Shown: piece by piece, positions 1 to 64,000 of the stretch
Layout: each line of letters begins with the position of its first letter
How positions within the stretch are numbered: position 1 is the first letter of the stretch
Source: Muricea muricata
Lineage: Eukaryota > Cnidaria > Anthozoa > Malacalcyonacea > Plexauridae
Direction of reading: 5' to 3'
Length of the DNA: 64,000 nucleotides
NCBI GenBank assembly: GCA_963855995.1
Contig: OY979718.1
Coordinates: 25,472,282 to 25,536,281, forward strand
Made by a program: the position numbers and the translations under genes
Notes under the pieces: model-generated
The model's input: only the letters and a program-made list of their open reading frames with translations
What the model was told of the DNA's origin: nothing
Database searches by the model: none

Positions 1-1007
1 AATATACTTTCGTTTAGGTACATACTTTCTTTATAGACACCAAAGCTGCATAAAAAAACCCGTCCCAGACGCCTTTACACGGGAAATTACCAACCTGAAA
101 TCATCAAGCCTTGTCCCTGGACTTTTGAAACAAAAGTCATCATTCTAAATGATTTTTTCTTTAGAAAACCAACTTTTATAGTTTATTCACTTTTATCGTC
201 ATAACCAACCACTCACAAAGCTTGCTAGCATAGATTGGTGATGACCCTTTACACTGCAATACTTTATAACATTTAAGTACATGGGCTTCAATATTTTCGC
301 CATGTGGAATAATAGTTTGGTGGGTTTATAGAAGAGGGTGCTTGCTGCTTATATTTGGATTGGCTTATATTTGAATTTACTTTAGCATCTTGACGAGTCA
401 AAATGCGGAGGGCTAATAACCAGGCGTTGAGACACGGTATACGACCAGTCACATACGATTCTTATTCTGGCGTATGTAATTGAGAAAAAAAGTTTCACAT
501 AAAAATTTGCATGTGGCTGGTAAACAGAAAAAATGGCACCACATGTCATTTTTATACGCTGGAATGACAATCGCATTCGAATAGTTGTACAGTGTAAGTC
601 AACCTTCAAATAAAGTTTGATGCATGCTTTGCCACACATACTTTCCGTCAACATAATGAACATTTGCTTGAGGAAATTCCCATCTTATTCTCCACAGTAT
701 AACTTTAGTTCTATAAGAAAACATGAAATAGAAAATGCAGTTTTTCGATCGTTGCAGGCATAAAGCCCAGGGCCGCTAAAGTACTGGATATTATAAATAC
801 GAACGACGAGTGACATTCGACGTACTTATAATGAAAAAAACTCGTATTTTCCGTTCTTTTTTGAAAACCAACAGGCATGAACCTTAGCATCACTTCTCTC
901 TTGGCCGCTTCACTTTTTAGTTTCTTTACCTGTATAAAGCAAAAAATATACAATAAGCGTACAGCAATCTTCACATAAAATCTCTCACGGCCGATAGCCA
1001 GGTAGCC
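1..1007. other. gene-free stretch
   Basis: AT-rich sequence with stop codons in all frames. I see no recognisable protein motif, RNA gene or clear repeat. Confidence 0.5.
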
Positions 1008-1373
1008 TGTTCACAGACCTAACTCTCAAAGAGCAAGGTCTGTTAAGACTTGAAACATTGCTTGTCCTGGTCGAGAGAAGAATGAAAACGAAATTAAGTT
1101 AAATATGCTGATTATTCTAGGTTTACATTGCAAATATTTGCTCTTAGTGCAATTTATCGTAGAGAGTTTTTAAAGGAAAAATGGACACGCTAACTTTAAA
1201 GCAAATTGAAAATTTCCTTCCAAAAAACGCCATTTTAAATACATTAATTGATGTATTATTTTATAATGTATATAATATTATAATAGAATTTAATTTATGC
1301 ATGGACAAGAAATCTTCCAAGTATTCACAGACCTTAATCATTCCGATTTAGGTCTGTGCACAGGCTAATAACT
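1008..1373. mobile_element. putative MITE with ~20-bp terminal inverted repeats
   Basis: The left end TAGCCTGTTCACAGACCTAA is matched in inverted orientation at about 1353-1373, with one difference (TTCAC versus TGCAC). The interior is AT-rich and non-coding. No convincing target-site duplication was found, so the exact limits are uncertain. Confidence 0.45.
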
Positions 1374-1449
1374 AGGGTACTAATAAAAATTTGTAAAGCG
1401 TGATGCCACTCAGAGTATGTATTCGTCCAAGCTGATAAATGTGCCTGAT

Positions 1450-1520
1450 GACGTCGTGAATCAAACTTACGACCCCTGGAATGCTAGCCCAAGACACTGC
1501 CAACTGAGCTACGCGGTCAA
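1450..1520 (-). repeat. tRNA-derived SINE head (Pol III A and B boxes)
   Basis: Read on the minus strand, GCGTAGCTCAGTTGGCAG gives a standard tRNA A box (TAGCTCAGTTGG). About 40 nt later AAGTTTGATTCACGAC resembles a B box. The ends do not form an acceptor stem and the T stem is imperfect, so this is a SINE head or tRNA pseudogene, not a working tRNA. Confidence 0.55.
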
Positions 1521-2780
1521 GGCGCTTCGGGCTTGTGATATTTCGGAACTAAGGCTACATACACTCAGAATAACACCAGAAACGACAATACAAACCTTCT
1601 TATTAGCATATTATATTCTTCAATTTATCACTCACATTTTTTGAAAGGAACTTTTGTTTGTTTTTCTTGTCTCTTAAAGCATTATCCGAGACTCTGTTCG
1701 CCTCTTCCAAAAACCTGTAATCTATAAAACAGCTATTACAGTACTTTATTAGAAACACACTAAAAGATCTACACCATCCGCGCATCAAAAGATTTACAAG
1801 CACAATTATGGCATATAGTCTAGACCTTGTGAAATTACCATTTACGCCAAACGACTAATCTCAGAAACATCATTTGTTTGAGCCACACAATTTATTAGAA
1901 AAGTCTAAAATGCCTCACTGACACAATTTTATGACCACAGAAACGTTATCACTTTTCTAGAATTTGAAGTTGTGGACGACTTTGGTCAAAGCCGCTGGAT
2001 TTTTTTGACGTTTTTGGACGAGTCTAATCGTGTTGTGCTGTTGTGAACGTGATATATTTTTTTAAACTTTCTTAGCAATTTTTATCAACTATCTATTCTT
2101 CGTCGCTGGTTGGACCGACAATAAAATAATTTTGGTAAATAGTAAATAATGTGATAACAAAATTTGTAAGTAGTGATTTGTTTAAGTCTTTTATCACATT
2201 TTCTTTTTAAATGAGAAAACGTCAACCTGTGTGGGCAGATAATCAGTGAACATAAACCTGTAAAATTCTGTAGTCAAACAATTATGGTGTCGCTGTGAGA
2301 CATTTTCGGTCTCTTTACAATAAACCGTACGGTACAGGTAAAACTGATATCAAAGTTAAATATTTTGTTTTTATCGCAAGCGAGGTATAGCCGTTTGCCG
2401 TGAACGGTCTCAAGGACTGTACTAATAATACATACAGTATCACGTCAGGAATGTCGTTCAAGAATGGCAACACGAAATTTACTCAACTTATAATAATTTC
2501 AACCTACCATTAAGAAGATGTTTTTCATTATATTCGCACTTTGCAACATATTTGGTTTTGTCCCGCTGTCCAGAACAAGAATCGAGTATTTTATGTTTCT
2601 TAACACAGGCCAAGCTAAAAAAATAAGACAAAAACCTCATTTAACCTTTAACAAAACCGTGAAATTTGAGAGCAATTGCGTTTAAATTTGGCTGGGTTTT
2701 TTAACGAAATCTGTTTATCTAAATAAAATACATCACTATTGAAAAGTTCCGACCACTTTGCACGGATTAATCACGCCTTT
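1521..2780. other. gene-free stretch
   Basis: AT-rich with only short spurious reading frames. No protein family or structured RNA was recognised. Confidence 0.45.
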
Positions 2781-2787
2781 ACGAAAA

Positions 2788-3132
2788 AGCACATGGAAAT
2801 CACATGTGTTTCACATGTGAATCACATGTTGTCACATGTGATTTACATGCGAGTCACATGTGATTCACATATAGATTTATGATGCTTATTTCAAACCACA
2901 TCTGTTTCACATGTGATTCCTATGTGGCTCACATGTGGCCACATGTGATTAACATGTAATTAAAATGTGGTCACATGATTCACATGTAGATTTATGTTGT
3001 TTATTTTAAACCACGTGTGTTTCACATGTAGATTTATGTTGTTTATTCCAAACCAATGTGCTTCTCATGTCCCCATAAGTGATTCACATTTGGCCAGATG
3101 TGATTAACATGTTGTTCAAATGTGATAAACAC
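2788..3132. repeat. degenerate array of the palindrome ACATGT/CACATGTG
   Basis: About twenty copies of CACATGTG-like octamers are spaced 8-20 bp apart, alternating with TTTCACATGTGATT-type linkers. A longer unit (CACATGTAGATTTATGTTG) recurs around 2990 and 3020. The motif is self-complementary. A looser relative of the same pattern reappears at 26580-26765 and 59770-59970. Confidence 0.85.
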
Positions 3133-3179
3133 GTAAGGATATGATTATGTCCATAGTTTCAACCAGTTGCATTTAATTT

Positions 3180-3400
3180 GTTGCATTCTCATCTAATTCA
3201 AAATCACGAATTTAACCAATCATTGTTGGTCACAAGCAGTACATTGGTTACATGTTTAACCAGTCATAAATTGATAAATATGAGCAACAATTATAAATGT
3301 GTGAAATCCGCAACCAATTTTCAGTTGGTCAAGTCCGCATCCAATTATAAATTGGTCAAGTATGCAACTAATTATAGACGGATTAAGTTTACATCCTAAA
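3180..3400. repeat. tandem repeat with ~24-bp unit containing CCAATT..AATTGG
   Basis: Several diverged units of the form GCAACCAATTATAAATTGG followed by TCAAGT lie head to tail, clearest at 3305-3380. Each unit holds a small inverted repeat. The open frame across it is repetitive and not gene-like. Confidence 0.65.
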
Positions 3401-3885
3401 CAATTAATTATACAATGCAAAGTCATATTTACGATTATTGCAATACCTATGTATTGTATAAATTAATGTTTTGGGTTTAACACCTATTGAAGAAAAATTG
3501 AGACGTGGGCATGCTGACCTGCACTAATAGACCTCAGTCGTAGAATAGTCTATCAAAAAACGTTTAATTTGTGTTGAAATGTTTTATACAAGTCATATCA
3601 TGTGCAGATATAGGGCATTCTTGTCTTAACGAGTCAAAGAAATAGTTAAGGGGCAGGAAAAGAATCTAATTTCAAGCTCACAAAAGATAGTAACAAAATA
3701 TTTTGGACCCCAAAAGAATCGTCACTATGAAGTATACAGATTCCGACAAGCGACACAGGAACCGAACGACTTTAGATCAATTTCATACGTGTCCACATAC
3801 GCTAGCGCGAACTGTCCAGACGTGGAGCTTGAAACCGAGCAAAACGAAAGCGGTGAGAGATCGGTACACAAAAACAGCCAGACGG

Positions 3886-3916
3886 CAATAATAATAACAA
3901 TAATAATAATAATAGT
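3886..3916. repeat. (AAT)n microsatellite
   Basis: Imperfect AATAATAAT run with one AAC interruption. Confidence 0.8.
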
Positions 3917-4030
3917 ACATTTCTATAGCGTGATTTCCCAAAGCTCAATGACGCTTTACAAAATTTTAAGAAATTTTTAAATTGTTATATTTACATCAAT
4001 TAGATAAAATAGTTTAAAATGTAGTCTCAA

Positions 4031-4880
4031 TTACTTATAAGGTTTTTTAAATAAAAATGTCCTAAGTTTAGTTTTAAAAACCGATAGAGATTCACTATAA
4101 CGAACTATATCTGGTAGTTCATTCCAAAGTTTGCGCGCAGCATATGAAAATAATCCAATTTTATGGGAGTTATCGAGAGAAATCCGTTCATCGATGAACG
4201 CAGATTCAATATTTATTTGAGCGGCTGCAGCAAATCACAAATGTAACTTGGTGCAAGACCTTTTATGGCTGTGGATAGATAATCTCTTATTTTTGCTATA
4301 TTGCACCAATAGAAGAAAAATATATGCTTTGCAGATATTAGTCACGTGTTGATCAAGAGACATATGTCTGTCGAATATTACATCAATGTTACTATGTAAC
4401 TGTTTCAGGTGGTTGGATCTTGAAATTGGATACATCTGTATGGTCTATAGGAGGACAAGGGCGGTAGCGTATTAACATTATTAATTGTTATTATTAACAA
4501 TTCCGTCTTGTCTCCATTTAGCTTTAGTTTATCGCTAACCATCAATGAATCCATCTCTGTAACTCATGTTCCCATTCGCACAAGCGCATCCGGTTTTTCA
4601 TGTGTAGTTGGCTCAAAAGCTAAGTATATCAGTTGAGAATCATCAGCACAGAAGTGAAAATCGAGCTCATAACGTCTAATAATATCCCTAATGGGCGAGG
4701 TGTACAGCAAGTATAAAATGGGGCCCAAAACTGATCCTTGCGGGACTCCCCAATTTAGATCTTTAGACATTGACCATCAATCATCCCAGTTTTCGTCCTA
4801 TTTTGAAGGTAAGATCGAAATCACTTTAAAACTTTGTCTTTGGTTCCAAACAGTTTTGTCGTAATTGCGGCAGAGATGGA
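4031..4880 (-). pseudogene. LINE (non-LTR) reverse transcriptase, 3' end, degraded
   Basis: On the minus strand three broken frames give successive parts of a CR1/L2-style ORF2. They are: a FRSYLQNRT segment near 4830; the box GVPQGSVLGPILY; the catalytic box as FHFCADDSQLIY (family norm YADD) at 4630-4740; KLKLNGDKTELLI near 4510; and NIDVIFDRHMSLDQHV near 4370. The C-terminal GLAPSYICDLLQPLK and RKLWNELPDIVRYSES segments end at a stop at 4031. In-frame stops and frame changes show it is dead. The element's 5' part is not in place. The clade is inferred from motif wording only. Confidence 0.87.
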
Positions 4881-7800
4881 AAATTTAACCATTTTGCTAG
4901 TTTGTCGTGGAAAATCACAATATAACGAAAACCTTTAAGCCAATCAAGATTTTTCTTGATCGTTGTCAAAACAAAGCTGCAAAACGTACAAGTCCTGTTA
5001 CGAAGATAGAACGTGACTCGAACAGCTTCGGACGAAAACTATTGACACGTGATGACAAGTAACAAAGCGCTAAATTCAATGTAAAGGTTTAAGAACACTC
5101 GTTTCGGTATTGTAGATACGGCTTACGGGTGCGACAATTAAAGGGGCACTATGATGAACAATCTTTTATCTTGGGTCGATCGCAATCAAACGTAACATCA
5201 AAATAAACGGACGTGAGTACACGTTTTTAGTTATTCAATATCTTGTCTCGTTCTCCAAATATTCACTGTTTTAAAACATGCAAATAGTTGGTGATGTTGG
5301 ATCATAGGAAACCACATATATCTTAGAAACTAACTAGGGATCCAAGGATAGTGCAAAGTTTCTGAAAAGACTTACACACTTAAACTCGAAAAACTAAGAA
5401 AAATTTAATGATAGCTTTGGAAATAAAATGTTAAAATGATGTGGTCTAAAAGCGTTTTGTTTACGTGGGACGTTTTTAGACACTCTGATAATTTTATAAT
5501 TTTCATGTTTAGCGAGCATATTCGGTTTCACGTTTGCTGAATCTCTGACCTCTGACCTTAGACTCATATAAACAAAACGGAATGAACGCGCAATTAATAT
5601 TGAACGTGAACTAAGATTGCAAACATACAAACTGTGCGCTCTTCTGTGTGTTAATAAAAAACTGTCACAATATTAGGCCAATATCTTTACTTAGTATACT
5701 TATGTACGGTTTACTTTAGGTCTACTAGTATTATTGGAAATTTTATGTACACAATCATCAGTCATCACATCACAACCTTGCAGAAACTGATCTCGCACGC
5801 ACGCAACATTATCAAATATGCCGATTTCGCTTTATCTCGCTTGTTTTTCATCATTTTTTGATGAAGCCTGGCCGAAATGTAGAACAAAACTCCTGCAATT
5901 CATGTGGTGTATATTTAGGAATATAAGACGTAGAATAGCGAAAATATTGCGGTGTATTTATTGCTATGTATTCAAACTATAGCTCATATCTCTTGTTAGC
6001 CATTTATATTCATACCATATAGGTCAACTTATGCTGTCCATTTGAGCTCGTTTTAAGGCGAAAAATCGCTCTTTATGCATAATAAACGAAAGCATAATAG
6101 TCTGAAGATTAAAAAATCTTGTCCTGCCAGTTAAAATGGTGCTTTTAAGCCGTGGAAATACATGTTTAACTCATGTTTATTATCCCACTCCTAGACCTCT
6201 GCATAGCAACGGAAGCGGGCGCTACGCAATATACACGTGCTTAGTTGAATATTTTAAATTCCGGGGGAGTTTGAGAGCACTGTATATACATGTCTGCAAT
6301 AAAATTACTACGCTCATTAGTTGCCATATGGCTCATTTACCTATCTTTTTCATTTTTATGAATAACAGCACAAAATGGTTTATAAATAATACTTATAATT
6401 TTAACTAAAACATTGCAATAGTAACATTCAAGTAATCAGGTGGCATATTCAAAATTTGCACCACCCCCCGGAGTTTACACTATGACTGACTGACTGACTG
6501 ACTGACTGACTGACTGCCTGACTGATTTGAATTTTCGCCACTCATCACAATACTGCAAAGTTTCTTTGAAACTTTGCACTAAAAATGAGAAGCTATTCAA
6601 ACTTTACAATAACGGAATGTTGCAATTGTATAAACACGCAAAAGTTGCGCAAATTCTGCCGGCTTTTTAGTAATACTGCCGGTTTGTTTAGTAAGTCTAA
6701 TTTTCAATGCGTGAGAAGATGAAGTCAGACATTAGGTTCATTTTACTGCCGTTAAAAGGTGAATATCTCGAAAACAAGACAAGACGTTAAGAAACTGAAA
6801 GCGTCTTGAAGGTGCAGATTCAAGTTCTGTCTGATTGAAATTAAAAGTAAACAAACAATTTCATCATAGTGCATAAATACAACATATGCTCAAATGAAAG
6901 GCCCCAAACTTAAACCAAGAAAGGCATTCGCGTATACCGGCAGAAAAAAAACATCAAAGAAGCATTCAATGACTTGACGAAAGCCTTACTATCGGCACAG
7001 TAAAGAGACATATTTTACGGCTGACGCTAGTCCCAACGTGGGAATGAATGATCAGAAATTCGTACGCAGCACTATATGCTAGTTGAACCTTTGCAGATGT
7101 GGACAGGAGATATTCCCAGGCAGAAAAAAAAGGAGCACTCGCAATGTATTGGGGAGTAGAGCAGTTCCACTTGTATCTCTATAGCAATCAACTTAACTGA
7201 TCATAAACCTCTGCAAGTAATCTATGGCAAATTCATAACTTTGCTTTTAAATTACACGTCTTTACACTGTTATCCATGGTAAATATAGCATGCTTTGTAA
7301 CATTTGTAACAATGCTAAAATGTTACAATCTTGCAACTCAGCATTAGAGATTGATGCCTGCCGTTTTACAGTGTTACATACTGTTGCAGAATGTCACACC
7401 TTGGGTTTATTACATTTAAACAGTGAAAAATCAAGCTATAGGCAATTCCAACGAACAATTCGAACGCACTGTTTAACTTTCATAACCAGTTTTTATACTT
7501 TTCGGTAAATGCCTTATTTAGAACCTACTGGGCTGAGTAAACACCTCGTCAAACATAATCTGATGTGTATCGCGATCGCCTCTGGCGATTATAAATCCAT
7601 CAATACTATCACACGTTTGTAAGTTCAACGATTTTATTAGATATAACAGCACATTAAAATAAACAGCCTATTCTTGCTCCGTTTTTATAAAAAAAGGTGA
7701 CAAGATTCAATTTTAAGCAAATTACGAGCCTCTGCAATAAATATATTGCTTGAATCCATCTTGAAAATTCTCTAATTATAGTATCCAACAGCAAACAGCC

Positions 7801-8800
7801 AATCAGAATGCTCCGTTCGTGTGCGAACACGGCAAGTACAAAATACACCGTCTTCCTTGCAGGCCCACTATTCTCTCTCATCAGCCGGCCTGCACGCAGG
7901 CTGTATAAAATACACATTCTACAGTATTCAGAAGACAAGAAGCTGAGTGAATGGCTCAACAGTTTGTAGAAACTTGCAATAAACACTCAATGCTTGAATT
8001 CCAGTGATAATTTGTTGGGATGGATAAAATTTATCAACCATAAGTCAACCAACAGTAGTCAAACTTGTGTGATGCCTTTCAATGATGTGCTAGCTGCTCA
8101 GCTGTGCGAGCTGACAAGAGCAGGTGTAATTTATGTATAATAAAATTCACAGTCACCACTACGGTTGTACCCCTGATTTATATCTACAGACTGTCCATTG
8201 TTTTATTATTTTAATTTATATGTAATATATGTTGGATATATGTAGACATCATCCAACATACCAGGATTCCTCATTATAAAGTTTTTGAAATGTTCTCTGA
8301 TCGTAAAATTTATTTGAACAGAAGCTTTTGACTCTCAGTCTGCTGTCTTTGACAGGTAAAGTGATACTAAATATAAAACTATTGTACGAATATAGCTACT
8401 AGGACAGTGGTTTATTACAATGACATGCAATAACAACAAGTATACCCGCCTACGTAATCTCTAGTAAAAGGAGTGCTCTTATAAATATAAAACTATGATC
8501 ATTTCTTTTTTAATAAAAACCAATACTGTTCTGGTAAATATTGTGCATTGTTATGGAATGAAGTGTCACAAAGTCATCAACGGTTTGCCCTCAACCATCT
8601 GTATTTGCCGGGGTTAATACCAACATAAATAAACCTGTTTGATTTTGTTTGAATTGGTTGAAGGGAGGGAGGGGTATAAATGTTCAAATCAGACATTTAG
8701 ATAACTTTATTATATATTTGTTAATTTATAAGATATTATACTTTCAATTGACGATTGTTGTTAAAATTATATTTTGCATAAAATATTATTTTCAATAATA
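4881..8800. other. gene-free stretch with only short spurious frames
   Basis: Nearly 4 kb without a recognisable gene. A minus-strand frame at 5394-5630 has non-random composition and may be repeat-derived, but I cannot name it. The only simple repeat is at 6483-6525. Confidence 0.4.
6483..6525. repeat. (GACT)n microsatellite
   Basis: Nine to ten GACT/GCCT units in a row, with one internal substitution. Confidence 0.9.
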
Positions 8801-9093
8801 ATTATTAGTAGAGTCATGCTAGTACAGTATACTATTGCAAATGCTGTAATTTGATTCGTTACTCTACTTGCTATCTATTCCTCGATAGATAGCGAGTAGC
8901 GAAACAATCATCTTCCTATAGAGATTTCTTTTAAAAAAATTGCTTAAAAATCAAATTTTTTGTTGAACATTCCATGTTTGACCTCTGATTCTACTAAAAC
9001 AATTAGATTACTCGCTTTCAATTTCTATGCGGTGATAGTTGATTCGGGCTTCGCCCTCACCACATAGAAATCTCGAGCTCGTAATCTAATTGT
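8801..9093. repeat. dispersed non-autonomous repeat, copy 1
   Basis: It shares ordered blocks with 16234-16546: ATTATTAGTAGA, GCAAATGCTGTAATTTGAT, GCTATCTATTCC followed by GATAGATA, GCGAGTAG.AAAACAA, TTACTCGCTTTCAATTT, then CATAGAAAT.TCGAGCTCGTAAT.TAATTG. The CGATAGATAG part is a small hairpin. It has no coding capacity. Confidence 0.75.
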
Positions 9094-10786
9094 TATTTAC
9101 AATACCATTGAAATACCCATGCCACAAGACAGCTAATAAATTTTGGAATGTAGCAGGCAAATCTGATGTAAACACCTTAAGTAAACACGTTCACGAGTAT
9201 GAGTCCTCAAAAGTTAAATCAGACTGAAAGTATGCGTTTATAAGTATACTCTTTCTTACTTTCCATCTTTGCGGACCTTGCCGGCACACATGCATTTGTT
9301 GGAAGAAAGTCTAGCTTTTGAGAAAGTCTAGCTATTGCTTTTCAGATTTAAATTATGAACTGAGAAGTGCTATATATTTTTTAACATTTTTGCCATCTTT
9401 ATCTCACTTTTGTTTTGATATAAAATGTTAAAGTTAAGGACTCTTTACTAGTTATAAACCCACCTACAAGAGACGATATTACATCTTGGACATCGGTATT
9501 TACACTCAAGACTACCACAAGAATGACACGAAGAAGTTTTTAACGACTTTTCGTTTATTGTTCCTCTGCTCTGCGGCTCTAACAAACATTCGGTATCCGC
9601 CATATTGGTTTGCTTGCGAGTACTTCATGTAGTACGCTATATGAGTTCGCAAATTTTGTCATCCAATTTCGTTTAGAGATTTCGTTTCACAGACCTCCAT
9701 AGTCCATAAAGCCAGTTTTCCACGTTAACGGTACCGTAGCGAAACGTAGGGTGTTTCGTGAACGCCCAGACAGAGTTAATACACAACGGTACGTTTCAAG
9801 TGGATCTAATAGTGTATTGACCGTATTCTCCACGGCTACCAGTTAATACAAGCCTTTCAAAGTAAAACGAGATCTCAAAAGACTCTTCCCACGCTTTCTC
9901 TTCCTTCTTCGAAATTGCTTCCAGTTAACTCGCGGCACATGCATCCTTGCTCTCAGATTGGTTTTAAATTCAATGCAATTCCATTGGTAGCCCTTGTATG
10001 TATGTATTATAGACTACCAAAGGTAATCCCGAGGACGGGACAGATTCTCCTTGAGTGTCTGTGAAGGTTACAGAAGAAATAGAGACCGACGACGCCACCA
10101 GGTTGAAAGGCTAGTAAATAAGGTGCTAGGAAACGGAGCCATCCTTACAACTCCGGCCAGGAGTTTTCAAAACTCTAGCAGTTTCTCTTCATCGAGTTCT
10201 ATAGAGATAAAGAACGCTTTCTTCAAAACGAAAGGCAAATAAGCCTGCTACGCTTACAGCGCCTCAAGGCGCACGACAGATCGACAGCCATAAAAGAACA
10301 CTTCATTGGACATTGGACCAGATTGCGAGAATTATATGACACTGCAAATCCTGTGGAAAAGAGTTCGACAGCAGCTCGCCAAAGTGCAACCTCGTGTTTT
10401 CAACCTTATGGGACCCCTTGGAAACCACTGTGACGCAAATGTGACATACAGCTCAAACTGTATGCATGTTCATTGAAGACATTTCCTGGACAAGCTAGTG
10501 TCATCCAGTCTGTTGTTTTGTTGCGACCAAAAGATTGCGAGTTCTATCTCAAATAAAATGAAGGGCTAAGATTTTACTTTACAAGAAGCAGAGCTCATTA
10601 GCCAAGCCTTATAAAATCTTGTTTGGCAAAAATTTCTACCGGGGTGGTGCCAGGATCTTTACCTACGAGAGGCGCTATGGTTTGTATGTATACAGACTGC
10701 AAACGCCGTCAACACGAATCCAAAGATTACAGAATTTTCGACATGTTTGTATTATTATCTCTTGAAATCTGATCCACATTTGTGCC
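9094..10786. other. gene-free stretch
   Basis: No recognisable gene. A 63-codon frame at 10051-10242 is arginine- and serine-rich, has no family resemblance that I can see, and is probably chance. Confidence 0.4.
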
Positions 10787-13090
10787 TCAAGTGAAACGCG
10801 CTTGAGCTTTTACACTCAGAAAAAATCCCAGCAGCAAAAGTATGTATAATCTTTGATGAACTAAATTTTGAGAATAATTTTTATCAAACGCGAGAAACGC
10901 ATACGCGACTCCTAATGATAAAACACTCGAAATCTGGGATGTCACGTATCCAGACAAAACCAGGGTTCTTTTGCAGTGGAAGGGCACCGGGAGCGTAGAT
11001 AGAGTTGTGGATGTTAATCCTCAATTTAATCCTCGGATACGATTAAAGCTTGATAGTTCACTTTATCAACAGGTTCTTCCGTTTGCTTTGCATTAACATG
11101 CTGTTTTGTTCAACGGGTGTTGTAGCTGGTTTGCATGCCGAATTTTGACAACATGTTCGTGAGATATTTTCATGCAATCTCATTCGTTTGTTATCTCCAT
11201 CTCGATCTACTTGACTTCCCAAGTAGTAGTAAACTTCTCCGAGGCCTTTCATCTCGAACCGTTCTTGTAAAGTTTTCTTCTATTTTTGTCACATACTCTT
11301 GTCGTTACTAGGTGGTATCAAATCATCTACATACAAGGCAATGAGTATAACGTTTTGTTCTTCTCGTTTGATGTAGAGACACGTGTCTGAACTCGATTGC
11401 ACATAACACGAATTCTTCAAAAATTCATCCATCGTGTTGAACCAGCATCGCAACGACTGTTTTAGTCTGTAAAAACTTTTGTTAAATTTGCAGATGAAGT
11501 CTTCTTCTACTCCTTCTTTCACGCATCCCTTAGTTTGACCATACCTATTTCTTCTTCTAGCTCGCTGTTCAATAATGCTTTAGAAACAATTGATGCACTT
11601 TTAAGTTCAACTGGTTTGCAATTGCCAACAGAGACCGAATCGATGTATAATTTGGTACAGTTGAAAACGTTTCTTCGTAATCTCTTGGAAATATTCCTTT
11701 CGCAACCAGACGAGCTTCACGACGCTCTACAGATCCGTCTGCATAGTACTTAAATAAATAACTTACATAACCATCGACAATCTATAGCTTTTCGATGTCC
11801 AGGTATATTTACTGATGTCCACGTGTTGTTCTTGACATGAGACTTTGTGTAGACAATTCAGAGCTTCCTCCAGGGTTGCAGGTTCTTCATAACTGTACTT
11901 GCCATCGCCGTGGTTCTTGTTGTTCAACATCTTTGTCGTTACCAGTATTCGATTCTTCAGTGCTTTGGTCATGACCAATTGGGTCTTCATCTGCTTGAGG
12001 TACTTGTAGCACAGGTTGGTTTATTTCTAGTGTTTTTCCTTCGTCTTTAGACATCACGTCAGAATCATTTGCATCAAAAACATGAGTTTCTTTCTTAAAA
12101 CATTCCTTTGCCCTCCAATTGCCCCCTCCATTCCGTTTCGCCTGGCGCAGCCACTAATAACTGCTGTGCAGTTTGTGCACTTTCTTATCAATTGCCAAAA
12201 CTTAGACTTACCAAGTCCTGCATTAGGCATCATGGATGGAGTTTTATGGATCGATTACCACGAAGACTGCTGTCTCGCATTGGCCAACATACATCACAGT
12301 GTACAATTTCATTAGCTCGAGTAGCATGTCTTTTTGGAAAAACTGCTCTTTTCTGTTTACTATGCAAACAGCCTTCACAAAACTCTGACATACACTTTAG
12401 CTGATTGGAAGTCCATTCCAGATACTAATTTCTGATCTCGCAACAGCCGCAATTTGTTAGTACTTAAATGTCCATATCTCTCCTCCAATAAATCATTACA
12501 GAAGTTTACCAGATCCCAATACAGCTCCACATTTGTCGAACATAACACACCTACTCTGTTGGAACTCAATGGAATATCATGGTTTAGCAACAACAGAACA
12601 TCAACCAATTCAGCCAGTTTGTATATTAATAATTTCCAGCTTTAATGTTAAGCAAATATTTCCTTTCCCTAATGCTTCGACTAGTCGGTGATCACCCAAA
12701 CGAACCTTTTGTCGAATTAGCTAACTGAACATAGTCCACCATCCTTTCCTTATCGTATGACATGTGCTGTGAGACACCTAAGTGAATGTACCATGTTAAA
12801 TAAATTTGATTCACACCTCCTCATGAACACAATAATGGGTGTTCAGTATATCGTTGGTTGTCTAATGCTTCATCTTGGTTTCCTTTACATTCCTTTCTTT
12901 CATTCCTTACATTATTTTCTTTCCACTTCTTTACGTTTTTTGGTTTACGGCATTCCCTTGCCCAATATCCTGGTAGTCCACAATTATGATATTTCCTTTT
13001 GGGTTTCACATTTCTCTGATTTGTTCGATCAGGCTAGGAGAATAAGGCTTTCTTCATCATCTGGGCTTGATATATCTTGCAGTAACAAAT
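10787..13090 (-). pseudogene. Ty1/copia-type LTR retrotransposon, degraded internal region
   Basis: Reading the minus strand from high to low coordinate gives copia order. A Gag zinc knuckle relic lies at 12821-13009 (HNCGLPGYWAREC, with the first Cys and the His replaced by Tyr). A protease relic is near 12790. A GAG-pre-integrase segment is at 12375-12608 (RYGHLSTNKLRLLRDQKL). Degraded integrase follows to about 11990, then reverse transcriptase at 11289-11522 (CWFNTMDEFL and the YVDD box) and 11058-11252 (LGEVYYYLGSQVDRD). A weak tail runs to 10787. Copia is identified by protease and integrase lying before RT and by the YVDD context. Many frameshifts make it non-functional. LTRs were not confidently found. 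Confidence 0.87.
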
Positions 13091-13776
13091 CCTAAAGTTA
13101 TATAAATCACCAGCTCGAGATTCTAAAGCTGTGGTAAACGATTAAGTTCAACTTGCATACACAAGTTGTGACCCCCGGAGTGATTGCTAGGAGACACTCA
13201 GCGATGAGGGAGCGTTGTACACGAGACTGCTCAATAAAATGTAATTAAGAGCACAAGTACTAAAATGTGAAACTTCTTCCTCAAGAATAAAATTTGAAAA
13301 TTTGAACGCGTTATGCGGAAATATTTGTCCTGGAATAAAGGTAACATTAGAATCTATTTACCATCTATATTACCATCTCAAACTATCCGAACAGTGATGG
13401 TGCAATACCCACGCAATTTTGTACTTTCAGTCAATACCATACAGCACAGAATATATCATGTATCATCCTTGCTAGATATGTACATCGTCCCCTCCCCTCC
13501 CCCCTCTAATGTTGGCTATCGAACAGACATATTTTGTACTTACAAATGTATTCTATGTAATGTTTTGAGACCAGACTAAACACTGTAGAACCAACATTCA
13601 TAGCCGGGGGGAGGGAGGAAGAGGGCAGTGTTTAGTGAGCAAGGACGTTATTGCAAGAGCACTGGAGTGAGCATAATTAACAGATTATTGCAATTTCACG
13701 CTGCCTGGACTACCTCGATGAGTTATCCCATGATTAAGTTCCTTGTACGTTTCCATGGTGACTATCAAATCAAAAC
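13091..13776. other. gene-free stretch with a weak C/G-rich inverted repeat
   Basis: A pyrimidine run ending CTCTAATGTTGGCTAT (about 13490-13520) is loosely mirrored by ATAGCCGGGGGGAGGGAGG (about 13600-13620). It may be a small fold-back element. A copia LTR could lie in this interval, but I cannot define one. Confidence 0.3.
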
Positions 13777-13920
13777 ATAATTTTGTGGAAACACCACGAA
13801 AATTCATAATCGCAAAACTTTCGATCCGCAAGCTCAGATTTTTATCAGTGCTAATAATAATCCGTTACTAATCGAAAGCTTTGCTATAGTAAATTTACGT
13901 GATGTTTCCACAAAATTATA
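13777..13920. mobile_element. MITE-like hairpin (~144 bp)
   Basis: ATAATTTTGTGGAAACACCA at the left is mirrored by TGATGTTTCCACAAAATTAT at the right. ACTTTCGAT/ATCGAAAG continues the stem inward. Non-coding. Confidence 0.7.
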
Positions 13921-14349
13921 TCCCAAGATTGTTGGTCTCAAGGACAAGCACTTATAAGTGCGACCGCAACCTTTTTGCTTCACAGAAACGTGTTCAAAAC
14001 GTATTTATAGTTTAACTTCATAATGTCTTAATCATGTAGGCCTACAGTAGTCCCGAAGCAAAGTGTGGTACAGCCAAAACATCACAAACTGTAAGTTTCC
14101 TTTTTTCTGCAATTATTCTCCAACGCAGTTCACACTTCTTGATATTTAGGCAAGGTCTATGCAGTTTACCGTCTTTCCAGAACTATGCAGACTAACTTGA
14201 AAATACAGCCGTATTTCGGAAACTTGAATTGTCCCTGGGAAAACAGATATATGTAAGAAAGTGTAATAATTATTATAGCAATTTGAAATCGTTGTAAATA
14301 TCACATAACACGGGTTAAACTAGACCCATTTTACAACAATTATCAACTA

Positions 14350-14991
14350 CAGGGTGACCCCCCCCAAAAAAAAACGGAGTCCAACTTTTAAGATTGATTG
14401 CTGAATGAAAACTTGATCATATAAAGTGAATATATTTTTTGATAGCTTGTTCATTTGCCTTTCGAACAAGGCATTCCTTGTCTACTTGAAGCAAGTGATA
14501 AGGCCACAGGAACAATTTTAGCGCAAGTGCTCAATTTGAGATGCCCCAAAAAAGCACATAATTTGGTGCCATGGATGGGTAGTTTTAGACTAATGTTCAC
14601 TTAATGTTCCACACCAAAAGTAATTCTCCTTGTTGAAAATCATTTTATACTAATTAACACAATTACACAAAATATCGATAAAAAATATGAATGTTTTTTC
14701 TGATTGAGATTGAAATTAAATGGATCTTATTGCAATTAAATGCATTCACCACATTTTATGACTTAATGCATGAGACAGTGATTAGTACTTTCTTTTGAGC
14801 TGTCTTTAAGACAAAATTTACTGTACATTGGCCTTAAACACACTTTTATTACAGAAGATCAACAAACCACGAAAAATAAGAAAGCTGAACGAGTACACTT
14901 TTAAACGAGAATAAACACTAGTTTCATTCCTTAATAATCTCTTCAAGATTTGAACCTGAATGCAGAACTCCGCTTTTTCTGGGGACACCCG
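14350..14991. mobile_element. putative Tc1/mariner-type MITE (~640 bp)
   Basis: CAGGGTGACCCC followed by an A run and CGGAGTCC is mirrored at the right by GGAACTCCG-like sequence, TTTTTCTGGGGACACCC. CAGGGTG-type termini are common in Tc1/mariner-derived elements. Non-coding interior. Confidence 0.6.
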
Positions 14992-15445
14992 GTACATATA
15001 GACCCATCCCCCTATTGAATAACAATGGTCTTAATTCAAGTTTCTGAGTTTTACCAAACGTACAGTGTATGTTAAAATTTCTAAAAGAAGAATAGACAAA
15101 TTTAAGGGCATTTAATATATTATTGTGTATTGGCGCACACCTAATAAAATTGTACCCATATATTACATCATATAAATTGTAAATATTTTTACAGCCATAA
15201 CATTTGTATTTTATAGTATTTCTCCATTAAATTTTGCAATTACACTAATTTTGGTGTCCTCTTTCTAAATATGATGATAGATTTTCCGTTTCTGTGCTTA
15301 AATCAAAATTTGAGGTAGCTAAATTTGTCTATTTTCGCGTTGCTATTTTATAGCTGCTTGTAAGATGTAACGATGTCACTTCTTCCTACGTACATTATTT
15401 CGTCTGTTCGCTGTGCGTGTGTGCGTACTGTACGTGGAAAACTAA

Positions 15446-15647
15446 GTGCACACGGTGTCGTTTCCGAGTGTTTTCATTCCGAATTATTTCAAAAATCTCC
15501 CGACTTGTTGACATAATTTATTGAAAACCAGCAGAAACCTTGTCCGAAAGAAAAAACTAAAAACTTCATGCGATCAGAAATTTTTATAGTTCATATCGTT
15601 TTCATTTTGACTGTTGTGAAAACGCTCGCAAAAGACCCCGTGTGCAC
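15446..15647. mobile_element. MITE with ~30-bp inverted ends
   Basis: The left end GTGCACACGGTGTCGTTT continues as CCGAGTGTTTTCA. The right end is its near-exact reverse complement, TGAAAACGCTCG followed by CAAAAGACCCCGTGTGCAC. Non-coding. Confidence 0.6.
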
Positions 15648-15814
15648 GGAATTAGTTTAATTTACATACTAATTTTACCTGATGCTGTTGTCATGGGTCT
15701 TGTACTCCATAATAGTGTTCATTGGTAAACTTAAAACACGCTTTAAAGTATCTCTAAATTATAATATAAACATATTGTACAGCAACTACACATTATTCAC
15801 GTTATCATTCAAGC

Positions 15815-15912
15815 AGTATGGCTATCAAGCCGCATAGGAGTCGCGTCAAGTGGTTTGATACCTTATCCTGGTAGTGACAGCTTGATCACAGGAGGTTCGA
15901 TTCCATACGGAT
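15815..15912 (+). repeat. tRNA-like sequence (SINE head or tRNA pseudogene)
   Basis: GTCAAGTGGTTTGATA resembles an A box and GAGGTTCGATTCC is a near-consensus B box, about 50 nt apart. GTATGG/CCATAC can pair at the ends, but the T stem has mismatches and no sound anticodon arm appears, so it is not a working tRNA. Confidence 0.35.
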
Positions 15913-16233
15913 ATTATATCTTCCTATAATGTCGTGAGAATTACTGTAGTTACATAAACATGTGCTTTTCCTTAATAGCCTAATTAAATCATCAAATTTA
16001 TAGTACGCGACCGGTGCAAAGGAGAAATAAGTACAGACGTTTTATTGCAATCGATAATCTTATCCTCCTCCTTAAAGGTTGGCTGATTTAAAAGTGAAAG
16101 GTATTAGAGATCAACTAAAAGTCGACTGTTCCAATATGAGATGACAGATATTAAAATTAACAAGGAAGATGTATCAATATTTGTCGTTTTCGACCACGCA
16201 CGATATGATATACATGTCCAGGAGCAAACCAAA

Positions 16234-16546
16234 TATTATTAGTAGAATCATACTAGCATACTAATGCAAATGCTGTAATTTGATAGGCTACTATACTCGC
16301 TATCTATTCCACGATAGATAAGACTGTTGTTCGCGAGTAGCAAAACAACAATTTCCCTAGGGTATTTTTTTCTATTCAAAGACAATGCGTAGTATTATTT
16401 GTAAACAAAATGGCTTATGAACCAGTTATTTATCTCTTTAAATCAATTATCAATGAATCAATTATTTATCTCTACTAAATTATCTCAGATTACTCGCTTT
16501 CAATTTCCCCACCGCATAGAAATGTCGAGCTCGTAATGTAATTGTT
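16234..16546. repeat. dispersed non-autonomous repeat, copy 2
   Basis: Second copy of the 8801-9093 repeat in the same orientation, with the same block order and scattered substitutions. It has a small insertion after GATAGATA. Confidence 0.75.
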
Positions 16547-18062
16547 AATTATTTTTAATTAAAAATAGACCATCAAGTATATATTGCAAAGAGCTGCATG
16601 CAATTATAGCTTATACTTCGCCCAACGGCTCCGATCCAAACTGTACATACCTGGAATCTAATAGAAATTACAGCCCCACAAATCTCTTCGCCAACCATAA
16701 ACTGCTCTCCTAAAATTGCCAATATCTAAAAAGAAAATGTTATTCATCAACTAAGCAATGACGCTAAGTGCAAACAAACTAATAAAAATACTTGAATAAT
16801 AAGATAATGCCTGGATAGCACTGTTGAAATAGGCAGATGAATATCCACTGTAGTAACATTGTGTCTTTAGGAATTCTTTACAGGATGAAGGTTCAGAGCT
16901 GTTAAACGTACTGTATTACAATGAATTGGTCAAAATGTATTGCCGGCTTTTTTGTGGGGTTTTTTTATGGAATATGATAGCATTTGGTTTATGATGTTTA
17001 CAACAGCACAGCCATGTTTGTCCCTTGTTTCAGCATTGTCCAGCTTTTTTTGTAAAATTTAGCAGAATTTGTTTAATATGTACCCTATGTATTCTACACA
17101 AAAGGAAATGACAATTAATTTTGTACAAATTTTAGCATGATCAACAGCAATGTTATATTTTTTATTCATTTACTATATAACAAGACAATGTCAAAGCCAC
17201 TTTAAAATAATCACATCAAGATAATTATATTGCCCCGAACGCTTATCGAACAGAGAATGCATAAAGCAAGAGGACTATTTACAGTCTCTAACAAGTCAGA
17301 ATTGATCATTTTCATATAAATACAGCTATAATTGCAATTAAGGCTGTCTTTCCAAAAGCGTAAACTATGAACTATGAGCGCGAAAGGGATGATGGATTAC
17401 GGTTCTGCACTCGGGAAACTGTGTTTGCTGCAAGTAGCTTTGCCGTCGTAAGTTTCTTGTGTGCCCTCCATGCTGTTTGAGAAATAATTCCGAGTTTAAA
17501 GGTGGATATATACAATACCCCAGTACACAGTTTACGCTTTTGGAAGAACAAAAGCGCTTTATTGAATTAGCTGTATACTATAATTAGAATATATTATAAT
17601 TTGAAAATATAATATGGAAAATACTGATAGTTTATGAAGATAAACAATCAATTATTACATATTGTAAACTTACCAAATTTTCCCAAAATCGCGAGGCTAA
17701 GCCTTTCCTTAGCCTGACAATCCATTTTCCTCCGCGTTTATTTGCTTCGTCCTACAGTAAAAAATATGAAATTCGCTGATACAGACAAGATTTTATCTGT
17801 CTTTTTTGTTAATCTGATGTTGAGCATCGTTCACGAAACATTAAGTTCTAATATCTGAAGACACAATTATATTATTTATATTTATTATATAAAGTACAAT
17901 GCTTTATAAGGATTTCGGGCACTGATAAAACTGATAATCTCACATGTGAGATTATTTATGATAATTTCACATGTGAAAATTATCGCTTTTCAAACAATCA
18001 CCGATCATGGCTTCTGGACATTTTATATTGCTAGAAAAACCTGAAATACAACAAACAGAAAA
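16547..18062. other. gene-free stretch with a small inverted repeat
   Basis: CTTTCCAAAAGCGTAAACT (17348-17366) is mirrored by AGTTTACGCTTTTGGAAG (17529-17546), giving a possible ~200-bp MITE. At 17941-17990 two CACATGTGA palindromes lie in an AT-rich hairpin. No gene is seen. Confidence 0.4.
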
Positions 18063-18202
18063 ATACATGGATGCTTGGAAATACCAGATTTATTTCTCGG
18101 GTTGAACATGATATTTCTCACTCGTTCGCTGCGCTCACTCGCTCGTGAGATATCATGTTCAACACTCGAAATAAATCTGGTATTTCCGCGCACCCATGTA
18201 TT
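18063..18202. mobile_element. long hairpin / MITE core
   Basis: ATACATGG..GGAAATACCAGATTTATTTC at the left is mirrored by GAAATAAATCTGGTATTTCC..CCCATGTAT at the right. TGAACATGATATTTCTCAC pairs with GTGAGATATCATGTTCA. The loop is the CGTTCGCTGCGCTCACTCG type. The nearly perfect arms suggest a recently active non-autonomous element. Confidence 0.75.
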
Positions 18203-18763
18203 ATTCTCTATGTATAATGCATTTATCAGCACATGTAATTCTTATTAATCATACTAAGCTGATTTTGTACGCACGAAATGATGCACACAACTGATAATTA
18301 AAAAAAAATTTACATGCCTCCCACATTGGCTTAATTCCATCCTTGAACAGGTGATAGTCGCAATGTCCAGTTAACTCACTCGGATGAACCAACCAACTGT
18401 ACAGCGACCAAAACTGTTCAACCTTATTAATAAAGTTGGAAACACTCGGTAAATATCAGTCGCGAAATCGCAGATGATATTCATACAAGCATTCCTCACA
18501 AAACGTGACCAGGATTAATAGAGTAAATATTATTAAAACTTCAGACATTCGTTTTAAAGATTTATTAAAGCGAGCTTTAGCTTTGGAAATGTAGTTTCAT
18601 GATTGTGTAATTCAAGAAATGTTCAAACCGATGTTATTCTTAAAAAAGTTACTTCTTAAATACTTATTACTTAAGTAGGGGCCAGTTGTTCAAAAGTGGG
18701 TAAAGTTAACCTTTGGTTAACGTAAATTTAAAAAAATATCCTAACAACTTTTTTATAAACTTA

Positions 18764-18990
18764 GGGCCGGTTGTATCAAAGGCGTTTAGGTTAAACGGTG
18801 GATAAGTCAAAAATATAAACAAACCAGGTAAATTTATTTGACTTGAGAAGCACAATTATATGCATAAAACTTAATATCTATTCCATTAAACTCTTAATCT
18901 CGGTTCCGTACTAGATTCAAAAGTGATTTTTAAATTTCACTTATCCACTGCTTAACGGTTTCAGCGAAACGCCTTTGATAGCACCGGCAC
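18764..18990. mobile_element. MITE (~227 bp)
   Basis: GGGCCGGTTGTATCAAAGGC at the left is mirrored by GCCTTTGATAGCACCGGCAC at the right. GGTGGATAAGT pairs with ACTTATCCACTG further in. A fragment with a similar start (GGGCCAGTTGTTCAAAAG) lies at about 18679. Confidence 0.65.
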
Positions 18991-21900
18991 TTGGAGATAT
19001 TTCTTCAGAAATGTTTGTCTGATAAATTACTGTAGTTTTAATTTCTGATGCTTGAACAAACCCCAGACATTCAAAAAATAATACAATTCAGAAACTTCAT
19101 AAAATGTATGTACAAACTCTAAGTTAAACTTTAATTGGGTTAAAACCAACCCAGCTTTGAACAAGGTGCTTTCTGCATGGGTTTCTAAAAGTTGTACAAA
19201 CTGAAATCAATAATAAACATTTGTTATGGTGCCTGCCCTTACACTTGCAAACCTTCCAACAAGTTTTATATTGTCTGCGTAATTGAACTGCTGTTTTCCA
19301 GGAGGTCGCTTCGAAAACCATAAAGCGTAAGGGAACTGTAGCTGATGTTCATTTTCACCAATTACTAATGGAGCTGGTTTCGTCTATCAAGCAAAAATGG
19401 GATAATCATTGCATGTATAAACGTAAAATAGACTTTACAATTTATTGTTTGCCTATTTTCTTTTATAGCATACAGCATGAAGCGAATGAGGGTTAAGTGT
19501 TTTATATTATTACATAATTGTCATAGCAATGTTTATGCAAGCTAAAAACTGTTACCCACTGTACATGAACTTAAATGAACTGTTTTAAAACATTTAATAA
19601 AACACTTGATAGGAAAAAATACAGTAGGAACATTTGAAAGCCAAATTGGCCAAAAAATAAGAACATCTACATGTAAACTAGGCAAAACTTTACTGGTGCA
19701 AATAAAAAAAGTGAAATATATACAGTGCACAATATATGTACTTACACAGCAATACTAATAGTCGATACCAAGAAGACTTACATATGTTTCATAACTTGCC
19801 TTTTTATTTTCCTCATCAACTTGTTCCTCAGCAAGTTCTTCATCTCCACTGTCACTGTTCTGGGAATCTTCTAGGTTTAATCTGTATTTTGTTAAAAATT
19901 GAACATTTTGTTGAAGCATTAACTAGGGTACACTTCCAGTAACTATGATTTTTTGAAATATGGCAAGTTTAATTTATAGGTTTACCATCACACTAGTAGT
20001 CCACCAAAGTATAAAAAAAAGCACTCCCACATGTAGACTTATTTTGACCTACTGCTTTATATATTATTTCATTAAATGCCAATGGAACTGAACCTAAGTT
20101 ATAGTAACATGTCTGCATGATTAATGGAACTTTCAAAGTTTAAGTACTGGTACCAGTATCATTGTTGTACAGTGTATCTTTTTGAAAGTTAAACTAGATG
20201 TATAACTTTTAAACTTTAAATTTATTGTTCTCTTAATATCATGATCATAACTTTCAATCATGGTAGTTTATGTTCAGAAGCCTTCCACCAGGCTTCAATA
20301 TGACAATGAGTCATATTGTTGTCAAGTATATGGCCATCAAAAAGAAAGTCCTTTAAAAAGAAAGTACAGACAGCAGCCATTAGGCAATAAAAGTTGATGT
20401 GTAGCTATTATGAATACCCCTGTGTTACTTCAACCATTCCAACCCTCCCACTTTACTCAGACTGTCCTGCTTTGGACTACATTGTATGCTGTCCTGCTGT
20501 CCTGGGTTTATTCCATTAGTTCTGGGCAAAAGAGTAAGAGCTAGCTTCCAACTTTTTTAATGGCTATGCTCCTTAAATATGGCTAACATTGATAAATATT
20601 GATTTAACTGGTTTTGGTTCACACATAAACTCAGTGGGAGTTTTTAACTAAAACTGATTTTGTCAGTGATTAATTTTATGATGTATTTTACGTGGAGTAA
20701 CACAAGTGTAAGGCTATAAAATAGGCACAATTTTTGCAGGCTATGGCCCTATGAGATTTTGCAGGAGAAGATTTTCCCAGTTTTTAGGTACATGTATGCA
20801 AGTATACATTTCATACTGTGATAATAGTACACAGATCCCACATGAAAACCATTGTACTGACCAATCACCAATCAACAAAACACTGTAACTAAAAATAAGT
20901 ACTGCATGCTCAGCTTTATAGTTAATTTATGTGTGGTAAATTCTATGTCTGGATGGGCCAGTAATGTAACCCCACAATCCCCTACCCCAGGGATGCTTTT
21001 TTTTAATGTGTAGGTTAGCAATGTTATTAACTAAAGGTATTTAATCCTTGTTTTAGTTTCTGCATTTCTACACATTTGTTTAGACCCAGGTCGGAAAGTT
21101 TGTACTGCATACATGAGGTATTGGACACACAATTTTCTCAAGATTATGAACAAGCTGTTTATGTGCAAATCTTTGGCTATCCCCGAAAGGGGGCCCCCGG
21201 ACCTAGAAGGGAAAAATTTTACAGAATGGATGGGGATTACATTGTTTTTTATCCCTGCATACCGGGAGAAATTGCAACTTTGCAAAAACCTGTTGAATTA
21301 TGCATGTTTTAACAAAGCATCAAATTACAAATTTCATGAATCTATTTTTCCAGAGAACATTAATTTTGTTATTATACTAGGATACCTAAAATGTAGTAAA
21401 TGCTGCCGTACAGCAACTGCTAGAAGGAATAAAGTAATCTGAGTACACGTAGGGTTTGCTCAGCACCACATATGCTTTTAGCAAAGTAAACATGATATGC
21501 GACACCTTCACTGCAATTGCAATCATGAAAAATGTAAAGCCATATTCTGATCTGCCCTCAAAAGTTTTAATTAAAGCATTTGGTGATGCAGATTTCAGTG
21601 CTCAGTAAGCAATGCACCCTCAGAGTAAATACTGCCGCAGAAGGTTACCGCAAGAAGCAATAAATTGATCAGTGCAATGAATACATATCTATCAAATATC
21701 GGAAACTTGATACTGACTTAATTGTGCGACATATGTATGTGCGAGCACGATAAACAAAGCCAAAAAGATACAAGTGTATGATATGCGACATGCTATGCCT
21801 ATAATAATGAAATCATTTAAATATATCACCATATCTTGCCACAATCATAAAGCACCTGCAGCCGACCGACACAAGTTATACCACTTTAATGAAACAAATA

Positions 21901-23531
21901 CAGTAAGAACACGTGCTCGGTGAAGTTCACATATAGCAGCGTGTTGCATGTTGGTAAAATACCTTTTAACCAACATGCTTTGCGGCTCAGGCAAGATTGA
22001 AGCTGTACGAAATTAGTATGCTGCCTTGCTCGCTCGCTTAATGCTCGCTCGCTGCGGCAGCAAACATTTCTTTGTTTTTTTTTAATGTTGTTCGCATGCT
22101 TTGTTGTTTCAATTGCTATGTTTCAATATGTATTAATTTTAGGTGTTCTGGATCAAAGATGTTATTTTCGAATTTTATTTAGTTTTGATTTGATTTGAAG
22201 TGGTTTGGGGGGGGGAATGTTCAACACTGATCACATATTTTGCCCTGGAGGGCAGGGGGAGGGGTGATAATCAAAGTTTTTAACATGCTGGGGGAATGTC
22301 CCCTCCCACACATGGGGTCCCCCTTCCATGGATAGCCGAAGAAATGTGCATTAGGAAATTTTATGGGGAACTCTATGTTATTAAACCCAGGATTAAGTAA
22401 ACAAGACTTTAAACAACTGCCCAGTTTATATTGGGGGGATTTGATATGAATTGATTTGTAAATGATTAGTGCAAACAATGAACCAGTTTGGGAAAACCGG
22501 GGAAGAGTAGCACAGCTCCGTTTCAGCTATTAGATCAACTCTTGATTTGATTCAACCAATAGTAGCAATTGATGTATATATTAATATTGTACTTTCTATT
22601 GTTATAGCAAAAAAATTTTACTGAATTACAAAATGATCAGCTTATAAATAGTTTCAGTTCTGTGATATGCCAAAACCATGAAAGCCGAAAGCTAGGAGTA
22701 CTAAGGACAAGCATTAAATAAGAAGATAGAACAACAAATATATAGATTATAGATATAGTACATGTGTTTCAGTGTTTGTATCAGTATCTACAAATATCTA
22801 CAATTTAATCAAACATACTTACGCTTCAAATTTATTCATAGTTTGCCTCAAACCTCAAAGGCTTTAGAGCCCAAAGAAATGTAAAAGTTGCCAAGGGTAT
22901 TAAAAAATAAACTTTAGACAATTTTCAAAAATTTTCACAAAAAAATAGACCGTTTCCACCAACTATTCAAAATTTCTTACATAATTTTCTGACCACTGAT
23001 CATGAAGTGGAAGCTAAAAACGCAACTGCACTCACTGAAGGCCAGAGGATGCAGCAATGATAATCGCCTATACGTCATTCTGTATGTCAAATAGTTGACC
23101 ATCCATAAATGTAGTCATTGTTTTTTATGTTTATCATGAAACAATGCAATCACGAAGTGAACTACTGTGTAGTCTAATCAATTTCCCTATGTTAACCGCT
23201 TAGCGGATCATATTTCATTTTACTATTTCATATGATTTCATTTACTATTTCCGGTAAGAATTTACCGGAAATTACCAAATTAGATATTGACCGCAAGAAG
23301 CGAAATTTAACATAATCACGAGACATTCAAGTGTTTATCGTCGGAGTGAGTGTGGTGGGATGCAGCTACGGACTTAATAGCTAATAGACCATTCCATTAA
23401 ACTTTATCAGCAAAGAAAGATTTGTCTTGACACAGCTTTGGATATTTCAATAATTTAGGTACCTTGGTGCTGCCTTGTTAATATACTGCTTGTGCACATT
23501 GCCAGTAAAGTACTTGTTTTATGCATTGGGT
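18991..23531. other. gene-free stretch upstream of the S28 peptidase
   Basis: No gene was recognised over 4.5 kb. Two related segments in opposite orientation each encode a short FGYP.KG-like peptide: about 21076-21312 on plus and 22221-22478 on minus. They are probably two copies of one repeat. A (CTCGCTCG)-rich motif sits near 22030. The last few hundred bases should hold the S28 promoter, but no TATA or initiator is convincing. Confidence 0.4.
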
Positions 23532-31774
<8,243 letters not shown>

Positions 31775-32542
31775 TGCGATGACATGAATTTATTGGCGTA
31801 TATGATTTACGAATGAGCGAAAGCATTAATCGTCAAGTGATTGTATATTAATTTTTATATTAAATGTTAACTAAGTTAAAATTAAGCACAAAACGTAGCT
31901 TTGTGATCTGACTTTCACGATAGTTATAACCACTAGTTGATCAATAATATGATGAAACTACTGATATCATCAAGCAGTGGGAACTCTGGTGTATGCATCA
32001 AATTATTAGTCTCTTACAACACAATGATCAATTTTTGGAAGTTTTACTATTGTAGTTTCTTATCGTTGTAAAAGCTTTCTACACTTTAATAGCTTCATAT
32101 AGGAAGTTTAGGAGGATTTTCAAGACACTTCACAGATAACTGTTGCACGAAGGTGAAGCAAAACAAAATCATTATAACGTAATGTATTACCGCTCTAATA
32201 TCTCTAGAGTAAGCGACTCAATACACAATTGTTAGTTCTTTTTCAATCACGAAAGAGATGCAACAGATTTTTGTTCTGGTGGTTTGTTGTTTCTCTTGGT
32301 TTGCATACTTATCCAGCTAGTTTTCTTCATGATCAATATTCATCTAAGATCATCTCAAAGTGTCATGCCTTTTGTTTAATACGTTTGCAATCTCGTGCCC
32401 AGACCCCGCGATCCTCTTGGTCGAAGAACGAAGACTTTCGATCGTCTCAATCAAACATCCCGAATCCGCATTTGAGTTCATTCTAAGAAAGGCCTATCGG
32501 CGAAATGTCAGACAATGTACGGTAGTGCTAAATATTACTATA
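31775..32542. other. S28 3' flank, no further gene
   Basis: The stop codon ends at 31774. An ATTAAA at about 31858 is the nearest polyadenylation-like hexamer. Nothing else was recognised before the fold-back element. Confidence 0.4.
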
Positions 32543-33151
32543 CAGTGTGTCTAAAAAAACGAAACACAAACTCAACGGGCTGTCACGCATTACATTTTGA
32601 AACTGACGATATTTTTTAGCACAGCATAAAAGGTGAGTTAGTTTTCCTATGATGCTCTTCTTTTATCCTAACAACATGAAATGACCAAATACACTTCAAA
32701 TGAAAATGGCCGGTCGAAATCACATTCTTGCATCGTTGGAAATTGAATAAAAAACGCATAGTGAATTCCCAAGATATTTCCGAGATGGAATTAGAAATTA
32801 CTATGTTAAATTTGTGATGAACTAAAATCAGCCCAATTCAAGAGCGTAAGGCATGGTTCACATATGCCACCGACACCAGTGACGTCATTGTCTGTGACCG
32901 CTCTGTGAGTAAACGCTTACTTTATCCGCTACATAAATTTGAAAACTCAATTCCCAACGGTGCAAGAATGTGATTTCGATCATCAATTTTCATTTGAAGT
33001 GTACTTTCATCCTGTCACTTCATGTTGTTAAGATACAAGAAAAGTATCACTGGAAAGCTTAATAACTCCTCTTTCTTGCCTTGTGATAATTAAGTTGCTA
33101 AATTCAGCACGAGGCTGTCGAATTTGTGTTTCGTTTTTTTTAGACACCCTG
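32543..33151. mobile_element. fold-back Tc1/mariner-like MITE (~610 bp)
   Basis: CAGTGTGTCTAAAAAAACGA with AACACAAA is mirrored at the right by GTTTCGTTTTTTTTAGACACC with CTG. Further in, ACTTCAAATGAAAATGG and CGAAATCACATTCTTGCA are mirrored near 32960-33010, so most of the element is one long imperfect hairpin. The left edge is preceded by TA; the right TA is mutated. Confidence 0.75.
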
Positions 33152-33394
33152 TGCATAAATAGTATAATTTCTTTAGCAATTAATGGTTTTTAAGCATTCT
33201 AATTGGTTCCCACAGTATTGAACTCTGTAAAATTATAGACGGAGCAATAACTTTGCCGCCATCTTTCAAGCCAAATTGAAGGCCGCCATTGATATTCAGG
33301 AGCAACAAAGGTCAACCTGTTTTAATCTAAAAGATATTTGACTTAAAACAGGGTTAAAAGGGCGCTATTCTAGAGTTGAAAACAGCGTTTGAAA

Positions 33395-33442
33395 ATGGTC
33401 GACTTTTGCGGTAGAATACACTGGCTCAAGCTGGTCAGAACA
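33395..33442 (+). CDS. possible 5' coding exon, orphan
   Basis: An ATG is followed by 16 codons and a perfect splice donor (ACA then GTAAGT). Upstream there are CCGCCAT-type 5'-UTR-like sequences. No following exon was recognised, and the next gene is on the opposite strand, so this may be chance. Confidence 0.22.
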
Positions 33443-34079
33443 GTAAGTATTGGGTTTTTTTTCAAAATGAATGTTGTTTTTATATACTTTCACCAAATTA
33501 AACAAATGAAGGGAAAAAACCATTTTAGAATACAAATACAACAAAACGAAAACTTATTCTCTGAATAATTTTTTGATGATTTAAAAGTTGCGAAAAAAAA
33601 CTAGGGATCGTCATTTTTTTTTAAATATAATTACAGTTTTCACCTGACCTTAATTAATATAAATATAGTTTCTTAGACCTTTCTAAAATTTTCAATCTAA
33701 AATATAAATGATCTTTGAGTGATTAAGTGATTTAAAAGAATTTAAATGCTATATTTTGACAAACATGTTTTTCAAGTTTTCCACACTAAATTATATTAGT
33801 TCTTCAGGTATAGAGTCTGAAGTGCATATTTATTACACTTTAATATCATATAATTATTACCAAAAAATTATCATTATAGAAAACAACTCTAGTTGCCTCA
33901 GACTTGATGATTACAGGTTGTATATGGCCTTGTAATTGTTCAATACTAGCAAACAGACTTCGATACCACGTCATGTTCATGTTAATATTTCCGACGTTCC
34001 TGTTACCTGAAATCTCATCGTTAGTTCAATGCGTACGTTTATAATATATTTTCATACATTGCATAAAAAGCATTCATTT
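33443..34079. other. gene-free AT-rich stretch
   Basis: Very AT-rich and probably the 3' flank of the minus-strand membrane protein gene. No motif was recognised. Confidence 0.4.
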
Positions 34080-35642
34080 TTAAAGTATCGTGCAATTTCT
34101 TACTTCGTATTGTCCGTCAGTTGTTTCACTTGCTTGAAACACTGAGAGAAGGACTGGGCTAAAGTATGACACTATCGCTATGACAAGGATGCCGTTTGCT
34201 AACACGTGACGTCTCCAGTATCTTTTCCAAACACGAGAAATCGGTGTGTTGTAGCAACGAATTTCCACAAAATTTGAAAGGCAATTGAAAACGAAATCGA
34301 TTCCTACTGCAATTGCAAGTTTTTTTAAGGAATCATAAACGAAAGAGGATATTGCCACGTCGAAATTTTGTACATGATAAAGCAGGTAGTATCCTTGGCC
34401 CAAGACAAGTGTACCTAAATCAAAAAGCGTGTCTTGAATATCCAAGTCAGCTTTTAGGCGTCTGTCATGTGGTTTGTTGCAAGACATTACTTCAAGTCTT
34501 CGACAGCAAGCAGTTCGTTTCAGAAGAGAAATAAATTTTCGCCAGAGACTCATCCGTATTCGATACGTTGCCTTCTTCAAAACCTTCAACACACCAGAAA
34601 GCAGGGATAGCCCAATGAAAAGCCAAATATTCTTAAAATCTGCCTGCATGATGCGAAATAGGAATACACTAACACCTCGGAAGCCATATACCAGGACAAA
34701 ACTCCTACCAGGATGTATAATTTCGGAACTTCGCCTCAATGCAATGTGATTACAGATTACTGTCGGGATGAATGTAAGTGCCGGCGCAAGCGCGGCCGCT
34801 AAGAATTTTTTATTTCGCTGCTTGATGCTATTGAAATAAGATATAATTGCGTATCGATAAGTTAATGCCATGAAATAAGAAAATAGGAACACAATCGAAA
34901 TCAGAGCAAAAATATGACTGTTCGAATACGCCACCGGATGGCAACTTGTTCGAATCTTTCGGAAGGCAGCAATGCAACAGCATATCGTGCCAACAAGGTA
35001 AAGAACATTTGCTGGGTATCCGTAGTACACGTGTCTACTGTAAAGCCCATATGCCTGCAAAAATAAATAATAAATTACGATTGCTTCGCCGAAGATAAGT
35101 GAGATATAAAAAGTAGACAAAAACTTCCGTTTGAACTTTTCCCATCCAAACAGAACAACAATCGTCAGTGGAAACCAAAGACTCGTAATCACCCCTTTGG
35201 CACTTTCACCGATGACGCGAAGTCGCTTTGCAGACAACGATAAAGTGCTATACTGCCATCCTATACAAACGTCAGTCGTGTACAAATCCAAATAAAGAAA
35301 TGCAATTGCGATAGCCGACACCGAAAGCATTGCTAGTGTCATTCCTAGTGTTGTCCTTAGACTTTTCCACATTGAGCTACGATTTGGTCCCCGTCCAGTC
35401 GAACAAAGCCATTTATTAGCTCTTGATCGTCTATCGTCCAACAGAGAATGGAACTCCTGGTTCCTTAAAAGGTTCTCATCGTACTCTTTGTGAATATATG
35501 GTAGCCATTTATCAGGTCCACTAGATCCTTCTTCCGTGTCACTCATTTCTCGAATTTCTTCTGGAAAAGATACGCGTGGTCTTTCGCTCATGAAGAGCGA
35601 AAATAATGACAAAAACATACCAGCTATTTCTTCCAGCATCAT
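34080..35642 (-). CDS. multipass membrane protein, 520 aa, single exon, family not recognised
   Basis: An uninterrupted 520-codon frame with strong protein-like composition. The N-terminal ~95 residues are hydrophilic and acidic (SDTEEGSSGPDK near 34-45). Hydrophobic segments lie at about 98-118, 151-166, 174-198, 209-227, 243-266, 280-300, 338-355, 408-424, 440-458 and 480-502, giving roughly eight to ten membrane spans. Basic loops follow several spans (KFKRKF, KKATYRIR, KRYWRRH). A short Cys-rich motif TACCRRLEVMSC is near 377-388. It could be a transporter, a scramblase-like protein or an orphan receptor-like protein; I cannot choose. The first Met pair starts a moderately hydrophobic stretch, and Met at residue 18 is an alternative start. 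Absence of introns in an intron-rich region suggests a retrocopy or an intronless lineage-specific family. Confidence 0.85.
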   Translation of the reverse strand: MMLEEIAGMFLSLFSLFMSERPRVSFPEEIREMSDTEEGSSGPDKWLPYIHKEYDENLLRNQEFHSLLDDRRSRANKWLCSTGRGPNRSSMWKSLRTTLGMTLAMLSVSAIAIAFLYLDLYTTDVCIGWQYSTLSLSAKRLRVIGESAKGVITSLWFPLTIVVLFGWEKFKRKFLSTFYISLIFGEAIVIYYLFLQAYGLYSRHVYYGYPANVLYLVGTICCCIAAFRKIRTSCHPVAYSNSHIFALISIVFLFSYFMALTYRYAIISYFNSIKQRNKKFLAAALAPALTFIPTVICNHIALRRSSEIIHPGRSFVLVYGFRGVSVFLFRIMQADFKNIWLFIGLSLLSGVLKVLKKATYRIRMSLWRKFISLLKRTACCRRLEVMSCNKPHDRRLKADLDIQDTLFDLGTLVLGQGYYLLYHVQNFDVAISSFVYDSLKKLAIAVGIDFVFNCLSNFVEIRCYNTPISRVWKRYWRRHVLANGILVIAIVSYFSPVLLSVFQASETTDGQYEVRNCTIL

Positions 35643-35654
35643 CCACGAAGAATT

Positions 35655-35770
35655 TTTTCGAATATTGAGTCAGTGAACAGGAAAATATAAGATTATTTCG
35701 AATGTTAAGTCAGTGAACAGGAAAATATAACATTATTTCGAATGTTAAGTCAGTGAAGAGGAAAATATTT
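35655..35770. repeat. 40-bp tandem repeat, about three copies, at the 5' side of the membrane-protein gene
   Basis: TTTCGAATGTTAAGTCAGTG, followed by AACAGGAAAATATAACATTA, repeats at exactly 40-bp spacing (CAGTGAA at 35671, 35711 and 35751) with few substitutions. It begins 13 bp upstream of the gene's start codon, so it would lie in its 5' UTR or promoter. Confidence 0.9.
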
Positions 35771-36159
35771 CAACAGCGGAGCTTAAATCGTTTTGTTGTT
35801 TATGCAAAACATCCGCTTTGCTCAATCGTATTATCATGATTAAAGAGATAAAATGGCTTTTTTAAGAAACCCTCCAAACCTCCAAGAAATTTGAGTACCG
35901 TGTTATTGTCTTGATGGATTAAAGCGGTAGCGTTTTTTGTAAACAAATTCAAATTAGCGAGTAATTTCATTATAATTACAAAGGACTTGCGTCTGTAACA
36001 CGCATAGCGCTTTGTTGTTGTCTTGATTCTGTGTTGATCAAAACAACCTCATATTTGGTCGATGAGTCATCACTAAAGTTCATTATAAAAAAACCTCAAA
36101 ATGCTAGTTAACGATACTGCCAGTATATCTCCGACGCGACAACACAAGCGTAAGAAAGC
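35771..36159. other. gene-free stretch
   Basis: No gene recognised. It may contain the promoter of the minus-strand membrane-protein gene. Confidence 0.35.
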
Positions 36160-36312
36160 ATGTCTCTTCACGGCGAACTTCGAGAAGTCATCTTTGGCGA
36201 GGATCAAGAAATGAGGATGGTTTGGCTACAACAGCGTGGTATAATTGCAAGTCAGAAGACCTGTAGAAAATGCGACAGCGATATGCGTTTTGGGGCAAAG
36301 TCTAATGAGTAA
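36160..36312 (+). pseudogene. ISXO2/Merlin-type transposase N-terminal fragment
   Basis: A 50-codon frame contains WLQQRGIIASQKTCRKCDSD followed by MRF. This resembles the small zinc-ribbon head (QxRGxxxxxxxCxxCxxxM) found at the start of Merlin/ISXO2-like transposases. It ends in a stop, and no DDE domain follows. Confidence 0.45.
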
Positions 36313-36342
36313 TGTGACAGACCGGCTGTTGCAAAACCTACA

Positions 36343-36561
36343 TTGGCAGTTATTGACCAAACGAAACGATGCCTACAGAAACGACTCTCCAAACATAACA
36401 AACCAGACAAAAGTGCGATTGGACGACACTTTAACAACTGTGAGTACGTGCAACATATCATCAGCTTACATCATGTACGTGATGATAATATAACCCTTGC
36501 AGACACCTCTACTTTTATCTCGAACCTAACATGTTACAATGTAAAAATTCTGGCCTCATAG
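36343..36561 (+). pseudogene. GIY-YIG-like endonuclease fragment of a retroelement
   Basis: QTKRCLQKRLSKHNKPDKSA and IGRHFNN match the second half of the GIY-YIG fold (xTKRxLxxRLxxH...SAIGxHF) as found in Penelope-like and some other retroelements. The GIY-YIG start itself is lost. The frame runs 73 codons to a stop and is fused by position to the preceding transposase fragment. Confidence 0.4.
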
Positions 36562-36656
36562 CCAGCAAAGAGCTTTTCCAAATCCTTTTCTAACACTTTC
36601 CATGCACCTTTTCGCTGCTTAGTAATCAGACTCTTACCGACAAATTCCTTTTAATG

Positions 36657-36665
36657 TTTCTTTTC
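36657..36665. repeat. 9-bp target-site duplication, left side of element A
   Basis: TTTCTTTTC, repeated exactly at 40331-40339. Confidence 0.92.
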
Positions 36666-36942
36666 GGCATACTGCATAACCCGGACTCGGACCCGGACTC
36701 GGACCCGGACTCGGACTCGGACCCGGACTCATGAAAAAATTCGTTACAAAAAGAATTTGTAGTTGCAGGGAAATATTTTTTAAGAATTATTATGGTGTTA
36801 CAAACACAGTTTTCCAGCCAATTTGCAACCAATTTGTAAAAATCTATAATCTATAATCTTATATGTTCCTGATTGTTTTAGGCTCAACATGAAGCTTGGA
36901 TCTGACTATATAGCATTAAAGCCTTTCATACAAGATCTTCCA
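36666..36942. repeat. element A left TIR with hexamer array
   Basis: GGCATACTGCATAACCC, then about nine GGACTC/GGACCC hexamers to 36731, then sequence starting ATGAAAAAATTCGTTAC that is mirrored at 39240-39440 and 40060-40265. Chance reading frames through it encode Gly-Ser-Glu repeats. Confidence 0.9.
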
Positions 36943-37020
36943 TTAAAAATTAACAAAATGTTTACCAGGATAAACGAACGTGCCAGTGCAAAGAAAGTAT
37001 TATTTACAATATATGAACTA

Positions 37021-38898
37021 CTAAAAGCTAAGGTTAAGTTTCCTCTTCAGTTCCCTCTTGTGCGATTCTTTTACAAAGGGTTTTAAATCAGTTGGAATTT
37101 GTACCAATCCGGGCACGAAAAATGCATTTTTAACAGCAACGCAGTTCGGATTGACATGAAAATATACGTTAGACAGCTCGCTCGAGATGACTTTTTCTCC
37201 GTTTTTCCAATATTCTCTCCTTGCTCTGCCGACAATTACCAAATCTTCAGGTTCACGTGGTATGGATTGGTTTGGTTTCAGCGGTTGTCTACAGCCGTAA
37301 CAGGTGGATATCTTTGGGTCCAAAAACCGCAGATTTCCAATCAAAAATGTACCGAATGCTGGCAAGGGCCTGTCTGGCTTTGGAGGGCTGTTGTCAGAGG
37401 GCTGTTTTGGAGGACTGCTGTTTGCAAATCGACTAATGACTCTCTCGCTTGGTACTGCTTTGGAGGATTTGTTTGCCTTTCCTTTTCTGACTTCTGTTGA
37501 TTTAGCTTTCTTTCCACTTGTCGAAGGCAAACCAACGTTGGACAGTCCTACAGATATTCAAATTAAGAGGTAGATAAACAAACAAGCAAGCAAACAAGAA
37601 ACAAAACAAAACGGTATGTACCTGTTAAGTTTGTCCCACGTTTTCCCTTGCGATGCCACTTTACAAAGTTATTAAGCGTTCCGTTTTGCTCAGCGACAAC
37701 AATAGAATGAGCACAAATGCTGTATGCTTGATAGTTTGGACATCCTTTATCGCACTCCACTCGACCATTCGTAAAAACCTTTACTGTGTGGGGTGTTCTG
37801 GGGTTGGAGTTGCTCGCCACCATCCATAAACCTTCAGCGCCATCAACTTTCCAAAGTTTTTCTGTTAGGGTCTTTGCCTTGGAAAACGCTGACTCCAGAA
37901 TTTGAAATGGTACACTGATGATACCTGAAGTGAAAAAAAAGATCAAGCTTCGTGTATTTTTATCCAATCTAGATTAATAAGAATGACTATTTAACAGTCA
38001 TTAATTGTTCTTGAACTAGTTGCGGTTTGGTTAGAAAAATATTTTTTTAACTGATCAAAATCACAATTATTACGTCCCTTTATTTTGGCAATCACTGCAC
38101 AGTTAATGCAATTCTTTGAACATAATGTTTGAAATAGAAAGAGAAATTATTTTTAGAAAAAATCCCTTGAAAATACAAAGTAAGACGTCTGAATTGGAAC
38201 CCAAAATAAATAGGCATGTAGAATAATAAAATGAAATAAAAGTGCAAACTTCTCGCAACCCGTAGATCACAGTTTATACCTGTTTCACTTGCTTCAATGG
38301 AAAAAGATGAATTTCTGGATGCATTCGTTGTAGTTTCCGTTCTTGGCTTGTGGGCGTCAGAAACTGAAGCGTGTAATTTTATCGCCTATCGCTAGGGGTG
38401 AATATTAAAGCTACATACCTGAACATGCCTTTAGATGAAAACACGGAATAAAGATTGTGTCAACCTCATTTACGTTGCACAAAAAACATTTTTTCTCCAC
38501 GGGATATTTTACTCTTGCGACAACCTTTTCCTAGAGAAAACAAATTTTGAATCATATCATCGCAGGTTACGATTTTTACGATTGCCGAACAATTAAGTCA
38601 TATAGCACAGGAAAGTTAAAATAGCTTAAAAAAATACAAAGCAAAGTAGCGCACTAACCTGGCAAGTAGGGCAGCTGCCCAGTTTATTGCTGCATCCATA
38701 GCAAACAATGTTGTGTTTACATGGGTAAAATAGCGCATTTGCGCGTTCTTTTTTACAAGTGAGGCAGTGAGCCATACAAACACGAAATACTTTTATAGAT
38801 TTTGTAACAAACGCATCGCTTGAAAGCTTGTATAATCTTCTGTGGATGATCGCACGTATTGCAATAAATCCTTTGGACTTTGGAGTCTTGCAATACAT
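37021..38898 (-). CDS. element A RING / half-RING / SWIM zinc-finger protein, five exons
   Basis: The exons on minus are 38659-38898, 38419-38530, 38280-38363, 37622-37924 and 37021-37547, all GT-AG and phase-consistent, giving 421 aa. Residues ~46-80 form a complete RING, C-x2-C-x11-C-x-H-x3-C-x2-C-x6-C-x2-C (CLTC, PCKHNIVCYGC, CPTC). Exon 2 repeats its first half only (CFLC, then PCFHLKAC). Exon 3 is a Ser/Thr-rich linker of 28 codons that could be skipped in frame. Exon 4 has a SWIM-type finger, C-x3-C-x8-C-x-H (CDKGC..CAH). Exon 5 has a basic linker, then CYGC and FHVNPNC, a possible C2HC knuckle. RING suggests ubiquitin-ligase activity; SWIM suggests DNA or protein binding. SWIM plus this tail resembles C-termini of MULE-like transposases that I associate with cnidarian genomes. 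One residue differs from the copy in element B (Asn versus Lys in GTL.NFV). Confidence 0.82.
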
Positions 38899-39507
38899 AA
38901 AAGCGCCGCCTAAAGCTTGTCAAGGTGTTGTGTTTCAACATATGGTCGGTTAAAGTTTTTGTATCGCTAATATATTTCCTGTGCGAAAATTGGGCGAAAT
39001 TCGGAACCTTATATATAATGCGTAATCATCAGATTCCAGATAATGACAAAATAAGGTCGAAACGTTGAATCAATAAAAATGTTGTCGTTTTTCGTACTTA
39101 CAGTAGTTGTGTATAATGCGTACGCTTGTCAAAGTATTGTGGTCCAAGAAAATAGCGCATGATGCCGGCAAAATGATATAATGCGAAAATTATGCGTAAG
39201 TGCAGAACTTGCCTTCAACTAGCTTAAGAAGAAGATCTTGTATGAAAGGCTTTAATATTTACATGCTATATAGTCAGATCCAAGCTTAATGTTGAGTCTA
39301 AAACAATCAGGAACATATAAGCCATATAGATTTTTAAAAATTGGTTGCAAATTGGCTGGAAAACTGTGTCACAAACACCATAATAATTCTTAAAAAATAT
39401 TTCCTTGCAACTACAAATTCTTTTTGTAACGAATTTTTTCACGAGTCCGGGTCCGAGTCCGAGTCCGAGTCCGGGTCCGGGTCCGAGTCCGGGTTATGCA
39501 GTATGCC
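38685..39507. repeat. 823-bp tandem duplication in element A, unit 1
   Basis: Starts TATTGCTGCATCCATAGC within the RING exon, runs through the gene's upstream region and ends with a complete copy of the element terminus (GTTATGCAGTATGCC). I saw no difference from unit 2 (39508-40330). Confidence 0.93.
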
Positions 39508-39721
39508 TATTGCTGCATCCATAGCAAACAATGTTGTGTTTACATGGGTAAAATAGCGCATTTGCGCGTTCTTTTTTACAAGTGAGGCAGTGAGCCATAC
39601 AAACACGAAATACTTTTATAGATTTTGTAACAAACGCATCGCTTGAAAGCTTGTATAATCTTCTGTGGATGATCGCACGTATTGCAATAAATCCTTTGGA
39701 CTTTGGAGTCTTGCAATACAT
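39508..39721 (-). pseudogene. truncated second RING exon from the tandem duplication
   Basis: A repeat of the RING exon that starts at the same Met but runs into the duplicated terminus after CYGCSN. It therefore lacks the last CPTC pair and the splice donor, and cannot encode a complete RING. Confidence 0.88.
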
Positions 39722-40330
39722 AAAAGCGCCGCCTAAAGCTTGTCAAGGTGTTGTGTTTCAACATATGGTCGGTTAAAGTTTTTGTATCGCTAATATATTT
39801 CCTGTGCGAAAATTGGGCGAAATTCGGAACCTTATATATAATGCGTAATCATCAGATTCCAGATAATGACAAAATAAGGTCGAAACGTTGAATCAATAAA
39901 AATGTTGTCGTTTTTCGTACTTACAGTAGTTGTGTATAATGCGTACGCTTGTCAAAGTATTGTGGTCCAAGAAAATAGCGCATGATGCCGGCAAAATGAT
40001 ATAATGCGAAAATTATGCGTAAGTGCAGAACTTGCCTTCAACTAGCTTAAGAAGAAGATCTTGTATGAAAGGCTTTAATATTTACATGCTATATAGTCAG
40101 ATCCAAGCTTAATGTTGAGTCTAAAACAATCAGGAACATATAAGCCATATAGATTTTTAAAAATTGGTTGCAAATTGGCTGGAAAACTGTGTCACAAACA
40201 CCATAATAATTCTTAAAAAATATTTCCTTGCAACTACAAATTCTTTTTGTAACGAATTTTTTCACGAGTCCGGGTCCGAGTCCGAGTCCGAGTCCGGGTC
40301 CGGGTCCGAGTCCGGGTTATGCAGTATGCC
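39508..40330. repeat. 823-bp tandem duplication in element A, unit 2
   Basis: Second unit, ending at the true right terminus of element A next to the TTTCTTTTC duplication. Confidence 0.93.
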
Positions 40331-40339
40331 TTTCTTTTC
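40331..40339. repeat. 9-bp target-site duplication, right side of element A
   Basis: TTTCTTTTC, identical to 36657-36665. Confidence 0.92.
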
Positions 40340-40348
40340 TTGTTTTTT

Positions 40349-40357
40349 TATTTTTAC
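40349..40357. repeat. 9-bp target-site duplication, left side of element B
   Basis: TATTTTTAC, repeated exactly at 43188-43196. Confidence 0.92.
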
Positions 40358-40966
40358 GGCATACTGCATAACCCGGACTCGGACCCGGACCCGGACTCGG
40401 ACTCGGACCCGGACTCGGACTCGTGAAAAAATTCGTTACAAAAAGAATTTGTAGTTGCAAGGAAATATTTTTTAAGAATTATTATGGTGTTTGTGACACA
40501 GTTTTCCAGCCAATTTGCAACCAATTTTTAAAAATCTATATGGCTTATATGTTCCTGATTGTTTTAGACTCAACATTAAGCTTGGATCTGACTATATAGC
40601 ATGTAAATATTAAAGCCTTTCATACAAGATCTTCTTCTTAAGCTAGTTGAAGGCAAGTTCTGCACTTACGCATAATTTTCGCATTATATCATTTTGCCGG
40701 CATCATGCGCTATTTTCTTGGACCACAATACTTTGACAAGCGTACGCATTATACACAACTACTGTAAGTACGAAAAACGACAACATTTTTATTGATTCAA
40801 CGTTTCGACCTTATTTTGTCATTATCTGGAATCTGATGATTACGCATTATATATAAGGTTCCGAATTTCGCCCAATTTTCGCACAGGAAATATATTAGCG
40901 ATACAAAAACTTTAACCGACCATATGTTGAAACACAACACCTTGACAAGCTTTAGGCGGCGCTTTT

Positions 40967-42844
40967 ATGTATTGCAAGACTCCAAAGTCCAAAGGATTTA
41001 TTGCAATACGTGCGATCATCCACAGAAGATTATACAAGCTTTCAAGCGATGCGTTTGTTACAAAATCTATAAAAGTATTTCGTGTTTGTATGGCTCACTG
41101 CCTCACTTGTAAAAAAGAACGCGCAAATGCGCTATTTTACCCATGTAAACACAACATTGTTTGCTATGGATGCAGCAATAAACTGGGCAGCTGCCCTACT
41201 TGCCAGGTTAGTGCGCTACTTTGCTTTGTATTTTTTTAAGCTATTTTAACTTTCCTGTGCTATATGACTTAATTGTTCGGCAATCGTAAAAATCGTAACC
41301 TGCGATGATATGATTCAAAATTTGTTTTCTCTAGGAAAAGGTTGTCGCAAGAGTAAAATATCCCGTGGAGAAAAAATGTTTTTTGTGCAACGTAAATGAG
41401 GTTGACACAATCTTTATTCCGTGTTTTCATCTAAAGGCATGTTCAGGTATGTAGCTTTAATATTCACCCCTAGCGATAGGCGATAAAATTACACGCTTCA
41501 GTTTCTGACGCCCACAAGCCAAGAACGGAAACTACAACGAATGCATCCAGAAATTCATCTTTTTCCATTGAAGCAAGTGAAACAGGTATAAACTGTGATC
41601 TACGGGTTGCGAGAAGTTTGCACTTTTATTTCATTTTATTATTCTACATGCCTATTTATTTTGGGTTCCAATTCAGACGTCTTACTTTGTATTTTCAAGG
41701 GATTTTTTCTAAAAATAATTTCTCTTTCTATTTCAAACATTATGTTCAAAGAATTGCATTAACTGTGCAGTGATTGCCAAAATAAAGGGACGTAATAATT
41801 GTGATTTTGATCAGTTAAAAAAATATTTTTCTAACCAAACCGCAACTAGTTCAAGAACAATTAATGACTGTTAAATAGTCATTCTTATTAATCTAGATTG
41901 GATAAAAATACACGAAGCTTGATCTTTTTTTTCACTTCAGGTATCATCAGTGTACCATTTCAAATTCTGGAGTCAGCGTTTTCCAAGGCAAAGACCCTAA
42001 CAGAAAAACTTTGGAAAGTTGATGGCGCTGAAGGTTTATGGATGGTGGCGAGCAACTCCAACCCCAGAACACCCCACACAGTAAAGGTTTTTACGAATGG
42101 TCGAGTGGAGTGCGATAAAGGATGTCCAAACTATCAAGCATACAGCATTTGTGCTCATTCTATTGTTGTCGCTGAGCAAAACGGAACGCTTAAAAACTTT
42201 GTAAAGTGGCATCGCAAGGGAAAACGTGGGACAAACTTAACAGGTACATACCGTTTTGTTTTGTTTCTTGTTTGCTTGCTTGTTTGTTTATCTACCTCTT
42301 AATTTGAATATCTGTAGGACTGTCCAACGTTGGTTTGCCTTCGACAAGTGGAAAGAAAGCTAAATCAACAGAAGTCAGAAAAGGAAAGGCAAACAAATCC
42401 TCCAAAGCAGTACCAAGCGAGAGAGTCATTAGTCGATTTGCAAACAGCAGTCCTCCAAAACAGCCCTCTGACAACAGCCCTCCAAAGCCAGACAGGCCCT
42501 TGCCAGCATTCGGTACATTTTTGATTGGAAATCTGCGGTTTTTGGACCCAAAGATATCCACCTGTTACGGCTGTAGACAACCGCTGAAACCAAACCAATC
42601 CATACCACGTGAACCTGAAGATTTGGTAATTGTCGGCAGAGCAAGGAGAGAATATTGGAAAAACGGAGAAAAAGTCATCTCGAGCGAGCTGTCTAACGTA
42701 TATTTTCATGTCAATCCGAACTGCGTTGCTGTTAAAAATGCATTTTTCGTGCCCGGATTGGTACAAATTCCAACTGATTTAAAACCCTTTGTAAAAGAAT
42801 CGCACAAGAGGGAACTGAAGAGGAAACTTAACCTTAGCTTTTAG
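40967..42844 (+). CDS. element B RING / half-RING / SWIM zinc-finger protein, five exons
   Basis: The exons are 40967-41206, 41335-41446, 41502-41585, 41941-42243 and 42318-42844, giving 421 aa in one continuous reading. Without exon 3 the frame still holds (393 aa). Domains are as in the element A copy: RING in exon 1, a RING first half in exon 2, SWIM in exon 4, Lys/Ser/Pro-rich linker then CYGC and FHVNPNC in exon 5. The start is uncertain. Met at 40967 is the first in frame, while MAHCLTC further in (41096) would begin right at the RING. An overlapping frame from 40924 to 41112 ends inside exon 1. The upstream TIR lies about 350 bp away and may carry the promoter. Near-perfect identity to the element A gene shows recent spread. 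Confidence 0.84.
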
Positions 42845-43132
42845 TAGTTCATATATTGTAAATAATACTTTCTTTGCACTGGCACGTTCGTTTATCCTGG
42901 TAAACATTTTGTTAATTTTTAATGGAAGATCTTGTATGAAAGGCTTTAATGCTATATAGTCAGATCCAAGCTTCATGTTGAGCCTAAAACAATCAGGAAC
43001 ATATAAGATTATAGATTATAGATTTTTACAAATTGGTTGCAAATTGGCTGGAAAACTGTGTTTGTAACACCATAATAATTCTTAAAAAATATTTCCCTGC
43101 AACTACAAATTCTTTTTGTAACGAATTTTTTC

Positions 43133-43187
43133 ATGAGTCCGGGTCCGAGTCCGAGTCCGGGTCCGAGTCCGGGTTATGCAGTATGCC
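43133..43187. repeat. element B right terminus with hexamer array
   Basis: Hexamers of GAGTCC/GGGTCC type followed by GGGTTATGCAGTATGCC. It has fewer hexamers than the other ends, so array length varies between copies. Confidence 0.88.
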
Positions 43188-43196
43188 TATTTTTAC
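43188..43196. repeat. 9-bp target-site duplication, right side of element B
   Basis: TATTTTTAC. Its last base is the first base of the adjoining MITE, so element B landed on the MITE border. Confidence 0.9.
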
Positions 43197-43378
43197 AGCG
43201 CCTTTCGTAATTACGCGGCCACGACAAATTTGGCGCCAGTCTGAAACATACGTTTTGGCTGCCGTCAATCAAAATTACGATAACTATTAATATTATTGGC
43301 GATGATTGACGGCAGCTAAAACGCATGTTTCAGACTGGCGCCAAATTTGTCGTGGCCGCGTAATTACGAAAGGCGCTG
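43196..43378. mobile_element. MITE, 183 bp, TA duplication
   Basis: CAGCGCCTTTCGTAATTACG followed by CGGCCACGACAAATTTGGCG and more is mirrored almost perfectly at the right. Arms are about 75 bp and both ends are flanked by TA. This is the classic Tc1/mariner-type MITE layout. Confidence 0.9.
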
Positions 43379-43440
43379 TAATTGGATTCCGGATTCCTAC
43401 TGGTGGATTCTGAATTTTTATTGGTTGATTACGGATTCCT

Positions 43441-43602
43441 ATCAGTGGATTCGAGAGTCTTACTCACTGAGCTCTATTTTAAAATATATCTGGAGATCGG
43501 GCTCTAGTATATTTCCTATCAAGAAGGTGTTGGCAAAAACATGGCGATTTGTGACGCGTTTTACGTCACAATCTTCCTATTTTCATGGCGAACACCACTG
43601 GC
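43441..43602. repeat. inverted repeat, left arm, bounding the THAP region
   Basis: Blocks CACTGAGCTCTATT, ATATCTGGAGATCGGGCTCT, GTGTTGGCAAAAACATGGCG and ATCTTCCTATTTT recur in inverted order at 47584-47731. Confidence 0.85.
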
Positions 43603-43721
43603 CTAATAGTACTAACGTGAAAAAACCCGATCTTCAACCCCCCCTTTTACTTTCCTATCTTCTTGGAAGTAGAAATATAAATTTTCGCTGCATTGAAAAT
43701 ATCTATTTGTTTCTTAAAAAA

Positions 43722-45849
43722 ATGCCATCTTTTTGTTCAGTTCCTGGGTGCAGGAATAGTGGAGGAAACGACGTATCGTCGCACGGGTAAGGAGTTGTAT
43801 GATCTAGTTTTTGTTAACCAATTTAGCCTGCATCTGTATCAGTGATCTGTATCCTTTGCTATGGACTTTGAGTTCCATGCAGTTTGCTGACCAGGGTGGA
43901 ATCCGTGTATGTCACGCCGAAGATCTTCGGCGTGGAGTTTGAAAATATTCGGCGCACTGGCGTGAGATTGTATATCTCAAAATCGTTGGCGTGCTGGCGT
44001 GAGAAGCGCCGGCGCAAATTGTAATACCATTTGGCGTTTATTTGGCATATTTTGGCACACATATTGATATATGCGTACATATATACAGTTCACTGCATGT
44101 AGCAGAGTTGCATACCATGCATCATTCATGAGTTTAGCGCGTGCGTTTTCACTCCCCCCCCCCCCCCCCCGAGAACGTCATTGACACAAGGGCGTGTTCG
44201 TCCTGGCGTGTTATTTAAAAACCCTGACGTGACTTCGGCGTGTGGTTTACACGGATTCCACCCTGGAGTTTGCAGAGCATGCCGACGCCGTGCTCTGACC
44301 AAGCGATTAGCTTTATTTGCATTATTCCATACAGGTCATTTCACAGTTAATTTATCCCATTATTTTAAACGAAAACATGCCTAAATTCAAAATTATTAGG
44401 TCACGATTTTGTCGATTTATTGTTAACGTTTTTTCACTTTTTTGTTCCGCATGTTCAAATGACAATATAAACGTGCACGTGTGTGTACTGTATCCAGCCA
44501 TTCAGTGGCCACTGGTTTGTGGAAGAAGTTAAAGGAACAACAGCCATACTTTAAGCCATACTTCAATTTTCTTTTAAATGAATTACAAAACATTTTTACA
44601 AATCACAGATCTTCTACAGTTTCAATAAACATAATTAAATTAATTAATATATATTTTAACAAAGCAGACCTATATGTAATTTTTAGTAAATAGAAATATA
44701 AAGCAATAAGTAATTAAGGATTCTTTGCTGTATTATTTTTTCTTTGTCTGACATAAAACAATGCAAATTTTTTTCTGTCCTTCAAGATATTCTTTGTTTA
44801 ATTTGAAGATATCCAGATGTGAAGAAATTCCCTGGGCTGCACAGCCTATGGGTTGACAACATAGGCAAGCTGATGCCAGTAGAGTTTGTTCCTACAAAAA
44901 GTAGTCATGTGTGTTCAAAGCATTTTGGTGTAGAAATGTTTGAGAAGTCCGGTTACAGCAAGAGGGCAGCACTGAAGCCATACGCTGTGCCAACTATCTT
45001 TAATGAATGCTCTGATCAGGTCAGTTGTGTGATTTTTAGTTCAGAGTTTAATTAATATTTGGACTCTGTTTAATTACATAGGGTATCAAGATGGTATTTA
45101 AAATACTTAATTATAGAATTACAGCTGTAATATTTTTTAAAATATTGTCTAAAATGAATGTGCATGCATAGGCTTGATAAATGCCTTTTCTGGCAGTCTT
45201 GCTTCAATACTTTATGCTATTAGTGACCTTAAGTTTATCAATAACCATAAGTGCATGAAAAAAGCAAACTATAGGTATCCCTTAGGTATATTGATAATAC
45301 TTTTGAAGAGCATGCTCCCAACTAAATGACCCATTGCAGTTATTAATGAATCAAAACTGCTACATAACATCACAGACTGTAGTCCCATTTTACATGTCAT
45401 GTTGGTTTAAATGGTCTTTACAGGCAGGTGTGTACAGAGGTTATACATCACTGTAGCAAACCCACCTCATAACTCTCCTAAAGTTGAAAAAATAATTCTT
45501 AATTGTGCAGCGCAAGAGTAGTCTTAATTGAAAATAACAGCAAATGTATCAAAGGATCATCTCACTACCAAGGCGATAAATAAGATTTCAAATTGGAATA
45601 TTGTAGAACTAAACTACTGAACTAAATGTATGTATAAGCTGTGAAATCTAAAATGTAAAATACTTTCCATTTTTGAAGGTAGCAGGTTCAGAGAAATAAT
45701 TAAATATCATGATATTTGATGTAAATCTACAGATAAAAAAAAGGTGGAAAAGGTTATTGGGTGTACCCTACAAAAATACATCTGAAATGTTTTGAAAACT
45801 TAAAACAATAATTATTACTCTTTTATAGGAAGATATACTACAAGTTTAG
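43722..45849 (+). CDS. THAP-domain protein, likely transposon-related
   Basis: The exons I read are 43722-43786, 44809-45019 and a tentative short terminal exon 45829-45849, giving about 98 aa. Exon 1 starts MPSFCSVPGCRNSGGND, the N-terminal C2 half of a THAP finger. Exon 2 supplies the CH half and the conserved tail (LWVDNIGK, FVPTKSSHVCSKHF, LKPYAVPTIF). Spacing and the AVPTIF box match the THAP family, sequence-specific DNA-binding domains shared with P-element transposases. No transposase catalytic region follows. The last exon rests only on an AG acceptor (TTTTATAG), phase and an early stop. The gene sits inside a ~4.3 kb region with inverted ends, so it may be a decayed P-like element or a domesticated THAP gene. 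Intron 1 carries a MITE. Confidence 0.75.
43891..44266. mobile_element. MITE in THAP intron 1, ~376 bp
   Basis: CCAGGGTGGAATCCGTGTA at the left is mirrored by TACACGGATTCCACCCTGG at the right. CACGCCGAAG/CTTCGGCGTG continues the arms. Flanks AGTTTGCTGA and AGTTTGCAGA agree at 9 of 10 positions, a plausible old target duplication. A poly-C tract lies inside near 44155. Confidence 0.82.
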
Positions 45850-47583
45850 CCTGTGTGCAGTCTCATGACATACTACGAGTACTGCCATAACTATTAATAA
45901 CATCAAGGATGTATGCATATTATTAACCTATAATATTTACTAACAATACAGGTACAGTACATGCAGTTGTCTTTCATTTGTAGTCAATTACCATATGAGG
46001 ACAATAACTTTATAGAGTTTTTATAATGCTTTCTTTAAAAGTCATTTATAATGCTTTTGACCAGAGTGATTTGACTAATTTTAATTTGACTGTTGTACTG
46101 TAAGTACATATTTGTGCATATGGACCTCTGTATCAGTTATTCATATTGTATATATGTTTTTTTTTCAGAATTGTAACATGTAAGCTCGGTGCGCCAGAAG
46201 AGACGGCATTAAAATCAAGTGCCCAAAAAATTAAAATGCTCATGTTAATATGACATTTTTAAAATAGATTAAATGTGTTGTGTGAATGTTGTGTGTTTAA
46301 TAACAAATTAAGGCACAATAAAATCAATCCTCATTTGAGGTTTCTTATCCATAAAAAACATCATCAACCACCAATATTTAATCAAGCAGTCAGAATGTTT
46401 TCTATGATGAATAAAATAACCATCAAATTGTGTCCAAGGCATATGCCATGTCACCAGGCTGATTTTTTTGCAGGCTGTTTCTTTTCAAATAAACAGTGGA
46501 CAATACAAGCTTTTCAACCAGACCAAAAAAGCTTATATACATAACTACATTATAGTAATTTATAGTAAATTTTTTGCACAATCCCAACCCAATGTGGCCA
46601 TGAAACCTGAAATGAAAGACTTTCTATTATGCAATTTAGTTATGTCATTATGTAAAGTATTTTTTGTAATTGAATATTTTCCAAATTAGTGTTGTTTAAA
46701 TTCTTTTTGTTTATTTACATTATTGGCCCTCCCTAGTAGGTGCTTTTCAGTGACAAAATTACATAATAAAATGACTAAATTATCTTTATGATTTTTTACA
46801 ATGTTATATTTTTGAATGGGTTATCATTGGGGCGGGTATAGTTCATTTGAACATTCATATCATTTGACCTGCCATGTATATCTAACTGCTGGAAAATTAT
46901 ATGCTTAATTAGTTCAGCTAGTGTAAATACTAGAATTATTGTAGTCTTTCCTGATTTGATTTCTTGTCATGGTGAAGGTCAAGAAAGTTGAGGTCTAAAA
47001 ATGAAACCAGTTGTAAGTTAAACATTTTGTTCCAATATGATAAGCAAAAGTCCTGTAATGCTGTATGTTTATTTCATTTAATTCATTGCCACTGAGTACA
47101 AAAACAACATATGTTAAGTAGGTCAAATTATCTCGCTCAACTCTTAATATATATATAATACTGCAAATTTATAAGCATATATTTTGTCAAATGAGATGAC
47201 ACTGAATGAAATTATAAAACACAAGCATTAACATTCCTTCTGGTTTGATAAAATTTAACGATTTCGCCATCCTACACAATCTTGCATAAAGTGATAAACA
47301 AGTTATCAACAGTGGAGTAGTGGCTCACCTGTTCAAAGCCCTCATTCAGTCTTTCGAAGAGTTCCACAATAGTCTTTTAAAGTTTGTCGTACGTGTTCCC
47401 CATCATTACAACTGTTTCTCACAGGTTCAGTTACTTTGTGTCATACGTTGTTCCAGCTTCTTGACTTTTCTCCAAATACAGTCATAGAAAACCATTGCAG
47501 TACAAACTGCATAAAGATTCGATCTTTGTTTTCTCTTAAATTTCAGGGGGGGGGGTGGATATTTGTGCCCACGTTCTCTTCAG
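45850..47583. other. gene-free stretch inside the inverted-repeat region
   Basis: AT-rich. Short frames at 46275-46544 and 46468-46689 have no recognisable motif. If a transposase was once present, it is no longer visible. Confidence 0.4.
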
Positions 47584-47731
47584 CCGAGGTCAGTGGAAGA
47601 TACCATTAAAATAGGAAGATTTTGACGTCAAAATGACGTCAAATCCGCCATGTTTTTGCCAACACTCTGAGGTCGAGAGCCCGATCTCCAGATATATTAA
47701 TAGAGCTCAGTGGTCTTACTAGTGGATTCCG
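47584..47731. repeat. inverted repeat, right arm, bounding the THAP region
   Basis: Reverse complement of the 43441-43602 blocks, with an extra TGACGTCA-rich insertion. Similarity is roughly 80 percent by eye, so the region is older than elements A and B. Confidence 0.85.
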
Positions 47732-47732
47732 G

Positions 47733-49729
47733 ATTTTAGTACAAGAAACGAGCCCACGATATTTTCGACCAGCGGACCTAGGATTAACTTCATGTATGAC
47801 ATTAATACGCAAAATATTCATGCTTTCGCATGGGTAGTCATAGCGTTAATGCTCAAAACATTTGATATAATTTATAGTTATTCTGATTCGTAAAATATAT
47901 ATAATTCATTTCTCTTTTTGTTGTTTTAAAAAATTAAAAATTTTTTGAATGACTCACACAACTGTGAGGCGCAAATATCCAGGCAAATGAATCATTGCTA
48001 CACAGTCATGCCTATGCTCATACGTGACCGGTCTAAGGGTGCCCACCAGCTGCTGCAATTAAAATATGGTATGCTCAATATATTACCATCACCTAAAATG
48101 ATGTATTCTTTTTGATAACCCCCCCCTTGTTACAAATTTATTTTGGTTTTATTGGAAGCAAGAAATCAAGTAGCGGTGGAGGTCGTCATCTGCTGTTTGT
48201 TTAATTTTAATGAACGTTCTCCAGTTTCTTTAAGTATTCATGTTTTAAATTATTTCAGTTCAAAGTATAAATGATTTTCCATTACCACCTTTTTTCCCTT
48301 TGCATGAAAATTAATGAACGATTTTTGAATCGGCCCTCCCCCTATAATTAAAGAAGATAATAACGTGAAGAGTTCCTTCCTTGTCCGCCGTGGTCATATC
48401 CAAACAACATTATTCAATTAGCATTACTTCCCTTATTTTAACCGTGGTGCTGTCGAAAGAAAATTACCAAACGAACAGGTTCCCCGAGTAGTCTGGTGCG
48501 TAGCAATCGAACTGTAGGTAGTTATGGGCTGTCCATTAAGGGAAATAACACCACCGTAAATCAAGCAGCACATACATTTTACCAGCATTCATTGCGGACA
48601 TTGAGCAAAAACGGCTGAAAAAAATGCCAAGGAAAATATCCCGGGATATAAAACTTTAACAACACAAAGAAAATAACCTCCTCTCTTGTGCTTGTCCTTC
48701 AACAGACGTTCAATGTGCTTTGTGAAATGACATAGGCGTATGGGATCTGTGTCAACTGGGGAGGGGGGGCTGTCATTTGTTTCCCGAATTCCTCCATGGC
48801 CAGTGTCTCAGCGTCCAAATTCCCCGAAATTTGGAAATAAATTCCCCGAAAAACTGGCAGTTTCCAATTTTTTTTTTTGGGGGGGGGGGCTGCAGCCCTC
48901 CCAGCCCCCCTGGCTCGTACGCCTATGTGAAATGATTTCCGACCGCAATGCATTCTGAAAATGTACATCCGCCAACTTAATTGAAAAATACTCGGCTTCA
49001 CCTCGTATTTCAACCTGTCTCGGAGGAAGTCCTTTTACTTGTGTTTGAACTATTACAAGTATTAAAGTTCTTTAAGCATCACCACGGCAGAAAAAAGGAA
49101 GAATAATCATCTTTAGACATCACTACAGACGAAAGGAAGACGGTGATATAATTTTCTTCTCTATACATCATCAGGCCGGAACTTGAAAGGTGAACTTTAG
49201 ACATCGCCACATTAGGAAATGTAAGGAACTTTTCATTTAGGTTACGTTAGCAGAAGGGAGGATTAACTGATCAGTTAAGTTAGCATATAATTTTCTAGTT
49301 GATACATTACCACGGCAGAAAGGGGGAGGGACTGTTCATAGACTTTCACAGTGGGTGAGGATAAAAAAACTGAGGATAAAAAAATTGAGGATACCATATT
49401 TTAATTGCACCACCCGGTGCCCCCCCCCCCCACCCCGCCTTATGACCGGTCACATATGAGCATAGGCATGGCTGCGTGACAATGGTTCGTCTGGCTATTT
49501 GCGCTTCACAGTGGTTTGAGTCATTCAAAAAATTTTTAATTTTTTAAAACAACAAAAAGGGAAATGAATTATATATATTTCATGAATCAGAATAACTATA
49601 AATTATATCAAATGTTTTGAGCATTACCCATGCGAAAGCATGAATATTTTGCGTATTAATGTGCATACATGAAGTTCCTACATGGCCCGCTGATCGAAAA
49701 TATCGTGGGCTCGTTTCTTGTACTAAAAT
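47733..49729. mobile_element. fold-back element (~2.0 kb) with ~340-bp inverted arms
   Basis: ATTTTAGTACAAGAAACGAG at the left is mirrored at 49710-49729. Long blocks such as CGAAAATATCGTGGGCTCG, ATGCTTTCGCATGGGTA, CAAAACATTTGATATAATTT and ACCGGTCA continue inward to about 48075/49385 with gaps. The interior is non-coding, G-rich in places, and contains a nested repeat. Confidence 0.85.
48731..48927. repeat. nested short element with CATAGGCGTA ends
   Basis: CATAGGCGTA at the left and TACGCCTATG at the right enclose a G-run-rich core with a GGGGGGGGGGCTGCAG segment. It lies inside the fold-back element. Confidence 0.55.
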
Positions 49730-49967
49730 TAGAAACAAAATGGCGCCTTTTCGAATGTTTTGAAGTCAAGCAGGAAACCATGTTTAACACATTACTCAAG
49801 AAAAATCTGCCGAAACAACATTCGAATTCATATTAAGGGACATCTAAACTACAATATCATCAACAATAGAATTAGTCCCTCGAGAAAGTAAGTGTGCATA
49901 CATTTTTGACCCTCTGCCTCCCTGACTATTAGTGGATTTAGGATTTCTACCAGTGGATTTTATAACA

Positions 49968-50073
49968 AACTTACTTGCAGGGAGGTTGGTTCGGGATTAA
50001 CGCACCGAGGGGTCTGACAGCTGTCAGACCCCGAGGTGCGTTATCCCGAACCAACCGAACCTGCAAGTAAGTT
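49968..50073. mobile_element. palindromic MITE, ~106 bp
   Basis: AACTTACTTGCAGG..GGTTGGTTCGGGATTAACGC is mirrored by GCGTTATCCCGAACCAACC..CCTGCAAGTAAGTT. The centre is GGGGTCTGACAGCTGTCAGA followed by CCCC. Related AGCAGGTAAGTTCG fragments occur at 50360-50465. Confidence 0.8.
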
Positions 50074-50550
50074 GGGTTTTTATCCCATACCAAACTTATC
50101 TTCTTGTGTTGTTTTCCGATTCTCGCTGAGTCGCCGATGTATTTTGTCAACATTTTCTCTTCTTAAACTTATTGGTCTCTTAATATTTCTTTATCAGGCT
50201 CTCTATTGTCTTTAGTTTACAATTTTCCGTTTCTTTTTGCTTGGTTTCTGTGACGTCTTTAGCCCAAAAATGTTCTTTAAAGTGTAGGTTTAATCATCAG
50301 CTAAATTTTGTTCGCCATTGTTGTTGAGCAGTTTGAGGCGGACGGCAGCGTAAGCAGCAAGCAGGTAAGTTCGGGTTTTTGTAACCAATCAGAAAGCCGG
50401 TTTTATCGATAAAGAGAAAAGCGGGTAAGTTCGGAAAAAGCAGGTTAGTTCGAAAAAAACTTACCTGCTGAGAACCAATCAGAAGCCCGCTTTCATGACA
50501 CATATGGGATAAGGACTCTTACCAAGGAGTTCTGGATCCTCTATATAGTA

Positions 50551-51385
50551 AGGCCAAACAAAAAAAATGTTGTGTTTCCGGTAACCCGACCGACCCAAAT
50601 TTTTTTTACCGACCCTAAATTTTTTTTATTTTTAATTTGCAATTTAAAGAAGTTTATGTTTTGAAAAAAATAGAATCGATAGAATTAGCGAGTAGGAAGC
50701 TTTTTTATCAGGCGAATTTCGTTTTATAACGACAGGAAGTCGATATTTTACAATAGATTCACGATTGACTGCGTTAGAAGAATGTTAACATATGGCGGAA
50801 AACCGTACGTTGTCACGCGCAAGATTATTTAGCCTAACGATACCAAAATGCAGCCACAATGAGAATGGCACGAAAAAATTACTTACGTGGACAATGAACA
50901 AACCTTCAAGGAAATTTTCAACGCCCACCTCGGGCAATTGTCATTAAACAGCGACGAGTTTACAATAACGGCAAAGTGTGCTATTTCAGAACACGAGTCG
51001 GCATGGCACGAAGTCGATTTCTTATCGACTGTGTACGATATACTTGAAATATTTCCTATCAAGTTCATAAAGTTTCTACATGAGAGAAAAGAACCACCAA
51101 GACCTTCAAGCACGTTGGTATAGCGAAATGTGTGTTTGGGAATGAGATTATTTTTATGGTTGGTTGTCTTTTAGCATCCACAAAACCATTACGACCCAAT
51201 TAAAAATAGTGGCGACGCAATTACATTTAATTGACAAGAAAATTTTATAGCATATTCTAAATACTGCAATTAAAACGTATTTAAACAGATAGAAAAAAAT
51301 TACAAAATAAAATTATTTTCCGACCTACAGACCCAAAAATTTTTCAAGTCGTTACCGGAAACACAACATTTTTTTTGTTTGGCCT
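50551..51385. mobile_element. terminal-inverted-repeat element (~835 bp) with a small open frame
   Basis: AGGCCAAACAAAAAAAATGT plus TGTGTTTCCGGTAAC at the left is mirrored at 51350-51385. The element contains an open frame (50887-51123). No clear target duplication was found. Superfamily undetermined. Confidence 0.75.
50887..51123 (+). CDS. hypothetical 78-aa frame within the TIR element
   Basis: The frame opens upstream at about 50860 and reads EWHEKITYVDNEQTFKEIF into a protein-like stretch (CAISEHESAWHEVDFLST, IFPIKFIKFLHE), ending at a stop after PRPSSTLV. Composition looks coding, but I recognise no family. A second frame from 50793 overlaps it. It could be an exon of a repeat-borne gene or a captured host exon. 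Confidence 0.35.
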   Translation: MDNEQTFKEIFNAHLGQLSLNSDEFTITAKCAISEHESAWHEVDFLSTVYDILEIFPIKFIKFLHERKEPPRPSSTLV

Positions 51386-51436
51386 AATAATGCCGAATCC
51401 ACAAGTACGAATCGGAAAGCACTGGTCTATTATTAA

Positions 51437-51640
51437 GGCCCCGTTTACACGGTCCTGGATTCGCGTCGTCACGACATCGAGTTCGGTCAGTTTCCGGTCA
51501 TGTTTACTCTTATCTCTTTTTCTATGATTAGTTGTTATGAAATTCTCTAATATTGTTTTAAATTCGTGAGCCACACTGTCTTCAAACTCTTCAATTTCAT
51601 ATCGTGAGCATACGGATCTGGTACCGTGTAAACGGGGTCT
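51437..51640. mobile_element. hAT-like MITE (~204 bp)
   Basis: GGCCCCGTTTACACGGT is mirrored by ACCGTGTAAACGGGGTC. Assignment to hAT is by resemblance of the termini only. No clear 8-bp duplication was seen. Confidence 0.65.
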
Positions 51641-51835
51641 AAAAAGCCGGTAACCCGGTTATTATTAAGCCAGTGGCGGGGACTACTTCGCAGGCACGCT
51701 TCTCAATTTACTGCATTCGAGTATTGCGAACACTGTCTGAGTGCACATGCACGTTACAGAAAAGTGTTTAGTTATGCAGTATATGCGCACAACTATGCAT
51801 TACCATATTCATTACTCATTCGCATAAAGGCAGAT

Positions 51836-52010
51836 TTCCATTCAGTGCAAAATGTCGCGCGATCGATTTTTAGCGAGCGCTTTCTTTTGAAATGTGTGAA
51901 GTCAACCACAGCTAATGAGATTTGTTCCGCTTGACTGTTTGTAATTCAAAAGAAAGCGCTTGCTAAAAGTCGATCGCGCGACATTTTGCACTGAATGGAA
52001 ATCCGCCTTA
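51836..52010. mobile_element. MITE (~175 bp), arms ~68 bp
   Basis: AAGGCAGATTTCCATTCAGT followed by GCAAAATGTCGCGCGATCGA is mirrored almost exactly, with only a few mismatches, down to TTCTTTTGAA/TTCAAAAGAA. Non-coding centre. Confidence 0.85.
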
Positions 52011-52200
52011 ATACACCGTACAATGATATGAAGTCTTTTCATATCAAATCCACTTTTCAGTCTTTTTTGTCGCTGAACTTTCAATCCTGATATGCACATA
52101 GTAGAAAACTGATGTGTATCGAAATCTAGTAATACTCATTAATCGTCAACACCATTCTCAGTAACCTGGAAGTGAGACTAGCTGCCCCTACAGTAAATTA

Positions 52201-52570
52201 GGGATCTTAAGATTTACGACGCGGCAGATCGACGACGCGGCTTCATAACAAAGGATATTTTTATAGAAGACAACAGCAATGACTAATTTTTTGGTCCAGG
52301 TATATTCTCAAGTGTGTAGCCATGCCTAATACAACATCAATCATCAATAATCTTTATCGCGTCCCTTGAGCAACGCATGCTACGATGCAAGAAATCTTTT
52401 AAAAGTCCAACTTATGGCAGAAAGCATATCGTTTTGGCCAACAAAACTATTTGTAAGTTACTAAAACAAGCTTTAAATGGTTACTAAAACAATCAAATTC
52501 AGCTTCTTCCTGTACTTACATGTTGATACCGCGTCTTCGAGCTTGCCGCGTTGTCGATCTTAAGCTCCCT
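52201..52570. mobile_element. MITE (~370 bp) with GACGCGGC ends
   Basis: GGGATCTTAAGATTTACGAC with GCGGCAGATCGACGACGCGG is mirrored by CCGCGTCTTCGAGCTTGCCG with CGTTGTCGATCTTAAGCTCC. Each arm contains an internal direct repeat of the CGACGCGGC type. Confidence 0.75.
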
Positions 52571-53072
52571 TTTGGTGTAGCCAGAACAGCTCCGAATAAT
52601 CATGTGATCATGTCCTGTTTCATGCCATTATTATTCTCAAAATCTGGAATGCTCGGAACAGTAAATGCAGCAGCCTGAAGGATGATAAGGGGCAATTGTG
52701 AGTGGGGGTTTGTGTCATTAGAACACAAAATGATTATTAAAGATACTTCAGTATATCTTAACTGGGTTAGCCAGGCTGATTTCCGAATAATTTTACATGT
52801 GTCAGTGTGTTTCTGTAAGTTTGATGGCATTTACAGTTCTGGAGAAACACTGCTTGTTTTATCTGAAATTTTTAAAGCCGTTTTCAGTTTTCTCTACCAC
52901 CTGCTGGCTGTATACATACTGTAGTTTCCACAACAAGTATACCTTTTGAAATCAACTGAAGACTTTTTAATCGCTGTTTTATAGAGATAAAATACAAAAT
53001 ACGTACGTGGTGCTGAATGGTTCGACGTTTTATGAACCATAGTTGATATATAAACTTATAGTCGCTTTGTTA

Positions 53073-53231
53073 ATAGAGGTTCAGATTTGACTTCCTCTAC
53101 CACTACTGCTGCCTTTTCCCGACTTTTAAACAATTTGATTGGTTAATCGGGTTGATCCGACGCATCTGATTGGCTGAAAGATAAATTAAGGTGGCGGCAG
53201 AGGTATTGGAAGCCAAATCTAAACCTCTCTA
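53073..53231. mobile_element. MITE (~159 bp)
   Basis: TAGAGGTTCAGATTTGACTT is mirrored by AAGCCAAATCTAAACCTCTC with TA. Arms diverge slightly. Confidence 0.65.
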
Positions 53232-56200
53232 ATATATACAACCTGCCACAGCCACTCCGATTCTGTTTTCTTTTTTTCCCATGCATGGTTGTCAGAGTGT
53301 GTCCCAAAAAAGACTATATATCCCTTGAAAATAAGTGCATGCGCCGCACCATACTGTTTCCCTCGGGCACACTCACTGAAGTGTTAATTATGTAATTGTT
53401 CACTTTGGGTATTTAAATCAAACGACGCCTTTAGAAGCGACCGCGACCATGTTAATTGGAGTAGCAATCTAGAGAGTAGGATGCAAACTCGTAGCAGTTT
53501 GAAATTTTGACTTCAAGCACGAGGGCCAGACGGTTCGACCGCATTCGCTAACTGCACCTCGAGGAAGCAACATCTCTTAGAAGGAAGACGCTCATGAAAG
53601 CCGTATGCCTTGACAAGAATTAAACCAGGTAACTATGAACTCCTTTCTACTTCTTTGTACAGCTATGTGACTAATACATGTTGAGCTTTCTTTGTTCAAT
53701 TGCTTGAAAAACCAATTGGAAATCATTGCATACCTTCGAACACAAAATTTTCGCCCTCGCCTTTATATCGCTTTGTTCGAACTGTTCCCTGATCTTTCAA
53801 CGCAATATTACTTTAATAAGTAACGTTCTAAAACACGTTTGCTGCCTTTGAGATCAATGACTTACATTGGCTTCATCTTTCGTTTTAGATGAGAAAATTA
53901 AAAAATAAAATCGAGCAGAAAATCGCCTCGCGCTTCGTCGACTCGCAACCACGAGGTAGGTATCGCCTCATATGATATTCCTTGTCTGATGTTAAATTGG
54001 AACTTTCGGAGCTCTAAACCCTCCATTAGATCATTTTGAGGCTTAAATTGAATTAAGATGCTGCTAAAAGGCATCAGAATTCCCCCCATCCGACAAATAT
54101 TCGGAATAACTTGGGTGATAACCAGGTGTTATTAACTAGTAATAATTAGTTTAATCTTTAATATTTATAAACGATTTATATATGCTTTGACATTCCTTGA
54201 ATTTTTCTTTAGACTTCGCGACAAAGAAAGAGGCCACGCGACGACGACAAGCTCTGTCCGCGACGGTTGAACAGCTACACAGAAAAACTGAACGAAGTAC
54301 GCCGACGGAAGAAGAAACGCTGAATTAAAAGCCAACAGCGAAGAACCATGCAAACATGCATGCAGCGAGGCAAGCCTTTTGTCTGCACCAGTTGTGATCG
54401 GGTGTGCTGTCTTCTTGCTCGTGTTTACTTTTTCATCGAGCTTGTTTTCCAAGAAACTATCGGCTTTTCCAGATAAGCCACGAAAAACTATTCCACATCA
54501 CATCAAGCCGATCCAAGCGACGCCTGGTCGATCCATGCCATCCTATGTTATGTCAGCCAACCGATCATGCCAGCTGAAGCCATATTAATCCAAGCCAGGG
54601 TCAAGGAATGCCAACCCCAGCCAAACCTGCTATGTTATGTTAACGTCCGAGCCAAGCCATCTGAGCTACGACGATCAGCGCGTTCAATAACGTACGAAGA
54701 AAAATCCCTAGGGCCGCTCCGATTAAAAACAAAATTTTCGCCTTAAATTTTCGAAAAAAACATGGCATTTTTCTCTAAAAACTATGTCTTCATTGAAGTT
54801 TCGTCTCTGAATTTGTTTGTTTAAGATATGTTTGAAAGGAAATTTTGAAATTTACAACATTTTGGCAAAGGATAAAAAGCTAGATATAGTCATTGCAGAT
54901 GAACGGTTGATCACTCGTCGAAGGGCGGTTTTATTTCGAGTCGATATTTTCCGTCTTGCTGACGAGTCATTCCGATTGCTCGTTAAGCAGCCACTCAGCC
55001 AGCGTAAATTTAGGTCTGGCCAACCTTTGTGCTTGTTGTCCGCGGCATGAGGTTGGAATTGCACGTCAGCAAGCCTGGGAATACTGACTTGGACTAAAAC
55101 TGAACTTTGATTTGTGGTCGGTTTTTCGTTAATTTGCCCGGTTTATCTAGCGTTCAATTCTGCGGCATTTTAATTCAGATTTTAAGATTTTTATCACAGA
55201 TATTTAGAATAAACACGTTTTTAAGCTAAACCATTAGGCAAAACAAAAATCCAAAGCAATTGGAGGCGTGCAATGGGTACGTACGATAACGGAGACGACA
55301 AGGCTCTGCAGTCTTGAGTGAGTTTATCAAATTTTTTTTTTCGTATTGCTTCTATTTCGGTTTGGCGAATTCTGCCAATTTTTGTGCATGTTCATATTGG
55401 CAGTAACGGACTCCTCTCTTGAACATACTTGCTTTGGTGCGTAAAGCTCGTTCTCCACTAGGCGAAGTTGTTTCCCAAAAGCGCAAACAGTGGATAACGT
55501 GGTAGTTAGATGGTTCGCTTTGGGCGAAGGGGGCTTTAGCGATAGGAGCGCGATTCGCGACGGCACTAGTCTAGACAGGATCATCAGTCCTAGGATGCTT
55601 GCAAGTACAGCATTGCCGGATTCTAATCTTGTGAACCGCTGTACTTCCTTACTTTTCAATAACTTTTTTGAGTGTAAAACAGTGCCCATGACAAAATTGA
55701 CCTGATGTGGAAGGTACCACATAACAACTGGCAAAGCTTTTCTTGGAACTAGGAGGGAACAAATGGTACCCATAGTTTAGAGGGTACAAGTGGTACCTGT
55801 AAAAAGAGAGATGCTGTGTAAAATAAGAGAAGAAGAGGGGCCCCTTTCAATGAATCTTCCGTAGCAGGTAAAAGCATACACATTGGTTCAGCTGGGCTAG
55901 GCTAAGTCATGCTACCAGTGTCCAAGTTTCTTCTCTTGGTGTGAGGCAACGCAGACGATCAACGAAAGACGTAAGTGAATCAACCCCTGTTTATGGTAGC
56001 TCGTAGGTGCGACACGCACTAGGTTAAGTTAAGCTAGGGACATGACGAGACGCTATACTCGGGGGTATTATAATTGCGCAGAGGCTAGGGCACTCGGCGA
56101 ACAGTGCATGACTGTGTAGATAGAGTACAGTAGACAGTTCAGTTGCGCGACACACCACATTTACACAAAATGCAAAATGCATTTGAAAATATGCTTTACA

Positions 56201-56946
56201 AAATGGGAAATCTAATATGGCGAAGAAGAAAAGAAATAAAAAATATATAAAAAATAAATGAAGCCATTTCAATTCGGCTAGTTGAATTACCTAGTTTGGG
56301 ATATAGATTTTCTATTTTCTGACCAAGCCTTCAGATTCAAGTTGTTAAGACGTTTGCAGATATCAAGACGCGAGCGCATTGACTGTAAACGTAAGAAATA
56401 ATGTACTGTTTCCTGACGGGAGACGGACTTATTTCTTTCTTGCAGCTGCGTTTGTATTTATACTAAAATGTAAACAGATAAGGCCTGCCTTGTGGAGAGC
56501 TTACATATCTTGCCCTGTTAACGAGCTAATTCCTGTAAGGCAAAAATTTTAATGCTCAGATTCAAGGTGTCTTGTTTTTTAACATGGCTGCCATGAAAGC
56601 ATTCCATCGACTGAGCTCGCGTATGATTGTAATAGAAACGTAGAATGTTTCCATGTTTCATTCCACGTTCCTGCAACTGATCATACATTAGCTCGGTCAA
56701 AAGTAAAGTATATTAAATAAACATTACCATAGATAAGTTTGGTTGACGCTGTTAATATTTCTTTGAGCACAGCATGTGAGGGTTTTGCATGGACAAATTT
56801 TATTTTTGAATGAAATCTTTGAGGAAATTGTTTTGGTATCATCGATTTAGTTTTCTTTTGAAGGCTTCTTACAAATCTTTAAAACATAGGATTTACCCAT
56901 GTAAAATTCTCACTGTGTTCAGAGATTTGTCAAGCAAAATCAGACT
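53232..56946. other. gene-free stretch
   Basis: 3.7 kb without a recognisable gene. Frames at 54165-54452 and 55327-55773 (minus) and 54817-55050 (plus) lack family motifs and compete with frames on the other strand, so I do not call them. Confidence 0.4.
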
Positions 56947-57128
56947 TAAGCCTCTTTTAAACGACCAAATTTTCTTCAGCAAGTTTCATGTGTTAAATGT
57001 TTTTTGAGTGTGTAAATTAGGAATTTCCGACAAATTTGTCAAAAATTCCCAATTTACACGGTCAAAAAATATTTGACAATGCAAATGAAATTTGTCAAAG
57101 AAAGTTTGGTCGTTTAAAAAGGCCTTTA
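56947..57128. mobile_element. MITE (~182 bp)
   Basis: AAGCCTCTTTTAAACGACCA with AATTTTCTT is mirrored by AAGAAAGTTTGGTCGTTTAA with AAAGGCCTTTA. CATTTGCATTG/ACATTTAACAC are weakly paired inside. Confidence 0.65.
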
Positions 57129-57862
57129 AACTAAAACGCCACGCCAAGTTTGGATACTTTTCAGTACCCAAACAGATGTGTGCTCTTAAGTGTTTCATAC
57201 TGCGCCCAGCACTGCGCTGCGCACAGATCAGGCGCGTTAGGGTAGCGTTAGGGTAGAGACATTATTGGCTTAAGGCTAGGAGCGAAAAGGAAGCGCGTAG
57301 ACATTTAAACGCATAATTCACACATCAAAAATGTATCCAAGTGTCTTTGTCTTCTACATTGATTGCAATGTGGAACATTTAGAAGTTGGTATCATTTTCT
57401 TAATTATTGTTTCTAACGATAGATACCTCAACGTATCTCTAAAAAGCTCAGACAAGTAATTCTCAGCACTATCAATTTGTTAGTAAGAGTTTTTTTTGTC
57501 TAGGAAATTTTGCATCGCGCTGTGCAACGGAAAAATATGGCGGCCGAGAAATAATTTTCGAATGTTTTTAATTACTGCTTTTTCTTGATACATTCATTTG
57601 ACATAGGATACTATGTACTATTTATATATCTGTTGTAACTAGTTAGGAAATAAAATTTTGCTTTGTGTTTGTTGTCAGTGTTTTGATATTTTGGTTTCGA
57701 ACTTTGGTTTCGGACTTCGCTTTCGGACTTCGTTTTCGGCTATACATGAAGCAGGGTTATTTCCCCGGGGTGCGAAAATTCGGTTGTACAAAAATCACCG
57801 AGATTTTTTCGAGATCTTTGCTTTGCTGAGGAGCATCTCTACATTGCAAGTTGTGGTTTTTC

Positions 57863-58153
57863 CTAAGGTGATTTCGGCATAATGCCATAAGCTGGATTAT
57901 TTTGGACATTGTGTTTCTTCCTTCTCCAGCATTTTCTTTTGGGTTTTATTCTGAAAGTGCAGTTTCTACCTGTGAATAAGCTACCACAATGCCCACAGGC
58001 GTTTAAAGTCGATTGATAATTTTCTTCTGCATCCTTCATATTCGTCAGACGATCGTCGAAGTGTTTCACCATCATAATTCGTGGTAGTTCAGGACATTTC
58101 TCGTGGTATTCCTTTGCTACTCCTTGTAAAAATCTAAGTTTTCTAGCAGCCAT
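57863..58153 (-). CDS. C18orf21/UPF0711-like protein, N-terminal exon
   Basis: Translated from the Met at 58153 (an in-frame Met lies 23 codons upstream), the frame begins MAARKLRFLQGVAKEYHEKC. It then has LPRIMMVKHFDDRL, a zinc-ribbon-like CGHC and FRIKPKRKCWRRKK. Order and spacing (AAR..L/Y..H..CP, later C-x2-C, then R.KPK) match the N-terminal half of vertebrate C18orf21, a protein linked to RNase MRP/P. The family is about 200 aa, so about half is missing. After KKHNVQN the frame loses likeness and stops, and no strong splice donor or later exon was found. The segmental duplication begins only ~270 bp upstream of its 5' end and may have disturbed its promoter. Confidence 0.5.
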   Translation of the reverse strand: MAARKLRFLQGVAKEYHEKCPELPRIMMVKHFDDRLTNMKDAEENYQSTLNACGHCGSLFTGRNCTFRIKPKRKCWRRKKHNVQNNPAYGIMPKSP

Positions 58154-58419
58154 AATTGCAGTTTTCCAAAAATACGGAGGCCTTCTTTGTGTCAATGCCT
58201 GCGAACAGGCATAAGTAGACATATAAGTAGTAGGAACACAAGACCTGCATTAAAATTTTCAGTTTGCAATTTATTTTTTTGTTATTATGTTTTCAAAGCT
58301 TTTCTGAGGGTTGTCCAATACTGTTGCAACCACTCCATTCGTATCATCTGTAAATTTGAACCTGTCTTACTGATATATAACTAATACCAAATCCTGCTCA
58401 TATCACTGCACCACTCGAT

Positions 58420-59120
58420 CAGGCGTTGTAAACCTCCTCTCTACGCTTCTTTCACCACAAAACTCTTGCAACTCTTTCATGTTCCATTCCTTGACCATTT
58501 CTGTCAGCTATTTTTTAGCTGCTACTAGTTGTATGCCGATGTTACTCAAGAATTTTGCAGGTTGACCTCTAATGGCAAAGAATCATCTCAGAACCGGAAT
58601 AAATTCCATTGTGGAGCAATCAACTGCATGTTCAAGTTGGACAGCTTGTGTGTTAAGGGACGTAAACAGAACTCCATAACGTTTGGCGATCTTGTTTCGA
58701 CTTCGGAAAGTCCAAAGTAAGTAGCAAGAGGTAGTGTGAAATGCGCGTGTAAATGGTGACAATTGTTCAGTAGATCACACATTAACTGATTCTAAACTTT
58801 CTTTGCCATTTCACGAAAGGACACGCATTTGAACTTGACTAGTTTTGCCAGAGAATCCAGTACTCTACCCTTGTTTTCGTTGCAGTGGTGAATACTCTGT
58901 TATGAACACGTTGATGCATGTACCGCATTAACGCTATCCATTGCTTCTTGGGTAGAAATGCGGGGTGCTTCATCTCGTATGAAACTATATTCGTATCGAT
59001 CCTTCCTCCGACTCTGATTACACCGTCCGTATCAATAAATGGCCTTAATTTTCCTTTTACTTTACATGCAATTCTCGTTGAGCTTCAAGGATTCAAAGGA
59101 TTTCTTATTCATTAATTACT
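58420..59120 (-). pseudogene. BEL/Pao integrase fragment, second copy
   Basis: The duplicated part of the relic at 24677-25900, starting abruptly inside the integrase segment (equivalent to 25205). The same broken frames are present, so decay preceded the duplication. Confidence 0.88.
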
Positions 59121-59369
59121 CCTCAACACTTGAGGAGTAATTGAACAATAGTTCCTTTCATCACAATTTTCTTTTCATCATCAAAACATCCCGGATTAGC
59201 GACGAATCCGGAATCTTTTGCCCTTAGTGCAAACGGGGTCTTATACATGCTCATGTCCAGGCCTGGTTGGTATAATTTAGTTATATAACATAAAAATTAA
59301 TGTGAACGAAATGCACATCGTAGAGATAACGCTTTATGTATTTTCATGTTTTTTTTTATCATTTTATAG

Positions 59370-62300
59370 TGACATGAGTGTGGAAAATCTGAAGTTTCTC
59401 AATAGCGAGCAAGCGCTAGCAGATTTGGCGGCGTTCGTACAAGCGATGAACGTTAAGTTTAAATTATCCGGTTGTAAATGGATTTGTTTTGGTGGATCAT
59501 ATCCAGGGTCGTTATCTGCGTGGTTTCGGTTGAAGTTTCCTCATCTTGTTGCAGGTATGCGTCTATACAACTTTATTAGTTCCAATTAGTTCCACATGGT
59601 TCAGCCGAAAGTCACGAGACTTGTGCAAAACCGATTTAAGTAGATGTTCTACACTCTCTTTCTCTGAGCTTCCAAAAAAGCAACTTTATTTTCCTAATAT
59701 TTCCCATGGTTTCTATCGTGAAGCACCTCATGTCGCCCGTGTATATTTAAGTTGTTAATATAAACGTGAACGAACATCATATTTGATTTCACAAGTGAAA
59801 TTTACTTTTCACACGAAATAACTATTTCACATCGGAAATTAACTTTCACATATAAACCACTAGTATAACCACGTGTGAAAAGAAAAATGTAACGCAAAAT
59901 TCACATATGAGATTTTTAAATTTCACATCTGAAATGATTATTCTCACGTATGAAACATTTCACATAAGTCCTATGTTAAAGGGAAACAGCAATATATTTT
60001 TTTATTGACTTATTGATAAGAACCTCTAAAGTAACCTAAATATGCGTTGTTGCTTAGTTTCTAAAATACTGAAGGACAAAGAAAGATAAAGACACTACTC
60101 ATCCACCATCTTGGATATTCAAAAACCCCATGACGTCACAACGTGGGTAATTGTTTTTTCTCTTAAAGAAGCGATTAACAAGCATGTTGAATGTTCAAAT
60201 CTGAATTTGTATGTATATACTTCTTGCGTAAATTTGCGAAGTGTTGAAGAAAATTTCATTGAGATTTTAACCAATTCACAGCAAGTTTTATACAGTCTAC
60301 CCAGGTTGTGACGTCAGTAAAATAGACCTAATTATAAAACAAGATGGCGGATGGCTACTATAATTTGTTTTCAATATTTAGAAACTAAGTATGTTACCAA
60401 AAAATTAACAACGGATGTTACAATTACTTCAAAGGTTTTTATCAATATTCCGATAAAAAATTTTGCTGTTTTCCTTTAATAAACGTTGTTGGTTTTGCTG
60501 TTTTTTGGCCCGCCGTTTTTCTACTTTGGCTTTATGCTACCTAAACCTACCGATGGGCGCGCCCGTTGAAAAATCACATATTTCAGTACTGTTAGGTCGA
60601 TTCGCGCTTCTAAATAGAAATTTCGTCAATTTTTTGCTTATAACGTAAGTACTAACGCTGAAATATTAACAGAGTTTTGAATTTCAAAGTTTTGTTTGAT
60701 ACGATAAGGTTAAGGTACAAAACGGCCGCCCAGCTGAACCCGCGTACACATACAGCTAACCACTGAAGCAAGCTTCAATTACGGGTTATGTATATACTGT
60801 AGTACCTTGTTTTCAGGCGCTGTTGCAACAAGTGCACCTGTAGTGGCTGAACTTAATTTCAAGAGTTACTTGGAAGTCGTTTCGGCGTCCTTACGAACAA
60901 CAAGTTACGGTGAAACCTGTACAGATAACATTGCCGGCGCTACGAGAAAAATCCAGTCAATGTTAACGAGTGATGAGGGACGGCAGCAGCTTTCTAAAAT
61001 CTTCAGGTTTGCAATATGAATGCATTTCAATTAAATTTAAATAAAAAGACATTAATTGTATTAAAATCAATCTCCAATAGCTGTATATTGTTAATGACAG
61101 TATTTCTTATAATTTATATTACTTTTGCGGTTCGAGTACATATCTTTAACCGGTAGAATTATGGAAACTTTTACAGTATAATATAAATCACTAATTAGAA
61201 CTAAAAATTCAAAATGATACGCGTAACCGCAGTTCTTTTTTATTATCCATCAAAAAAGCATGCAGGCATTGAACTGTATTCCATGACAATTTGTCGAATT
61301 TTTATAGGCTGTGTGATCCATTGAGTGATAATGAGGACGATATATCTAATTTTGCTATAAGCATTGCGGGAAATTTCATGGGGGTAGTGCAGTACAACAA
61401 GGATAACAGAAAGTTTGAGGTATGAAACATTCACGTGCGTTGAAATGGTAGGGGGATAGTCTGGATTGCAGAGAACTCCTGCATGGAACCCTCTCTACTG
61501 CCATCATCAAACGTATGTACAAATCTTGTTCTGTTGTTCAAACTATCATGTTTGAGCCATGGTAGACGTTTGAAAACTGATTCTTGTATACAAACTCTCG
61601 CTTCGTCATTATGTGATCGACTATATACCCTATGAATTAAATTGTTTCGGCGGTAATTTTTTTCAAAGATTGCGAAAACTGATAAACATGCTGGATGCAG
61701 CAAAATGAAAAAAGGACGGAAGCTATAGTTTAGTTCTCTCACCTAATAGGGGCAAAACAGACGGTAACGTCATTTTTACTTAGGGGCTGTTCTTGTGCTT
61801 TTTAGGGAGCCGCTGGTACCAATGTAACAATAGATGTGTTGTGTAAGATAATGAGCAATGAGAACATGGATGAAGTATCCCGATACGGACAGGTAAACAG
61901 CTTATTGTTGGATGCTTATGGCGAAGAATGTCTTGGCGTTATTTATGCAGACATGATTGAAGACTTAAGGAAAACTTCATGGAACAGTTCTGCCGCTGAA
62001 GGAGGTTAGATTTATCAGGTTTCTATTTTAAGAAATTTTGCAATATTTCTAGCATCTATTTAGCTTTGACTATTTGTTTCTCAAAACATCGTATTGTAGG
62101 CCGACAGTGGACCTACCAGACGTGCACGGAGTTCGGCTTTTATCAAACAAGCGATTCTCTTAAACAACCATTTGGAAATCTTTTTCCATTGAAGTAAGAA
62201 TATTTTTCCTTTCGAATGTATAGTCATGAATTCCTGGCAAATTCTCCAAAAACTCACATTATGATGCTTGTGCTTCTTGTTAAGGGTGTCCATTAAACGG

Positions 62301-62944
62301 TGCATGGACATATTTGGTCCTCAGTTCAATCAGACAGAGATCATGTCTGGAATTACTAGTACTAATACAAACTATGGAGGACTGCGAATTGCTGGAAGCA
62401 AGGTAAATGTTTATGTTTATAATTATAACAAAATGTTAATTACCAATTAATTCCTGTTCGAGCGATTGCTGCTATTCAAGCACTTTTCCGAATCTATACA
62501 GACAATCCGTGTACTAATACTACCCATGCAGCAATTATTTATCCATATGTTGGTTATTTGAAGCGTGTAAATGCTTTTTCAAGTTTCACACAACTTCCCT
62601 ATAATAGGAACACGAGTCTCTACTTCCTTTATTAAAACGAGGAAACACGTGACGGTTTTTTCGAACCATCAATGCCCATGTTTTCAAAAGGCTATTAATT
62701 TTTATAAATGATGAATACTCAAATTCAGTCAGGTCATGGCTCGTGACTATCATTGGAAAATAGTTTCTATCATATTTTTCTATAACCGCGGAAGAATGAG
62801 CTAGTAATTGTTGGCCAACCGTGCTGATGAACATCTTTGCTAATTCGTTTTAGATTGTTTTCCCAAATGGTTCTATTGATCCTTGGCATGCTCTGGGCAT
62901 TACAACTGATGTCACGTCGGAAGAACAGGCAATATTTATAGAAG
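59370..62944 (+). CDS. S28 serine peptidase, partial second copy (exons 2-8)
   Basis: The exons are 59370-59554, 60817-61006, 61308-61419, 61806-62004, 62100-62193, 62285-62402 and 62854-62944. Lengths equal those of the first copy, all splice sites are intact and there is no stop. The Ser motif GGSYPG and the Asp motif [11 protein letters not shown] are retained. Exon 1 (signal peptide and the QRYWYNSTF region) is absent upstream because the duplication breaks inside intron 1. The His exon would lie beyond the window end, if present. Amino-acid changes from copy 1 include Ser to Arg (exon 3), Val to Ala and Ser to Asn (exon 5), Gln to Arg (exon 7), and Ile to Thr and Pro to Ser (exon 8). Without exon 1 it is probably a young 5'-truncated duplicate, unless a new first exon is used. 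Confidence 0.85.
59976..60479. mobile_element. fold-back element in intron 2, copy 2
   Basis: Duplicate of the 26772-27293 element, carried along in the segmental duplication, with TTAA-containing ends. Confidence 0.6.
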
Positions 62945-63665
62945 GTACACCTAGCCAGATTACTAAGTTCTAAACTACCAATTGATTAGCGGTTATTGGG
63001 CAAGGCGAACAAATTTAATTCTAGCCTAATTAATGTGTGTGTGAGCGACTACGGGGCCCTTGATGCGTTACACTTGCGTGGATTTTGATAAGGCCTTGCT
63101 GAATTTGAAGCTATTTTTCAAATTGGGCCCCTAAAAGGTTGGGAGCCTGGAACAAGTTGCCATCCTCCCCCCACCTCTCAGCAACCCTGCTAAGGTGTCA
63201 TAAGTGTGACGTTTGCACATCGAAGAATCTTTTAACAATTATTATGTAGTTGATTGCTTCTTTTCATCTGTTTCCGGTCTGAATTTCGACATGTCTATGA
63301 TTTCTACTCGAGATTAAGACAAATTTGCCCTTTTGACTTCGACATCGAGAGAATCTAGTGCCACAATATCTTGAGGATTTACTGGGGCGTTCCGTTCCAG
63401 TCTGCGGCTCGCTCGGTCCGTACTAAAAAACCGAAGTCCGATATTTCACGGTACAGACCGAACAAGCGAGGTCATTAAACTGTTTATTATATGGCTCGCA
63501 GCTATTTTCAGAGTTAGTGTGACATTTTGTATTTAAATGACGTAGATCGTGGTTTCGTTAATTACAAAAAACTTGAACATGATAAAACTTTATTTTTTGC
63601 GCATAAAGTTTTCAAACATAACAGTAAAACTCTAAATACCGTAAATAAAATAGAATATTTTAATG

Positions 63666-63856
63666 GTATTTTTCAAAAAAAGGTTGAAAATTGGCTATTT
63701 TAATTTTATTTTTATTACACTGAAAGGAGATCTGCTATAAAAAAACATGAATAAAATATACTATTTATAAACTCGAAACTAGAATAGGCTATTTCACCTC
63801 TTTTAAATTGCAATACAAGGAAGGAAATTTTCAAGTAAGGGAAAATATTATAAATA
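63666..63856. other. unique AT-rich sequence after the duplication end
   Basis: Not shared with copy 1. No motif recognised. Confidence 0.4.
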
Positions 63857-63857
63857 T

Positions 63858-63910
<53 letters not shown>
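63857..63910. repeat. (TA)n microsatellite
   Basis: TACATACATATATA followed by a pure TA run, at the intron 8 position equivalent to the larger tract of copy 1. Confidence 0.9.
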
Positions 63911-63988
63911 AAAGACAACGAGTTGGATGCGATAGAAGATTTAAGTCAATAAAATCTTCTATCGCAGCCAACTCGTTGTCTTTCTTAT
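63905..63988. mobile_element. near-perfect hairpin embedded in (TA)n
   Basis: TATAAGAAAGACAACGAGTT with GG.TGCGATAGAAGATT is mirrored around a short AAGTCAATAA-like loop. Arms are about 38 bp with one mismatch. It has a different sequence from the palindrome at 31061-31208 but the same arrangement at the edge of a TA tract. Confidence 0.85.
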
Positions 63989-64000
63989 ATTATGTGTTGT

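Follow-up and report, generated by a model that had tools for sequence, protein, structure and literature searches.

Short MULE copies in the Muricea muricata genome are very probably internal deletion derivatives of a transposon with a predicted RING-RING-DDE-SWIM transposase

Results

Two inverted elements in the window

The window, that is, the whole 64,000-nucleotide stretch of Muricea muricata DNA analysed, contains two near-identical transposable elements on opposite strands, element 1 and element 2 (Table 1). Exact GGCATACTGCATAACCC termini lie where the earlier note on this DNA had placed them (n=5, with up to 3 mismatches allowed; chance mean 0.07), element 2 has the 2830 bp given there, and the two elements agree at 2827 of 2830 aligned bases, with 3 mismatches and one 12-bp indel. 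The other element had been given 3665 bp; this interval is in fact a complete 2842-bp copy plus 823 bp that exactly duplicate its own end, and the junction of the duplicate, TATTGCTGC, is internal sequence of the element. The duplicate is likely the remnant of an outer copy hit by the insertion of another copy, the outer left part having been lost afterwards. Terminal inverted repeats (TIRs) of about 275 bp were found in both elements, as claimed (element 1, 1-275 vs 1-277 with 256 identities; element 2, 1-277 vs 1-263 with 247), and so were the 9-bp target duplications, with TATTTTTAC flanking element 2 and TTTCTTTTC flanking the outer ends at 36666/40330.

Table 1. Features of the two elements, with the exons of the predicted gene.
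Feature	Position	Strand	Evidence
Left 9-bp target duplication TTTCTTTTC	36657..36665	.	
Element 1: complete 2842-bp class-A copy, very probably a non-autonomous MULE	36666..39507	- (gene on - strand)	exact termini; identity to element 2
Element 1 tail exon	37021..37547	-	
Element 1 SWIM exon, one substitution vs element 2	37622..37924	-	coordinates mapped from element 2
Element 1 "exon 3" (DDE exon end)	38280..38363	-	
Element 1 exon 2 (part of RING2)	38419..38530	-	
Element 1 exon 1 (RING1)	38659..38775	-	
Exact 823-bp duplicate of element 1 end	39508..40330	-	exact identity to 38685-39507
Right 9-bp target duplication TTTCTTTTC	40331..40339	.	
Left 9-bp target duplication TATTTTTAC	40349..40357	.	
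Element 2: complete 2830-bp class-A copy	40358..43187	+	exact termini; alignment with element 1
Exon 1: RING1, complete C3HC4	41090..41206	+	Pfam zf-C3HC4_3 3.3e-16; splice model
Exon 2: first five ligands of RING2	41335..41446	+	splice model; exon 3 completes RING2 in L010
Deletion junction, GCTT common to both breakpoints	41495..41498	+	about 6.6 kb of L010 missing, including most of the DDE exon
"Exon 3": last 28 codons of the DDE exon of the parent, preceded by a cryptic acceptor	41502..41585	+	sequence same as L010 DDE exon end
SWIM exon	41941..42243	+	splice model; invariant ligands; weak Pfam SWIM in 4/10 rows
Cys/His tail exon (transposase C-terminus)	42318..42844	+	splice model; protein matches to relatives
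Right 9-bp target duplication TATTTTTAC	43188..43196	.	

An inverted pair could act in the manner of maize Mu killer, a partial inverted duplication for which a read-through hairpin is proposed (PMC3440606); here, read-through hairpin RNA with 2.8-kb arms would silence the family. The arms (36691-39507 and 40358-43174, 2817 nt) are 100% complementary after rounding (3 mismatches) with 850 nt between them, and an 823-nt arm pair with a 27-nt spacer is nested in the structure, but local hopping alone yields such pairs and we consider this reading very unlikely. Elements 1 and 2 have in common two coding substitutions that are absent from the other four class-A short copies.

Each element accommodates a five-exon gene, as the earlier note had described; our model is open in both copies and encodes a predicted protein of 380 aa instead of the 421 reported. 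Pfam recognizes its RING, and this one, RING1, is the only complete RING in the window copies. The "half-RING" of the earlier description corresponds to the start of another complete RING, RING2, the remaining exon of which has been deleted. The SWIM assignment is tentative: Pfam calls none in the window protein, whereas every one of the ten rows of the SWIM alignment has the C..C..C.H ligands unchanged.

A long copy with the same termini contains the missing DDE exon

It had been suggested that the RING had replaced the DDE region, that a long relative with the same termini and a MULE DDE should be looked for, and that copies of the family encoding a DDE within those termini would speak against the idea. 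We found such a relative in the same genome. L010 (9,492 bp, with the same termini and a 9-bp duplication, GGCCAAAAC) carries a DDE exon and aligns with element 2 over 17-1141 (97.4%) and 1132-2817 (99.4%); the exon lies in the 6.6 kb of L010 between the two blocks. The window copies do lack a DDE: about 6.6 kb, reaching from intron 2 to where the DDE exon ends, has been removed at a GCTT microhomology. This deletion junction occurs in 6 copies in the genome, each with 0 mismatches (3 allowed), and the control gave 0.

The L010 gene model has 8 exons and 1,127 aa, is phase-consistent with no internal stop and with GT-AG boundaries at 7/7 introns, and predicts the order RING1 - RING2 - MULE DDE - SWIM - Cys/His tail. 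Run on the whole model, Pfam reported zf-C3HC4_3 (1.4e-18, two stretches) and MULE (0.0073). A diverged relative, L066, has the same order of RING, DDE, SWIM and tail, with its DDE split by extra sequence. In both, the full-length transposase model has the RING exons as its N-terminus, not as a substitute for its DDE; the impression of a RING "instead of" a transposase arises from viewing one locus of deleted copies. Among the long copies read, L010 alone has an open DDE, and stops interrupt the DDE matches found at C1:5156411, C2:11621906 and C12:8118247. Another candidate for an autonomous copy, an 8662-bp pair (L009), was dropped, as it contains a Pao-type retrotransposon.

We conclude that both window elements are, very probably, non-autonomous MULEs produced by a single internal deletion in an autonomous-type parent with the predicted RING-RING-DDE-SWIM-tail gene. 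This is the best explanation because L010 has the same termini, the junction is found and six copies share it, and also because the L010 model is open and phase-consistent, the RINGs are conserved between subfamilies and the short gene changes as if neutral (see below). The short copies would have been mobilised in trans by the long-copy transposase, acting on the common terminal repeats, and the RING/SWIM protein that they can still encode would be a leftover.

The predicted transposase is of MULE type

The proposal that SWIM and tail represent a transposase C-terminus was confirmed by relatives that carry DDE, SWIM and tail in one ORF each (L058, 1155 aa; L059, 971 aa). In our DDE alignment (10 rows, 4 of which stop short of the D1-D2 stretch), 6 rows matched the Pfam MULE model, the best at 5.9e-05, and 1 matched Transposase_mut. 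The DDE of L010 matches PF10551 with an E of 0.002 and 19 bits, under the curated cut-off of 27.6 bits, and at least six of the loci found with it (29-37% identity) overlap matches above that cut-off. The MULE-type DDE is present in the L010 exon and homologous loci, the window copies themselves being without it, and the earlier claim of a young MULE-type family holds. At about 275 bp, the TIRs of both window elements are long, as in the MULE superfamily. SWIM fingers C-terminal to the DDE are common, not universal, in MULEs; the Pfam SWIM match is weak here (4/10 rows of the SWIM alignment, best E 0.0083).

KDZ/Zisupton-type transposases also bear SWIM, and this assignment was rejected because the DDE matched MULE models. 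No Transib- or Chapaev-type core was found with Pfam sequence models, where the alignment matched MULE and Transposase_mut. The DDE profile gave no convincing match to a solved structure in PDB (best E 0.083), and these matches were discarded as evidence of membership.

A conserved tandem RING at the predicted N-terminus

L010 and L066 each contain two complete C3HC4 RINGs, with 16/16 zinc ligands kept. Between these two subfamilies the RING omega is 0.13 (bootstrap 0.043-0.257), with RING2 alone near saturation (dS 2.27); omega is given for the RING only because dS was saturated for DDE, SWIM and tail. It is this conservation between two subfamilies that leads us to regard the RING exons as part of the transposase. 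RING2 of L010 aligns with the RING of XIAP without gaps over 53 residues (1e-8), including a KQKI-type tail after the last cysteine as in XIAP/cIAP RINGs; in contrast to these proteins, the L010 protein has no BIR domain among its Pfam matches, and ligase activity of its RINGs is putative.

By analogy with a possible role of the RAG1 RING, the pair, the second member being IAP-like, would act in dimerisation of the transposase and/or in ubiquitin transfer, and would in this way regulate the transposase itself. A more specific scenario, in which a MULE transposase acquired an IAP-type tandem RING as an N-terminal ubiquitin-ligase/dimerisation module, convergent with RAG1, and deletion derivatives still supply a RING-SWIM protein to modulate the parent, is possible but rather doubtful. 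The likeness to IAP RINGs also bears on whether a non-autonomous element captured a host RING+SWIM gene in Pack-MULE fashion. We find this most improbable: RING, DDE, SWIM and tail form one ordered gene model in L010, the order is the same in the diverged L066, and capture is already contradicted for the short copies, which are deletions of that arrangement. Given the likeness of RING2 to IAP RINGs, the autonomous lineage may itself once have captured a RING from a host gene.

Copies and relatives in the genome

The exact termini occur 67 times in the genome (34 forward and 33 reverse; control 0), and with 143 protein matches they rule out a single-copy host gene. As the earlier note had proposed checking, copies are multiple and most are flanked by duplications: 15 of 20 paired copies have exact duplications of 8-11 bp (ten of 9 bp, three of 10, one of 11 and one of 8), and at the other 5 an exact one was not found. 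Near-identical copies with duplications suggest, from the sequence, recent movement. Several internally deleted classes exist in the family, class A and class B among them.

Among the 39 listed RING loci, 4 have their RING exons upstream of a same-strand DDE, at a distance of 4.4-7.0 kb; at the other 35 no same-strand DDE is listed within 15 kb, and these, of which a subset was read, are taken as deletion derivatives. A RING adjoining the DDE was not found in more diverged subfamilies, nor upstream of the DDE in the C16 subfamily (66% in the DDE; about 3 kb upstream read), so the RING may be restricted to one MULE lineage. ORFs with homology from residue 53 onward were considered as DDE-less RING-SWIM genes and rejected after reading six loci (L060-L065): in L060 and L063 the ORF starts at the catalytic-E end of a DDE, in the other four it starts further downstream, and we interpret all six as C-terminal portions of other MULE transposases.

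The gene of the short copies changes as if neutral

KP, derived from the P element by internal deletion, has a frame that is truncated but open, and class-A short copies resemble it in both respects. Like KP they might encode a repressor, a RING-SWIM-tail protein with dimerisation and DNA binding but no catalysis, which would poison or ubiquitinate the full-length transposase. The splice phases preserve the frame across the deletion, 5 of 6 class-A copies have it open, and 3 of 4 translated class-B copies (L013, L021 and L025) have a direct in-frame fusion of 95 aa; in the fourth, L016, we read a stop in frame. However, the 15 coding changes in class A comprise 4 synonymous, 10 missense and 1 nonsense, where 22-25% synonymous is expected under neutrality; for an omega of 0.14, P = 0.0005. 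RING2 is destroyed as well, and class A amounts to 6 copies only. The short gene differs from KP in having no selection signal, and its repressor function is putative; we consider the repressor unlikely, although repression in trans need not leave such a signal. The same neutral-like change speaks against the maintained helper or suppressor that the earlier note had envisaged, and no evidence was found for either, or for a captured gene, in the short copies, although these may still act in trans.

Comparison with known systems

The family resembles MULE/MuDR elements in its 8-11-bp duplications, the range given for MULEs in PMC6446971, its long TIRs and its PF10551-type DDE, with a putative SWIM-like C-terminal finger in addition, and differs from them in the N-terminal tandem RING. 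In the table of that paper, the only one found directly on cnidarian MULEs or on RING with MULE, one Phytophthora MULE (37_Pi) has a C3HC4 RING and Rehavkus a PHD finger; among cnidarian entries, MuDR-6_HM has an "Ovarian Tumour Gene" motif and the Ghost sub-group no finger. To that extent, 37_Pi, Rehavkus and MuDR-6_HM are precedents for extra domains on MULEs.

RAG1 and RING-bearing Chapaev, as described in PMC4411706, likewise combine a RING and a DDE transposase core in one protein; they belong to another transposase superfamily and have one RING and a Chapa domain, against two RINGs here. It is in the parent, a predicted MULE transposase with N-terminal tandem RINGs in a RAG1/Chapaev-like architecture, that the novelty lies, and we rate it as mildly unusual. 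The predicted gene would add a lineage outside Transib and Chapaev with a RING fused ahead of a DDE transposase, raising the question whether cut-and-paste transposases are repeatedly controlled through RING-mediated ubiquitylation or dimerisation. RING fingers are also reported in Osvaldo/Isis-like and Pao-type retrotransposons (PMC3630058).

The window elements and their layout

The earlier note had described elements of 3665 and 2830 bp. The 2830-bp length, the termini, the TIRs (~275 bp in both element 1 and element 2) and the 9-bp duplications held up, but the 3665-bp block resolved into a 2842-bp copy and an 823-bp duplicate of its end. The 9-bp duplication TTTCTTTTC borders the entire block, and the inner junction, TATTGCTGC, is internal sequence of the element itself. 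On the simplest reading, a copy inserted into a copy, and recombination between both then removed the outer left part. As judged by termini, duplications, repeats and the parent DDE, the family is a MULE, and the copies in the window belong to it as non-autonomous elements.

Three mismatches and a 12-bp indel separate elements 1 and 2, which have in common two coding substitutions missing from the other four class-A copies (class A being the six copies with a common deletion junction); one therefore probably arose from the other by a local hop. In geometry the inverted pair is like Mu killer, with 823-nt arms (spacer 27 nt) nested within it, and the arms at 36691-43174 could be a source of long hairpin RNA.

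Coordinates of the elements, parent domains and Pfam-supported DDE loci (window positions unless a contig or L010, the long copy, is named; G000, host genome)
Feature	Position	Details
Exact GGCATACTGCATAACCC termini	36666, 39491, 40314, 40358, 43171	5 copies; terminus search of window
Element 1	36666-39507	2842 bp; inverted relative to element 2
Exact duplicate of element 1 end	39508-40330	823 bp; directly adjoins element 1
Element 2	40358-43187	2830 bp; 9-bp duplication TATTTTTAC
Complementary arms	36691-39507 and 40358-43174	2817 nt each, 850 nt between
L010 element	G000:C3:24048936-24058427	9492 bp
RING1	L010 exon 1	
RING2	L010 exons 2+3	
Linker	L010 exons 4-5	
DDE	L010 exon 6	
SWIM	L010 exon 7	
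Tail	L010 exon 8	
PF10551 loci	C3 55.2 Mb; C8 8.3 Mb; C2 30.3 Mb; C1 29.4, 69.7, 107.9 Mb	at least six loci

The parent copy and the deletion

An autonomous-type relative with a DDE domain and the same termini, which the earlier note had proposed to look for, was found in L010 (9492 bp). Element 2 aligns to it over 17-1141 and 1132-2817, the ~6.6 kb of L010 in between being absent, and GCTT is common to both breakpoints. Six genomic sites carry this junction, each with 0 mismatches (3 allowed; control 0). The missing stretch holds, by alignment, an open exon with MULE-type D, D, C..H and E motifs, and the third exon of the short copies is the final 28 codons of this exon. Since the other long copy (L011+L012) lacks a counterpart to L010 reverse-complement 1471-2398 and 2862-4915, the deletion may originally have been smaller. 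Within sequence lacking such a counterpart, intron 2 contains a 300-aa ORF (L010:5222-6124), with no Pfam match, that by eye looks like a GIY-YIG/Penelope-type fragment.

The L010 gene model has eight exons, GT-AG introns and consistent phases, and encodes 1127 aa. Pfam detects two RING stretches (1.4e-18 with the whole protein, 1.4e-21 with the N-terminal 135 residues) as well as MULE (0.0073); taken alone, the DDE falls under the curated cut-off. Above-cut-off PF10551 matches overlap at least six loci that match the L010 DDE at 29-37% identity, and two relatives carry DDE, SWIM and tail within a single ORF (L058, 1155 aa; L059, 971 aa). RING2 matches XIAP (1e-8), gapless over 53 residues including the tail past the last zinc ligand, and for RING1 there are matches to the RINGs of MYLIP (3.9e-6), CGRRF1 (1.7e-4) and MEX3C (5.2e-4).

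The RING pair as a probable part of the transposase

A diverged relative, L066, is ~62% identical to L010 in the C-terminal exons and has the same order of RING1, RING2, DDE, SWIM and tail, its DDE being split by extra sequence. Between the two, the RING exons give dN 0.118 and dS 0.917 over 95 codons (bootstrap omega 0.043-0.257; 1000 replicates, 9 with saturated dS set to 0), and omega is 0.143 over 98 codons; all 16 zinc ligands are kept. For RING2 alone, dS is 2.27, near saturation.

We compared 39 RING loci (exons merged; nine class-B fragments, the 823-bp window duplicate and a small fragment at C1:80223590 excluded) with 64 DDE loci, to which 76 L010-DDE matches were reduced by joining adjacent ones. 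Four of the 39 have a DDE downstream on the same strand; one further pair, also within 15 kb, has its members on opposite strands and appears accidental. Around the more diverged DDE loci the search showed no RING (for C16, another subfamily, over some 3 kb upstream), so RING may be a feature of one lineage. RING exons 1-2 of a sister subfamily, 74-81% identical to L010 RING1, occur at seven loci in G000 (C4:8183414, C4:9940319, C7:13089233, C9:11254344, C1:97194861, C1:97127895 and C3:28980624), with no DDE within 15 kb among the listed DDE loci; these are probably another deletion family.

The RING pair gives the parent an architecture like that of RAG1 and RING-bearing Chapaev, but the resemblance is not one of descent. 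According to a 2015 paper, RING is not encoded by other known transposable elements (PMC4411706); two sources speak against accepting this as it stands, a MULE survey whose table gives RING for one Phytophthora element (PMC6446971) and a report of RING fingers in fly retrotransposons (PMC3630058). The literature searched, which did not extend to subscription papers or Repbase reports, yielded no description of a MULE with N-terminal tandem RINGs; this is thus weak evidence of novelty.

Copies in the genome and selection on the short gene

The terminus search of G000 (453 Mb) returned 67 exact termini, and 20 elements, all with paired termini, were read (18 fetched from the genome, two in the window). 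An exact 8-11-bp duplication borders 15 of the 20; this strict test found none at L009, L016, L017, L021 and L025. L016 (G000:C2:14096337-14098984), a class-B copy, has TGTTTCAAC on either side of an inner copy; the right-hand one carries an additional C, which excludes L016 from the strict test. Its sequence looks like one class-B copy inserted in another, a second self-insertion in the family. L009 (G000:C1:80215980-80225041) is broken by a Pao-type retrotransposon with an open pol ORF of 1362 aa.

Against L010, the six class-A copies show 15 changed coding positions, classed by codon position and translation as 4 synonymous, 10 missense and 1 nonsense (L017). Neutrality predicts 22-25% synonymous, with P(>=4 synonymous) of 0.43-0.55; under an omega of 0.14, P(<=4 synonymous) is 0.0005. 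The changes fit neutrality, but 15 are not enough to rule out mild constraint. In class B, the second deletion class (1.4 kb), an in-frame fusion is kept in three of the four copies translated, and to that extent a repressor is conceivable.

Surroundings of the elements

A near-perfect foldback palindrome (43193-43381; MFE -154.8 kcal/mol, z -21.5) abuts the right end of element 2, which probably inserted at the border of what would be a MITE. Immediately left of the elements, a 520-aa open frame on the minus strand (34080-35642), with no Pfam match, is by eye likely a host membrane-protein gene. The sole match among three window ORFs scanned is a serine carboxypeptidase S28 exon at 23475-23936 (Pfam 2.2e-31), and a long TATA-type microsatellite at 30705-31085 reads as a 126-aa ORF.
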